Positions 1-64,000 of a stretch of 64,000 nucleotides of DNA are shown piece after piece. The stretch comes from Pseudomonadota bacterium. Its GTDB lineage: Bacteria > Pseudomonadota > Gammaproteobacteria > Burkholderiales > Rhodocyclaceae. The stretch lies in contig JAKOTN010000097.1 in NCBI GenBank assembly GCA_029776255.1, positions 1 to 64,000 on the forward strand, read 5' to 3'. A model generated the notes under the pieces. The model saw only the letters and a program-made list of their open reading frames with translations. It was not told the DNA's origin and searched no databases. Within the stretch, counting starts at the first letter, position 1, and every line of letters starts with the position of its first letter. Both the position numbers and the translations under genes were made by a program.

Positions 1-364
1 CGCTGTTCGGCTGGCGATTGTCTGTCACATAGGGCGAAATCCGCCCGCAGGTCGCTGAAAGGCGACCAACAACCCCGAAAGGGGCCATAGCACCGGCTGA
101 AATCCGGTTTCCAGGCACCAACAGGGTTGAACGGCAGATATTTAATCATCGTCAGCGCCAAATGGCCGAAGGCGTCAGGGTCTTTTTGAGCATCCTGTTA
201 GGCGCCGTGATGTCTATTTAAATGTGATTGCTCTGGTAGACGCCACCGCGCGTCCACCAAAGCCCAACATCGGGCGGCCGGGACGCGTCACGAACTTGGC
301 CGTCGAATAACCTGGTCGTCGTTCGTCCGCTCTCGTCACTTACGGCGTTTTGTCTAGTCCAGGT

Positions 365-3250
365 TCATCCGCAACTTCCCACCGCTCCGCAGGCGGTACA
401 GAAGTCGCAGCCGTCCTTGCGGATCATCGTCAGGTTGCCGCATTCGCCGCACAGTTTGCCGGCTGTCGGCTTGGCGGCCGTACCGCCGGCCGGTGTTTGC
501 AGGATTCCCATCTGCTGCAACGGCAAACCGTTTTCGTCGAGAATGCCGAGCATGGCGTAGCGGTGGATGATCAGTTGCGCGAGATAGGCTACCGTCGATG
601 GGTAATTGGTTTGACGGCGGGTGCCGGGAATGTAGGCCATGAAGTCACCAAGCGGCTCGGGATAGTCGAGCAGTTTCCTGAGTTTGACGCCGACCCAGGC
701 CGGGTCGAGAACGCGCATGTCGAGCGACAAAAGCTTGGTTAGGCCGTCGAGCGCGCGCGGGTAGTTGCCGGCAAGCCATACCGAGTAGGGGCGGGTAACG
801 CCGTCGGGCAGGGTGATTTCCTTCAGGCCGAGAACGAAATCCTCGCCGGTGGCCGGGTTGAACACGTCAACGGTCCATGACAACGTGCCGTCGGTGCCGG
901 TTTTCGGTTCCTTGAGACTGAACATGGCGTCGAGTACCGGCGTTGGGCCTTGGTGATTGAACGAGCCGAGTTTGTCGACGCGATACTGGATCAGTTGTGC
1001 CATCGCGGCGACCACCGAGGGCATTTTCTTGCGTTCGCCGTGCGGCGGCATGGCCATGTCGAAACTTTCCTCGCCGGCGGTCTTGGCCAGCGATTCGAGT
1101 TTCAGCGCCAGCCAGCCGTGGTCATTGGCGCGCATGTCCATCGAAAGGGTTTTGGCGACGGCACCGAGGCCGCGCGGTTGTTCCGGGCCGTTGACCCATG
1201 TTTCGAAGGGCCAGAAACGCTCTTCCTGCTCGATGTGCCCGACGAACAGTGCGAATTTGCCGTGGGTGTGTTCGATCATGTAGGTCCAGGCCATGTTGCC
1301 TTCCGGCAGGCTGGGACGGTTCGGCCAGCGCAGGCTGGCCAGCACGGGCGCGGGCAGGGTCTTGATCGTCAGGCGACGGTTGGCGTCGCCGGTGACGAAA
1401 TCTTGCGGCTGTTTTTTTTCCTCGGCCTGTTTTTGCGATTCGACCGACAGCACGGCGCCGAGAACGCTGTTCGGTCGATAGGTGGCCAGGCCCTTGAGGC
1501 CGGATTTCCAGGCGCTCATGTAAAGATCCTGGAAATCGTCGTAGGGGTATTCGGCCGGCACGTTGACCGTCTTGGAAATCGAGGTGTCGATGTACGGCGC
1601 GACCGCGGCGACCATGTCCTTGTGCGCTTTGGCCGAAATTTCCAGCGCGGTGACGAAATAGTCCGGCAGTTTCTCGACATCGCCGCCGAGATGTTTGTAG
1701 AGTCGCCAGGCGTAATCTTCCACGGCGTACTCCTTGAGCGTGCCGTCGGCCATGCGTTTCTTACGGTTGTAGGTCCAGGAGAACGGCGGTTCGATGCCGT
1801 TCGAGGCATTGTCGGCGAAAGCCAGCGAAATGGTGCCGGTCGGGGCGATCGACAACAGGTGCGAGTTGCGCAGGCCGTGCTGACGAATCTGCATTTTGAT
1901 TTCGGCGGGCAGCCGCGAGGCGAAATTGCCGCCGGAAAGGTATAGCTCGGCGTTGAATAGCGGGAAGGCGCCACGTTCCTGCGCCAGTTCGACCGAGGCC
2001 TGATAGGCGGTGTCGCGCATGAATTCGGCGATCCGCGCGCCCATGGCGGTCGCTTCGACACGGTCGTAGCGCAGGCACAACATGCACAAGGTGTCGCCAA
2101 GACCGGTGAAGCCCAGCCCGATGCGCCGCTTGTTGGCCGCTTCCTGGCGTTGTCTTTCGAGCGGCCAGGCGGTGACGTCGAGGACGTTGTCGAGCATGCG
2201 CGTAGACACCTTGATCACGTCGGCAAACGCCGCGAAATCGAATTCGGCGCGGGTGCTGAAAGGATCCTTGACGAACAGTGTCAGGTTGATCGAACCCAGG
2301 CAGCAGCAGCCATAGGGCGGCAGCGGTTGTTCGGCGCAGGGGTTGGTGGCCTCGATCACTTCGCAGTAGTACAGGTTGTTGTCCTTGTTCATGCGGTCGA
2401 GGAACAGGATGCCCGGCTCGGCGTGATCGTAGGTGGATTTCATCACCTGATCCCACAGCCCGCGCGCGCGGACGCGCCGGTAAACCCACATGCCGTCCTC
2501 GCGCTGGAACGCCCCGCCATGCTTCATGTCGCTGTTCGGCTCGGCACGGTGCGTCAGTTCGATTTCGGCGTCGGCTTCGACCGCCGTCATGAAATCGTCG
2601 GTAACGGCAATGGAAACGTTGAAATTGCTCAGATCGCCATGGTCCTTGGCGTGGATGAAGACTTCGATATCCGGGTGGTCGCAGCGCAGCACGCCCATTT
2701 GCGCGCCGCGGCGGGCGCCGGCCGATTCGACGGTTTCGCACGAACGGTCGAAAACGCGCATGTACGACACCGGCCCCGAGGCACGCGACTGCGTGCCCTT
2801 GACTTGCGCGCCCATCGGACGGATCGACGAGAAATCGTAGCCCACGCCGCCGCCACGACGCATGGTTTCGGCCGCTTCGGCCAGGGCGCTGTAGATGCCG
2901 GGCTTGCCATCGACGATTTCGACCACCGAATCGCCGATCGGCTGGACAAAACAATTGATCAGCGTTGCCGCCAAGGTCGTGCCGGCAGCCGAGTTGATCC
3001 GTCCAGCGGGGACGAAACCGTTTTCTTGCGCCCACAGAAACCGGTTTTCCCAGTGAAGACGCTGCTTTTCATCCTCGGTGGCCGCCAGGGCGCGAGCGAC
3101 GCGCCGGCGTACGTCGTGGACCGATGTCTCGTTGCCCTTGGCGTATTTTTCGATCAGCACCTCGACAGAGATTTCTTGTTCGCCCAACGGCGCGACGGCG
3201 GGCGGCTCGGCGATCGCCGACAGCGATAACTGGTGTGCAAGCTGACTCAT
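365..3250 (-). CDS. nrdJ: Adenosylcobalamin-dependent (class II) ribonucleoside-diphosphate reductase
   Basis: Long ORF with RNR-like segments ([46 protein letters not shown]) and a C-terminal Cys-rich tail (CGECGNL...[14 protein letters not shown]). Start placed at MSQLAHQ (3250); the ORF extends to 3295. Confidence 0.93.
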
Positions 3251-3365
3251 GCTCTGTCTTTCCGGAAAGTGTTGTTTGCAAAGAAATTGCCGCAATCGCC
3301 GTCGGAGTTGTTCCGCGGCGAGCGGTCGCGCAACGCCAGAGGAGGTGGCGCGATCAGCAAAAGGT

Positions 3366-3408
3366 ACTACATGCAGTTTCCGTAAGCAACGGCTTGACTA
3401 AATATGGT
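3366..3408 (-). promoter_or_regulatory. Putative tandem NrdR boxes upstream of nrdJ
   Basis: ACTACATGCAGT (3366-3377) and ACTAAATATGGT (3397-3408), both near-palindromic, start-to-start spacing 31 bp, about 115-160 bp upstream of the nrdJ start. Confidence 0.5.
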
Positions 3409-3490
3409 TTCATGGCCATGAGGCGCAGGCGGCGGGAAATGCCGCGAAATCACGGTCTTGCGTACGGCCCGGCGATGCAAGAAATTTTTG

Positions 3491-3520
3491 AGACACGCAC
3501 TCCTCGCGGCGTGCGTGTCT
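3491..3520 (-). terminator. Stem-loop downstream of the MaoC-phosphotransacylase gene
   Basis: AGACACGCAC-N10-GTGCGTGTCT, perfect 10-bp stem, 11 nt past the stop; no long T-tract. Confidence 0.45.
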
Positions 3521-3531
3521 TTCGGGCGGGT

Positions 3532-4950
3532 TCAGCCGGCGCCCTTCAGTTTTTCGCGGGTGGCGTGTGCGATCAAGGCCGCGATGACGCAGGAGGCGAT
3601 GCGTGTTTCAGCGGTATCGGCGCGGCTGGTCAGCACGATCGGCACGCTGGCGCCGAGTACGATGCCTGCCGAGAGCGCATTGGCCAGGTATTCAAGCTGC
3701 TTGGCGATCATGTTGCCCGATTCCAGGTCGGGTACCACCAGAATGTCGGCGCGCCCGGCGACCGCCGAGTCGATGCCCTTGGTGTTGGCGGCAACGATGG
3801 AAACGGCGTTGTCGAACGCCAGCGGCCCGTCGAGCAGACCGCCTTTGATCTGCCGCCGGTCGGCCATCTTGCACAAGGCGGCGGCGTCCAGCGTCGACTG
3901 GATTTTGGGGTTGACCGTTTCCACGGCCGAAAGAATCGCCACTTTCGGTTCCGGATTGCCGATGACGTGCGCCAGATCGATGGCGTTCTGGATGATATCG
4001 GCTTTTTCCTGCAAGGTTGGCTGGATGTTGATCGCCGCGTCGGTGATCATGATCGGGCGCGGGTAGGTCGGCACGTCCATCAAGAAGGCGTGGCTGATCC
4101 GACGCGCGGTGCGCAGACCGCGATGCGAGACGACTTCCGTCATCAGTTCGTCGGTGTGCAGGCTGCCTTTCATCAAGGCTTCGGCATCGTTGTTCCGGAT
4201 CAACGTCACCGCCATCGCGGCGGCTTCGTGACTGTGCTTGACGTTCACGATCCGGTGCCGCTTGAGGTCGAGGCCGTTTTCGGTGGCGACGGCGCGAATT
4301 TTCTGTTCCGGCCCGATCAAGATCGGGTCGATCAGATTCGCATCCGCCGCCATCAGGGCGCCCCGCAGCGATTCACGGTCGCAGGGATGCACCACCGCCA
4401 TGTCGATCGGCGCCAGGCCCTCCGCACGCGACACCAGCACCTGAAGGCGGGCGTATTTGTCGGAAATGGTGATTTCCGGCATCGCCGTCCGCTTGGTGCG
4501 GATTTTCTCGGCGGGCGCCAGCACCTCGACACTGCCGGACAGCACCAGCAAATTATTTTGATTGACGCAACTGCAGTCGAGAATGATGTGGTGGTTGTGA
4601 GCGAATTTTTTCTGAACGACCACCGTCACGGTGATCGTGTCGCCGATGGCCACCGAACGGGCAAAGTGGGTGGCCGATTTGATCAACACCGTTCCCGGGC
4701 CCGGAAACTGCGTGCCCAGGGTGGTCGAAAGCAGCGAGGCGGTCCACATGCCGTGCGCGATAAAATCCTGAAACAGGCCGCTGTGCCGGAATTCGGCGTT
4801 CGCCAGGGCGGGATTCATGTCGCCGGACATCAGCGCGAAAAGCTTGACATCCTCGGGGCGCAGGGTGCGGACCAGCGACGAACTGTCGCCGATGTTGATT
4901 TCGTCGTAGATGCGACTTTCAAGATATTCAAGAGGGGTATCGACGTGCAT
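3532..4950 (-). CDS. Bifunctional MaoC-like enoyl-CoA hydratase / phosphate acetyl(butyryl)transferase
   Basis: N-terminal MaoC-like region (GDMNPALANAEF...IAHGMWTASLLSTTLGTQFPGPGT) fused to a phosphotransacylase region (MKGSLHTDELM, VLTSRADTAETRIAS). Confidence 0.85.
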   Translation of the reverse strand: MHVDTPLEYLESRIYDEINIGDSSSLVRTLRPEDVKLFALMSGDMNPALANAEFRHSGLFQDFIAHGMWTASLLSTTLGTQFPGPGTVLIKSATHFARSVAIGDTITVTVVVQKKFAHNHHIILDCSCVNQNNLLVLSGSVEVLAPAEKIRTKRTAMPEITISDKYARLQVLVSRAEGLAPIDMAVVHPCDRESLRGALMAADANLIDPILIGPEQKIRAVATENGLDLKRHRIVNVKHSHEAAAMAVTLIRNNDAEALMKGSLHTDELMTEVVSHRGLRTARRISHAFLMDVPTYPRPIMITDAAINIQPTLQEKADIIQNAIDLAHVIGNPEPKVAILSAVETVNPKIQSTLDAAALCKMADRRQIKGGLLDGPLAFDNAVSIVAANTKGIDSAVAGRADILVVPDLESGNMIAKQLEYLANALSAGIVLGASVPIVLTSRADTAETRIASCVIAALIAHATREKLKGAG

Positions 4951-5269
4951 GCTGGTACTCCGAATGTGGCTCCGAACGACGTTCGGGATCAGGCCGGGAG
5001 GAATTTCCCGCCACCGTTGTGCGGACTGCCGCGGGTTTGCCGGACGCCACGCGGGCAATGCCAAAACCGGAGCAGTGTCACAAGCATGTCTTCATTATGG
5101 TGCAACGCACCAGCGATTGCAGTCATTGTTATGCCGTCCGCCGGGTGTGCGGATGATTCCGGCGCGCTGGATCTCGGCGCCGGTTGGCACATCGCGCTGG
5201 CGAACCGCCGGTGGAGCCGCTAAGCTGAAAGAAAAGCCGGCCATTGCCGTGGTTGTGGGAGAACCCGTC

Positions 5270-7111
5270 GTGAGTGAGAAAATCTTGGCATCAGGGCAGT
5301 TCGACGAACTGCTGCGACCGATCCTCGACCGCTATTGCCGCGATGCGGGTTTGCTGGTCGAGATTCTGCGCGAGACGCAAAATGTCCTGGGCTATTTACC
5401 GGCCGGCGCACTGACCGTGATCGCCAAGGCCGTGGGAACGCCGCGCGCGCGCGTCGAGGGCGTGGCCGGTTTTTATTCCTTTTTCCATCTGGAACCCGTC
5501 GGTCGCTACCGGGTGTTGTTTTCCGACAATATCACCGACCGCATGCTGGGCAGCGCCGAATTGCTCGATCGCTTGTGCAACAAACTATGGGTCGAGCGCG
5601 GCAAGGTCTCCGAGGATGGCCTGGTCAGCGTCGACACCACCTCCTGCACGGGCATGTGCGATCAGGGGCCGGCACTGCTGGTCAATGGCCGGGCGATGAC
5701 GCGCATGTCCGCCGAGCGCATCGGTCGTATCGGCGAGTTGATCCGCGCCCAGGTGCCGATGAGCGAGTGGCCGAACGAGTATTTTCTTGTCGAGGACAAC
5801 ATCCGGCGGCGCGACACGCTGCTGAACAGCAATTGGCAGGAAGGCGAAGCCCTGAAGGCGGCGATTGCGCGTGGCGCCGAGGGCATGTTGGCGGAAATGA
5901 AACTGTCCAATCTGCGTGGGCGTGGCGGTGCCGGCTTTACCACCCACATCAAGTGGGAGTCGGCACGACGTGCCGCCGTCCATGGCGAACGCTCCGCCCG
6001 CTACGTCGTCTGCAACGCCGACGAGGGCGAACCCGGTACCTTCAAGGACCGCGTGCTGCTCACCAGCTACGCCGATCTGCTCTTCGACGGCATGAGCGTT
6101 GCCGGATTCACCATCGGCGCGACCAAGGGGTTGCTCTACTTGCGGGGCGAATATGCCTACCTGCTGCCCCAGCTTGAAGAAAATCTCAGGAACCGTCGTG
6201 CCGACGGTTTGCTGGGAAACGCGGTGTGCGGCGTTGCCGGACTGACATTCGACATTGAAATCCGTCTCGGTGCCGGGGCCTACGTTTGCGGCGAAGAAAC
6301 GGCGCTGCTCGAATCGCTGGAAGGCAAGCGCGGCGTGCCGCGCATCCGGCCACCGTTCCCGGTCACCGCCGGCTATCTTGGGCAGCCGACGGTGGTGAAT
6401 AACGTCGAAACGCTGTGCAAGGCGGCGCTGATCGCCGTGAAAGGCGGCGCCTGGTTCGCCGGCCTGGGGACCAAGCAGTCGACCGGCACCAAGCTGCTGT
6501 CGATTTCCGGCGATGTCGAAGTGCCGGGCATTTACGAATACCCCTTCGGCGTTTCCGTCGAGCAAGTGCTCAACGATTGTGGCGCCGGCAACGCGCAGGC
6601 GGTGCAGATCAGCGGCCCTTCCGGTATCTGTCTTGCGACACATGAATTTTCGCGGCGGATCGCGTTCGAGGACGTGCCGACGGCTGGCGCGTTCATGGTT
6701 TTTGGGGCGCATCGCGACATGTTCGAGGTGGCGCGCAACTTCGCGCACTTTTTCGCTCATGAAAGCTGCGGTTTCTGCACGCCTTGCCGCGTCGGCACCT
6801 CGCTGGTCGCCAACTGCATGGACAAGATCGGCAACGGTCAGGGTTCGCCGTACGAGATCAACGAAATTTTCAAGATTCACCGCTTGTTGCACGTTGCCAG
6901 CCACTGCGGTCTCGGGCAGGCAGCCTGCAATGCCTTGTTCGACACCTTGCACAAATTCCGTCCCGCCTATGAGCGACGGCTGCGCTCGCTCGATTTCGAA
7001 CCCGCTTTCGATCTCGACGAGGCCCTGGCCGGCGCACGGCGAATGACCGGGCGCGACGATCCGGGCGCCCACTTCGGGCTGGCGGCCCGTGTTTCTGGAG
7101 GTGACGCATGA
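5270..7111 (+). CDS. hoxF: NAD-reducing bidirectional [NiFe]-hydrogenase diaphorase subunit HoxF
   Basis: NuoE-like N-terminus fused to NuoF-like domain (LRGRGGAGFTTHIKWE, CNADEGEPGTFKDR, ESCGFCTPCRVGTSL). GTG start at 5270 is in frame. Confidence 0.93.
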   Translation: MSEKILASGQFDELLRPILDRYCRDAGLLVEILRETQNVLGYLPAGALTVIAKAVGTPRARVEGVAGFYSFFHLEPVGRYRVLFSDNITDRMLGSAELLDRLCNKLWVERGKVSEDGLVSVDTTSCTGMCDQGPALLVNGRAMTRMSAERIGRIGELIRAQVPMSEWPNEYFLVEDNIRRRDTLLNSNWQEGEALKAAIARGAEGMLAEMKLSNLRGRGGAGFTTHIKWESARRAAVHGERSARYVVCNADEGEPGTFKDRVLLTSYADLLFDGMSVAGFTIGATKGLLYLRGEYAYLLPQLEENLRNRRADGLLGNAVCGVAGLTFDIEIRLGAGAYVCGEETALLESLEGKRGVPRIRPPFPVTAGYLGQPTVVNNVETLCKAALIAVKGGAWFAGLGTKQSTGTKLLSISGDVEVPGIYEYPFGVSVEQVLNDCGAGNAQAVQISGPSGICLATHEFSRRIAFEDVPTAGAFMVFGAHRDMFEVARNFAHFFAHESCGFCTPCRVGTSLVANCMDKIGNGQGSPYEINEIFKIHRLLHVASHCGLGQAACNALFDTLHKFRPAYERRLRSLDFEPAFDLDEALAGARRMTGRDDPGAHFGLAARVSGGDA

Positions 7112-7839
7112 AACAGCAAACGCTGTTGTTCGATGGTCTGCCGGTGCCCTTTGAAGAGGGGCAGACGATCATGGAAGCGGCGATGGCCGCCGATATTTTC
7201 ATTCCGCATCTCTGCCATCACCCGGAGTTCAAGCCGCAGGGCAGTTGCAAGCTCTGCACCGTCAAGGCCAGCGGCCGCTATGTGTCGGCGTGCACCATGC
7301 CGGCCAAGGACGGCATGGAGGTCGAGAACAACTCGCCGGATCTCAACGACAAGCGGCGGACGATGTTGCAGATGTTGTTTGTCGAAGGCAATCATTTCTG
7401 TCCGTCGTGCGAAAAGAGCGGCAACTGCATGTTGCAGGCGCTGGCCTACGAACTGGAGATGTTGACACCGCATTTCCCGCAATTTTTTCCCAATCGGCCG
7501 GTCGATGCCTCGCACCCGGAGGTATTGCTCGACTTCAACCGCTGCATTCTTTGCGAGCTGTGCGTGCGCGCCAGTCGCGACGTCGACGGCAAGCATGTTT
7601 TCGCGCTGTCCGGACGCGGGCTGAAGAAACACCTGATCGTCAATTCCGAATCCGGGCGTCTGGGAGACACCGATTTCTCGATGGCCGACAAGGCTGCGCA
7701 CGTCTGCCCGGTCGGCGTGATCCTCGAAAAACGCAAGGGCTTCGCGATGCCGATCGGCAAGCGCCGCTACGATGTCGATCCGATCGGCATGCAGGTCGAA
7801 CGACTGGCCAACCGCAGCGCCAGCGAAGAGGAGGTCTGA
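7108..7839 (+). CDS. hoxU: Hydrogenase diaphorase small subunit HoxU
   Basis: 2Fe-2S ferredoxin-like N-terminus and Cys motifs (CHHPEFKPQGSCKLC, CPSCEKSGNC, CILCELCVRASRDVDGK); 4-nt overlap with hoxF. Confidence 0.93.
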   Translation: MKQQTLLFDGLPVPFEEGQTIMEAAMAADIFIPHLCHHPEFKPQGSCKLCTVKASGRYVSACTMPAKDGMEVENNSPDLNDKRRTMLQMLFVEGNHFCPSCEKSGNCMLQALAYELEMLTPHFPQFFPNRPVDASHPEVLLDFNRCILCELCVRASRDVDGKHVFALSGRGLKKHLIVNSESGRLGDTDFSMADKAAHVCPVGVILEKRKGFAMPIGKRRYDVDPIGMQVERLANRSASEEEV

Positions 7840-7840
7840 C

Positions 7841-8398
7841 ATGAACGCCGCTGTTCCGGCTCCGCGCAAGCTGCGGCTGGCCACCACCTCGCTGGCCGGC
7901 TGCTTTGGTTGCCACATGTCGTTTCTCGATATCGACGAACGTTTGCTGGACCTAGTTGACCTGATCGAATTCGACCGCTCGCCGCTGACCGACATCAAAC
8001 ATTGCGGTCCCTGCGATATTGGCCTGATCGAAGGCGGTCTCTGCAACGCTGAAAACATTCACGTCTTGCGCGAATTCCGTCGCAACTGCAAGGTGCTGAT
8101 CGCCATGGGCGCCTGCGCCGTCAACGGTGGCCTGCCGGCGCAGCGCAACCACATCGACCTTGGGCAATGCCTGCAGGAAGTTTATCTGACCCAACCGGGT
8201 CTCGTCGGCGGGCAAGTGCCCAACGACCCCGAGTTGCCACTACCGCTGGACAAGGTGCACCCGATCCATGAGGTGGTGCGCATCGACTATTTCATTCCCG
8301 GCTGCCCGCCGTCCGGTGACGCGATCTGGAAGTTTTTGACCGATCTGCTCAAGGGACGGACCCCTCGCCTCGGGCACCCCCTGCTTCATTTCGATTGA
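7841..8398 (+). CDS. hoxY: [NiFe]-hydrogenase small subunit HoxY
   Basis: TTSLAGCFGCHMSFLDID, GACAVNGGLPAQRN, PGCPPSGDAIW motifs; position in cluster. Confidence 0.93.
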   Translation: MNAAVPAPRKLRLATTSLAGCFGCHMSFLDIDERLLDLVDLIEFDRSPLTDIKHCGPCDIGLIEGGLCNAENIHVLREFRRNCKVLIAMGACAVNGGLPAQRNHIDLGQCLQEVYLTQPGLVGGQVPNDPELPLPLDKVHPIHEVVRIDYFIPGCPPSGDAIWKFLTDLLKGRTPRLGHPLLHFD

Positions 8399-8406
8399 GA
8401 GACATC

Positions 8407-9891
8407 ATGGAACTGGAATGCCTGCCATTCGAACTCGAAAGCGCGCCGGCCGACGCCGGAACGCTGCGCCGTGTGGCGATCGACCCGGTTTCGCGCGTCG
8501 AAGGCCACGGGAAGGTCACGCTGCTGCTCGACGCGCAGGATCAGGTGCGGCAAGTGCGCCTGCACATCGTCGAATTTCGCGGTTTTGAGAAATTCATCCA
8601 GGGGCGCCCGTATTGGGAAGTGCCAGTAATGGTGCAGCGCCTGTGTGGCATCTGCCCGGTGTCGCACCATCTGGCCGCCGCCAAGGCGCTGGACCATGTC
8701 GTCGGCGCCGACAGCCTGACGCCAGCCGCCGAGAAATTGCGGCGTTTGATGCATTACGGCCAGATCCTACAGTCGCACGCCCTGCATTTTTTCCACCTGT
8801 CGTCGCCGGACATGCTTTTCGGTTTCGACAGCGAGGTCGCCAAGCGCAATGTCGTCGGTGTCGCCGCCGCGTACCCCGATGTCGCCAAACAGGGCGTGTT
8901 GTTGCGGAAGTTCGGCCAGGAAATCATTCGTTTCACCGCCGGCAAGCGGGTGCATGGCACCGGAGCGGTGCCGGGCGGCGTCAATCGCTCGCTCAGCGGC
9001 GCCGAACGCGAGGGCCTGCTCGCCGACATTTATCAGATCGTCGGCTGGAGTCGGCACGCGGTACAGCTCGTCAAGCGTCTGCACGCGGCCAATCCGGATC
9101 TGTACGACAATTTCGGCACCTTCCGCTCGAACATCTTGTCGCTGGTTGGCGCGGACGGCGCACTCGATTTTTACGACGGTCGCCTGCGCGTCCGTGACGC
9201 CGACGGCAAGATCATCGTCGACAACTTCGAAATCAAAAACTATCACGAATTGATTCGCGAAGAGGTCAAGCCCTGGAGTTACATGAAGTTTCCCTTTCTG
9301 GCGGCGTTGGGGCCGCGGGAGGGCTGGTACAAGGTGGGACCGCTGGCACGGGTGCAGAATTGCGATTCGATTCCGACGCCGCTGGCGGAAGCCGAGCGTC
9401 GTGAATTCATCGATCACGGTCACGGCGCGATGATTCACGCGCCGCTGGCTTATCACTGGGCGCGGATGATCGAGATGCTGCACGCCGCCGAAACGATCAA
9501 GGACCTGCTGCACGACGACGACGTGTCCAGCGACGATCTGATGCGCGGCGGGCCTCGCCAGCGGCAGGGGGTTGGCATCATCGAAGCGCCGCGTGGCACG
9601 CTGATCCACGACTATCGCGTCGGCGACGACGATCTGGTGAGCACCTGCAACCTGATCGTGTCGACCACACACAACAATCAGCCGATGAACGAAGCGATCC
9701 GCCGCGTCGCCCGCCGCTATCTGAACGGCCGCGAACTGACCGAAGGTCTGCTCAACCACATCGAAGTCGCCATCCGCGCCTTCGACCCCTGTCTGTCGTG
9801 CGCCACGCATGCGCTCGGCAAGATGCCGCTGCAAGTCGAACTGCAGGATGCGGCCGGGCAGGTGCTGCAGCGTTTGAGCAGCACGGATTGA
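8407..9891 (+). CDS. hoxH: [NiFe]-hydrogenase large subunit HoxH
   Basis: N-terminal RLCGICPVSHH and C-terminal DPCLSCATHALG Ni-ligand motifs, with a C-terminal extension expected to be removed by a maturation protease. Confidence 0.94.
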   Translation: MELECLPFELESAPADAGTLRRVAIDPVSRVEGHGKVTLLLDAQDQVRQVRLHIVEFRGFEKFIQGRPYWEVPVMVQRLCGICPVSHHLAAAKALDHVVGADSLTPAAEKLRRLMHYGQILQSHALHFFHLSSPDMLFGFDSEVAKRNVVGVAAAYPDVAKQGVLLRKFGQEIIRFTAGKRVHGTGAVPGGVNRSLSGAEREGLLADIYQIVGWSRHAVQLVKRLHAANPDLYDNFGTFRSNILSLVGADGALDFYDGRLRVRDADGKIIVDNFEIKNYHELIREEVKPWSYMKFPFLAALGPREGWYKVGPLARVQNCDSIPTPLAEAERREFIDHGHGAMIHAPLAYHWARMIEMLHAAETIKDLLHDDDVSSDDLMRGGPRQRQGVGIIEAPRGTLIHDYRVGDDDLVSTCNLIVSTTHNNQPMNEAIRRVARRYLNGRELTEGLLNHIEVAIRAFDPCLSCATHALGKMPLQVELQDAAGQVLQRLSSTD

Positions 9892-9912
9892 ATTGTCCGG
9901 AAAATCCGATAA

Positions 9913-10410
9913 ATGCCTCTCGCGCCGATCGCTATCCTGGCCTGCGGTAATCCCAGCCGTGGCGACGACGCGCTGGGGCCGGTGCTGCTCGCGCGTTTGC
10001 AGGAGTGGCTGCATGCCGAAGGGCGGGCGGACGAATTCGATCTGATCGGCGATTTCCAGTTGCAGGTTGAACATGCGCTCGATCTGGTCGGACGACGCCT
10101 GGCGTTGTTCATCGATGCCGGGCAACAGACGCCGGCGCCTTTTGTCTTTCGGTGCGCACGGGCGACAGCCGTCGCGACCCACAGCACTCACGCCTTGTCC
10201 CCGGAAGCCGTGCTGGCCGTTTTGCCACAAATTGGCGAGCGGCGCACACCGCCGGCGTTCATGCTATGCGTGCGCGGCGAAAGTTTTGTCCTGGGCGAGG
10301 CCATGAGCGCCGCCGCGACGCGAAATGCCGATGTCGCCTTCGCGTTGCTGCAGGCTTTGTGCGGCGACGCGAACGAGGCCGTCTGGTCGGCGCGAACGAT
10401 GACCGTTTAA
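9913..10410 (+). CDS. hoxW: Hydrogenase maturation protease (HoxW-like)
   Basis: ILACGNPSRGDDALGPVL N-terminus typical of hydrogenase maturation endopeptidases; immediately downstream of hoxH. Confidence 0.82.
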   Translation: MPLAPIAILACGNPSRGDDALGPVLLARLQEWLHAEGRADEFDLIGDFQLQVEHALDLVGRRLALFIDAGQQTPAPFVFRCARATAVATHSTHALSPEAVLAVLPQIGERRTPPAFMLCVRGESFVLGEAMSAAATRNADVAFALLQALCGDANEAVWSARTMTV

Positions 10411-10579
10411 TGCGGACGCGACCGCCGCTAGCGACGTTGCCGGGCGACAAGCGGTCCACGCGGTGCGTGCGATAACCGAAGCCGGAACAGAAACTGGGGA
10501 AAACAGCCCGGGATCGGGGGAACGACGTGGGAAAACGGCGTGAAAAACGGTGCTGTAAGGATTGATGCCGGAAAACCTG

Positions 10580-10655
10580 TGGCGTCCCCACGGGGATTCG
10601 AACCCCGGTACCTACCGTGAAAGGGTAGTGTCCTAGGCCTCTAGACGATGGGGAC
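10580..10655 (-). tRNA. tRNA-Glu(TTC)
   Basis: Reverse complement GTCCCCATCGTCTAGAGGCCTAGGACACTACCCTTTCACGGTAGG...GGGGACGCCA folds as a cloverleaf with anticodon TTC and encoded CCA. Confidence 0.97.
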
Positions 10656-10682
10656 CTTGAACGATTTTTCTTCTTGCCATTG

Positions 10683-10758
<76 letters not shown>

Positions 10759-10836
10759 GCGCGAAGAAGGCGGGATTATAGGGAGCGCGTCTCTCGATGT
10801 AAAGCGCCGATTGAGAAACGCCTTGCGGCGATCGCC

Positions 10837-13134
10837 TCAGCGGACGCTGATTTCGATCCGGTCGTAACGACCGGCGTCGTCCATCACCGTGATTTGATAG
10901 CGGCCGGCCTCGCTGAAGCGCTGTAGCAGCGGCCGGCCGGGGGGAACGCGACCGATCTGCCGGCCATTGAGCAGCCAGATCCGTTCCGCCTGACCGCCTT
11001 GCGCCTCCAGGCGAAGTTCCGGCGCCGGTCCGTTGCCGGCGCGACGAATCGTTTCGCCATCGCCGACGCCGACGATTTTCAGCCCGGCTTCGGGCGCGCC
11101 GGCGCCGGCGCAGGCGGTGGACCAGGGCGGCGGCAGCGCGCGGGCGCGCGTTGTCGCGTCGAGCCATGGTTCGAGCGCCGCCGGCCAGCGAGCCATCGCC
11201 ACCGCCCGCATCTCGCCGTCAGCGCAAGCGGCCCTCACTCGCTGGCCGCTGCTTGCGTCGCGGTAATCGGTATAGCGCGCCCCGCCGTCACGCAAGCGGT
11301 CGGGGAAAGTGGGCGGTGCGGTGCCGTTGAGCAGCCAGGCGGTTCTTTCCTGATGGCACAGTTCGGATGGCGTGTCGTCGCCACGCGTGCCCAGCGGCCA
11401 ACAGATTCTTGCCGTCGACACGCTTGCCGGCGAGGTCCGCGACGCGGTTTGACCGTCGTCGAGTACCGCGAAAATATCGACGAGCAGTGGCGCGGCGATA
11501 TTGGCGCCGAAAAATCCCGGGTTGGGCGTGCCATCCGGCCGGCCGATCCAGACGCCGACGGTGAAGCGGTCGCTGACACCGGCTGCCCAGGCATCGCGAA
11601 AACCGAAGCTGGTGCCGGTTTTCCAGGCGATGCCGCGGCGGGCACCGACACCGCCATCCACCTGTCGGGCAATCGGCCCGCCGGATTCGAGTACATCGCG
11701 AATGATGAACGCCGCGCCCTCGCTCATCATGCGGGCTTCTTCGCGCGGCGCGTCGGGCAGGTAACGCGGCCGGCCGCTGACGCCGCCTCGCGCCAGCGCG
11801 GTGTAAGCGCCGACCAGTCCTTCGAGGTTGATCGCCGTGCCGCCAAGAATCACGCTGAGATTGGGGGTGGCGCCGCGCGGCAGTTCCAGCTTGAGGCCAC
11901 CGCGACGGAGGAGTGAAACGAAGCGCTGCGGTCCGAGCCGGTCGAGGACTTCGACCGCCGGTACGTTGAGCGAGCGCCGCAGCGCTTCCGAGACACTGAC
12001 CGGGCCGCTGAAATTGGCCTGGAAATTGCCCGGCTGGTAGCCGGAAAACGATTGTGGCACGTCCGCCAGCAGCGATTCGGAATGGATCAGGCCCTCGTCG
12101 AGCGCCAAGCCGTAGAGAAAGGGCTTTAACGCCGAACCTGGCGAGCGCGCCGCCTGCACCATGTCGACGTGCGCGAAACGCGCGTCGTCGGCGAAATCGG
12201 CCGAACCGGCGTAGGCGCGGACTTCGAGCGTTTCGTTATCGACCACCAATGCAGCCATCGACACGCGCGGCGGCAGCACTTGCAGCCGTGCCGAAAGAAG
12301 TTGTTCGACCGATTGTTGAATGCCGGCGTCGAGCGTGCTCTCGATGCGCGCGCTGCGCGGCCGCAGCCGGCGCAGCCGCTCGGCGAACAGAGGCGCCAGC
12401 AGCGGTTCGTGCACCGCCTGGGCGACCACCGCTTCCTGCTTGGCATCGGCCACGACGGCCGCGCCCCAGCGCGACTGCAGGCGGTCGAGCACCTTGTCGC
12501 GCGCGATGCGCGCCCGTTGCGGGTAGCGGTCCGGGCGCAGCAGCGACGGCGCTTGCGGTAATACTGTCAGCAAAGCGGCTTCGGACTCGGTCAGGCGCTG
12601 TGCCGGTTTGCCGAGGTAGGCTCGGCTGGCGGCTTCGACGCCTTCGAGAACGCCGCCCATCGGCGCGAAGTTGACGTAGATCTGCAGGATTTCCCGTTTG
12701 GAGCAGCGCAATTCCAGTTGCACGGCACGTAAAATCTGGCGCAACTTGCCGGCGACGGTGTGGGGTGTCGGCTCAAGCAGGCGAACGACCTGCATGGTCA
12801 GCGTCGAGCCGCCGGAGACGATGCGACCATGGCGCAGCCATTGCCCGGCGGCGCGTAGCAGCGCCCACGGATTGACCCCGGGATGCCACCAGAACCCGCG
12901 GTCTTCGTAAGCGACCAGCGCTTCAAGATAGCGCGGCGACACTTCTTCCAAGCGCAACGGATGGCGCCAGATATGCGCCCGATCCGGAAACGCCCGCAAG
13001 GGCGTGCCGTCGCGCGCCAAAACCACCTGCGCCAACGGTGCCGAACGCCCCGGCAGGGGCGGTGGCCACCACTGGTCGGCGAGCAACAGCAGGGTCAGCA
13101 CGGCGGCCAGGGTCAGCCGTGACGGACGGGTCAT
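10837..13134 (-). CDS. pbpC: Penicillin-binding protein 1C
   Basis: Transglycosylase region (YEDRGFWWHPGVNPWALLRA, GGSTLTMQVVRLLEP) and transpeptidase region (SPGSALKPFLYGLALDEG, KTGTSFGFRDAWAAG). Confidence 0.9.
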   Translation of the reverse strand: MTRPSRLTLAAVLTLLLLADQWWPPPLPGRSAPLAQVVLARDGTPLRAFPDRAHIWRHPLRLEEVSPRYLEALVAYEDRGFWWHPGVNPWALLRAAGQWLRHGRIVSGGSTLTMQVVRLLEPTPHTVAGKLRQILRAVQLELRCSKREILQIYVNFAPMGGVLEGVEAASRAYLGKPAQRLTESEAALLTVLPQAPSLLRPDRYPQRARIARDKVLDRLQSRWGAAVVADAKQEAVVAQAVHEPLLAPLFAERLRRLRPRSARIESTLDAGIQQSVEQLLSARLQVLPPRVSMAALVVDNETLEVRAYAGSADFADDARFAHVDMVQAARSPGSALKPFLYGLALDEGLIHSESLLADVPQSFSGYQPGNFQANFSGPVSVSEALRRSLNVPAVEVLDRLGPQRFVSLLRRGGLKLELPRGATPNLSVILGGTAINLEGLVGAYTALARGGVSGRPRYLPDAPREEARMMSEGAAFIIRDVLESGGPIARQVDGGVGARRGIAWKTGTSFGFRDAWAAGVSDRFTVGVWIGRPDGTPNPGFFGANIAAPLLVDIFAVLDDGQTASRTSPASVSTARICWPLGTRGDDTPSELCHQERTAWLLNGTAPPTFPDRLRDGGARYTDYRDASSGQRVRAACADGEMRAVAMARWPAALEPWLDATTRARALPPPWSTACAGAGAPEAGLKIVGVGDGETIRRAGNGPAPELRLEAQGGQAERIWLLNGRQIGRVPPGRPLLQRFSEAGRYQITVMDDAGRYDRIEISVR

Positions 13135-16100
13135 TTCTTCGCGCCGGCGCTTTCTTCCTTGCCGTCGCTGATCGTCAACACTTCGTTGCCGCCGGCAAGG
13201 CCGAAGATTTGCGGCTGATACATGTCTTCGGCGTAAGTCGGCGGCACCACGAAGCGGCCCGGCGTGACGACACGAACGCGGTAGAAGAACGGCATCTTGC
13301 CGGAAAGCCGAGCCGCGACGACGAAACGGTCGTCGCGGAATTCGACGTGCCGGATATCGCTGTTTTGCATCGCCTGTCGCGGGTCGACGCCCTCGACGGT
13401 GATCGCCGATTGCTCGCCTTGGACGATGTTGGCGTTTTCGATCTCAACCCCGGCGGGGACGTAATCCACCACTAGACCGTTGGCGAAGCGGCCATTGCTG
13501 ACCACTTCGACCCGCACGATGGCTGTCTCGCCGACGCGTAGCGGACGATTGCCAAGCGGTTTGCCGTCGGCGGTGAACCAGTCGCGCTTGAGATCGAAGG
13601 CGTCGCGTCGTGCGGCAGGCATTTTGGCCGGGTTGCCGGTGACGTTGAGTTCGACGAACAAACGTTCCTTGTGGTCGTTCCTGAGCTTCAGTCCGGCCGC
13701 CAATTCCGCGGCGGTCAGAGGCTGGAACTGCGTGCCCTTGCCGCCAATGGTCAGCGGTTTGCCGGTGGACTGCAGTTCGGCGGCCCACGATTTGCCGGGT
13801 TCGCTGACGAAACTCCGTCCCAGCAGGAACAGCGCCAGTTTTTCCTGGGTGCTGTAGTAGCGGTAACGCTCCATTTCGCCCGCCACCTGCGCGACGAGAT
13901 TCTCGCGCCCTTCCGGCTTGAGCTGGTGCTTGTCGAGCAGCACGTAAATCAGAGCCCAGTCGCGCAGATTGCTGCCGTAGTCGCCCCACCAGGCATGGAC
14001 CGCGCCGTCGCGCGGTTTCTTCAGGCCGGCGGCGATGGCGCTTTGCGCACGCGCTTCGTCACCCATCAGCTTCAGAGCCAGACCGACATGCACCAGCGAT
14101 AGCCCCGAATGCGCGGCCGCCCGCGATTCGTGCAGTTGCCGCAAGGTCGCCAGCGGCGCCTTGCCTTGGCGGGCCAGCACGTAGGCACCGTAGGCGAGCA
14201 CCGCGAAACGGCCGGAGCCGGCGTAGCGGTTATCGTTCCACATCGCGTTCGGGTTGTATTTGACCGCGGTCGTCGGCAGGCCGGCGATGCCTTCCTGCAA
14301 GCCTTTGAGCAAAAATTCCACGGCACGTTTTTCAACGTCGGGCGGCACGTTGAACCCCTGTTCGCGCGCGTCGAGCAGGAAGTTGGTGACATAGGCCGAC
14401 AGCCAGTACTGATACTCCGACAAATTGCCCCACAGACTGAAGCCGCCGTTCGGCGCCTGCATGCCGGCCAGGCGGGCGATCGCCTTGTCGAGCATCTCGG
14501 CGCGCTGGGCCTTGCCGTAGGGCTTGAGACCGAACTGCCTGGCCGCTGCGTCGTCAATGAAAACATGCGGGTAGGCGCTGCTGGTGGTCTGCTCGGCGCA
14601 GCCGTAGGGATAGGTCAGCAGCCCATGCACGGCGCTACGCACGTCGATCGGCGCCTTGTCCGAGACGACGAGTGTCGCCGCCACGCTTTGACGCAGCAGA
14701 CCGCCGAGTTCGGCTTCGCGAAGCTCCACCGTTTCGCCCGGGGCCACGGCCAGCCGCCGGGTCACCGTTTGCCGCGGCGTCGGCGTCTGCACCTGGAGCG
14801 GAAAACTGCGATTGAGCTTGAGCAGCGGGCTGTCGACGCGCACCCGAACCTCGGTGAGGCCCAGGGCGCTGCCGGCCTCGATGGGAATGCGCAGCGTCCG
14901 TTTCTGCTGATCATTGAGCGAAAACTGCTGCTCGCCGCCCTTGATCGCCAGCCCTTCGCGGTTGCTGACCGCGATTTTCACTTCCTGGGTGCTGCCGGCG
15001 AGATTCTGCACGTCGAGTGCCAGCACCGCGCTGTCGCCGACGGAGAGGAAGCGCGGAGTCGCCAGTTCGACGATCAACGGCGCGGCCACCGTCACCTCGG
15101 CGTCGCGCATGCCGAAACGTTCGCCGGTGGCGGCCACCGCCATCAGGCGCAGACTACCGTTGAAATCGGGCACTTGCAGCGTGATTTCGGCTTCCCCTTT
15201 ATCGTCCAGCGACACCGGACCGCTGAACAAGTCGACCAGACGCACCTTTTTCGGCATGCCGCGGGTCGGTTTGGGCGCCGCGTCGCCGCCGAATTTGAGC
15301 TTGCCTTTCTGGCCGTCCATTTTTTCGATCAGGCGGCCATAAACGTCGTAAGCGTCGGCGCCGTAACGCAGCTTGGCGAAGAAGAAGCCGTAAGCGTCTG
15401 GACTGGGGAAGCGCGTGATGTTCAGGATGCCGACGTCGACCGCCGACAAGGTGACCATCGCTTTTTGTCCCTTGGCCTCGGGCACCTTGACCTTGACCTT
15501 CAACGGCTTTTCCGGCTCCATTTTCTGGGGCGCTTCCAGGGCGACGTTGAGCTTTCGATTGCCGCGTTCGAGCGGGATGTGAATCAGGCCGAGCGCTCGC
15601 GCCGGCGTGACCTTGTCGCCGCCGTTGCCGGGCCGCAGGACCATCGCCGAAACGTAGAGATCGTGCCGTTTCCAGGTTTTGTCGAGCGGAATGTCAAGCG
15701 TCGTGCCACCTTCCGGCACGCGCATGCGATGCACCCACAACGCGCGATCGCCTTCGACGGTGATCAAGGCCTCGCCGGCGTGTGGCGGCGTGATGGTCAG
15801 ATGCGCGGTTTCGCCGTCGGCGTAGGCCGGCTTGTCGAGCTTGAGCGCCACCAGATCGGGACGCACACCCTGCGTTTCGTCGTCCTTGGCCGACCAGCCG
15901 GCGTAGAAGCGGAAGCGCATCGTCTGGCGGGTTTCCGGATCGAGAATTTCGATGCGGTAGCGGCCGTACTTGAGCGGAACGCTGAGCTTGCCGCGCCCGC
16001 CGGCGGGAACGGAAACCTGCGTGGTCCGCACCAGTTCGTCGGTCTCGGTGAAGCCCGAATGCCAGCCGCGCCGGTCGTCGAAGCGCCAATAGTAATTGCG

Positions 16101-18296
16101 GTTTTCGCGGAACAGGCGCACCGGTAGGGCCGCGCCGGCTTTCAGGGCGCCGCTGGCATCGGCGCGTACGACTTCGAAATCGGCCGACGCGCCTTCGCGG
16201 GCGTAGTCGCCGACGAACAGCGGCCGCAGGCCGACCAGCACCGGCGCCGGCCAGTGGACGCGCTCAATACCGCGCACCACCGGTCGGCCACCGCTTTCGA
16301 GCAGACTCAGGGTGGCACGGACGGTAAACGGCGAGTGGCGTTTGGCGACGGTGTCGAGATCGACATCGATCCGCGCCTTGCCCTGCTCGTCCAGCGTTTT
16401 TTCCGGCAGCTCGCTACGCGACCTGACGGTGTCCTCGTCGGCATCGCCGAAAACGAAGCCCGGCAGTTTTTGCGCCAGCGGATTGCGGTTGCGTTCGCTG
16501 GTGACCACGCCGAGCAGCCGATTGCCGGCCGCCGGCGCGCCGTAAAGGTAGCGGCCGTTTACGTCGACGCGCCAGGTGTTGTCACTGGTCAAACGCTCGA
16601 CAGTGCTCGCCAGATCGAGTTTCATCCGCTCCGGCAGGAACTCCTCGACACCGAATTGCAGGCTGGTGCCGGCCAGTTTGGTCGCCGGGTCGGCGCGCAG
16701 TTCGAGATGCCACGCGCCAGTGGCGGCGTCGCTCGGCAATTCGATGACTCGTTGAAAATAACCGGGAAACGCGTTGTCCGCTTGCCAGGTGGCGGTCCAC
16801 TGCGCCTTGCCGTCCGGGCGACGGAGAATCGCTTGAATCGGCTGCGGTGGCACCGGCTGGCCGTCGGCGTCGCGCGCCAGCACCGACACCTCGAAGCGTT
16901 CGCCAGGGCGGTAAAGATTGCGTCCACTGTAGGCAAAAAGGCGCACCGGCACGTACGGCATGCCGGCGATGTCGAATTCGGCGAGATCGAGCGCCGGCTC
17001 CTTGAGAGCGATCAGCGACATCTGCTCGCCCTTGCGCGCCATGACCACGCGAGCCGATTTCGGCCGCTCGGCAAAGACGGCCCGACCGTCGCGGTCGCTT
17101 TCGGCGCGGGCCAGCGTCTTGCCCTGGGCGTCGATCCAGGTGACCTCGACGCCGGACACCGCCTTGCCGTCGGTCAGCGAACTGATGTAAGCGTCGGCAC
17201 CGCTGTTGGCGTATTGCCGCAAATGCAGGCCGAGATCGCTGACGTAAAAATAGGTGGTCTGGTAGTCGTTGCGGAAACGGTTCGGCTGCGACATCACGGC
17301 CACGTAGACACCCGGTTCGCGCAGCGCCGGGATGCTTTCGACCGGGATGAAGGTGACCGCGCGACGATTCGCCTTTTGCTCGGTCAGGAAACGACCGACG
17401 AAAGCGCTGGTGGTCAGCTTGTTCAGTTGGTCGAGTTCCCAGCTGTTGGTGACGCCTTTCAGGCGCGGGCGGACGTTGTAGCTATACCCCTCCTCTTCCC
17501 CGTCTCCGCCATCGTTGTCGTCGTCGGACGCATTCTCCGGTGCGACGCGCGACGAACCGACGACCACTTTTTCGAGAAATTTGGCCAGTTGATCGGGCTT
17601 GACCTTGAGGAACTGAATGTCCACTTCCGGAATATTCACCGTGGTCACCGGCAGGCCACCGTTTTGCGCCGCCGGCAGGACCATGCCGCGGCTGGCGAAA
17701 TAAAATGCCGGCGCCACGGCGGCGGTCTTGATCGAAAAACGCGATTCCGCATCGAGCTTTTCCCCGTTGGCGGCGCTCAGGCCGGCCTGCACGCGGATCA
17801 CATAGCGCGTCTGCGGTTTGATATGCGGAAAGAACAACAGCCGCGGGTTTTCGCCGACAACCCAGGCGCCCGCCACTGGCTGACCGCCGTCGAGGACCGT
17901 GTCACGGTCGGCACGGCTGCTGCCGGCGGCCTTGTCCGCTTGAGCGTCCGTCGACGGTTCGTCGTCCGCCGCCTCTTCTTCCCGCGGATGATCGTCGCCG
18001 CCGACGCTCTGGTCCTTCTTCGCCGCCGGCATTTCCAGCACCTGGATGAATTTTTCGTGATCGCCCCGACTGCCGAGCGGCAGGCTGAACGAGAGCGCCA
18101 GCGCTGGCAAGCCGTCCAGTTCCCGATGCGCGCCATCGACGACCTCGAAACGGACGCCTTCGGTCGACGCGTCGTCCGGAGCGCGGTGCGGAAAATAACC
18201 GATGGCGAAAAAACCGGCCGCTGCCAGGATCAGAACGCCGATCAGGGCGGATAACGGCGCCAGTCCACGCTGCATGAATGGTTTGTCGACTCGCAT
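13131..18296 (-). CDS. Bacterial alpha-2-macroglobulin (YfhM-like, MG1/MG2 domains)
   Basis: 1721 aa with N-terminal hydrophobic segment, macroglobulin-type repeats and thioester motif PYGCAEQTTS; 4-nt overlap with pbpC. Start placed at MRVDKPF. Confidence 0.9.
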   Translation of the reverse strand: MRVDKPFMQRGLAPLSALIGVLILAAAGFFAIGYFPHRAPDDASTEGVRFEVVDGAHRELDGLPALALSFSLPLGSRGDHEKFIQVLEMPAAKKDQSVGGDDHPREEEAADDEPSTDAQADKAAGSSRADRDTVLDGGQPVAGAWVVGENPRLLFFPHIKPQTRYVIRVQAGLSAANGEKLDAESRFSIKTAAVAPAFYFASRGMVLPAAQNGGLPVTTVNIPEVDIQFLKVKPDQLAKFLEKVVVGSSRVAPENASDDDNDGGDGEEEGYSYNVRPRLKGVTNSWELDQLNKLTTSAFVGRFLTEQKANRRAVTFIPVESIPALREPGVYVAVMSQPNRFRNDYQTTYFYVSDLGLHLRQYANSGADAYISSLTDGKAVSGVEVTWIDAQGKTLARAESDRDGRAVFAERPKSARVVMARKGEQMSLIALKEPALDLAEFDIAGMPYVPVRLFAYSGRNLYRPGERFEVSVLARDADGQPVPPQPIQAILRRPDGKAQWTATWQADNAFPGYFQRVIELPSDAATGAWHLELRADPATKLAGTSLQFGVEEFLPERMKLDLASTVERLTSDNTWRVDVNGRYLYGAPAAGNRLLGVVTSERNRNPLAQKLPGFVFGDADEDTVRSRSELPEKTLDEQGKARIDVDLDTVAKRHSPFTVRATLSLLESGGRPVVRGIERVHWPAPVLVGLRPLFVGDYAREGASADFEVVRADASGALKAGAALPVRLFRENRNYYWRFDDRRGWHSGFTETDELVRTTQVSVPAGGRGKLSVPLKYGRYRIEILDPETRQTMRFRFYAGWSAKDDETQGVRPDLVALKLDKPAYADGETAHLTITPPHAGEALITVEGDRALWVHRMRVPEGGTTLDIPLDKTWKRHDLYVSAMVLRPGNGGDKVTPARALGLIHIPLERGNRKLNVALEAPQKMEPEKPLKVKVKVPEAKGQKAMVTLSAVDVGILNITRFPSPDAYGFFFAKLRYGADAYDVYGRLIEKMDGQKGKLKFGGDAAPKPTRGMPKKVRLVDLFSGPVSLDDKGEAEITLQVPDFNGSLRLMAVAATGERFGMRDAEVTVAAPLIVELATPRFLSVGDSAVLALDVQNLAGSTQEVKIAVSNREGLAIKGGEQQFSLNDQQKRTLRIPIEAGSALGLTEVRVRVDSPLLKLNRSFPLQVQTPTPRQTVTRRLAVAPGETVELREAELGGLLRQSVAATLVVSDKAPIDVRSAVHGLLTYPYGCAEQTTSSAYPHVFIDDAAARQFGLKPYGKAQRAEMLDKAIARLAGMQAPNGGFSLWGNLSEYQYWLSAYVTNFLLDAREQGFNVPPDVEKRAVEFLLKGLQEGIAGLPTTAVKYNPNAMWNDNRYAGSGRFAVLAYGAYVLARQGKAPLATLRQLHESRAAAHSGLSLVHVGLALKLMGDEARAQSAIAAGLKKPRDGAVHAWWGDYGSNLRDWALIYVLLDKHQLKPEGRENLVAQVAGEMERYRYYSTQEKLALFLLGRSFVSEPGKSWAAELQSTGKPLTIGGKGTQFQPLTAAELAAGLKLRNDHKERLFVELNVTGNPAKMPAARRDAFDLKRDWFTADGKPLGNRPLRVGETAIVRVEVVSNGRFANGLVVDYVPAGVEIENANIVQGEQSAITVEGVDPRQAMQNSDIRHVEFRDDRFVVAARLSGKMPFFYRVRVVTPGRFVVPPTYAEDMYQPQIFGLAGGNEVLTISDGKEESAGAKK

Positions 18297-18394
18297 GGCG
18301 CCGCTCCAGAAAAATAATGCTGACAGGATTCTAGCAGCCGTCGGCCGCGTGGGCGGGTGAATTTGCGGTGCGGACCGCGAGCGGCGGCCGGCGT

Positions 18395-19213
18395 TCAGAT
18401 CCGCGCGTCGCCAGGCGCGCAATCGACCTGAAACAAGGCCCGGTCCTGGAGGCGAACGGCGCTCAGGTGGCGGCCCCACAGGCAGCCGGAGTCGAGTGCC
18501 AGCAGGTTTGGTTCGATTCGCAGGCCCAGTGCCGACCAATGGCCGGTAACCAGCACCTCGTCGGCGCTGCGCCGGCCCGGTACGGCAAACCACGGCAGAT
18601 AACCCGGTGGCGCCGCGTTCGCTTCACCCTTGGTCTGAAATTCCATCGCGCCGGCGGGGGAACAGAAACGCATGCGAGTCATGGCGTTGACGATGACCCG
18701 CAGGCGCGACCAGCCCTGGAGGTCGTCATCCCACGCCGCCGGTTCGCTTCCCCACATGTTGGCGATGAATTCGCGGTAACGCGGACCGGCCAGCATCGTT
18801 TCGACCTCGGCCGCCAGCGCGCGGGCCTGCGTCGCCGTCCATTGCGGCAGCAAGCCGGCGTGGACCATGCAGAATCCGTTTTCGCGATGGCAAAGCGCCC
18901 GTTCCCGCAGCCATTGCAGCAGCTCGTCACGGTCCGGCGCGCCGAGAATCCCTTCCAGGGTGTCGCCCTTGCCGCGACGACCGCGGCCTTCGGCAACCAT
19001 CAGCAGGTAAAGATCGTGGTTGCCGAGGACGGTGACGGCGGCATCGCCGAGATCGCGCACGAATCGCAGCGTTTCCAGCGAACGCGGCCCGCGGTTGATC
19101 AGGTCGCCGACCAGCCACAGGCGGTCGCGCGCCGGATCGAAATCGATTTTCGCCAGCAGACGCTGGAAAGAGTCGAAACATCCCTGAATATCGCCGATCG
19201 CGTAAGTGGCCAT
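18395..19213 (-). CDS. apaH: Symmetrical bis(5'-nucleosyl)-tetraphosphatase
   Basis: [45 protein letters not shown] metallophosphatase motifs. Confidence 0.93.
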
Positions 19214-19223
19214 CGTGGGTCGG

Positions 19224-20231
19224 TCAGCCGTTGGCGAACGGGCCTTGCTGCCAGCGCCAGGCATCGCCGCACATCGCGTCGATGCCGCGCCGCGCCTTCC
19301 AGCCGAGCAGGCGCGCCGCCTTGCCTGGATCGGCATAACAGGCGGCGACATCCCCCGGCCGGCGCGGTGCCAGGGTATAGGGAATGGGACGACCGCACGC
19401 CGCGGAAAAAGCCCGCACCATGTCCAGAACCGAATAGCCGCGACCGGTCCCGAGATTGGCTGTCAGCAGGCCGTCATTGGCCAGCAGGTAATTCAGGGCG
19501 GCGAGATGACCCTCGACGAGATCCATGACGTGGATGTAGTCGCGAACGCCGGTGCCGTCGGGCGTCGGATAATCGCCGCCGAAAACGTACAAGCGCTCGC
19601 GTCGGCCGTCGGCGACCTGCGCCACATAAGGCAGGAGATTATTCGGCACGCCATTCGGCGCCTCGCCGATCAGTCCGCTTTCATGGGCGCCAACCGGGTT
19701 GAAATAACGCAAGCGCGCGATTCGCCAGTCCGGATCGGCATGCGCCAGATCAGCCAGCATGTCTTCGATCATCAGTTTGCTGGCGCCGTAGGGATTGGTC
19801 GTCGAACGCGGGAAATCTTCTTTGATCGGCACCGAGGCCGGGTCGCCATAAACCGTTGCCGAAGAACTGAACACAAGGGTTTTAACGTTGCTTTCCGCCA
19901 TCTCGCCGAATAAGGCGATGGCACCCCCGACATTGCAATCATAATAATGGAGCGGTTTTTCCACCGATTCGCCAACGGCTTTCAGGCCGGCGAAATGAAA
20001 AACGGCGTCGATGGCGAATTCGCCGAAAATGTGCCGCAGCAAATGGCGATCGCGCACATCGCCCGCAAAAAAGATCGGCCGTTGCCCGGCGATGCGGGCA
20101 ATGCGATCAAGCACTTCCGGTCGGCTATTCGACAGATTATCGATGACCACGACCCGATGACCCGCCGCCAGCAGAACGACACAGGCGTGCGAACCAATAT
20201 AACCGCTACCGCCGGTGACCAGAATATTCAT
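19224..20231 (-). CDS. galE: UDP-glucose 4-epimerase
   Basis: [21 protein letters not shown] Rossmann motif, [21 protein letters not shown]. Confidence 0.93.
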
Positions 20232-20375
20232 TGTCGGATATTTTTCAATGCGTGTTATCGCCGAACGATCCGCCGACACATCCACGGCGGGCCGAGAGCA
20301 AATGGCATGGGAACAGCGGGGGGGTGTCGCGCAAGAGGCTCAAGAACGGCGAAACCGATGCTGGCCGGCGTGATT

Positions 20376-20417
20376 CCCGGTAATGGCGACGACCAGCCGG
20401 CCGTCGCCATTACCGGG
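20376..20417. repeat. Perfect 16-bp inverted repeat (stem-loop) between galE and the H-NS gene
   Basis: CCCGGTAATGGCGACG-N10-CGTCGCCATTACCGGG; no T-tract on either strand. Confidence 0.75.
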
Positions 20418-20535
20418 CTATCGTTAACTGCCGAGTCGTCAAACAAAAACGGCGGTATCCGTCTTTCACCGTTCGACCCGCTGGAAAAACTGCCGAAATA
20501 CCACCGCCGAGGCCAGATCGCCGGGTATTTGGCGA

Positions 20536-20844
20536 TTAACCGTCCACCAGAAAATCGTTCCGATGCCTGCCTTGCGCTTCGAGGCTGGTCAGCCAGTTCG
20601 GCGCCTTGCCACGGCCCGACCACGTCTCACCTTGCGGACCGCGATATTTCGCGGCGACGGTTTTGCGAGTCATCACCGGCGCCGTCGTGCCGACCTTGAA
20701 ACCGCAATCCGCCGCCGTCAACCCAAAATCGGCAATCAATTGCCGTACTTGCGAAATGGCCGACGCTGCTTCAGCCCGCCGGGCTTCTTCGATTTGCCGA
20801 TTCAGCGTCTCTCGTTGAGCGATTAATTCTTTATAAAAAGACAT
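20536..20844 (-). CDS. H-NS family nucleoid-associated protein
   Basis: C-terminal KYRGPQGETWSGRGKAPNWL DNA-binding motif; N-terminal coiled-coil-like region. Confidence 0.9.
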   Translation of the reverse strand: MSFYKELIAQRETLNRQIEEARRAEAASAISQVRQLIADFGLTAADCGFKVGTTAPVMTRKTVAAKYRGPQGETWSGRGKAPNWLTSLEAQGRHRNDFLVDG

Positions 20845-20925
20845 TCTCTCCACCTTATGAAAAATCATTGATTTACGCGGCAGGCCATGCGTTTTCGACC
20901 GACTGCTCGCTATCTCATATTATGA

Positions 20926-20985
20926 CATGATTTCGCGGCATTTCAGAAATCATGTTGTTGATACAACGAAAGTACTTTTTGTTGT
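20926..20985 (-). promoter_or_regulatory. Adjacent palindromes upstream of the H-NS gene
   Basis: CATGATTTC-N11-GAAATCATG (20926-20954, perfect 9-bp arms) and ACAACGAAAGTACTTTTTGTTGT (20963-20985, near-perfect palindrome). Confidence 0.5.
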
Positions 20986-21038
20986 AAACCCCCGTGACTT
21001 GAATTGATCGTCGGTGCCGCGACGATTCGCGGCGCCAC

Positions 21039-21572
21039 CTATTTTTCGTCGGCGAATAATGGTTTTCTATTCGCCAGCGATGCCGACGACTCGTCGCCAA
21101 GCTTTCGATATCCACCGGCGTGGAAAATCAAAGGTTCTCTGGCCTTTCCTTGCGAAAAACGCTTTACGCGCCCGAGAAAAATCAAATGGTCACCGCCCGG
21201 ATATTCCGCTTCCGGCATGCATTCAAACCATGCCGAGCAGCTGGCGAGCAGCGGTACGCCACCCAAACCGTCGTGAGCTTCAAGGCCGGTGAAACGATTT
21301 TTTTCCGGGGCGGAAAAACATTCCGAAAGCGATTGCTGATCGGCGGATAATACATTTACCGCATAATGGCTCGCTTGGCGAAACAGGCGCAGTTTCGGTG
21401 ATTCGAGCGATAAACTCCATAAAATAAGCGGTGGGTCCAGGGAAACGGCGTTGAATGAACTGATGGTGACGCCAATCGGCAGTCCATCGGGTGTTCGCGT
21501 CGTGAGCACGGTCACGCCGGTGGCAAAGCGCGCGAGCGCGGCACGAAATGCGAGGCCGAGGCGATCGTCCAT
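21039..21572 (-). CDS. Flavin reductase family protein
   Basis: ALARFATGVTVLTTRTPDGLPIGVTISSFNAVSLDPPLILWSL pattern of flavin-reductase-like FMN-binding split-barrel proteins; start uncertain. Confidence 0.85.
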   Translation of the reverse strand: MDDRLGLAFRAALARFATGVTVLTTRTPDGLPIGVTISSFNAVSLDPPLILWSLSLESPKLRLFRQASHYAVNVLSADQQSLSECFSAPEKNRFTGLEAHDGLGGVPLLASCSAWFECMPEAEYPGGDHLIFLGRVKRFSQGKAREPLIFHAGGYRKLGDESSASLANRKPLFADEK

Positions 21573-21942
21573 GGAAAATGACGGGGCCGTTGACGTTGCC
21601 GAGAGTGACGTGTGGGGGATTTGGGCCAATGTTTCCGGGTATTGCGAGTCGATGGTCCGCCGTGTCAAACCGCCCAGACGGTTGGCGCGGGCATGCTAAG
21701 ATCCATGATCGAACAAAACAAAGCCTTGCGTTTCATGATGCAAAACCTCTCCGGCGTATCCGCCGGAAAATCTTCGCGACTATCGGCGAGCGGCGGTGCG
21801 ACTGCGGTGACCATTTGGCGGCAGGCCACGATAGCCCGGCATAATAATGGATCATCGCCGCACGGATCACGTTTATTGCCGCGATTTTGGTGACAATGTG
21901 TATTTTTAGGCATTTCCGGTCTTTTTTTCTCACGGCACTGCT

Positions 21943-23037
21943 TTGAAGTCGCCGGAATATGGTGCCCGCCGCGTGAATGAACGGCGCCTGGCGGTGGCGT
22001 CGGATTTTGCCCGCCGGGTTGTCGCCTGGCAAAAAACCGGCGGTCGTCACGATCTGCCGTGGCAGGGCACGCGCGACGCGTATCGGGTCTGGCTGTCGGA
22101 AATCATGTTGCAGCAGACGCAGGTGCGGACGGTCATTCCGTATTACCTCCGTTTTGTCGCGCGTTTTCCGACCTTGGAAGCGCTTGCCAGGGCGCCGTTG
22201 GACGATGTGCTCGCGTTATGGGCCGGCCTTGGCTACTACGCGCGCGCGCGTCATTTGCACCGCTGCGCTCGAACGGTGTGGGAGATGCATGAGGGCCTTT
22301 TTCCCAGCGACCCCGCCATTGGCGCGCGCCTGCCGGGAATCGGCCGTTCCACCGCCGCCGCCATTGCCGTTTTCGCTTTTGGCCGCCGGGCGGCGATTCT
22401 CGACGGCAATGTCAAGCGCGTCCTGGCGCGCTGTTTCGCCGTCGAGGGGGGCGATTCCGCCGCCGGCGACGAGCGCGCGTTGTGGGCGCTGGCCGAATCG
22501 CTGTTGCCGGAAGGCGATATCGAGTGCTATACGCAGGGGATGATGGATCTCGGGGCGACGATTTGCACGCGCGGAAAACCGCTCTGTCAAGCGTGCCCGC
22601 TGCACGGACGCTGTCTTGCCGAGCGTGATGGTCGACAAGAAGAATTGCCCCGGCGACAGGGACGGAAAGCCTTGCCGTGTCGTCAAAGCACCGTTCTCTT
22701 GCTTTGTGACGGAGAGCGCGTTCTCTGCGAACGCCGGCCACCCAGCGGTATCTGGGGCGGGTTGTTGAGTTTGCCCGAGGGCACGCGCGAAAGCGCGGGA
22801 AATTTCGCCGCGCGACACGGCTATCGTCTGGTGGGTTGTCACGATTTACCTCCTATAACGCATGACTTCAGCCACTTCCGCTTGCGTCTTGACGTTTTGC
22901 TGTGCAGGGTCGACCAGAGCGGCGCGGTTGCCGGCGAGGCGTGTTGGCAATGGCTCGCGGTTGACGGTCTGGCCGACGCGGCCTTGCCGAGTCCGATCAG
23001 AAAGCTGTTGTTGTCCGCGCCCTGGGCGTCGCGATGA
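21943..23037 (+). CDS. mutY: A/G-specific adenine glycosylase
   Basis: HhH-GPD region (LPGIGRSTAAAIAVFAFG), [4Fe-4S] Cys motif CTRGKPLCQACPLHGRC, C-terminal NUDIX-like domain. Confidence 0.92.
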   Translation: MKSPEYGARRVNERRLAVASDFARRVVAWQKTGGRHDLPWQGTRDAYRVWLSEIMLQQTQVRTVIPYYLRFVARFPTLEALARAPLDDVLALWAGLGYYARARHLHRCARTVWEMHEGLFPSDPAIGARLPGIGRSTAAAIAVFAFGRRAAILDGNVKRVLARCFAVEGGDSAAGDERALWALAESLLPEGDIECYTQGMMDLGATICTRGKPLCQACPLHGRCLAERDGRQEELPRRQGRKALPCRQSTVLLLCDGERVLCERRPPSGIWGGLLSLPEGTRESAGNFAARHGYRLVGCHDLPPITHDFSHFRLRLDVLLCRVDQSGAVAGEACWQWLAVDGLADAALPSPIRKLLLSAPWASR

Positions 23038-23085
23038 CGCGGTTCGCCGCCGCCGCCGACGGGCGCGCGGCGGCGCTTGTCGCTT

Positions 23086-24306
23086 TCATGACGATCGTTG
23101 GTCGTGGTTTGCCGTGCCGCCGTGGCCGATGGACCAGCGGCCGAAAGCGACACCGCCTGCCAGGGTGACGAATCCCGCGGCCCAGCCGGTCTGCGTGGCC
23201 TGTCCGAAATAATCGAGCGCCACGCCGAACACCACCGGCCCGACGAAGCCGCCGGCAAAGCCGGTCGAGGAATAAAGCGCCAGCGCCGTGCCGCGAATCG
23301 CTGGCGCGGTTTCGGTCAGCAGGCCGGCGGTCAGCGCCGCCGAATCGAGATTCATGCTCGCCGCGTACACCAGCAGCAAAACGACCAGCAGGGCGCTGGA
23401 TAAGCTGCCGGCCAGCACGGCGACCAGGAGCGCCAGCGCGCACGATAGCGGCATCACCGTCCGCAGCCAGCGCTGCCGTCCCCAGCGGTGGGCGCCTTCG
23501 TTGCCAAGGATGCTGGCGGGAACGGCGAGGAAGGTGGCCAGCGCCGCGATCACGCCGGGCATCGCTGTCCACGCCTCCGGTCGGCTGGCCTGTGTCCACG
23601 CCAGATAAGCCACCAGCCAGCTCCGAAAGCCGAACAACTCCCAGTTGTGGCCGAAATAGGCGCCGCAGAAGGCCAGAATGCGGCGGTCGCGCAACACCTG
23701 CGTCCACAAGCGGCGTGCGACCGGACGCGCTGGCGGTGCCGGTTTGGGCGCCACGCCGCGCCAGACGAGCACGACCGCCAGTGTCGCTGCCGCCGCGGCG
23801 AGAGCAAACGACGATGACCAGCTCAAGACGGTTTGCGATAACTCGATCCAGAGATACGACAGGCCGGCGCCAACACCGAAGGTCGCGGTATAGAACGCGG
23901 TCCCGCGCGATTGCGCGGCGAGCGGCAGGCGGTCGGTCATGGCTTTCAGCCCGGGCATGTAGGTGCCGGCGAGGCCGAAACCCGCCAGACACCACCAGCA
24001 CAGCGCCGTCGTCAGGCCGTCGGCGAAACGGGAAAAACCGGCCAGCGCCAGCGCGGTCGTCGTCGCCGACGCCAGATAGACGCGTCGGGCGTCGATGCGA
24101 TCGGTCAATCCCACCAGCAGCGGCACGGCGAGAATGTAGCCAAGGAAGAAGATTCCGCTCAGCCAGCCGCTTTCGGTCGCCGATAGCGACCACTTAATCG
24201 AAAACCGTGGCAGCAAGGACGGCACGAGGGCGAAACCGGCCATCGAGGCCGCTTCCGCGCAACAGAACACCAGAACCAGGGTCGCCGGCGAGCGTTCGCG
24301 AGTCAT
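23086..24306 (-). CDS. MFS transporter
   Basis: About 12 hydrophobic segments; MFS-like SLSATESGWLSGIFFLGYILAVPLLVGLTDRIDAR. Confidence 0.82.
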   Translation of the reverse strand: MTRERSPATLVLVFCCAEAASMAGFALVPSLLPRFSIKWSLSATESGWLSGIFFLGYILAVPLLVGLTDRIDARRVYLASATTTALALAGFSRFADGLTTALCWWCLAGFGLAGTYMPGLKAMTDRLPLAAQSRGTAFYTATFGVGAGLSYLWIELSQTVLSWSSSFALAAAAATLAVVLVWRGVAPKPAPPARPVARRLWTQVLRDRRILAFCGAYFGHNWELFGFRSWLVAYLAWTQASRPEAWTAMPGVIAALATFLAVPASILGNEGAHRWGRQRWLRTVMPLSCALALLVAVLAGSLSSALLVVLLLVYAASMNLDSAALTAGLLTETAPAIRGTALALYSSTGFAGGFVGPVVFGVALDYFGQATQTGWAAGFVTLAGGVAFGRWSIGHGGTANHDQRSS

Positions 24307-24350
24307 CGTGCCGCTGTCGGCTCAATCGCGTGGCACACGGGCGACGCCGC

Positions 24351-24971
24351 TCACGGCGAACCCCCGTCGCCCCAGCGCCGGATCAAGGTGTGCGGCACGC
24401 GCAATTGATCGAGAATGCGCGCGACCACGAAATCGACCAGATCCTCAACCCGCCGCGGGTGGTGATAGAAGCCGGGGTTCGGCGGCAGGATGACCGCGCC
24501 GGCCCGTGACAGGCGGAGCATGTTTTCGAGATGTATCGCCGACAGCGGTGTTTCGCGCGGCACCAGAATCAGTTGGCGCCCCTCCTTGATCGTCACATCG
24601 GCGGCTCGTTCGATCAGCTTGCTGGCCAGTCCTTGCGCCACCGCCGCCAGCGTGCCCATCGAGCAGGGGCAGACGACCATCGCGTCGGGCGGATTGGAGC
24701 CGCTGGCCATCGGCGCGAACCACTCTTCCCGGCCATGCACCTCGAGTCGCCCGGGCAAATCGCGGTAGCGTTCCCGCAGCAGGGTTCGCGCCTCGTCGGC
24801 GCGCGTCGGTAATTCCAGGCCGATTTCCTGGCGAGCGACGACCTGCGCGACCTGCGAGTACAGCAATTGCACCCGGCAATCGGCAGCCAGCAGGCATTCC
24901 AGCAAACGCACACCGTAGGCCATGCCGGAGGCGCCGGTCAACGCCAGACAAACCGTTTTAGCCATTTTCAA
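24351..24971 (-). CDS. ubiX: Flavin prenyltransferase UbiX
   Basis: LALTGASGMAYGVRLLE, MVVCPCSMGTLAAVAQGLASKLIERAADVTIKE, LVPRETPLSAIHLENML. Confidence 0.92.
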   Translation of the reverse strand: MKMAKTVCLALTGASGMAYGVRLLECLLAADCRVQLLYSQVAQVVARQEIGLELPTRADEARTLLRERYRDLPGRLEVHGREEWFAPMASGSNPPDAMVVCPCSMGTLAAVAQGLASKLIERAADVTIKEGRQLILVPRETPLSAIHLENMLRLSRAGAVILPPNPGFYHHPRRVEDLVDFVVARILDQLRVPHTLIRRWGDGGSP

Positions 24972-25509
24972 TCCTGGGTTCGCCCGCTGCTGGCGCGTCG
25001 CGCAACAGGCGGGCGGCGATCAGTCCGTTCGCCGTGCCGAAAATCAGTGCCGCCGCGGCGAACAGCGGTACCAGCAAAAACAGACCGTTGTCCGGAATCA
25101 GCCAGACGCGCGCCAGCAGCAGTTGCCCGGCAATATGCGCGAAGGCGGCGACGATGCTCCAGCTGACCAGCCCGAAACGCCGTCGCGGCAAGCGGCAGGC
25201 CAGCGCCAGCGCCAGCAGGCTGAACAGGGCGCCGACCAGACTCATGAAAAACCCTGGCGACAGGAAATACCCCAGCAGCAGGCTGCCGGCGAAAATCCGC
25301 AGCGCGGAAACCCAGGCGGCGGTGGCCCAGTCGTAACGGGCAAGAACGATCAGCGTGACGATGTTGGCCAGACCGGGTTTCACGCCTGGCAAGGGCAGCG
25401 GGATGGCAGCGTCGACCAGTGACAGGGCGATCGCCGCCGCCGCGAGTTGCGCGATGCGCTGGTCCTCTTCCGTCGCGACCAGCCTGATCGAACGCGTCTG
25501 GCCGGTCAA
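24958..25509 (-). CDS. Gx transporter family / heptaprenyl diphosphate synthase component I-like membrane protein
   Basis: Multi-TM ORF with IPLPLPGVKPGLANIVTLIVL motif; in-frame TTG at 25509 overlaps the upstream stop (TTGA), so translation is probably coupled. Confidence 0.7.
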   Translation of the reverse strand: MTGQTRSIRLVATEEDQRIAQLAAAAIALSLVDAAIPLPLPGVKPGLANIVTLIVLARYDWATAAWVSALRIFAGSLLLGYFLSPGFFMSLVGALFSLLALALACRLPRRRFGLVSWSIVAAFAHIAGQLLLARVWLIPDNGLFLLVPLFAAAALIFGTANGLIAARLLRDAPAAGEPRIENG

Positions 25510-26033
25510 GGTTCTGAAATCGCCCGGCCGCGCGAGATGAAGGCAAGGCTGTAACCGGCCTGGAAGCGCGAATGCAGCGCCTCGATGGTCGGCGGCGACA
25601 CCGGCGTCGGCGCATCCCACTTGATGGCGTAATTGGCGCCGGAACCGCCGGCGTTTTCACGCATTTCGACGAAAATCTCGAGAGTGCCGAACGGCGGAAT
25701 GGTTTTCGGCGCCTGAACCGAGTTGCGGATCAAGGCGCCGTCGGTGTTGTAGTAGGGCGCTGAAACGACACGGATGGCGGTTTTCGGATCGGTATTGCGG
25801 ATGCTGACCAGCACCGAGAGCAGAATCGCCTCCGGCCTGCCCTTCGCCGTGACGTTGCCGTGCCGGATTTCGGAGTAAATCGGCACATACACCGTTTGCC
25901 CCTTGGTCGGCGGCTCGATGCCCTCGGCGAAGGCGGCGGGCCACGCGGCGAATAGCGCCAGGGCGGCCACGGCCAGGCGGGCCTGGAACGCGTGTCGGCC
26001 AAGTGGGCATGGCAGTGGTCGGGCGGAGTTCAT
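25506..26033 (-). CDS. DUF3124 domain-containing exported protein
   Basis: Signal-like N-terminus, then KGQTVYVPIYSEIRHGNVTAKGRPEAILLSVLVSIRNTD, resembling the DUF3124 family. Confidence 0.7.
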   Translation of the reverse strand: MNSARPLPCPLGRHAFQARLAVAALALFAAWPAAFAEGIEPPTKGQTVYVPIYSEIRHGNVTAKGRPEAILLSVLVSIRNTDPKTAIRVVSAPYYNTDGALIRNSVQAPKTIPPFGTLEIFVEMRENAGGSGANYAIKWDAPTPVSPPTIEALHSRFQAGYSLAFISRGRAISEP

Positions 26034-26149
26034 GGCGGATGTCCTGACGAAGGTGGTTTGACAACGATTCCGATTCGCCGATTATCGCGCAAGCGGCAAG
26101 GCTTGGTGCCGGGAGTTGCGCTGCCGGGCGAAATGAAAGGAATGGAATG

Positions 26150-26176
26150 AAAAAAGGGCGCCACGCGGGCGCCCTT
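26150..26176 (-). terminator. Rho-independent terminator for amtB
   Basis: Minus-strand AAGGGCGCC-N5-GGCGCCCTT followed by a T-run, just past the amtB stop. Confidence 0.85.
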
Positions 26177-26204
26177 GCCGAAGACCAACGGTTGGCGACG
26201 GGAA

Positions 26205-27692
26205 TCAGTGGTGGTACGCCGATTCGCCGTGCGAGGTGATGTCCAGCCCCTCGCGCTCTTCTTCTTCCGGTACCCGCAAGCCGATGACCAGATCGACCAG
26301 CTTGAAAGTGACGAAAGACACCACGCCGGACCACACGATCACCGTGCCGACGCCCCACAACTGGCTGATCAACTGCGCCGCCATGTCGTAATCGCCGACC
26401 TTGTTGGTCACGTAGTCATAAACGCCCGTGCCGCCCAGCGATGGCGCCGCGAACACGCCGGTAAGGATCGCACCGAGAATGCCGCCGACACCGTGCACCC
26501 CGAAGACATCGAGCGAGTCGTCGGCGCCGATCAGGCGCTTGAGACCATTGACGCCCCACAGGCAGACCACGCCGGCCAGCAAGCCCATGGCGATGGCGCC
26601 GATCACGCCGACGAAGCCCGCCGCCGGCGTGATCGCCACCAGACCGGCGACCGCGCCGGAGGCCGCGCCGAGCATCGAGGGCTTGCCCTTGAGCAACCAC
26701 TCGGCCAGCATCCAGGACATCGCCGCGCAGGCCGTCGCCACCCAGGTATTGACCATCGCCAGAGCGGCGGCGCCGCTGGCCTCGAGCGCCGAACCGGCGT
26801 TGAAACCGAACCAGCCGAACCACAACAGCGACGCGCCGATCATGGTGAAGGTCAGGCTGTGCGGCGCCATCGATTCACGGCCGTAACCGATCCGCTTGCC
26901 GATGACCATCGCCCCGACCAGGCCCGCCATGGCGGCGTTGATGTGCACCACCGTTCCGCCGGCGAAGTCCAGCGCGCCCTTCTGGAACAAGAAGCCCGCC
27001 GTCTTGCCCGCCGCTTCGCCCGCCGCCGCATCGATGTAGGCATCCGGGCCCGCCCAGTACCACACCATGTGCGCCATCGGCAGATAAGAAAGCGTAAACC
27101 AGATCACCATGAACACCAGGATGGCCGCGAACTTGGCGCGCTCGGCGAAGGCGCCGACGATCAGCGCGCAGGTAATCGCCGCGAAAGCGCCCTGGAAGAC
27201 CACGTAGGCCAGTTCCGAGATGACCACGCCCTTGCTGAAGGTGGCGGCGACCGAGTCGACGGTGACTCCCTTGAGCAAGAGTTTGTCGAACACGCCGAAG
27301 AATCCGTTGCCCTCGGTGAACGCCACCGTGTAGCCGTAAACCACCCACAACACGCTGATCAAGGCGAAAGTGACAAAGACCTGCATCAGCACCGACAGCA
27401 TGTTCTTGGTGCGCACCAGGCCACCGTAGAACAACGCCAGGCCGGGAATGGACATCAGGATGACCAGCGCCGCGCTGACCATGACCCAGGCGTTATCGCC
27501 CTTGTTGGCGACCGCCGCCGGCGTCGCCGCCGGTGCGCTCGCCGTTGGCGAGGCGTTGGCCACCGCCGGATCGGCGGCTGGCGCGCCCGGCGTCGTGGTC
27601 GCCGCGGGCAGCGCGGGCTTGTCTTCGGCACAGGCCGGGGCACCGAGGCTGACGGCGCCCAGCAAGGCCAGGATGGCAAATAGACGTCTCAT
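26205..27692 (-). CDS. amtB: Ammonium transporter
   Basis: Signal-like N-terminus, GDNAWVMVSAALVILMSIPGLALFYGGLVR, GVHGVGGILGAILTGVFA. Confidence 0.95.
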   Translation of the reverse strand: MRRLFAILALLGAVSLGAPACAEDKPALPAATTTPGAPAADPAVANASPTASAPAATPAAVANKGDNAWVMVSAALVILMSIPGLALFYGGLVRTKNMLSVLMQVFVTFALISVLWVVYGYTVAFTEGNGFFGVFDKLLLKGVTVDSVAATFSKGVVISELAYVVFQGAFAAITCALIVGAFAERAKFAAILVFMVIWFTLSYLPMAHMVWYWAGPDAYIDAAAGEAAGKTAGFLFQKGALDFAGGTVVHINAAMAGLVGAMVIGKRIGYGRESMAPHSLTFTMIGASLLWFGWFGFNAGSALEASGAAALAMVNTWVATACAAMSWMLAEWLLKGKPSMLGAASGAVAGLVAITPAAGFVGVIGAIAMGLLAGVVCLWGVNGLKRLIGADDSLDVFGVHGVGGILGAILTGVFAAPSLGGTGVYDYVTNKVGDYDMAAQLISQLWGVGTVIVWSGVVSFVTFKLVDLVIGLRVPEEEEREGLDITSHGESAYHH

Positions 27693-27702
27693 GGCGTTTT
27701 CC

Positions 27703-28095
<393 letters not shown>

Positions 28096-28950
28096 TCAGA
28101 AGGTTCGGCTGACCGACAACACCCCGATGCCGCGACCCGCGTCCTTGCTGTGCGAACCGACGCTGACCACGCCACCGTTGTCGGACATCGAGTTCGTGAA
28201 ACAGTACGGTTCACCGTCGCGGCAACGGCCCTTGGCGTTGCTGTCGACATACGACAGCGCCAGCACCCAGCCCTTGATGTCCTTGCTGACGCCGAGTTTC
28301 CAGTCGGTGTAGTCGCCGTTTCGGACGTTTTTCAGATTCAGCCGGCCGACATGGCCGTTGATGCCCCAACCGTCGCCCAGGTCGTAGTTGACCGAAAAGT
28401 CCAGATACTGGGTGCCCTTGGTGCTCTTGTCGGTCGGGCCGGCGCTGTTCAATCCGCGCAGCGAAAAATAATCGTCAACCGCGTAGAAATACTTCAAGGA
28501 CAAGAACTTCCACGAACCGCCGATATAGATTTCCTTGTTGTTCACTGTCCCGGAATTGGCGCCCAGGCCCAGACCGCGTGCATACGAACCCGGGTAGTAG
28601 TAGTAGATCGCGCCGACATCGAGGCCGACATCGCCGAAAGTGGCCTTGTAACCGCCGTAAAAATCCATTTCCAGGTTGCCGTCGGGGAAACCGGCGCCGG
28701 AACTGACGTTTGAATTCCAGTTGCCCAGGTAAAAACCGCTTTCATGCGCGTAGTCGATGCCGCCCTGCAACGCCGGTTTGCCAAACGTCTGATCGATGCC
28801 GCGGAAACGATAGCTGCTGAACAGTCCGAGGTTGCCGGTCAGCGGACTGGCGGCGGCCGGTGCCGCCTCCGTGGCTGGTGGGGTGGTTTGCGCCCATGCC
28901 GGCGCGGCGAGCGCGGCGCAAACGGCGGTGGCAAGCACGGTTTTCTTCAT
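28096..28950 (-). CDS. TorF family putative porin
   Basis: Signal peptide MKKTVLATAVCAALAAPAWA, beta-barrel-like sequence with GNLGLFSSYRFRGIDQTFGKPALQGGIDY and a C-terminal Phe. Confidence 0.85.
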   Translation of the reverse strand: MKKTVLATAVCAALAAPAWAQTTPPATEAAPAAASPLTGNLGLFSSYRFRGIDQTFGKPALQGGIDYAHESGFYLGNWNSNVSSGAGFPDGNLEMDFYGGYKATFGDVGLDVGAIYYYYPGSYARGLGLGANSGTVNNKEIYIGGSWKFLSLKYFYAVDDYFSLRGLNSAGPTDKSTKGTQYLDFSVNYDLGDGWGINGHVGRLNLKNVRNGDYTDWKLGVSKDIKGWVLALSYVDSNAKGRCRDGEPYCFTNSMSDNGGVVSVGSHSKDAGRGIGVLSVSRTF

Positions 28951-28997
28951 GGTGACGTCCTCAATGGAAGGAAAAAAAGAAATGCTGCGAACCATCT

Positions 28998-29014
28998 AGC
29001 AGGTTCCGTGCCAA
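28998..29014 (-). promoter_or_regulatory. Sigma-54 (RpoN) promoter for torF-glnK-amtB
   Basis: Minus strand TTTGGCACGGAACCTGCT matches TGGCACG-N4-TTGCW, with GG and GC separated by exactly 10 nt. Confidence 0.75.
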
Positions 29015-29106
29015 AATTATTTACGCTTATAAAGCAGTTTGTTGAATCGATATTGCCCGAACGTTCCGGCGTCTTCGCACTGCCGCGGGGCGACCCTCGC
29101 ACGCCA

Positions 29107-29122
29107 TGCACTAAATTAGTGC
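29107..29122. promoter_or_regulatory. NtrC-like enhancer site
   Basis: TGCACTAAATTAGTGC contains GCAC-N7-GTGC in a perfect 15-bp palindrome, about 100 bp upstream of the sigma-54 promoter. Confidence 0.65.
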
Positions 29123-29184
29123 TGCCGCCGGCGCGGCCGGGATGTTGTAATAGAGGCCCGCCCATTTTTCATTCGGTGACCGCC

Positions 29185-29430
29185 ATGCTCGACCCCAGAA
29201 TCCTCGACGATCTTGCTTCCCGCCTGGGCAAGCTCGTTTCCGCCAGTCCCGTGGCCGATATTGAAAAGAACGCCCGCGCCTTGCTCGCCACCTTTTTCAC
29301 CAAGCTCGATCTGGTGAGCCGGGAGGAGTTCGACATTCAGACGCAGGTCCTGCAAAGGAGCCGGGCCAAATTGCAGGAACTGGAAGAGCGTCTGGACCGG
29401 CTGGAAAACCCGCCGGAATCAAAATCCTGA
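29185..29430 (+). CDS. ubiK: Accessory factor UbiK family protein (BMFP domain)
   Basis: Short coiled-coil ORF with FTKLDLVSREEFDIQTQVLQRSRAKLQELEERLDRLE. Confidence 0.85.
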   Translation: MLDPRILDDLASRLGKLVSASPVADIEKNARALLATFFTKLDLVSREEFDIQTQVLQRSRAKLQELEERLDRLENPPESKS

Positions 29431-29478
29431 GCGCCAGCCAGCCGGTTGCTCCGCCTCGCCAACTGATTTTTTCGCGCG

Positions 29479-30978
29479 ATGCCTCTCGCGATCGTCCATA
29501 GTCGTGGTCTCGACGGCCTGTCCGCGCCGGAAGTCGCCGTCGAGGTTCATTTGGCGGGCGGTTTGCCGAGCGTGACCCTGGTCGGCCTGCCCGACACCGA
29601 AGTCAAGGAAGCGCGCGATCGCGTGCGCGCGGCCTTGCAAAACTCCGGTTTCGACTTTCCAAGCAAGCGGATCACCGTCAATCTGGCGCCGGCCGATTTG
29701 CCGAAGGAGTCTGGCCGTTTCGACCTGCCGATTGCCCTCGGCATCCTCGCCGCCTCGGGACAGATTCCGGGCGCGGCGCTGGAAGGACACGAATTCGCCG
29801 GCGAGCTGTCGCTTTCTGGCGAGGTACGGCCCATTCGCGGCGCCCTGGCGATGGTCCTCGCCGCCGGCGGCCGCGGACGTTCCTTCGTTCTGCCGGGCAG
29901 CAGCGCGCGGGAAGCGGCGCTCGCCGATGGCGTGCGGGTATTGACCGCCAATACCTTGCTGGACGTCTGCGCGCACCTCAGCGGACAAGCCGCGCTGAGC
30001 GAATGCGAGGCGGTGGCCGAAAACCCGGCCGAGGACGGCGCTCACCCGGATCTGGCCGAGGTGCGCGGTCAGGCGCAGGCCAAGCGGGCGCTCGAAATCG
30101 CTGCCGCCGGCGCGCATTCCATCCTTCTCGCCGGCCCGCCCGGCACCGGCAAATCGATGCTGGCCAGCCGTCTGCCCGGCGTGTTGCCGCCGATGTCGCA
30201 AGCCGCCGCGCTGGAGTCGGCGGCGATCCTGTCGTTGGCGGGCCAGTTTCGCGCCGAGCATTTTCGCCGCGTTCCCTATCGGGCGCCGCATCACACCGCC
30301 TCCTCGGCCGCGCTGGTCGGCGGCGGCGGCGTGCCGCGCCCCGGTGAAATCTCGCTGGCGCACCAGGGCGTGCTTTTCCTCGACGAAATTCCGGAATTCG
30401 ACCGTCGTGTCCTCGAAGCGCTGCGCGAACCGCTGGATAGCGGTCGCATTCACATTTCACGCGCGGCGCGGCAAGCCGAATTCCCCGCGCAATTCCAGCT
30501 CGTCGCGGCGATGAATCCCTGTCCCTGCGGCTTTCATGGCGACGCGCGCGGCCGTTGCCGGTGCACTCCCGATCAGGTTTCACGCTATCGGAGCCGTCTT
30601 TCCGGGCCGTTGCTGGATCGCATCGATCTACAGATCGAGGTGCCGGCGGTACCCGCCGAGGTGTTGCAGCAGGCGCCGGACGGTGAATCGTCGGCCATCG
30701 TCCGCGAACGCGTGATCCGGGCCCGCGACAGGCAACTGCGGCGACAAGGCAAACCCAACGCCCGGCTGAGCGGCAAGGAAATCGATGCTCACTGTCAGCC
30801 GGAAGCGGCGGCTCAGGCGCTGCTCAAACAGGCCATTGCCCGATTCGATCTCTCCGCGCGCGCCTATCATCGCTTGCTCAAGGTCGCCCGCACCCTGGCC
30901 GATCTGGCCGACCGCGAAACCATCGGCGCGCAACAGGTCGCCGAGGCGGTCCAGTATCGCCGTTTCACCAAGGATTGA
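29479..30978 (+). CDS. comM: YifB family Mg chelatase-like AAA ATPase (ComM)
   Basis: VHLAGGLPSVTLVGLPDTEVKEARDRVRAALQN, Walker A AGPPGTGKSMLA, FLDEIPEFDRRVLEALREPLD. Confidence 0.93.
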   Translation: MPLAIVHSRGLDGLSAPEVAVEVHLAGGLPSVTLVGLPDTEVKEARDRVRAALQNSGFDFPSKRITVNLAPADLPKESGRFDLPIALGILAASGQIPGAALEGHEFAGELSLSGEVRPIRGALAMVLAAGGRGRSFVLPGSSAREAALADGVRVLTANTLLDVCAHLSGQAALSECEAVAENPAEDGAHPDLAEVRGQAQAKRALEIAAAGAHSILLAGPPGTGKSMLASRLPGVLPPMSQAAALESAAILSLAGQFRAEHFRRVPYRAPHHTASSAALVGGGGVPRPGEISLAHQGVLFLDEIPEFDRRVLEALREPLDSGRIHISRAARQAEFPAQFQLVAAMNPCPCGFHGDARGRCRCTPDQVSRYRSRLSGPLLDRIDLQIEVPAVPAEVLQQAPDGESSAIVRERVIRARDRQLRRQGKPNARLSGKEIDAHCQPEAAAQALLKQAIARFDLSARAYHRLLKVARTLADLADRETIGAQQVAEAVQYRRFTKD

Positions 30979-31266
30979 GCCGCGCGCGCGGGAGCGTCGG
31001 CACCGCCGGCGCGAGAACCGGCAAAAACGATCGGGTACCGCAACGCTCCGAGTCCCCAACCGCTCCACGCCAGAGTCGCGGGAGGATGTTCCTGCGCCTC
31101 CGACATCTCCTTCTCCGGTCGCGTCGCAAAGGCGCGGTGCTTCGCGCCCGTGGCCGGCAGGCGACCGACAAGGGATTCGGTCCGGGCCACCGGTGGCTGG
31201 CTCCAGGTTCGTCTATACTCGCTTGCGTCGCGCCGATTTTAGCCGTTGCCATTGGAGCATGAAAAC

Positions 31267-31761
31267 ATGAACAACAGGACCGGAAACCGCTTCCCGAGTC
31301 TGATGGCCGGCCTGCTCTGTCTGGCGCTTTCGGCCTGCGACGCCGACAAGCTGGCCAGGCTCCAGCCGGGCGTCAGCAGCGCCGACGACGTGAAGAACAC
31401 GATGGGCACGCCGGCGCTCGAATGGAAAGAGGCCGACGGCACCCGTTTCTGGGAGTATCCGCGCACGCCGGAAGGGGTGGTGAACTACAGGGTGACCATC
31501 GCTCCCGATGGCAAATTTCGCGAGATCAGGCAACTGCTGACCGAGGAGAATTTCGCCAGGATCACGCCCGGCATGAGTCGCGACAACGTGCGTTTCCTGC
31601 TCGGTCGTCCCGCCCGCCAGCGCCATTTTTCGCTCAAACGCGAGTGGGTATGGGACTGGAAAACAAAGACAGAGCCGGGCATGGACTGGTATTTCAACGT
31701 CCACTTCTCCGAAGACGGGCGGGTGACGAACACCAGCACCCATTTCGAGCCCCGAGGCTGA
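31267..31761 (+). CDS. BamE/SmpA-like outer membrane lipoprotein
   Basis: Lipobox-like LALSAC, two SmpA/OmlA-like repeats (LQPGVSSADDVKNTMGTP, ITPGMSRDNVRFLLGRP). Confidence 0.75.
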   Translation: MNNRTGNRFPSLMAGLLCLALSACDADKLARLQPGVSSADDVKNTMGTPALEWKEADGTRFWEYPRTPEGVVNYRVTIAPDGKFREIRQLLTEENFARITPGMSRDNVRFLLGRPARQRHFSLKREWVWDWKTKTEPGMDWYFNVHFSEDGRVTNTSTHFEPRG

Positions 31762-31817
31762 ACGGGGCTGGCGGCGGGCATCCGGCACGCCAGACGCTCC
31801 GAACGACAGGATTTGTG

Positions 31818-32228
31818 ATGCACGGATTGCACCTCATCGCCGAACTCCACGATTGTTCGGGAGACCCGCGCCTGCTCGCCAGTGCCGCGGCGCTACGGGA
31901 GTTGTGCACGAACTTGTGTCGTGCGTTCGGCCTGACGCCGGTCGGCGAACTTTTTCATCAATTCGACCACGGAGCGGTCGCCGGCGGCGTCACCGGCGTG
32001 GTGGTGCTCGCCGAATCGCATCTCGCGGTGCACACCTGGCCGGAATTGAAAGCGGTCACGCTTGATCTGTATGTCTGCAATTTCAGCCAGGACAACAGCG
32101 CCGCCGCCCGGCGCGCCGGCCAGCAACTGATCGCCGCGTTCGCGCCGGCGCGTACCGTCCAGCGCGAAATCGAAAGAGGCACGCCGGACCGCCTCCCGCC
32201 CGCGCTTGTCGTCCCGGGAAGTGATTAG
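31818..32228 (+). CDS. speD: S-adenosylmethionine decarboxylase proenzyme
   Basis: Bacterial SAMDC pattern VVVLAESHLAVHTWPELKAVTLDLYVC. Confidence 0.88.
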   Translation: MHGLHLIAELHDCSGDPRLLASAAALRELCTNLCRAFGLTPVGELFHQFDHGAVAGGVTGVVVLAESHLAVHTWPELKAVTLDLYVCNFSQDNSAAARRAGQQLIAAFAPARTVQREIERGTPDRLPPALVVPGSD

Positions 32229-32286
32229 CGCTCCCATCAAAGAGTATACTTCGCGTCTTTATCGCTAGGTCATCCGAGGAGGTGTC

Positions 32287-33651
32287 GTGGAATCGCTACG
32301 TTTTACGCTTGACCAATCGGAAATCCCGACACATTGGTACAACGTTGTCGCCGACATGCCCACACCGCCGCTGCCGCCGCTCGGCCCGGATGGCCGGCCG
32401 GTATCGCCGGAGCAGATGGGCGCGATTTTTCCGATGGCGATTCTCGAACAGGAAATGTCGGCCGAACGCTGGATTCCCATTCCAGAGCCGGTACGCGAGG
32501 TCTACCGGCTGTGGCGTCCGTCGCCGCTGATTCGCGCGCGGCGCCTGGAGGAAGCGCTAGGCACCCCGGCCCGGATTTACTACAAATATGAAGGCGTTTC
32601 CCCCGCCGGCTCGCACAAACCCAACACCGCGGTGCCGCAGGCGTTCTACAACCAGCAAGCCGGCATCAAGCGCATCACCACCGAGACCGGCGCCGGCCAG
32701 TGGGGGTGTTCCATGGCCTTCGCCGGGCAGATGTTCGGCCTCGAAGTGCGCGTGTACATGGTCAAGATCAGTTACCAGCAAAAACCCTTCCGGCGCTCGA
32801 TGATGCAAACCTGGGGCGCCGAAGTGTTTGCCAGCCCCTCGCCAATGACACAGACCGGCCGCGATCTGCTGGCCAAGGACCCCGAAAACCAGGGGTCGCT
32901 GGGCATCGCCATTTCCGAGGCAGTGGAAGAAGCCGCTTCCCGGGCGGACACCAGCTATGCCCTGGGGTCGGTGTTGAACCATGTCGCCTTGCATCAGACG
33001 ATCATCGGGCAGGAAGCGAAGAAACAGTTCGAGAAAGCCGGCGACTGGCCGGACATGGTTTTCGCGCCCTGCGGCGGCGGTTCGTCGTTCGCCGGCGTGG
33101 CGTTTCCGTTCATCGCCGATAACGCCGCCGGTGGCCGCAACGGCCGGCCGACGCGACTGGTCGCCGTCGAACCCACCTCCTGCCCCACGCTGACCAAAGG
33201 CGCTTACGCCTACGATTTCGGCGACGCCTCCGGTTTCACGCCCTTGATGAAGATGTACACCCTTGGCCACGATTTCATGCCCCCCGGCATTCATGCCGGC
33301 GGTTTGCGCTACCACGGCGATTCGCCGCTGGTTTCGCAGCTCTATCATGAAGGCTTGATCGAGGCGGTGGCCGTTGCCCAGTTGGCCACTTTCGAGGCCG
33401 GTGTGCTGTTTGCCCGCGCCGAGGGCGTCATCCCCGCGCCCGAATCGAACCACGCCATCCGAGCGACGATCGACGAAGCGTTGCGCTGCAAACAAAGCGG
33501 CGAAGCCAAAACCCTCTTCTTCAATCTCACGGGTCACGGGCATTTCGACATGGCGGCTTATGACCGGTATTTCGCGGGCGAACTGGAAGATTTCGACTAC
33601 CCGTCCGACGCCATCCGCTCGTCGTTGGAACACCTGCCGAAAATCGGATAG
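32287..33651 (+). CDS. TrpB-like PLP-dependent enzyme (TrpB2 type)
   Basis: [67 protein letters not shown] start. Confidence 0.92.
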
Positions 33652-33659
33652 GTGCTCCG

Positions 33660-34406
33660 ATGCGACTCGCCGTCTTCGTTCTGGTGCTCGCCAACCTGCT
33701 GTTGCTGGGCTGGTCGCGCGGTTATCTGACCGTCGCCGACAACCCCGATTCCCGGCGCGTCGGACAACAACTGCGGGCGGAAGAGGTCAAGGTCGTGTCG
33801 CGTGGCGATCCCCCGCGCGCGGCGAGCATGAACCACGAGACGGCGAGCGCTGTCGAGAAGAAAAACGAGAAAGACGAGAAAAGCGAAAAGGGTGAGAGCG
33901 CGAGCGTCACCGAGAAAAAAATCGCCGACCGGTGCCAGTCGTGGCGAGAGGTGGCCGTCGTCGATGCGGATGGCGTCGAACGCTTGGTGACGGAGAAATT
34001 TCCCGCTTTCAAAGTGGTGCGCACGGCAATCGCGGAAAGCAATGGCTACTGGGTATTCATTCCGCCGTCTGCCACTCGCGAAGACGTGAGCCAGAAAACC
34101 GCCGAACTTCAGCAGCAGGGCGTGCATGACTACTTCGTCGTGCAGGCCAGTGGACCCAACCGCTTCGCCATCTCCTTGGGCACCTATCGCACGGAAGAGG
34201 CGGCCAATGCCGGCCTGGCGGTGCTGCGCGCCAAAGGCGTCAAGACCGCGAAAATTGGCGAACGTATCGGCAAGGTGTCGTCCAATACACTGGAAATCCA
34301 TGGGCCGGAGAACGAGGCCGATGCCTTGCGCCAGGCTGTTGCCGCCTTGCTGCCCAAAGCCGTGTCGTCCGTCTGCCAGGAAAAGGCCGCGGAGGTGGCG
34401 CGATGA
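33660..34406 (+). CDS. SPOR-domain-like membrane-anchored protein
   Basis: N-terminal TM segment, charged Lys/Glu linker, C-terminal GPNRFAISLGTYRTEEAANAGLAVLRAKGVKTAKIGER. Confidence 0.65.
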   Translation: MRLAVFVLVLANLLLLGWSRGYLTVADNPDSRRVGQQLRAEEVKVVSRGDPPRAASMNHETASAVEKKNEKDEKSEKGESASVTEKKIADRCQSWREVAVVDADGVERLVTEKFPAFKVVRTAIAESNGYWVFIPPSATREDVSQKTAELQQQGVHDYFVVQASGPNRFAISLGTYRTEEAANAGLAVLRAKGVKTAKIGERIGKVSSNTLEIHGPENEADALRQAVAALLPKAVSSVCQEKAAEVAR

Positions 34407-35026
34407 CCTTCATCGTCGGCCTGACGGGGGGCATCGGCAGTGGCAAGAGCACGGTGGCCGACTTGCTGGTGCGGCGTGGCGCGGCGCTGGTCGATACCGA
34501 CGCCATTGCTCATGCGCTGACGACGCCCCGTGGCGCGGCAATGGCGACCATCGCCGCAGCCTTCGGCCCGACCGTTCTCCAAGCCGACGGCGGGCTGGAC
34601 AGGGCGGCCATGCGCGACCTGGTCTTCGCCGATCCGGGCGCCAAAACCCGGCTCGAGGCGATTTTGCATCCCTTGATCCGCCGGCACAGCGAAGACGCCT
34701 GTCGGGCGCAAAGCGCCTCGCCTTACGTCGTGCTGGCGGTTCCCCTGCTGGTCGAATCCGGTTTCTACCGCCAGTACGTCGATCGCGTGCTGGTCGTCGA
34801 CTGTGACGAGGCGACGCAGCGTGTCCGCGTGATGGCGCGCAGCGGTCTGACGGCCGAACAGGTCGCCGCGATCATCCGCACGCAGGCCCGCCGCGACCAG
34901 CGGCTGTCCGTCGCCGACGACGTGGTGCGCAACGACGGCCCCGTGGAAGACTTGGGTCCGCAAATCGACCGCCTGCACCAGCGCTATCTTGCCCTGGCCG
35001 CCGCCAAAAAGCCTATTGATCGTTGA
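34403..35026 (+). CDS. coaE: Dephospho-CoA kinase
   Basis: FIVGLTGGIGSGKSTVADLLVRRGAALVDTDAIAH, VLAVPLLVESGFY, VLVVDCDEATQRVRVMAR. Confidence 0.95.
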   Translation: MTFIVGLTGGIGSGKSTVADLLVRRGAALVDTDAIAHALTTPRGAAMATIAAAFGPTVLQADGGLDRAAMRDLVFADPGAKTRLEAILHPLIRRHSEDACRAQSASPYVVLAVPLLVESGFYRQYVDRVLVVDCDEATQRVRVMARSGLTAEQVAAIIRTQARRDQRLSVADDVVRNDGPVEDLGPQIDRLHQRYLALAAAKKPIDR

Positions 35027-35053
35027 GGTTTTACGATAAATGATTCAGAATCG

Positions 35054-35842
35054 ATGCAAATTTCTGTTCCTGAACCTGGCGGCAGCGTGATTACCTACGA
35101 ATATCCTTTCAACGAACGCATACGCACCCTGCTGCGTTTGGAGGATTTATTCCAGAAAGCCGCCGTTTTCATGCAACGCGACGGCTCGCAGGAACATCAC
35201 GTCGTCTTGCTGACCTTGTTTGAAGTTCTCGATGTCGCCGGACGCGCCGACCTCAAAATGGACCTGATTCAGGAGCTTGAGCGTCAGCGGCAAAGCCTGT
35301 TGGGCTTTCGCAACAATCCCGACATCTCCGAGGACGCGCTGTCCGGCGCGTTGTACGAAATCGAACAGGCGTCGGCGGCATTGCTGAGCATGAACGGAAA
35401 AATCGGCCAGCACCTGCGCGACAACGACTGGCTGATGAGTATCAAAAGTCGCGCCAGCATTCCCGGCGGCGTCTGCGAGTTCGATCTGCCGTCGTACCAC
35501 TACTGGCTGCATCAGGCGCCGGATGTTCGCCACGACGCGCTGCAGGCCTGGCTGCAACCGATGCTGCCCTTGCGCGACGCGTTGGCGATCGTTCTGCGCC
35601 TGCTGCGCGCCAGTGGCCACCCCGAACACTACGTGGCCAACAATGGCGCTTTTCAGTTGATGCTCGGCGGCAGCGCCTCGCAGATGGTGCGCATTTCGCT
35701 GAAGCTGCACGCCCCTTACATCCCGGAGATCAGCGCCAACAAATACGCGCTCAACATCCGGTTTACGCGACCCGACAGCGATCATCGCCCGCGACATTGC
35801 GACAACGACGTGGAATTCGACATGTTGTTCTGCAATTTGTAG
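35054..35842 (+). CDS. zapD: Cell division protein ZapD
   Basis: ITYEYPFNERIRTLLRLEDLF N-terminus; follows coaE. Confidence 0.92.
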   Translation: MQISVPEPGGSVITYEYPFNERIRTLLRLEDLFQKAAVFMQRDGSQEHHVVLLTLFEVLDVAGRADLKMDLIQELERQRQSLLGFRNNPDISEDALSGALYEIEQASAALLSMNGKIGQHLRDNDWLMSIKSRASIPGGVCEFDLPSYHYWLHQAPDVRHDALQAWLQPMLPLRDALAIVLRLLRASGHPEHYVANNGAFQLMLGGSASQMVRISLKLHAPYIPEISANKYALNIRFTRPDSDHRPRHCDNDVEFDMLFCNL

Positions 35843-35875
35843 CGATTTTTCCGTCCAAACACCGATGCCGCTTTC

Positions 35876-35899
35876 GAAGCCCCGTTATCGCGGGGCTTC
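35876..35899 (+). terminator. Stem-loop downstream of zapD
   Basis: GAAGCCCCG-N6-CGGGGCTTC, perfect 9-bp stem, no T-tract. Confidence 0.4.
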
Positions 35900-36004
35900 C
35901 GTCCACTGGGGAACGCATGTCGATAGGCTGCCGCGTGTACGCCCCAGTTGGTGAACGATGGCGTCGCCATCGCGGAAATATCCTGCCGGCTAGAGGAGAT
36001 GGCG

Positions 36005-36610
36005 ATGGACGGGAAAAATATCGAGATTCTCGAGCGGGGGGTGGGTTACCAGGGGTTCTATCGGCTGGAGAAATTGCGTTTGCGTCACCGTTTGTTCGCC
36101 GGCGGGATGAGCGGGCCCCTCGTGCGCGAGTCGATCGATAAAGCCGACGTGGCGGCGGTGTTGCTTTACGATCCACGAACCGACGAGTTGGTGTTGATCG
36201 AACAGTTCCGCATCGGCGCCCGCGACGACCCGCGCGGTCCTTGGCTGCTGGAAATCGTGGCCGGCCTGATCGAGCCGGGCGAGAGCGCGGAAGAGGTGGC
36301 GCGACGCGAGACGCGGGAGGAGGCGGGCTGCGCGGTCTTTGATCTCGTGCACGTGAACACCTTTTACGGGAGCCCGGCGATGAGCTCGCAGCGCGTTCAC
36401 CTCTACCTCGGACGGGTGGACAGCACCGGTGTTGGCGGAATTCACGGTCTGGCGGACGAGGGCGAGGATATTCGCGTCGTCCGCCTGCCCGCCGAGCAGG
36501 CGCTCGCTCTGCTCGGGCAGGGACGAATCGATTCGGCGTGGCCCTTGATCGCCTTGTTGTGGTTTGCCAGCCAACGCGAGGCGGTTCGTGCGCGCTGGTT
36601 GGCGACGTGA
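36005..36610 (+). CDS. NUDIX hydrolase (ADP-ribose diphosphatase type)
   Basis: Nudix box GLIEPGESAEEVARRETREEAGC. Confidence 0.88.
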   Translation: MDGKNIEILERGVGYQGFYRLEKLRLRHRLFAGGMSGPLVRESIDKADVAAVLLYDPRTDELVLIEQFRIGARDDPRGPWLLEIVAGLIEPGESAEEVARRETREEAGCAVFDLVHVNTFYGSPAMSSQRVHLYLGRVDSTGVGGIHGLADEGEDIRVVRLPAEQALALLGQGRIDSAWPLIALLWFASQREAVRARWLAT

Positions 36611-36764
36611 ACGATGCGTGACGACCGCCAGGCGTACCCGGACGATTGGCAACGGTTTCGGAAAGGCGGGGTTTGACCTCCCCAACCGGAACCGCGATAC
36701 TGGCGTTTCCGCGCCGGACCCGGTCTTGGCGCTCACTCGTTCACTCCGCGACCGATTGCCGCCG

Positions 36765-37229
36765 ATGCGCCACCGTGAGCACGACAGACTGGCTCCATCC
36801 CCACCTCCACTGCTCTCACCCCGATTCCGCGTGGCGTTCGCCTGTTTGCTTGCCCTCCTCGTGCCGGCCTTTTCCGCCGCCGATACCCTGTTCTGCCATG
36901 TGAGCTATGGCGGCGACACACGCCTGCTTGCCGCCGAGGCGGTGGATTCACCGTATACCGCGCCTGTTCAGGCCATCGGGTCCTATTTTCTGTTTCGCAT
37001 GGTTCTGGAAACGCGGCCCGCCGACCGGGCGACGGTGAAACTTTATGTTTTCGCCGACCGGGAAGGCGGACCGGCGCCCATTCATCAGGCAACACATCCT
37101 TATCCGCCCGTTGTCGGCCACGGTTCTCGCCATGGCTTTACCGGTCTAAATCATGTTTATGAACCGTTGCGCGACGGCGAATTGGCGTATTGGTGCGAGT
37201 TGTCGTCTTCGGGAGAGCGGCGACCATGA
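36765..37229 (+). CDS. Hypothetical exported protein
   Basis: Hydrophobic N-terminus (FRVAFACLLALLVPAFSAADTLFCHVSYGG); 4-nt overlap with the downstream capA-like gene. Confidence 0.55.
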   Translation: MRHREHDRLAPSPPPLLSPRFRVAFACLLALLVPAFSAADTLFCHVSYGGDTRLLAAEAVDSPYTAPVQAIGSYFLFRMVLETRPADRATVKLYVFADREGGPAPIHQATHPYPPVVGHGSRHGFTGLNHVYEPLRDGELAYWCELSSSGERRP

Positions 37230-38215
37230 GTCGAAGGGCCTTTTCATGGCGTTGGCGTAGCGTACTGGTTTTGGCCGTTGGCGTGCTGCTCGGCCAGCCG
37301 GTGGTCGCGGACCCGGTCAACCTGGTGTTCGTCGGCGACATCATGCTCGACGACGGTCCAGGGAGGCTGATCGAAAAGGGGGGCGACCCGCTCGCCGCCG
37401 TGGCGCCCGTCTTGCAGGATGCCGATTACGTGATCGGCAATCTGGAGTGCCCGATTGCCACCGTCGGGCAAGCGCTGGCGAACAAGATTTACAGTTTTCG
37501 CGCGCATCCCAGGGTGTTGCCGGTACTGGCCGGTCGTTTCGATGCGCTGAGCGTGGCCAACAATCACGCCGGCGATTACGGTCGCGAGGCGTTCGTGGAA
37601 ACGCTTCACCATCTCGCGGGGCTGAACATCGCCGCGTTTGGCGGCGGACACAATCTCAGTGAGGCGCATCGACCGTTGTGGATCGAGCGCCGCAATCTGC
37701 GCATCGCCGTTTTGGCCTACAACGAATACAAGCCGCGTTCCTTCGAAGCCGGCGCCGAATGGGCGGGCGTCGCCTGGAGCGAGGACAGCCATGTTCTTGC
37801 CGATATTCGCGCCGCCCGCGCGGCCGGCGCCGATCTGGTGATTCCGTTCATGCATTGGGGTTGGGAATTCGAAGCCGCGCCCAGCGAACGGCAGCGGCAA
37901 TTGGCGCGCGACATGATCGATGCCGGCGCCGATCTGATCGTTGGATCGCATCCGCACGTGACACAAGGGGCGGAATATTATCGTGGCAAACTGATCGTCC
38001 ATAGCCTGGGCAATTTTGTTTTCGACGGTTTCAAGACGCCAGCGGCTCGGAGTGGCTGGCTGTTGCGTCTGGCGGTGGACAAAAGCGGTTTGACCTCGTG
38101 GGATACCGTGGCGGTGCGAATGGACGACGACGGCAGCCCGCGGCCGCAGCCGGGCGTTTCCACGCCCTGTGGTCGTTCGGGCGACGATCTGGTGCGCGAT
38201 TGCGTGAACCGCTGA
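37226..38215 (+). CDS. CapA family (poly-gamma-glutamate synthesis-like) protein
   Basis: FVGDIMLDDGPGRLI, NLECPIATVG, SVANNHAGDYGREAFVETL, GSHPHVTQGAEYYRGKLIVHSLGNFVFD. Confidence 0.88.
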   Translation: MSRRAFSWRWRSVLVLAVGVLLGQPVVADPVNLVFVGDIMLDDGPGRLIEKGGDPLAAVAPVLQDADYVIGNLECPIATVGQALANKIYSFRAHPRVLPVLAGRFDALSVANNHAGDYGREAFVETLHHLAGLNIAAFGGGHNLSEAHRPLWIERRNLRIAVLAYNEYKPRSFEAGAEWAGVAWSEDSHVLADIRAARAAGADLVIPFMHWGWEFEAAPSERQRQLARDMIDAGADLIVGSHPHVTQGAEYYRGKLIVHSLGNFVFDGFKTPAARSGWLLRLAVDKSGLTSWDTVAVRMDDDGSPRPQPGVSTPCGRSGDDLVRDCVNR

Positions 38216-38235
38216 CGCGAGTCGTCACACGCAAC

Positions 38236-38263
38236 AAAAAGGGCCTTGCGCATGGCAAGGCCC
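38236..38263 (-). terminator. Rho-independent terminator for the Cache-domain gene
   Basis: Minus strand GGGCCTTGC-N5-GCAAGGCCC followed by TTTTT. Confidence 0.85.
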
Positions 38264-38287
38264 TAACAGGGACGACACCCGCGGCGA

Positions 38288-38842
38288 TTAAAGTGCCGGG
38301 TATTTTGCCGGGTCCGACAGTTTCTCGATGATCTTGTTCAATTCCGGCAGCGACGCGGTTTCATCGTAAATGCCCGCGCTGACCTGAATCCCGGTTGCGA
38401 AAGAGACATCGGCGGTCATCGCGTACGACAGTTTGCGCGACAGGCGACCGGCGCCGGGTTTTTGCCACATGTACTCCACCCAACCGCCATGGCTCTCGCT
38501 GCCAACCTTGCACAGATCCTTGAAAATGAACTTGCCGCTGTTGTCGGTAATCTGCATGATCGGCCTACCCACCAGATCCGGGCGGATCGGATGGGCGATC
38601 ATTTTGTCCTTGCGACAGTCGTAAACGAACACGTAACTGTCTTTCCATACCCATTTGCTGTCTTTATGGTTGAACTCGGCGTAGCCGGATGCGCCTTTGT
38701 TATGCAGGAGCCGGGCCGCTTCCCGGACCTTGTTGACCGCTTCCTCGGCGGTCGCCGTGTCGGCTTCCGCCGCCATGGCCACGCGGCCCATGCCGCAGAC
38801 GATCAGCAATCCCACCAGTCCTGCTGTTTTTCCATATTTCAT
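38288..38842 (-). CDS. Exported single-Cache-domain protein
   Basis: Signal peptide plus YVFVYDCRKDKMIAHPIRPDLVGRPIMQITDNSGKFIFKDL, typical of Cache sensor modules; no attached signalling domain. Confidence 0.75.
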   Translation of the reverse strand: MKYGKTAGLVGLLIVCGMGRVAMAAEADTATAEEAVNKVREAARLLHNKGASGYAEFNHKDSKWVWKDSYVFVYDCRKDKMIAHPIRPDLVGRPIMQITDNSGKFIFKDLCKVGSESHGGWVEYMWQKPGAGRLSRKLSYAMTADVSFATGIQVSAGIYDETASLPELNKIIEKLSDPAKYPAL

Positions 38843-38922
38843 CGTGCCTTACTCCTCTGTTCACTGTTCGGTTGAATTGGCGACAATCGGTCGCCGTCGG
38901 CGATGGATTCCGCTCGCGGGGG

Positions 38923-39486
38923 CTAACCGATCCAGGGCTTGCCGACCGGCAGCACATCGCGGCCGAACAAGTCGGCGTAAATGATGTGGGCCATCACATA
39001 CCACGCCATGGCGGCCGTGACCATCAATTCATAACCGGCGACAACCGTCAGATCGGGATAACCGAAATGCGCCAGATCGAGCAGTATGAAACCGATCAGC
39101 AGCAAGGTGAAGGTCGTGGCCAGGGCCGTGCTGACGCGCATCGAACCGATCCAGAGAATCGCCGTGAATGCCGTCCAGGCGATCAGAAACCACCCGACGT
39201 CGGTTTTGCTCGAGGTGTAGAGGTTGTAATGGTTGCCGATCAGCAGCAGTGCCAACGCTATCCAGAAACACCCGTACGCGGTGAAGGCGCAATAACCGAA
39301 ATTATTGCCGGTTTTCATTTCCTGAAGTCCGGCGATCATCTGCGCCAAACCACCGAAAATCAATCCGAGCCAGATTACCGGCCCCATGCCCATCCAGCCG
39401 ACATTATGGAACTGCAATACCATTGTCGTCAGGCCAAACCCGGCCAAACCGACCACGGCCGGATTTCCAAGCTTCTGTTCTGCCAT
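38923..39486 (-). CDS. Acetate uptake transporter family protein (GPR1/FUN34/SatP)
   Basis: NPAVVGLAGFGLTTMVLQFHNVG and about six TM segments. Confidence 0.87.
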   Translation of the reverse strand: MAEQKLGNPAVVGLAGFGLTTMVLQFHNVGWMGMGPVIWLGLIFGGLAQMIAGLQEMKTGNNFGYCAFTAYGCFWIALALLLIGNHYNLYTSSKTDVGWFLIAWTAFTAILWIGSMRVSTALATTFTLLLIGFILLDLAHFGYPDLTVVAGYELMVTAAMAWYVMAHIIYADLFGRDVLPVGKPWIG

Positions 39487-39855
39487 GAAATACTCCCTTT
39501 TTTATTGGCTGCCGGGGAAAAAAGAAAATGCCCGCAGCCGAGTGGATTATATGTTGTAGTCCCTCGGTCGCTGCCACGACTAAGCGATCACAATGACGGC
39601 GACCGGTGATTATTGTACCTAGGCCTTGCTTTTCAGGCTATCCGCGGGTTGATTTTATTTAATGCGGAATACGGTTTTTTGTTGGCCATTGGTGATTTTT
39701 CGATTGCCGGTGCGCGCGAGCGGGGTCGATTTTAACGGTCTTGACGGGAAAATGTTTCGCCGATAAAAGGCAATCGACACAACGCGATACGCGATAAAAC
39801 GTACGGGCGGTCCACGATTCGGAATGGGGCGTTTCCGGTTATTGGCGCGGGGGTG

Positions 39856-40797
39856 TCAGGCGGTGGCCACCAACCCGTCTTCAAGCGGTGTGACCGTCAC
39901 CGCCACATCGGGCTCGTGGGCGTCGCCTCCCAGGATGATGCCGCGCAGCGGCGAAACGTCGGCAAAATCGCGGCCCCAGGCGAGCGTGATGTGCTGAGTG
40001 TCGGGAAGCAGGTTGTTGGTGGGGTCGAAATCGACCCAGCGACCGCCTTCGAGTTTGGGGCAGAAGACCGCGACCCACGCGTGCGAGGCGTCGGCGCCGA
40101 CCATGCGCGGCTGGCCCGGCGGCGGCTGGGTGAGCAGGTAACCGCTGACGTAGCGGGCGGCAAGGCCTTGTGAACGCAGGCAGGAAAGCATCAGGTGGGC
40201 GAAATCCTGGCAGACGCCGCGCTTGTCGGCCAGGACCTTGAGCACTGGCGTGGCGATGGTGGTTGCTTCCGGGTCGAACTCGAATTCGCTGTGGATACGG
40301 CTCATCAGCGCTTGCACCGCGTCCAGAATCGGTCGTCTAGGAGTGAAACACGGGGCGGCGTAGTCGGCGAACTCGCGTTTAACGCGTACATAAGGCGACT
40401 CGAACTGGAAACGGCTGGCATCGGTCAAGACCGGCCTGGCGCCGTAGGCAAGCGCCGCGCGGACCTCTTCCCATGGCGGCGAATTCTCGCGCGCGGGATG
40501 TTGAAGAGGCGGCAGATGCGGAAGCACTTCGACGGTGCTTTCGGCGCGCACGTTCAGGCGGTCGTGCGGGAATTCGAGAGTCAAGTCACTGACCGGGTTG
40601 CCGAAACAATCCTCGCGATGGCGCGCGGCCGTTACCTCGGGATTCACGATGATCGCGTGTTTCAGGCAACGCTGCCAGACGCAATCGCGCGGCGTCAGAT
40701 GCAGCAGTTGGCGCGACAGCGATACCGGGCTTTCATAGCGATAGAGCGTCTCGTGGACGATGTGATAGCGGGCGGGGGGCTGGCGGTTGGCGGTCAT
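39856..40797 (-). CDS. Transglutaminase-like cysteine protease family protein
   Basis: N-terminal HIVHETLYRYESPVSLSRQLLHLTPR; Cys/His/Asp catalytic pattern RGVCQDFAHLML...DASHAWVAVF...WVDFDPTNN. Confidence 0.88.
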   Translation of the reverse strand: MTANRQPPARYHIVHETLYRYESPVSLSRQLLHLTPRDCVWQRCLKHAIIVNPEVTAARHREDCFGNPVSDLTLEFPHDRLNVRAESTVEVLPHLPPLQHPARENSPPWEEVRAALAYGARPVLTDASRFQFESPYVRVKREFADYAAPCFTPRRPILDAVQALMSRIHSEFEFDPEATTIATPVLKVLADKRGVCQDFAHLMLSCLRSQGLAARYVSGYLLTQPPPGQPRMVGADASHAWVAVFCPKLEGGRWVDFDPTNNLLPDTQHITLAWGRDFADVSPLRGIILGGDAHEPDVAVTVTPLEDGLVATA

Positions 40798-43352
40798 GAG
40801 GCGAAGGTCTGCCGGCTGAATTCGCCGACATGGCTGAAATAACGCATCGCCAGGCGATCCGACAGGGTCGCCGCGGACAGCGAAATCTCGTCGAGCACCA
40901 CCGCGAGTTCGATGCGCGGGCCTTTGTCCGCGCCCGGGTCGCGGAGTGGTCCTTCGAAACACGCGAAATCGAACGTTTGCAGGCGTGTCAGCATCGGTCG
41001 CAGGGTGTCGTCCGGTGGTCCGCCGAGCAATCGGGCAAGGTTGCGGAGATAGCGGATGAGCGTTTGCAGTTGAAAGGCCACGGAATGCGGGTTGCCTTCG
41101 TCGAGGACGATCAGATCGAGCGTCGGTAGCCATTGTGGCTGCGTCATGTAGCGGGAGCGATAGGTGATGATGCTATCGGTGAGTTCGAGCAGCCATTCCA
41201 GGCTTCCGGCGGCGCGCGTCGATGGCAAGCGCAGAAAGTGGCCAATGGCGCTGGTCAGAAAAATCAGGCGTTCGATGCGTCGGCCGATGATCAACAAACG
41301 CCAGCCATCGTCGCGGGTCATGTTGTCCATCGCGAAACCCGACAGCGTGGACGAGACGAGCAGCACCTGGTCCAGGAAGGCCAGCGCGTCGGCCAGTTCG
41401 GTCGGTTCGTCGTGGCGGTACGCGTCGCTGTAACGCTGCACTTGATGCTGCAGGCGGTTAAGCGCATGCCAGTTGTCTAGCGAGAAACGCTCGCGGACCT
41501 GCGCGCCGACCCACAACAAGCGGCGGATATCGCCGGCGAGGCCGTCGGCCCATTCCTTGCCGCGGATCGCGGCCAGAATTTGCGACTCGGGCGGTTTTTC
41601 GCACGCGACGAGCCGGCGGGTGGTGGCGTCGTCGGCCTCGTTGGTCGGTGTCGGCAGCAAATTCATCGCCTGGCAGAGGTCGAGCGCGGCGTTCAGTGCC
41701 GGCAAGGCGTCGGCGCCGGTATCGACCAGCCGCGACAACGCGACGCGCAGCAGGCGGGCGGTTTTGTCGCATCGCTCGGCGTAACGGCCGAACCAGTAGA
41801 GGTTTTCGACGACACGGGACGAAAGATTACGTCCGCCGCGTACCAGATCGGCCTTGCCGACCGAGTGTTTGAGCAGGCTGAAGGTATTGACCGCCTGGTT
41901 GGTCAACACCCAGGTATCCTTGCTGGAACCGCCGCGCTGCATCGAGATGACGCGAACGTTCGAGGCCGCGGCGACGCGCGCCAGACCGCCGGGCATGATC
42001 GTGTGCCCGTTCGGCGTGGCGGCGACGAAAACGCGCAGACCGACGCCGCGTGGCAGCAAGCGCCGCTCGCTGGCGTTGCTCCAGGCCGGCGCCTGTGAAA
42101 AATTCACCAGTTCCTGCGCTACGTAAGCCTGTGGCCGAGTTCGCAGACGGGCGATCATCTCCTGGCGTTTGGCGCCGGCGAGTTCGTTGCCAAAAACCGG
42201 ATCGAAGCGCTGCGACGGGTAGGAGCCCTTGATGACCAGGCGGTCGAGGTTTTCGATGGTGAAATCCAGCGCCGCCTGTTCGCCGCACCACCAGGTGGCG
42301 ACCGATGGCATCGCCAGCGGTTCGCCGAGCAGTTTTTCGCACGCGCCCGGCAGAAAGCCCGGCAGGGCCGCCGATTCGAGCAGGCCGCTTCCGATGGCAT
42401 TGGCGACCAGAACGTTGCCGGCCCGCACCGCCTGCAGCAAGCCGGCGACGCCCAGCGCCGAGTCGCTGCGCAGTTCGAGCGGGTCGCAATAATCGTCGTC
42501 GAGGCGGCGCAAAATCGCGTGTACTCGTCGCAATCCACTGAGCGTGCGCAGATAGACGCAATCGCCGCGAACCGTCAGGTCTTGTCCTTCGACCAGCGGA
42601 AAGCCGAGATAGCGCGCCAGATAGGCGTGCTCGAAATAGGTTTCGTTGTACGGACCCGGCGTCAGCAACACGATCAGCGGCGGTTCGCCGGTCCGCGGCG
42701 CCCAATAGGCCAGACTTTCCTGTAATTGCCGGAAAAACGAGGCGAGGTGCTGTACGCGCAGATCGCGGAACAGTTCGGGAAAAACACTGCCGACGATGGT
42801 CCGGTTTTCCAGCGCATAGCCGGCGCCGGAGGGCGCTTGCGTGCGATCGGCGATCACCCACCAGCGGCCGTCCGGCGAGCGGGCGAGGTCGGCGGCATAA
42901 AGATGCAGGTAGGTGTCGCCCGCCTGCCGGATTCCCTGGCAAGGCCAGAGAAAATTGTTGTGGCCATAGACCAGCGCCGACGGCAGCGTGCCGTCCTTGA
43001 GCAGATCCTGTGGGCCATAGAGGTCTTTGAGTACCGCATTGAGCAGTCGCGCGCGCTGCGAGACCGCCGCCGCCACGCCTTGCCATTCGTCGGCCGAAAG
43101 AATCAGCGGCAATGGATCAAGCTCCCACGGACGATCGGCGCCTTGCGGGTCGGCATAGACATTGTAGGTGACGCCATTGTCGAGAATGCGTCGCCGGACG
43201 TAGTCGAAACGGTGGCGCATTTGTTCCGGGGTCGCAGCCTCGAGGTGTGCGAGAAGTGCTTGCCACGCCGGCCGAATGTCGCCGTTATCGGCCAGCATTT
43301 CGTCGAAACGGTCGGTTTTTCGGGAATAACTCGCGAGAAGGGATGGCGTCAT
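40794..43352 (-). CDS. Circularly permuted type 2 ATP-grasp protein fused to alpha-E domain
   Basis: GVTYNVYADPQGADRPWELDPLPLILSADEW, LTPGPYNETYFEHAYLARYLGFPLVEGQDLTVR, LSSRVVENLYWFGRYAERCDKTARLLRV; 4-nt overlap with the transglutaminase gene. Confidence 0.9.
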   Translation of the reverse strand: MTPSLLASYSRKTDRFDEMLADNGDIRPAWQALLAHLEAATPEQMRHRFDYVRRRILDNGVTYNVYADPQGADRPWELDPLPLILSADEWQGVAAAVSQRARLLNAVLKDLYGPQDLLKDGTLPSALVYGHNNFLWPCQGIRQAGDTYLHLYAADLARSPDGRWWVIADRTQAPSGAGYALENRTIVGSVFPELFRDLRVQHLASFFRQLQESLAYWAPRTGEPPLIVLLTPGPYNETYFEHAYLARYLGFPLVEGQDLTVRGDCVYLRTLSGLRRVHAILRRLDDDYCDPLELRSDSALGVAGLLQAVRAGNVLVANAIGSGLLESAALPGFLPGACEKLLGEPLAMPSVATWWCGEQAALDFTIENLDRLVIKGSYPSQRFDPVFGNELAGAKRQEMIARLRTRPQAYVAQELVNFSQAPAWSNASERRLLPRGVGLRVFVAATPNGHTIMPGGLARVAAASNVRVISMQRGGSSKDTWVLTNQAVNTFSLLKHSVGKADLVRGGRNLSSRVVENLYWFGRYAERCDKTARLLRVALSRLVDTGADALPALNAALDLCQAMNLLPTPTNEADDATTRRLVACEKPPESQILAAIRGKEWADGLAGDIRRLLWVGAQVRERFSLDNWHALNRLQHQVQRYSDAYRHDEPTELADALAFLDQVLLVSSTLSGFAMDNMTRDDGWRLLIIGRRIERLIFLTSAIGHFLRLPSTRAAGSLEWLLELTDSIITYRSRYMTQPQWLPTLDLIVLDEGNPHSVAFQLQTLIRYLRNLARLLGGPPDDTLRPMLTRLQTFDFACFEGPLRDPGADKGPRIELAVVLDEISLSAATLSDRLAMRYFSHVGEFSRQTFAS

Positions 43353-43465
43353 GAATGAAAAAGGCGCGGGAGCGCGCGGTCCCACGCCTTGCAGTTTCTG
43401 ATCGGCGCAAGTCTAACGTAAACTTGTCGTCGGCATTGGTCGGCAACTACCGCGGGCGGGGCTAA

Positions 43466-45217
43466 ATGGCGAAAACGACGATGAAACGATTGGTGATGGT
43501 TGTTATTTCTTGCCTGTTATCGCTCAACGCGGAGGCCACGTTCGACGCCGCGATAGCCGCGGCGATTCGGCAGGCGCAAGCGGAGCGCGATAACCCGCAG
43601 GCCGACAGTCTGGGGCCCAGTATCTGGCAAGCGGCCGATCGCGGTGATCGTGCCGCCATCGACCGCTTTCTGGCGGAGGGCGTCAACGTCGACGCCAAAT
43701 TTCCCGGCGGCACGGCGCGGCAGGCGGTTCCCGGGGGAACGCCGCTGCTTTTCGCCTTGAGAAGAAAGCGGCTGGCCACCGTGGAATTTCTCCTTGACCG
43801 GGGTGCCGACCCCAACGGCGCGACAAGCGACGGTTATTCGGCGTTGCATTATGCGTTTTGGGCCGGCCTTGCCGAGGACAAAAGCAGTTCAGACTACGAC
43901 GGGCGTTTTTTGCGCGTGTTGCTAGACCGCGGCGCGGCCATCGATGCCCGCGTTCCCCATCGCGACAGCGTGCTGATGCTGATCAGCGGCCATTCCCCGG
44001 CGCAGCCAGAAGCACTGCGAACGCTTCTTGCCTATCGTCCCGATGTTAACCGGCGTCAACCACCGAACTGCGAGACCGCTTTTTATCGCTTGGTATCGGA
44101 AACGCGCGGTCTGCCAGTGGCCAAAGAGCAGGCGTTGAAACTGTTGCTGACTGCCGGTGCGAATCCAAATGCCAATCTGGCCGGCAGTGGCTACCACGGG
44201 GTCGGTGGCGGCAGGGACGGTTGGTCCTACGCGCACTACCGGACGCCCTTGCTCCGTGCCGCCAATTTTCACGGTTACGCCGATGTCGGCACGACCGGCT
44301 ACCAAACCGATCTTGCGGCCAATGCCGAACTGGTTCGCTTCTTGCTGGACAACGGTGCCAATCCACGGTGGGGTGGCATCGGCGGACCGCACGACATCGA
44401 CCGGGAGTGCCCGGATATCCCCGATGGACAGCCGGGAAGTTCCGGAACCGCCGCGCCGGAGTGGGTCGGCTTTCCTTTCACGCAGGCCAATCCCGCGCTG
44501 AGCGAATTGTTAGGCCGGACGGCGATTCATCGGGAAACATTCGACCGCGTTGTGGCGGCCGCACAGCCGATCCAGCCCGGTGAAATCGGTTTTCCGGCCG
44601 TACACGACATGTTGTCTTCCTATCACCACCTGAAATATTACTTGAGTCGCGACAAGGATTCGCTGGCGGACGCGGAACGCTATCGCGCCACGGTGGCCCG
44701 CAAGGAAAATCTGGAACATGGCATGCGGAGCGTGTTGCGCCTGGGTGGGCGTGTCAACCCCGCCTTCGTCCGCTTGTCGACTGAAACGGGCTGGCGCGAT
44801 CTGTGGGAAACCGGTTTTTCTCCCGCCTTTGGTGGCGTGAGGCATCTGCCGCTTTACGAGCACGAAATGCCCGACGATCTCTACCGCGAATTCCTTGAAG
44901 CAGGCGCCAGTCCGGCGATCCGGCGTGACGAGGGCGGAATTTCCGGTGCCGATGTGTCGGTGATTCAATTCCTGATCCGCCGCAACGCGGCCAGCAAGCT
45001 GTCGCTGATCGGCGACCACCTCGGCCTGCTCGAACGTCTGCCGACCTGGTGCCGCCGGACGGCAAAGGGGATCGCCGAGGAACTTGCCGCGCGATCGACG
45101 GCCAAGTCCGCCGACGCCTCGTTCGGCGAGACTGACCGGGAGGCGGGGAAAATACTACGGACTCTACTGCGCAGTTCGGGGTGCAGGGATGTGATTGGAA
45201 ACGTTCGTTTGCCATGA
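43466..45217 (+). CDS. Exported ankyrin-repeat protein
   Basis: Signal-like N-terminus; ankyrin repeats (GGTPLLFALRRKRLATVEFLLDRGADPNGATSDGYSALHYAFWAGL, LVRFLLDNGANPRWGG). Confidence 0.85.
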   Translation: MAKTTMKRLVMVVISCLLSLNAEATFDAAIAAAIRQAQAERDNPQADSLGPSIWQAADRGDRAAIDRFLAEGVNVDAKFPGGTARQAVPGGTPLLFALRRKRLATVEFLLDRGADPNGATSDGYSALHYAFWAGLAEDKSSSDYDGRFLRVLLDRGAAIDARVPHRDSVLMLISGHSPAQPEALRTLLAYRPDVNRRQPPNCETAFYRLVSETRGLPVAKEQALKLLLTAGANPNANLAGSGYHGVGGGRDGWSYAHYRTPLLRAANFHGYADVGTTGYQTDLAANAELVRFLLDNGANPRWGGIGGPHDIDRECPDIPDGQPGSSGTAAPEWVGFPFTQANPALSELLGRTAIHRETFDRVVAAAQPIQPGEIGFPAVHDMLSSYHHLKYYLSRDKDSLADAERYRATVARKENLEHGMRSVLRLGGRVNPAFVRLSTETGWRDLWETGFSPAFGGVRHLPLYEHEMPDDLYREFLEAGASPAIRRDEGGISGADVSVIQFLIRRNAASKLSLIGDHLGLLERLPTWCRRTAKGIAEELAARSTAKSADASFGETDREAGKILRTLLRSSGCRDVIGNVRLP

Positions 45218-45281
45218 GTATCTGATTTGTATTAGTATCCGTGCTCTTTTTCCACACTCGACTTGCAAGGGAGGTCGCACC

Positions 45282-45323
45282 ATGTTTCGCCATAGCACCC
45301 TTTGCAGGTCCCGCCTGGCTTAA
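45282..45323 (+). CDS. Putative 13-aa leader ORF (MFRHSTLCRSRLA) upstream of rtcB2
   Basis: Shine-Dalgarno-like GGGAGG 9 nt upstream of ATG; stop lies just before a terminator-like hairpin. Confidence 0.35.
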   Translation: MFRHSTLCRSRLA

Positions 45324-45332
45324 ATTCTCGGC

Positions 45333-45361
45333 GCCGCCCATGTGGTGGCGGCCTCTTTTTT
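45333..45361 (+). terminator. Terminator-like hairpin/attenuator candidate upstream of rtcB2-prfH
   Basis: GCCGCC-N8-GGCGGC followed by CTCTTTTTT; 55 nt upstream of the preferred rtcB start. Confidence 0.55.
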
Positions 45362-45415
45362 CGCCCCGGCTTCGGCCTGCCAATTCATTTTTTCCATTTT
45401 TTCATGGATTGGTAC

Positions 45416-46555
45416 ATGGGCAATTCCATTCGGCATCTGACCGACGGCGTTTTCTTGATCGCCTCGGCACAAACTTGGATCGAAGGTCACGCGATCCAGC
45501 AATTACAAATTTCGGCACGACTCGAGGGGATGCGCTTGGTGGTCGGCATGCCCGACCTGCATCCCGGACGGGTTTATCCAGTGGGAGCGGCGTTTTTTTC
45601 CGTTGGCCGTTTCTACCCGGCGTTGGTCGGCAACGACATTGGTTGCGGCATGAGCCTATGGCGTACCACACTGGCGGGCCGCGGACTTTCAGCGGACAGG
45701 CTCGAGAAGCGTCTGGGCATGATCGATGGTCCGTTACCGAGCGATCTTCGTACTTACATGGCCGGCGACGATCTCCCCGACACCGGTTTCGAGTCGTCGC
45801 TGGGGACGATTGGCGGCGGAAATCATTTCGCTGAGTTGCAGCGAGTCGACGAAATTTACGAGCACGACACGCTGGCCGCCTTGGCGGTCGATCGGGAGCA
45901 TTTGCTGCTGCTGGTGCATAGTGGCTCACGTGGCTTGGGGCAGCGGATTCTGACGGCACATGTCGAGCGTTATCGGCATGGTGGCCTCGTCGACGGCACG
46001 CTGGCCGGCGACGATTATCTTGAGCAACACGCATTGGCATTGCGTTTCGCTCACGTAAATCGCCGCTTGATCGCCTGGCGCATGCTCGAGAAATTGCGGG
46101 GCGACGGCGCGCCAATCGTCGATCTCGATCACAATCTGTTGACCCCTGCCGAGATCAATGGTGAAAAGGGCTGGCTACACCGCAAGGGAGCAACGCCCAC
46201 CGACGCCGGTTTACTCGTCGTTCCAGGTTCGCGCGGCGATTACAGCTATTTGGTCGAGCCTGTCGCCGACGCGGTCAGTCTCTACTCCGTGGCGCATGGT
46301 GCCGGGCGCAAGTGGATGCGTAGCGACTGCCGGGCGCGTTTGTCGGCTCGTTATGATTCGAGGCAACTGGCGCGTACCGCACTTGGTAGCCGTGTGGTGT
46401 GCAACGACAGGCGCCTACTGTTCGAAGAAGCTCCAGAGGCCTATAAACCGATCAGCAGTGTGATCGGTTCCTTGCGGGACGCGGGACTGGTTCGTCCGGT
46501 GGCGCGCTTGCGGCCGGTGCTGACCTATAAAACGTGCGGCGAGGTGTGGCAATGA
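45416..46555 (+). CDS. rtcB: RtcB family RNA ligase (RtcB2 type, prfH-linked)
   Basis: MGNSIRHLTDGVFLIAS; GNDIGCGMSLW, GTIGGGNHFAEL, LVHSGSRGLG, SVAHGAGRKWMR active-site motifs; alternative ATG at 45404. Confidence 0.9.
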   Translation: MGNSIRHLTDGVFLIASAQTWIEGHAIQQLQISARLEGMRLVVGMPDLHPGRVYPVGAAFFSVGRFYPALVGNDIGCGMSLWRTTLAGRGLSADRLEKRLGMIDGPLPSDLRTYMAGDDLPDTGFESSLGTIGGGNHFAELQRVDEIYEHDTLAALAVDREHLLLLVHSGSRGLGQRILTAHVERYRHGGLVDGTLAGDDYLEQHALALRFAHVNRRLIAWRMLEKLRGDGAPIVDLDHNLLTPAEINGEKGWLHRKGATPTDAGLLVVPGSRGDYSYLVEPVADAVSLYSVAHGAGRKWMRSDCRARLSARYDSRQLARTALGSRVVCNDRRLLFEEAPEAYKPISSVIGSLRDAGLVRPVARLRPVLTYKTCGEVWQ

Positions 46556-47169
46556 TTTTATTGCAAATTTCAGCCGCAAGCGGTCCCCGGGAATGTGCGC
46601 TGGCGGTCGCCAAGACGCTTGGCCGTTTGTTGTACGAGGCCCGAACGTGCGCGGTCAACGTCGACGTGGTCGAACTTGTGCCGGGCGATGTCGGAGGAAC
46701 GTTCCTTTCGGCATTGTTGACGCTCGATGGCGAGGCTGCGCCAAAGCTTGCTCGTCGATGGTGCGGGACCGTGCGGTGGATTTGCGCCAGTCCTTTTCGA
46801 CCGCATCACGGTCGAAAAAACTGGTTTGTCGGTATCGCCGCTCATGCCGAGCCACCGCCAGCTGAAATGAGTGAAGTCCGCTTCGAAGCCTGTCGTGCCT
46901 CGGGGCCGGGCGGACAGCACGTTAACAAAACGGATTCGGCCATACGTGCCACACACCTTGCGACCGGTATCAGTGTCAAGGTGCAGGCACAACGCAGTCA
47001 GCACGCCAACAAGCGCTTGGCAATGCTGCTGATCGAACAAAAGCTTGCCGAAACCGCGTCGCAAGCGGCGGAAGTACAGCGCGCGGTGCGGCGGCAGTTT
47101 CATCGCGATGTTGAGCGTGGTAACGCGGGCCGGGTATTTCGAGGCGAGAATTTCGAACCCGTGCGGTAG
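46552..47169 (+). CDS. prfH: Peptide chain release factor homolog PrfH
   Basis: GGQ motif in FEACRASGPGGQHVNKTDSAIRATH (codons 46909-46917); ATGA overlap with rtcB. Confidence 0.92.
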   Translation: MILLQISAASGPRECALAVAKTLGRLLYEARTCAVNVDVVELVPGDVGGTFLSALLTLDGEAAPKLARRWCGTVRWICASPFRPHHGRKNWFVGIAAHAEPPPAEMSEVRFEACRASGPGGQHVNKTDSAIRATHLATGISVKVQAQRSQHANKRLAMLLIEQKLAETASQAAEVQRAVRRQFHRDVERGNAGRVFRGENFEPVR

Positions 47170-47423
47170 TTTCATGGCAACGCCCAACGGTGGTGACAAG
47201 AGGCGTTAGGCGAAAATGCGCGGGTTTTCTAACGACGACGCGTATTCCGTAGGCATGGGCGCTTCCGCGCGGCCTTCTGTAATCGCATTGCTTGGAAATT
47301 TGGTTGATGGGGCGTTATTGAAAAAATCACCCAACCGTATCGGCAGGGCCGTGCGCTCGCCGACGAAAGACGGTTTTGGTGGGTGTTGACTGGCTGGGGC
47401 GTTTATTGACGGCTTCAGGCCAG

Positions 47424-47597
47424 TCACTTCCGGGTGCGCTGTTCTAGCAATTTGATTTCTTTCTTGTATTTCAGAATTTCCGCGTGAATTTTGCTTTGTT
47501 CGGCCATCGGGAGTATCGCCGTGTTCATCAGCTTGTCTTCAAGCTTTTGAATGCTGCTGACAAGATGTTTTATCTGTTCGTAGGGGGTCATGAACAT
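47424..47597 (-). CDS. Hypothetical 57-aa charged, helix-rich small protein
   Basis: Open frame MFMTPYEQIKHLVSSIQKLEDKLMNTAILPMAEQSKIHAEILKYKKEIKLLEQRTRK, missed by the 60-aa ORF cutoff; coiled-coil-like composition. Confidence 0.4.
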   Translation of the reverse strand: MFMTPYEQIKHLVSSIQKLEDKLMNTAILPMAEQSKIHAEILKYKKEIKLLEQRTRK

Positions 47598-47903
47598 CGT
47601 GATCTCGCCTGTAAGGGTAAATCGTACGGTAACTTCCGCAAATCCGATGATGCCTTGGTGAAGCCTCGTTGTCTATGAAATTTGATTTTTCCGATGACGG
47701 CGTTCAGGCGGGCGTCCGCGAGGAGGAAGGTCGCATTCCTGCTAAATAAGCAGTGCTCGGGAGACGGCTTGATGCCAAAACGTATCGACCGCGGCGAACC
47801 GGATGGTTGCGGTCGAGCCGCCTCGAGGTGTGTCGGGCTGGCGGCAACGACTTCAATTCTTGCGTGGTCAACGAGGAGGCTACCGACCAACGGCGTTGGC
47901 ACG

Positions 47904-48587
47904 CTAGACGAGTTTCACGCGTATCTCGCCGACGCCGCTTATCCCGGCGGTCAACACGTCGCCGCGGACGACCGTCGACACGCCCGCCGGGGTGCCGGTG
48001 AAAATCAGATCGCCGGGCGCCAGGGTGAGATAGGTCGAGAGATTGGCGATGACCTCGGCGACTTTCCACGACATTTGTTCAAGATCGCCATGCTGACGCG
48101 GCTCGCCGTTGACCTGCAACCAGATCGCTCCACGCCGGGGATGTCCGATGGCCGTTGCCGGCTGTAGATCGGCGATGGGCGCACTGTGATCGAATCCCTT
48201 GCCCATGTCCCAGGGGTGTCCCTTGTCCTTGGCCCGGAGTTGCAGATCGCGCCGGGTCAGATCCAGTCCGACGGCGTAGCCGAAGACACCGGCAAGCGCA
48301 TCTTCCGGTCGAATGTTGGCGCCGCCCCGGCTCAGGGCGATGACCAACTCCACCTCGTGTTGCAGGTTGCCGGTGGCCGGCGGGTAGGGAACATTGCCGC
48401 CGCCCGGGACCAGCGCGTCTGCGGGTTTGCTGAAGAAAAACGGCGGCTCGCGCGTGTCGGCGCCCATTTCCGCCGCGTGATCGGCGTAGTTGCGGCCGAC
48501 GCAGTAGACGCGGCGAACCGGGAAAATGGCATCGCTGCCGGCGACCGGAATGCCAACCGGCGCGGCTGGCGGAAAGACATATGGCAT
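47904..48587 (-). CDS. Fumarylacetoacetate hydrolase family protein
   Basis: FPVRRVYCVGRNYADHAAEMG, FFFSKPADALVPGGG, GDLIFTGTPAGVSTVVRGD. Confidence 0.92.
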   Translation of the reverse strand: MPYVFPPAAPVGIPVAGSDAIFPVRRVYCVGRNYADHAAEMGADTREPPFFFSKPADALVPGGGNVPYPPATGNLQHEVELVIALSRGGANIRPEDALAGVFGYAVGLDLTRRDLQLRAKDKGHPWDMGKGFDHSAPIADLQPATAIGHPRRGAIWLQVNGEPRQHGDLEQMSWKVAEVIANLSTYLTLAPGDLIFTGTPAGVSTVVRGDVLTAGISGVGEIRVKLV

Positions 48588-48605
48588 GATCGTTCCTCAA
48601 AAAAG

Positions 48606-49352
48606 TCAAACAGGATTGTCGATATCGACGAATTGGCAGTCAAGGCCGAAGCGCTCGGCCACATGCGCCGCGAGTGCCTGCACGCCGTAACGTTCGCTGG
48701 CGTGATGGCCGGCGGCGAGGTAGGCCACACCGGATTCCCTGGCCAGATGCACCGTCTGTTCGGAGATTTCGCCGCTCAGATAAAGATCGGCGCCCAAGGC
48801 GATTGCCTGTTCGAACAAACCTTGCGCGCCGCCGGAGCACCACGCCACGCGCTCGATGCGGCGATGTTCCGGGCCGATCAGCAAGGGTTGGCGCCCGAGC
48901 CCCCGCGCCACTTGGCCGGCAATCGTCGCGGCGCTGGCGGCCTGCGCGGGGCGCCCGAGCCAACCGACATCCTGTTCGCCAAAGCGTCGATCGACCAGCC
49001 AGCCAAACCGTTGAGCAAGTTGTGCATTGTTGCCGAACTCGGGGTGTCCATCCAGCGGCAGATGATAGGCGATGAGGTTGATGTCGTGTTTGAGCAGCGT
49101 TTGCAGACGCTTTTTTCGGATGCCGGTGACTCGGCCGTCCTCGCCGCGCCAGAACCAACCGTGATGGACGAGAACGGCATCGGCGCTCCGTTCCGCCGCC
49201 GCTTCCAGCAGGGCTTGGCTGGCGGTGACGCCTGCCACCAGGCGCCGGATTTCTGGCCGTCCTTCCACTTGCAGGCCGTTTGGGCAATAATCCCTGTAGT
49301 GCCCGGCCTCCAGCAGCGTGTCCAGGTAGTGTATCAATTCTTCACGTTTCAT
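48606..49352 (-). CDS. Nif3-like dinuclear metal center hexameric protein
   Basis: YLDTLLEAGHYRDYCPNGLQVEG, VLVHHGWFWRGE, AGHHASERYGVQALAAHVAERF. Confidence 0.92.
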   Translation of the reverse strand: MKREELIHYLDTLLEAGHYRDYCPNGLQVEGRPEIRRLVAGVTASQALLEAAAERSADAVLVHHGWFWRGEDGRVTGIRKKRLQTLLKHDINLIAYHLPLDGHPEFGNNAQLAQRFGWLVDRRFGEQDVGWLGRPAQAASAATIAGQVARGLGRQPLLIGPEHRRIERVAWCSGGAQGLFEQAIALGADLYLSGEISEQTVHLARESGVAYLAAGHHASERYGVQALAAHVAERFGLDCQFVDIDNPV

Positions 49353-49376
49353 TTACTGGCTCCAAAATAGTGCTCC

Positions 49377-50555
49377 ATGCGTAGGCTCTGGCTGATTTTT
49401 GCACAAACGGTAACCGTTGCTCTCGCCATTTTCTTCGTCGTGATGACGCTCAAGCCGGAATGGCTTGGCAAAGGGCCGGCCACTGCCACGGTCGTCACCG
49501 TCGAGGAGGCCGAGCCTGCCAATTTACCGTCGTCGCCCGGCAAATTGGCCTCTTTTCGCGATGCCGCGCGAAACGCCTTGCCATCGGTGGTGCATATCTT
49601 CACATCGCAAAAGATGAAGGCGCGGCGGCACCCGATGCTGGACGATCCGATCCTGCGCCATTTCTTTGGCGATGGCGTCGAGGGCGACGCTCCGGCCACG
49701 TCTGGGTTGGGTTCCGGTGTGATTGTCAGCACGAAGGGCTATGTTCTCACCAATTTTCACGTTGTCGAAGCCGCCGATCAGATTGAAATCGCGCTGAGCG
49801 ACGGCCGGAACCTGAGTGCTCGCCTGGTTGGCAGCGATCCCGAGTCCGATCTGGCGGTGTTGCAGATTACTCAGCCCAATGGCAAGGAATTGAACTTGCC
49901 GGCCATCACGCTGGGGAAAATGGAGCATGTCGCCGTGGGCGATATCGCGCTGGCGATAGGTAATCCTTTCGGTGTCGGTCAGACGGTGACCATGGGAATT
50001 ATTTCGGCGCTGGGCCGTTCCCACCTTGGAATCAATACCTTTGAAAATTTCATTCAAACCGATGCAGCGATCAACCCCGGAAATTCGGGCGGTGCGTTGG
50101 TGGATAGTCAGGGCAATCTAATCGGTATCAATTCGGCGATATATTCACGATCCGGCGGCTCCTTGGGTATCGGTTTCGCCATCCCGATCTCGATCGCCAA
50201 GAACGTGATGGAGCAGATCATCCAGAATGGCTCGGTGACGCGTGGCTGGATCGGCGTGGAGGCACAGGAAATCACGTCCGATTTGGCCGAATCCTTCGGC
50301 CTGCCGGATGCAAGCGGGGCGTTGATTGCTGGCGTGCAGCGCGGAAGCCCGGCGGATACCGCCGGAATCAAGCCCGGCGACATACTTCTTGCCGTCAATA
50401 ATCGCGAGGTGAAGGATCCACAGACGATGCTCGATTTGATCGCCGGTCAAAAACCGGGCGATACGGTTGATTTCAAGTTAAGGCGACAGAACAATATACT
50501 CAATACTGCGGTGAAAATCGGTAAACGAGCACCACAAGCGCGTCCTCGCGAATAA
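49377..50555 (+). CDS. DegS-like periplasmic serine protease (trypsin domain + one PDZ)
   Basis: TM anchor, GLGSGVIVSTKGYVLTNFHVV, TDAAINPGNSGGALVDSQGNLIGIN, one PDZ domain. Confidence 0.9.
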   Translation: MRRLWLIFAQTVTVALAIFFVVMTLKPEWLGKGPATATVVTVEEAEPANLPSSPGKLASFRDAARNALPSVVHIFTSQKMKARRHPMLDDPILRHFFGDGVEGDAPATSGLGSGVIVSTKGYVLTNFHVVEAADQIEIALSDGRNLSARLVGSDPESDLAVLQITQPNGKELNLPAITLGKMEHVAVGDIALAIGNPFGVGQTVTMGIISALGRSHLGINTFENFIQTDAAINPGNSGGALVDSQGNLIGINSAIYSRSGGSLGIGFAIPISIAKNVMEQIIQNGSVTRGWIGVEAQEITSDLAESFGLPDASGALIAGVQRGSPADTAGIKPGDILLAVNNREVKDPQTMLDLIAGQKPGDTVDFKLRRQNNILNTAVKIGKRAPQARPRE

Positions 50556-50574
50556 CGCCCGACGGAGTCGAAAC

Positions 50575-51381
50575 ATGTGCCAGTTGCTCGGGATGAACTG
50601 CAACGTACCGACCGACATCTGTTTTTCGTTCGCCGGATTTCAGGCGCGCGGCGGCGCAACGGATGTGCACGGGGACGGTTGGGGAATTGCTTTTTTCGAA
50701 GGCCGGGGCACGCGGGTGTTTCTGGACCCAAAGCCGTCGAGCGTTTCGCCGGTGGCGGAACTGGTGCGCGGCTACCCGATTCATTCCAAAAATGTCATCG
50801 CGCATATTCGCAAGGCCACGCAAGGCGTGATCGCGCTTGAAAACACGCATCCGTTCATGCGCGAACTGTGGGGACGCTACTGGATTTTCGCGCACAACGG
50901 CAATCTGCCCGATTTCTCGCCGCTGCTCGACGGTAGTTTCACGCCTGTGGGCGAGACCGACAGTGAGCGCGTCTTTTGCTGGTTGTTGCAGAATATTCGC
51001 CAGCGTTTTGACGGGCGGGTACCGAATCGATCGATGCTTTTTGACGTTTTGCACGAATTAACACTGGATCTGAGCGCGCGCGGCTCCTGCAACTATCTGT
51101 TGTCGAATGGCGACTGCCTATTCGCGCATTGCTCAACCCAATTGAGCTACATCGTGCGTCAGGCGCCATTCGCGGTGGCGCATTTGTGCGACCAGGATTT
51201 GACGATCGATTTCAGCGATGTCACCACGCCGGATGATCGCGTCGCGGTGATTGCCACCGTTCCGCTGACCGACAACGAGGAGTGGTTACCGATGCCGGTT
51301 GGCAGTCTGTGGTTGTTCGCGGAGGGCGCACCGGTCGCGCACCGCCACACCGGCAGGCAAGCGGAGAATATTCCGGGCTGA
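50575..51381 (+). CDS. Class II glutamine amidotransferase (YafJ-like)
   Basis: MCQLLGMNCNVPTDICFSFAGFQARGG, DVHGDGWGIAFF, FAHNGNLP. Confidence 0.9.
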   Translation: MCQLLGMNCNVPTDICFSFAGFQARGGATDVHGDGWGIAFFEGRGTRVFLDPKPSSVSPVAELVRGYPIHSKNVIAHIRKATQGVIALENTHPFMRELWGRYWIFAHNGNLPDFSPLLDGSFTPVGETDSERVFCWLLQNIRQRFDGRVPNRSMLFDVLHELTLDLSARGSCNYLLSNGDCLFAHCSTQLSYIVRQAPFAVAHLCDQDLTIDFSDVTTPDDRVAVIATVPLTDNEEWLPMPVGSLWLFAEGAPVAHRHTGRQAENIPG

Positions 51382-51411
51382 CAAGGCGCGCGGGCGGCGC
51401 GGCGGGCGTGT

Positions 51412-52257
51412 TTAGGGTTTTGGCGCCTGATCGTCGGATGCGGTTCTGGATCGGCCGAGATCGGCGATGGCTTTGTCGGCCTCCTCGGACGACAGCGGCG
51501 ACCAGTCGGACGCGGCTTCGGCGGCCGGTATTTCACGCGTGCGCCGCCGAACGAAACGGGCCATGAATAAACCCAATTCGAAAAGCAGGCACAGCGGGAT
51601 GGCCATCATCAGTTGCGACACCACGTCGGGCGGTGTGAAGATGGCACCGACGACAAAGGCGCCGACGATGACGTAAGGGCGCCACTCCTTGAGCTTGTCA
51701 ATTTCGACAATGCCTACCTGAACCAACACGATCACTAGGACCGGCACCTCGAACGTCACGCCGAAGGCTATAAAAGTCGTCATCACGAAAGACAGGTATT
51801 TCTCGATATCGGTCATCCAGGCCACGCCGGTAGGCGCGACATGCGCCATGAAACCGAAAATCGTTGGGAAAACAAGAAAATAGGCAAAAGCCATTCCAAT
51901 GAAGAAAAGCAGCACGCTGGCGGCGACCATTGGTAGTGCCAGGCGTTTTTCGTGTGCATAAAGGCCGGGCGCGACGAAAGCCCATACCTGGAACAGGACA
52001 TAAGGCAAAGCGATCAGAAACGCAACCATCAACGCCACTTTCATCGGCACCAGAAACACCCCGACCACGTCGGTGGCGATCATCTGCCCGCCTTGTGGCA
52101 AGGTGGCCAGCAGGGGTTGCGCCAGTAGCGCATACAGTTCTTTCGCCCATGGAAACAGGCAAATGAAAACAATACCGACCGAAAGCAGGCAGCGTATCAG
52201 GCGCGTGCGCAGTTCGACGAGATGAGACAGAAAGGACTCTTCTGGGGGTGTCATCAA
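51412..52257 (-). CDS. tatC: Sec-independent protein translocase TatC
   Basis: SFLSHLVELRTRLIRCLLSVG; multi-TM; downstream of tatA and tatB. Confidence 0.95.
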   Translation of the reverse strand: MMTPPEESFLSHLVELRTRLIRCLLSVGIVFICLFPWAKELYALLAQPLLATLPQGGQMIATDVVGVFLVPMKVALMVAFLIALPYVLFQVWAFVAPGLYAHEKRLALPMVAASVLLFFIGMAFAYFLVFPTIFGFMAHVAPTGVAWMTDIEKYLSFVMTTFIAFGVTFEVPVLVIVLVQVGIVEIDKLKEWRPYVIVGAFVVGAIFTPPDVVSQLMMAIPLCLLFELGLFMARFVRRRTREIPAAEAASDWSPLSSEEADKAIADLGRSRTASDDQAPKP

Positions 52258-52261
52258 CGCA

Positions 52262-52642
52262 TCAAGCCTGTCGGTTGGGGGATTCGGCAGTTCCTGTCGA
52301 AACGGCTGATGGCGATGGCGGGCTTTCGGGCCCGCGCGGTGTATCCGGAATGGCTTTAACCGTCTGTAGGGTCTGTTCTATTGCGTGTTGCGCGGATTGC
52401 ACCTCGTTGGTCAGCGTCAGTTGAACGTTGCGGGCGGATTCTTCAATCTCCGCCTGGAGTTTTCGCAGCTCATCAAGCTGGATTTCACGGTTGATGTCCG
52501 ATTTGACATCGCTGACGTAGCGTTGCAGACGGCCCAACAAATGCCCGGTCGTCCGCGCGACTTTAGGCAGTCGCTCGGGACCGATCACCACCAAGGCAAC
52601 GACGGCGATTACGAGCATCTCCGAAAATCCGATATCAAACAT
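52262..52642 (-). CDS. tatB: Sec-independent protein translocase TatB
   Basis: MFDIGFSEMLVIAVVALVVIGPERLPKVART. Confidence 0.95.
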   Translation of the reverse strand: MFDIGFSEMLVIAVVALVVIGPERLPKVARTTGHLLGRLQRYVSDVKSDINREIQLDELRKLQAEIEESARNVQLTLTNEVQSAQHAIEQTLQTVKAIPDTPRGPESPPSPSAVSTGTAESPNRQA

Positions 52643-52743
52643 TGGCGACCGCAGGGCAAAGAAATGGTGGAAAGGGCGAGTTCACCTGGCCGGAAAGGCG
52701 GCGCAATAAGATCGAGCGCTTTTCATTGCCGAAATCGTCAGGA

Positions 52744-52989
52744 CTAGCTTCGGGTTTTCTCCCGTATTTCCCCTTCGATGGTCTGACCGGTGCCGACTTG
52801 CGGTGTTGGTGTCTGCGGAGGGGGGGGGTCGGCCACCTTTTCTTCGGCAGTGGCATCGCGCATGCCTTCCTTGAATCCTTTGACCGCCCCTCCCAAATCG
52901 GAGCCAAGGTTACGCAACTTTTTGGTGCCAAAAACAAGCAGAATGATGATCAAAACGATCAACCAATGCCAGATGCTGAAAGAGCCCAT
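52744..52989 (-). CDS. tatA: Sec-independent protein translocase TatA
   Basis: [43 protein letters not shown]. Confidence 0.95.
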
Positions 52990-53061
52990 TGCAGGTCTCC
53001 ATAAAATGAGAGTCGACGGGTCGCGACCAGACGGGTGCCCACACCGTTTCTCAGGACGGTG

Positions 53062-53424
53062 CTACGCGGTTGGCGCAATCCGTTTGAGCATCGGGCCGAC
53101 AGGTTCCGGTCCACCCACGATGTGCGCATGTAAATGCGGCACCTCCTGATGCCCGATACGCCCGGTGTTGATGATGACCCTGAAGCCATCGGGGCTTCCC
53201 TGTTCGCTGGCCAGTCGGCTGGCGGCGGCGAGCAAGTGGCCGAGAACCGGTGCGTCGGCATCGGTGACCGTTGCCAACGATGCGATGTGGCGCTTGGGAA
53301 TGATCAGGAAATGCACCGGACGCGCCGGATTGATGTCGTGGAACGCCAAAATCTCGTCGTCTTCGAAAACTTTGCGCGCCGGAATCTCGCCGCGCACAAT
53401 CTTGCAAAAAAGGCAGTTTCCCAT
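53062..53424 (-). CDS. Histidine triad (HIT) nucleotide-binding protein
   Basis: CLFCKIVRGEIPARKVFEDDEILAFHDINP and HLHAHIVGG motif. Confidence 0.92.
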   Translation of the reverse strand: MGNCLFCKIVRGEIPARKVFEDDEILAFHDINPARPVHFLIIPKRHIASLATVTDADAPVLGHLLAAASRLASEQGSPDGFRVIINTGRIGHQEVPHLHAHIVGGPEPVGPMLKRIAPTA

Positions 53425-53427
53425 GGG

Positions 53428-53748
53428 CTATCCCTTGCGAGATTTCTTTTCGTCGACTCCGGAAATGCCTTCTCGACGACGCATTTCCTGCAACACATCC
53501 TCGATCGTCAAACCATAAAAAGCCAGCAGGACCATGGTGTGGTAGAGCACGTCGGCCGACTCCCAGACGACATGCAGGCGGTTGCCCTCTTTTCCGGCCA
53601 TGATCAGTTCGGCCGTTTCCTCGCCAATCTTCTTAAGGATCGAGTCTGGCCCCTTGGCCATCAACTGTGCCGTGTAGGACGTTTCCGGGTCTGCCTTGCG
53701 GCGCGCCAACAATGTTTCAGAAATTCGGTGCAGCATGTCCATGTTCAT
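53428..53748 (-). CDS. hisE: Phosphoribosyl-ATP diphosphatase
   Basis: LHRISETLLARRKADPETSYTAQLMAKGPDSILKKIGEETAELIMAGK. Confidence 0.93.
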   Translation of the reverse strand: MNMDMLHRISETLLARRKADPETSYTAQLMAKGPDSILKKIGEETAELIMAGKEGNRLHVVWESADVLYHTMVLLAFYGLTIEDVLQEMRRREGISGVDEKKSRKG

Positions 53749-54149
53749 TTGCCGTAAATGTCCTTCGGGTCCTTGACTACCGGTTCGGCGGCAATCCAGG
53801 ATTCTCCCCGCAGTTGGTGGAAAAAGCAGCTTTCGCGGCCCGTGTGACACGCAATGTCGCCGACCTGTTCAATTGATAGCAGCAACACATCACCGTCGCA
53901 GTCGGTGCGGATGGCGCGAACACGTTGCATATGCCCCGACTCTTCACCTTTGCGCCACAGCCGCTGCCGCGAACGTGACCAGTATACCGCGCTGCCGCTA
54001 TTGACGGTTTCCCGAAGCGATTCCCTGTTCATGTACGCGAACATCAGTACCTTGCCGCTGGCGGCATCCTGCGCTATTGCGGGCATCATACCCTGCTCGT
54101 CCCACTTCAGGGCGTCCAGCCATGGCCGATCCGGGTCGAGGTCACTCAC
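53745..54149 (-). CDS. hisI: Phosphoribosyl-AMP cyclohydrolase
   Basis: [39 protein letters not shown]. Confidence 0.95.
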
Positions 54150-54907
54150 AAGCGGACCTCGATTCCCTGTTTGCGCATGTATTCCTTTGCTTCTCGCACA
54201 GTGAATTCACCGAAATGAAAAATGCTCGCGGCCAGAACCGCATCGGCGTGCCCTGTGGAAACGCCATCGGCGAGATGCTGGAGGTTGCCGACACCACCGC
54301 TGGCAATCACGGGAATGTCAACGGCACCGGAAATCGCACGCGTCAGCGAGAGATCGAAGCCGTTGCGCGTCCCGTCACGGTCCATGCTGGTGAGCAGTAT
54401 TTCCCCCGCGCCGAGGGCTTGTACACGGCGTGCCCACGCCACGGCGTCGATCCCGGTATTTTTCCGCCCCCCGTGGGTGAACACCTGCCAGGCATCCGGC
54501 GCCTGTTGCTTGGCGTCGATCGCCACAACGATGCACTGGTTGCCGACCTTGGCGGAGGCTTCCGCGACCAAGTCGGGATTTTCTACGGCGGCGGTATTCA
54601 TGCTCACCTTGTCGGCTCCGGCATTGAGCAAGCGACGAACGTCGGCCACCGAGCGGACGCCGCCGCCGACGGTCAGCGGGATGAATACTTGTGCGGCACA
54701 GGCTTCGACAATGTGCAGAATGATGTCGCGCTGATCGGACGACGCCGTGATGTCCAGGAAAGTCACTTCGTCGGCTCCCTGTTCGTCGTAACGACGCGCA
54801 ATTTCCACCGGATCGCCGGCGTCGCGCAGATCAACGAAATTGGTGCCTTTGACCACGCGTCCGGCAGTGACATCCAGACAGGGAATGATTCGTTTGGCTA
54901 GGCCCAA
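54146..54907 (-). CDS. hisF: Imidazole glycerol phosphate synthase subunit HisF
   Basis: [37 protein letters not shown]. Confidence 0.96.
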
Positions 54908-54947
54908 GGGTCGCTACCGTCGAAGACCGCCAAGACAGTCTTCGTGC

Positions 54948-55691
54948 TCAAGGTTGTTCTGCCCGGTCGGCTTCCGCCTGAGCGGAGGCGAAGTCGAGTG
55001 AGCCGTCGTAGATCGCGCGACCGGCTATGGCGGCGCTGATGCCTTCTTGTTCGACGGCGCAAAGTTGCCGAATATCTTCTATACATGACAGGCCACCACT
55101 GGCGATGACGGGAATAAGCAACGCTTGTGCCAACTTCACCGTGGCCTGGACATTAAACCCGGTCAGCATGCCGTCGCGCCCAATATCGGTGTAAACAATC
55201 GCTTCCACACCGTAATCCTCGTATTTTTTCGCCAGATCGATGACATCGTGTCCGGTCATTTTCGACCAGCCGTCGACCGCCACCTTGCCGTCCTTGGCAT
55301 CGAGGCCGACGATAATGTGACCGGGAAACGCGCCACAGGCGTCGTGAAGAAAACCCGGATTCTTGACGGCGGCGGTACCGATGATCACATAACTGACGCC
55401 ATCGTCCAGACATCGTTCGATGGTATCGAGATCGCGGATGCCGCCACCAAGCTGTATCGGGATGTCGTCGCCAACAGCCTGCACGATTTCCTTGATCGCC
55501 CGCTCGTTTTTCGGCTTGCCGGCAAAGGCTCCGTCAAGGTCGACCACGTGCAGGCGGCGAGCTCCCTGCTCCAACCAGTGCCGTGCCTGCTCGCCTGGGG
55601 AGTTGGAAAAGACCGTTACCTGGTCCATGAGCCCTTGTTTAAGACGGACACACTGTCCTTCTTTCAGGTCAATCGCTGGAATAATCAACAT
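54948..55691 (-). CDS. hisA: HisA isomerase (ProFAR isomerase)
   Basis: [43 protein letters not shown]. Confidence 0.95.
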
Positions 55692-55736
55692 GTTGAAAGC
55701 AGAAGAGAGGTGAGTTACGAGAATGTCGACAGCTCG

Positions 55737-56396
55737 TCAGGGTTGCCAGCCGACGAAATTCGCCAGCATGGCGAGACCCGCCGCAGCGCTTTTCTCAGGG
55801 TGGCACTGTATGGCGAAGATATTATCCCGCGCCACCGCACTGGTAAAGGGTAAACCATAATCGGTTGTTCCAACAACGCAAGTTTTGTCCGCAGGATCGA
55901 CATGGTAGCTGTGAACAAAATAAAAACGCGACCCGTCGGTGATTCCATTCCATAGCGGATGCTTCAAGACTTGCCGCACCTCATTCCAGCCCATGTGCGG
56001 AACCTTGAGCTTGTTGCCGGCGTCGTCGTTCATCTTGTCGGCGGGAAAGCGGCGAACGTCGCCCTTGAACACGCCGAGTCCTGGCACGTTGCCTTCTTCG
56101 CTGTGTTCGAACAGCATTTGTTGGCCAATGCAAATGCCAAGAAAAGGTTTAGTGCGAGCCGCGTTCAAAACGGCTGAACGCAGGCCGCGCGCTTCGATTT
56201 CTCGCATGCAATCCGGCATTGCGCCCTGGCCCGGAAAAACGACGCGTTCAGCGGATTCCACTACCGCCGGGTCGGCAGATACCAGCACGGTGCGGCTTCC
56301 AGCAACACGCACCAACGCTTGCCAGACAGAGCGAAGATTACCCATGCCGTAGTCGATGACAACGATCGCTCCTTTGCCGGAGATTGGCGTTGTCAT
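55737..56396 (-). CDS. hisH: Imidazole glycerol phosphate synthase subunit HisH
   Basis: IVVIDYGMGNLRSVWQAL, LGICIGQQMLFEHSEEG. Confidence 0.95.
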   Translation of the reverse strand: MTTPISGKGAIVVIDYGMGNLRSVWQALVRVAGSRTVLVSADPAVVESAERVVFPGQGAMPDCMREIEARGLRSAVLNAARTKPFLGICIGQQMLFEHSEEGNVPGLGVFKGDVRRFPADKMNDDAGNKLKVPHMGWNEVRQVLKHPLWNGITDGSRFYFVHSYHVDPADKTCVVGTTDYGLPFTSAVARDNIFAIQCHPEKSAAAGLAMLANFVGWQP

Positions 56397-56983
56397 CAGA
56401 GAGAACCTTTGGTTGACGGAATGCAGTTTTCCGTTCGCGCATCAAGCTCGACAGCCATGCGCAAGGCACGTCCGAAAGCCTTGAAGACGGTCTCGGCCTG
56501 ATGGTGCGCGTTATCGCCGCGCAGATTGTCGATATGCAGGGTGATCTGCCCATGATTGACCAAACCCTGGAAAAATTCGCGAATCAAATCGACGTCGAAA
56601 ACGCCGATCGTCGCGCGCGTGAATTTAACGTGAAATTCCAGTCCCGGCCGGCCGGAGAGGTCGACCACCACTCGTGAAAGCGCTTCGTCCAAGGGAACAT
56701 AGGCGTGTCCGTACCGCCGTATGCCTTTCTTGTCGCCAAGGGCTTTGGCCAAGGTCTGCCCAAGGGTGATGCCGATATCTTCGACGGTGTGATGGGCATC
56801 AATGTGCAGGTCGCCATTGGCTTCGATGTCGAGGTCGATCAAGCCATGCCGTGAGATTTGCTCAAGCATGTGGTCGAGAAACGGCACTCCGGTCGCGAAA
56901 CGTCCTTGACCGCTGCCGTCGAGGTTGGCGCGAACCGTAATTTGGGTTTCAAGCGTGGTTCTGGAAATTTCAGCGTGGCGCAT
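56396..56983 (-). CDS. hisB: Imidazoleglycerol-phosphate dehydratase
   Basis: [42 protein letters not shown]. Confidence 0.95.
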
Positions 56984-57149
56984 GGCGAAATAGTTGCCGG
57001 AGACGAAGAGAGAATGTTGGCGCGACAGTTCTTACGGGACGAGCAGATTCAGGCGCCGCTACGCGACATAAACGACGCGGCTACTGCCTCGAAAGCGCAT
57101 GATACCATCTCGTGCTGCGTGTACCTTCCATTCAACCGAGTCGCCTTCG

Positions 57150-58244
57150 ATGAGTCTCTACTGGAGTTCCTTGGTCCGTCGCTTGACCCCCTATGTTCCT
57201 GGCGAGCAACCAAAGTTGACCAATTTGGTCAAGTTGAATACGAATGAAAATCCGTATCCGCCGTCGCCGCGGGTGGTTGAGGCGATCGCGAACGAAATCG
57301 CGCAAGATGGTCAGATGTTGCGCCTGTACCCGGATCCGAACGCCGATTCGTTGAAGGATGCCGTCGCGGTGCGCCATGCGGCCGCTGGTATTGCAAGACC
57401 GCAAGTGTTTGTCGGCAACGGCTCCGACGAAGTTTTGGCACATGTTTTCGCCGCCTTGCTCAAGCACGAGTTGCCGATTCTATTTCCTGATATTACTTAC
57501 AGTTTTTATCCCGTCTATTGCGGTCTTTACGGAATCGATTTCATTGCCGTGCCGGTGGACGAGAGCTTTGCGATTTGTGTAGACGATTATGATCGGCCGA
57601 ATGGCGGCATCATTATCGCCAACCCGAATGCACCCACAGGCCGTGCCTTATCGCTGGAAGCCATTGAGCGCATGCTTGCCGCCAATGACCGGTCGGTCGT
57701 GGTTGTCGACGAGGCTTATGTCGATTTCGGTGCCGAGTCAGCGGTTGCATTGGTCAATCGCTACCCCAATCTGCTCGTGGTGCACACTTTGTCGAAGTCG
57801 CGATCCTTGGCCGGTTTGCGTGTGGGTTACGCCGTGGGGCATGTCCAGCTGATCGAGGCCCTTGAGCGCGTTAAAAACAGTTTCAACTCGTATCCGCTGG
57901 ATCGGCTGGCGATAGTCGGTGGCTCTGCCGCACTGGCCGACGACGAGCACTTCCACACAGTCCGGCAAGCGATCATGGCGAGTCGGGAGCAGTTGCGTAG
58001 CGCGTTGCTGGGCTTGGGTTTCGAGGTGGCGCCTTCAGCGGCCAATTTTATCTTTGTCAGGCACCCCCGGCACGATGCGGCCCAGATTGCCAGCGCTCTG
58101 CGTCAGCGCGGGATCATTGTCCGCCACTTCATGTTGCCGCGTATTGATCAGCATTTGCGGATCACGATCGGTACCGACGAGCAATGCCTAGCATTGGTTG
58201 CCGCTTTACGCCAAATTATTGAGTTGAATGTGGGGCGGCTGTAG
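57150..58244 (+). CDS. hisC: Histidinol-phosphate aminotransferase
   Basis: [52 protein letters not shown]. Confidence 0.93.
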
Positions 58245-58317
58245 TCAAATTGACAAACGCCGGTTTGATGATCGATAAAGAACTGCGACAAAGTGTGTCG
58301 CATCAAAAGCGCTAAAG

Positions 58318-58349
58318 AAAAAGGCCAACTTCGAGAAGTTGGCCTTTTT
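58318..58349. terminator. Bidirectional Rho-independent terminator between hisC and tRNA-Pro
   Basis: AAAAAGGCCAACTT-CGAG-AAGTTGGCCTTTTT, perfect 14-bp stem. Confidence 0.92.
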
Positions 58350-58360
58350 CCTTGGACTAA

Positions 58361-58437
58361 TGGTCGGGGCGCCGGGATTCGAACTCGGGACCCCTTGCAC
58401 CCCATGCAAGTGCGCTACCAGGCTGCGCCACGCCCCG
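58361..58437 (-). tRNA. tRNA-Pro(GGG)
   Basis: Reverse complement CGGGGCGTGGCGCAGCCTGGTAGCGCACTTGCATGGGGTGCAAGGGGTC...CGCCCCGACCA; anticodon GGG. Confidence 0.97.
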
Positions 58438-58473
58438 ACAACCCGGCGAGTATAGCCGAAAAGCGATGCAATC

Positions 58474-58848
58474 TCAAACACGCAACATTTCGACGATTCC
58501 CAGCAACTCGGTTCGCAACATTTCCGGCGTCATCGCGGCTTCGGGAGCTACGTTGTCGGCTTCAATGTCCTCAAGACGGTTGCGAGCACCGCTGATCGTG
58601 AAGCCCTGGCTGTATAGCAGCTCTCGGATGCGACGAACCAGCAATACCTCATGATGTTGATAGTAACGGCGATTGCCACGTCTTTTGACGGGTTTGAGCT
58701 GGGAAAACTCTTGTTCCCAATAGCGCAGGACATGTGGTTTGACGCCGCATAGCTCGCTCACCTCGCCAATCGTGAAATAGCGCTTGGCGGGGATTGCCGG
58801 TAATGGCCCGTTGCCGATCTCTTTAGGATTGGCTTCCATCGTAAGCAT
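58474..58848 (-). CDS. MerR family transcriptional regulator
   Basis: [44 protein letters not shown]; overlaps ihfA. Confidence 0.9.
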
Positions 58849-59125
58849 GCTCCACCTCGGCCTTCAGTTTTTGGCTGGCATGAAAAGTAACGACTCGTCG
58901 CGCCGTGATCGGGATTTCTTCACCGGTCTTGGGATTGCGCCCCGGCCGTTGTGGTTTGTCCCGCAACTGAAAATTGCCGAAGCCAGAGAGTTTCACGCCG
59001 TCGCCTCGTTCGAGCGCGTTGCGAATTTCCTCAAAAAAAGCCTCGACCATGTCCTTGGCTTCACGTTTATTAAGGCCGACTTTTTCGAACAGTAAATCCG
59101 CCAGTTCTGCTTTGGTAAGCGTCAT
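58823..59125 (-). CDS. ihfA: Integration host factor subunit alpha
   Basis: [60 protein letters not shown]. Confidence 0.95.
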
Positions 59126-59136
59126 TCCTTTCCCTC

Positions 59137-61512
59137 TCAGACGCGAAGCTGCGCCGCGAATGTCTCTTGCAGGTACGTCACCAGCGTTTGCATGGCGCTA
59201 TTGACGTCGGCTTCGAGCAACGTTTTTTGAGTATCTTGCATCACTATACGGAAGGCAAGGCTTTTCTTGCCCGCTTCGACGCCGCGTCCGGCATAAACGT
59301 CGAAGAGGCTAATTTCACGGACAATTGCTGGTTTGTTGCTGGTTAGGCCGGAGACAAGTGTCTGCAATTCCAGTTCTTGGCTGACCATGATCGCCAGGTC
59401 TCGGGTAACGGATGGCTGTCGCGATATTTCTCTGTATTGCGGCACGAAAGCGTTTAATACCGCGGAAAGATCAAGCTCAAAAAGCACCGCTGGTAACGGC
59501 AGTTCGTATTTTTGCAACCATTTTGGATGCAATTCGCCAATAAAACCAATGACCTGGCTGTTTATCGACACCGTTGCGCTGCGGCCGGGGTGTAAGGCCG
59601 GGTGAGCGGCCTTTTCGAAGGTGGCCGATAACGGGGCTAACAGACGTTCAAGGTCGCTCTTGACATCAAAAAAATCGACATTACGCGTCTGGATGGCCCA
59701 CTGTTCGGGAAGGGCCGAACCGTAAGCCAAGGCTGCCAGTTTCCACGGTTGGTGAAAACCCTCCACCGGCGAACCTTTCGGATCGCGACGAAAACAGCGA
59801 CCCGTCTCAAAAACGCGCAAGCGTGTCTGACGACGCTTTAAATTTGTCGCCACGTTGGCGACGAGTCCGCCGATCAGGGTGGATCGCATGACGCTTAACT
59901 GGCTGGCGATCGGATTGACCAGACGGATTGGTTGGCGGTTGCCAGCGAAATCGCTTTCCCAGTTGTCTTCGACGAACGCAAAGTTGATGACTTCCTGATA
60001 GCCACTGTCGGCGAGAATTTGCCGCACTCGTTGCAAGGGCCGTGCCGTTTCCGTTTGCGGCAGCATGGCCAGTGTCGCTTGCGGTACCGAGGAGGGAATG
60101 TTTTGATAACCATGCAGGCGCGCAATTTCCTCAATCAAATCCTCTTCGATCTCGAGGTCGAATCGATAAGTTGGTGGGCTGATAAGAAAATCGCCGCCAT
60201 CGCGGCTGAATGGCAGACCGAGACGAGAAAAAAAATCGCCAATTCGCTCGTTGGTGAGAGGTATGCCGAGAATTTTGGCCGCGCGCGCCGGGCGCAGGCG
60301 AACGGTCGGTCGTGCCGGGAGTGTCGCCAACGCCTCGCAAAGCGGACCGGCCTGCCCACCACAAATATGAAGGACGAGGCCCGTCGCGCGCTCAAGGGCG
60401 CGTCGAGTGCCGCCAAAATCGACACCGCGCTCGAAACGGTGCGACGCATCCGATCCGAAGCCGTAGCGACGCGCGCGACCGGCGATTGCCGTTGGCGTGA
60501 AAAAAGCGGATTCGAGAAATACCTCGGAGGTGTCCAGAGTAATGCCGCTTTCCTCGCCTCCCATTATGCCGGCCATCGCCACCGGGCCGTGATCGTCGGC
60601 GATCAGCAGCACATCGCCTTGCATTTCAAACGTTTGCTCGTTGAGCAGCATGATTTTTTCGGCTGGACGCGCCATGCGGGCATGGATCGCACCGTTTAGT
60701 CGCGTGTTGTCGAAGGCGTGCAGCGGCTGACCAAGTTCGAGCATGACATAGTTGGTGATGTCGACCAGGGCGGAGATCGGCCGCAGGCCACTACGCTCCA
60801 GACGACGGCGCATCCAGACAGGTGTTTCGGCGCGCGCGTTCACGCCGGCAATGACCCGGCCACAATATCGCGGGCACGCTTGTGGCGCATCGAGAACAAT
60901 CGCTCGTTGTGCTTGAATGGTCGGCTCGATAGTTTTAACGTCGATATAGCGGGCCGGCGTATCGGTCAAGGCGGAGACTTCGCGGGCGACACCCTCAAGT
61001 GATAGGCAGTCGGCCCGGTTCGGGGTTAGTTTGAGCGTCAGCAATCGATCGTCAAGGTCAAGATGACGACGGATGTCCTCGCCTACCGGCGCATCCGCGG
61101 CGAGAACGAGGAGGCCGTCGGCATCGGCCGCTAGCCCCAGTTCTTTAGCGGAACACAGCATGCCGGACGAAGTGACGCCGCGAACCTTGGCCACTTTGAT
61201 GGTGAATCCCCCCGGCAGTACGGCACCGGGTAGTGCGCAGGGGACTTTGACGCCAATGGCGGCGTTGGGCGCACCGCAAACGATTTGCGCCAACTCGCCA
61301 GAACCGGTGTCGACGCGGCAAACGTTGAGGCGGTCCGCGTCGGGGTGCTTTTCAAGTTCTACGATCCGTGCGACAACGACCTGTCCAAATGATGGGGCAA
61401 CGGTCTCCTCGGTCTCCACTTCGAGGCCAGCCATGGTCAATAAATGGGTGAACTCGGCACCCGCGCATACGGGATCGACGAAGCTGCGAAGCCAGGATTC
61501 AGAGAATTTCAT
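59137..61512 (-). CDS. pheT: Phenylalanyl-tRNA synthetase beta subunit
   Basis: [14 protein letters not shown] start, tRNA-binding domain, [18 protein letters not shown]; full length. Confidence 0.96.
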
Positions 61513-61539
61513 GACTGCTCAATGTTTTGGAGTGGGCTT

Positions 61540-62589
<1,050 letters not shown>

Positions 62590-62594
62590 TCACC

Positions 62595-62621
62595 GAAAAA
62601 AAGGAGGCGCTCGCCTCCTTT
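62595..62621 (-). terminator. Terminator/attenuator hairpin between rplT and pheS
   Basis: Minus strand AAAGGAGGC-GAGC-GCCTCCTTT followed by TTTT, inside a 52-nt intergenic gap. Confidence 0.85.
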
Positions 62622-62638
62622 CTTGATACGCGCCGAGA

Positions 62639-62998
62639 TCAGGCTTCCAGTTTGGCCTTGGCTTGCCCTGCTAGAGCTGCGAAGGCGGGTTTGTCGAAAA
62701 CGGCCAGATCGGCCAGCACCTTACGGTCTATTTCGATCTGCGCTTTCTTCAAACCGTTCATGAACGTGCTGTATTTCATGCCGAGTTCACGGGCAGCCGC
62801 ATTGATTCGGGCGATCCAGAGACTACGGAACTGTCGTTTTCTTTGACGCCTGTCGCGATAGGCATATTGCCCGGCTTTCATTACGGCCTGTTTGGCAACG
62901 CGGTAAACGTTGTTGCGGCGACCGCGGTAGCCCTTGGCCAGGGCGAGAATTTTTTTGTGGCGCGCGTGTGCGGTTACTCCACGTTTTACTCGGGGCAT
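62639..62998 (-). CDS. rplT: 50S ribosomal protein L20
   Basis: [39 protein letters not shown]. Confidence 0.97.
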
Positions 62999-63009
62999 CT
63001 TCTATCTCC

Positions 63010-63207
63010 TCAGGCGTAGGGCAACATCGAACGAACCATGGCCTTGTCGGCGTCATGCACAGCGGTCATGCCGCGCAATTGACGCTTGGTTTTGGTGTCC
63101 TTCTTGGTCAGGATGTGTCGCTTGAACGCGTGCGAGCGCTTGATGCGGCCGCTGGGGCTGATCTTGAAGCGTTTTTTCGCTCCAGTCTTGGTCTTCATTT
63201 TGGGCAT
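63010..63207 (-). CDS. rpmI: 50S ribosomal protein L35
   Basis: [36 protein letters not shown]. Confidence 0.97.
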
Positions 63208-63320
63208 TGAATGCTCCTGTTTTAGCATGTTGCCAGGTGTCTCCCGACGGGAGTTCTTCAAACCCGACATCACTTGTCTTTTCCACTTACAACAAACAAC
63301 CGGGGAAATGTAATTTCCGA

Positions 63321-63842
63321 CTACTTTTTCTTGCTTGGCGTTAGCACCATCACCATTTGCCGGCCTTCCATTTTCGGCATCTGCTCGACAACGGCCAACT
63401 CCTGTAAGTCACTCCTTATCCGCTCGATCTGGCGCATACCGATGTCTTGATGGGCCATTTCCCGACCGCGAAATCGCAAAGTCACTTTAACTTTGTCGTC
63501 TTCTTCGAGAAAGCGCGTCATATTACGCAACTTAATCTGATAGTCGTTTTCATCGGTACCGGGACGTAGCTTGACTTCCTTGACCTGCACTTGTTTTTGT
63601 TTGAGTTTTTGTTCGTGCTGTCTTTTTTGTTCCTGGTACTTGAATTTCCCAAAGTCGACGATTCGACAGACCGGGGGCTGCGCCATTGGGGCGATTTCAA
63701 CTAAATCGACTCCCGCTTCCTCTGCCAGCGCCAACGCGGCCCTGACGTTCATGACACCCAACTGTTCGCCGTCCAAACCGACCAAACGGACTTCCGGTGC
63801 GTTTATCTCTTCGTTAACGCGTTGCGCCTTTTGCAGTGCGAT
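63321..63842 (-). CDS. infC: Translation initiation factor IF-3 (AUC start)
   Basis: Frame extends upstream of the called ORF to [32 protein letters not shown]..., with AAGGAG upstream. Confidence 0.9.
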
Positions 63843-63869
63843 GGCTCCGCTCCTTGTTCCAACAGATAA

Positions 63870-64000
63870 TCAAGCCGTGCCGCCTCGCGCCTCGATTTCA
63901 TCAAGCAGTCGTTTGGTTAATGCCGTGACCGACATCTGCCCCAAATCTCCCCCGCCACGCGTGCGCACGGTCACCAAGTTTGCCGCCATTTCCTTGTCGC
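63870..64000 (-). CDS. thrS: Threonyl-tRNA synthetase, C-terminal fragment (runs off the window)
   Basis: Reverse strand encodes DKEMAANLVTVRTRGGGDLGQMSVTALTKRLLDEIEARGGTA*, followed by infC. Confidence 0.85.
   Translation of the reverse strand, partial: DKEMAANLVTVRTRGGGDLGQMSVTALTKRLLDEIEARGGTA

Follow-up and report, generated by a model that had tools for sequence, protein, structure and literature searches.

A torF-glnK-amtB operon behind a predicted sigma54/NtrC promoter, and the recurrence of torF in potassium-uptake operons, suggest that TorF is a candidate outer-membrane channel for ammonium-type cations

The closest described counterpart of the locus analyzed here is the nlmA-glnK-amtB operon of Herbaspirillum seropedicae, which is NtrC dependent and induced 21-fold under nitrogen limitation, and whose first product, NlmA, was found with membrane extracts and suggested to lie in the periplasm (PMC3023670). 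This operon, in which nlmA was also called orf1 (Noindorf et al. 2006, 2011), resembles that of the window, by which we mean the whole 64,000-nucleotide stretch of DNA analyzed, in gene order and in having a membrane-associated first-gene product of unknown function; however, the H. seropedicae protein was named neither TorF nor a porin there and was considered periplasmic. NtrC control of such an operon is therefore already known from H. seropedicae, and in its regulation the window adds another example of an operon type described before.

In the window, the three genes lie on one strand (minus) in the same order as in nlmA-glnK-amtB. The first, torF (probable nlmA; 28096-28950), encodes a TorF-family putative porin of 284 amino acids with a signal peptide, 12 predicted strands, and a C-terminal Phe, and its product scored 171 bits against TIGR02001 (cutoff, 47.15) and 182 bits against PF09694 (Gcw_chp; cutoff, 24). 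It is followed by glnK (27703-28041), encoding a PII protein (NF007946, 187 bits), and by amtB (26205-27692), encoding an ammonium transporter (TIGR00836, 440 bits; PF00909, 403 bits), with all of these scores over the cutoffs. A small minus-strand hairpin between torF and glnK (28059-28076) had a z score of only -1.7, and no function is claimed for it. Divergently from torF runs a ubiK-like gene (29185-29430, plus strand; PF04380, 89 bits), which adjoins torF in most relatives, followed by another conserved neighbor, the comM/yifB AAA ATPase gene (29479-30978, plus strand; TIGR00368, 617 bits). TorF as defined by TIGR02001 is also the product of the first gene behind the same promoter in Noviherbaspirillum (L148, L173, and L180) and Herminiimonas (L156), both sister genera of Herbaspirillum, from which we infer that NlmA is very probably TorF. 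The primer sequences given in PMC3023670 yielded no usable match to the collected loci, and nothing relevant was found in the open-access literature on TorF or Gcw_chp together with glnK/amtB or kdp, nor did the papers retrieved describe an assay of TorF channel activity.

Upstream of torF, the minus-strand stretch TTTGGCACGGAACCTGCT contains a predicted sigma54 -24/-12 element, TGGCACGGAACCTGCT (29013-28998), of the form TGGCACG-N4-CTGCT, in which the GG and GC dinucleotides stand at -24/-12 spacing with one mismatch to the consensus. Farther upstream, 93 bp from the -24 box, lies a perfect GCAC-N7-GTGC match, GCACTAAATTAGTGC (29108-29122; 8/8 positions), as a putative NtrC site 1. Both elements had been reported in the initial annotation of this DNA and were found again at the same positions, whereas a second putative NtrC site (29077-29091; 7/8 positions), which is 62 bp from the -24 box and 31 bp from site 1, had been overlooked there. 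Judged from the position of the -24/-12 element, transcription is predicted to start at 28987 on the minus strand, 12 nt past the -12 element, leaving a 37-nt leader ahead of the torF ATG at 28950. An in-frame ATG at 28995 was ruled out as the torF start because it lies upstream of this predicted transcription start. Control of the divergent ubiK by the NtrC sites was considered as well and was rejected, since no sigma54 element is directed at ubiK.

Taken alone, each motif is within chance expectation. The -24/-12 consensus with up to two mismatches matched 12 times in the window versus 14.4 expected, and the NtrC-type pattern matched once versus 2.9 expected. Because the single motifs are not significant in the window, significance was judged by conservation, spacing, and genome-wide uniqueness, and by these the combination is beyond chance. 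The tandem NtrC pattern at no more than one mismatch occurs once in the 3.79-Mb genome, namely, in the torF upstream region. A strict sigma54-like search of the genome gave 27 matches, compared with 19 for a reversed-pattern control, and only 2 of these 27 had tandem NtrC sites within the 200 bp upstream: torF, with gaps of 62 and 93 bp to the -24 box, and glnA, with gaps of 62 and 92 bp. The torF promoter resembles both the glnA promoter of the host genome and glnAp2 of enteric bacteria: in each, a -24/-12 element is accompanied by a pair of NtrC sites roughly three helical turns from each other. Its targets differ, as it would govern PII and ammonium transport along with an outer-membrane protein, in place of glutamine synthetase. 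The genome encodes RpoN (TIGR02395, 467 bits) and one NtrC (TIGR01818, 681 bits), both over the cutoffs. Of the other -24/-12 matches, two were noted: TGGCACAAGCGTTGCT, a good match on the minus strand of the window (55117-55132) upstream of a HisF-like frame, has no NtrC sites and is probably due to chance, and one elsewhere in the genome (G000:C134:25180-25195) lies about 250 bp ahead of a glutamate synthase-like frame, with no NtrC site found.

The motif survey of relatives drew on 246 torF loci gathered from genome searches and from a scan of named genomes. Of 202 torF-glnK operons, 198 (98%) had a sigma54 site no more than 250 bp ahead of torF, compared with 2.5% in dinucleotide shuffles, and of 191 nonredundant promoters, 141 (74%) had a perfect GCAC-N7-GTGC at most 170 bp ahead of the -24 box, compared with 0.5% in shuffles. 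The distances of NtrC sites to the -24 box in these 191 promoters clustered at 61 to 64 bp and 92 to 95 bp, and the torF promoter of the window matches both modes. Furthermore, 104 of the 191 had both sites when windows of 60 to 65 bp and 91 to 96 bp were used, whereas windows moved by about half a helical turn retrieved 0 and 1. A formal periodicity test returned a best period of 14.9, dominated by the 62- and 93-bp modes; this supports the two-mode layout only, so no general 10.5-bp phasing of NtrC sites is claimed. The RpoN/NtrC architecture read from the window by the initial annotation is thus backed by spacing, conservation, uniqueness within the genome, and the presence of both rpoN and ntrC, and as a prediction from sequence, regulation of torF by sigma54 and NtrC is strongly supported.

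To which gene this promoter belongs was indicated by relatives with other gene arrangements. Relatives without torF carry the same promoter directly ahead of glnK, including one genome of the same genus (L265), in which the promoter elements TGGCACGGAATCTGCT and GCACTAATTTGGTGC precede glnK. Conversely, orphan torF genes of Achromobacter and Bordetella (L154, L155, L164, and L182), which sit between a hypothetical gene and rlmD, distant from glnK and without glnK-amtB, have kept sigma54 and NtrC sites, indicating that torF is probably a target in its own right. The predicted promoter is therefore that of the glnK-amtB operon with torF as the first gene, and is also torF's own. The initial annotation had stressed that the promoter stands ahead of torF rather than glnK; this holds for its position, but no departure from glnK control follows. 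Its assignment of torF to the nitrogen-limitation regulon is supported both by the operon promoter and by the orphan genes keeping the same elements. As to the arrangements themselves, the torF-less same-genus genome (L265, bases 600 to 1010) has kept the promoter and the glnK leader, and its leader resembles those of torF and glnK fused, as if torF had been cleanly lost; the alternative orders torF-amtB-glnK and glnK-amtB-torF occur in L364 and L369.

TorF itself is predicted to be an outer-membrane beta-barrel from its signal peptide, 12 strands, and C-terminal Phe. An AlphaFold model built with 28 sequences had a pLDDT of 83.5 and 12 long strands, with a pLDDT above 90 over most of them; F284 at the C terminus was invariant in the 28 sequences, and Phe ends all or nearly all TorF proteins. 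By sequence, no TorF relatives were found in the PDB. By structure, the nearest solved folds given by Foldseek included VhGalP (KdgM type), NanC, and Tsx, with a TM score to the target of 0.53 to 0.65 and an rmsd of about 7 Å. These 12-stranded channels agree with the modeled TorF in barrel size and overall fold, but at 8 to 15% identity and such an rmsd they show no detectable sequence homology to it; the Foldseek comparison thus supports the barrel size of the model and not a detailed kinship with solved channels. Invariant residues (Y74, G76, W78, and S80; E94, D96, Y98, and G100; E140 and Y142; H200 and G202; Y214 and D216) alternate along the strands and so would line one face, presumably the lumen, although such family conservation can be structural. 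The mean net charge of mature TorF was -4.5 for amt-linked and -3.6 for kdp-linked proteins and is -1 for that of the window, values that are not decisive on cation selectivity.

torF copies that are away from glnK and lack a sigma54 site were found in kdp potassium-uptake operons, in which KdpA, KdpB, KdpC, and KdpD were confirmed by NCBIfam. The kdp-linked copies (L033, L034, L115, L120, L127, L358, L366, L367, L376-L381, and L383) include some whose products are near the TorF of the window, at 60 to 66% identity. In the Azonexaceae/Rhodocyclaceae kdp operons L033, L115, L120, and L383, the stretch from torF to kdpD holds first a PTS EIIA-like gene and then usually a CorA-like gene. In the torF tree, kdp-linked copies interleave with amtB-linked ones, with 8 changes of context in a quick tree of 152 rows and 9 in a careful tree of 70 rows; at least 7 switches between amtB and kdp contexts are forced by supported branches, the bootstrap range is 9 to 9, and a single origin appeared in 0% of the bootstrap trees.

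Methylated-amine contexts, which rest on four genomes, were also found. torF lies behind dimethylamine monooxygenase genes in L362; adjoins a TMAO permease, identified by NCBIfam in L375, with TMAO demethylase opposite, in L375 and likewise in L419; and stands ahead of the betaine-aldehyde/choline dehydrogenase genes betB-betA in L365. Among 14 genomes having that TMAO permease, 3 had torF in its neighborhood; the permeases adjoining torF have no PDB relatives by sequence. The family takes its name from TorF of Shewanella, which belongs to the TorR/TMAO regulon and, regulated by TorR, is not known to be under NtrC; its methylated-amine context agrees with the TMAO permease linkage seen here. 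New in this analysis are the torF copies in kdp operons and the isolated cases in clusters for dimethylamine, TMAO, and choline.

What ammonium, K+, protonated dimethylamine, and choline have in common is that each is a small monovalent cation; TMAO is a close neutral relative. Given that close relatives of the window's TorF stand in K+-uptake operons, the route for nitrogen compounds proposed in the initial annotation is probably too narrow, and the contexts point rather to ammonium-type monovalent cations; one channel family serving these solutes would explain why torF moves among operons of three kinds, those for ammonium uptake under NtrC, for Kdp, and for amines. Our best inference from gene neighborhood is that TorF, with its 12 predicted strands, forms a channel that admits ammonium and its isosteres (K+ and methylated amines) through the outer membrane. 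The best overall explanation of the locus, to which we give a probability of roughly 0.6, is an NtrC/sigma54-switched operon with TorF as an ammonium-type cation channel. Extended to the whole family, the proposal that TorF/Gcw_chp proteins are channels for NH4+, K+, methylated amines, TMAO, and choline, paired with AmtB under NtrC or with KdpABC under KdpDE and exchanged at least seven times, is in our judgment an even bet.

TorF could instead be a general porin for small solutes or nitrogen compounds (amino acids, polyamines, and oligomers) that widens permeability in nitrogen limitation, with the kdp copies serving osmotic or turgor adjustment rather than K+ passage. General porins and nucleoside/sugar channels are indeed also among the Foldseek neighbors of the model, and torF adjoins unrelated genes as well, including those in L357, L360, and L363 that fit no part of the ammonium-type-cation idea. 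However, the partners that recur are systems for ammonium, K+, dimethylamine, TMAO, and choline in particular, and AmtB- and Kdp-linked TorF proteins have in common the same pore-side E94, D96, Y98, E140, H200, and D216, so that we regard a general porin as unlikely, though deserving serious attention. Rather less likely is that torF came to lie with kdp through a local accident in how Burkholderiales genomes are organized, in which case the linkage would carry no information on substrate. The linkage was seen only in Burkholderiales, most kdp operons have no torF, and in a class-wide sample of kdpC genomes none of the torF places listed adjoins kdpC, save one in the same order. Yet in an order-wide sample of 300 genomes (100 with kdpC; 48 with kdpC and torF), at least 12 of the 48 had torF within the kdp cluster or next to it, read from the same strand, compared with about 0.2 expected under a random-placement model. 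Moreover, torF took four different positions (kdpABC-torF-kdpD, torF-kdpABCD, kdpABCD-torF, and kdpACB-torF-kdpD), always on the same strand, and the switches forced in the tree likewise speak against an accident.

That TorF/NlmA is a structural or periplasm-associated envelope protein of nutrient limitation, and no channel, would accord with the periplasmic assignment of NlmA from membrane extracts and with the lack of a solved relative by sequence, but is improbable in view of the confidently modeled 12-strand barrel, the C-terminal Phe, and the placement of invariant residues on one alternating strand face. Least credible is that torF is a passenger without a nitrogen role, merely first behind a promoter serving glnK-amtB, as the torF-less relatives might suggest, because the orphan genes of Achromobacter and Bordetella retain their sites and the torF-glnK-amtB order is found across beta- and gammaproteobacteria.

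In the preferred reading, that of an NtrC/sigma54-switched operon encoding an ammonium-type cation channel, torF-glnK-amtB would be transcribed as one operon and switched on in nitrogen shortage. Phosphorylated NtrC would bind the two sites 31 bp (three helical turns) apart, loop to the sigma54 polymerase at -24/-12, and open the promoter, as at glnA; the binding and looping are taken from established NtrC biology, and the sites, their spacing, and their conservation from sequence. TorF would then pass ammonium and look-alike small cations (K+ and methylated amines) across the outer membrane, and would thus keep the high-affinity inner-membrane system, AmtB here and KdpABC elsewhere, from being starved by low outer-membrane flux. 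A parallel is offered by PhoE and OprP, the outer-membrane pores of phosphate limitation, which, like TorF as proposed here, are induced in scarcity together with a high-affinity inner-membrane uptake system; unlike TorF as predicted, they have 16 rather than 12 strands and belong to the opposite charge class, and no sequence relation between them and TorF was found.

The textbook view is that NH4+ and K+ cross the outer membrane by free diffusion through general porins. If the proposal holds true, the outer-membrane passage of ammonium-type small ions would be a regulated, limiting step, and a channel reserved for them, induced by starvation and linked to AmtB and Kdp, would change that view. 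For a family still labeled "unknown function" or "putative porin," this would supply a missing part of the physiology of nitrogen and potassium limitation in betaproteobacteria, among them plant associates that fix nitrogen and bacteria of wastewater.
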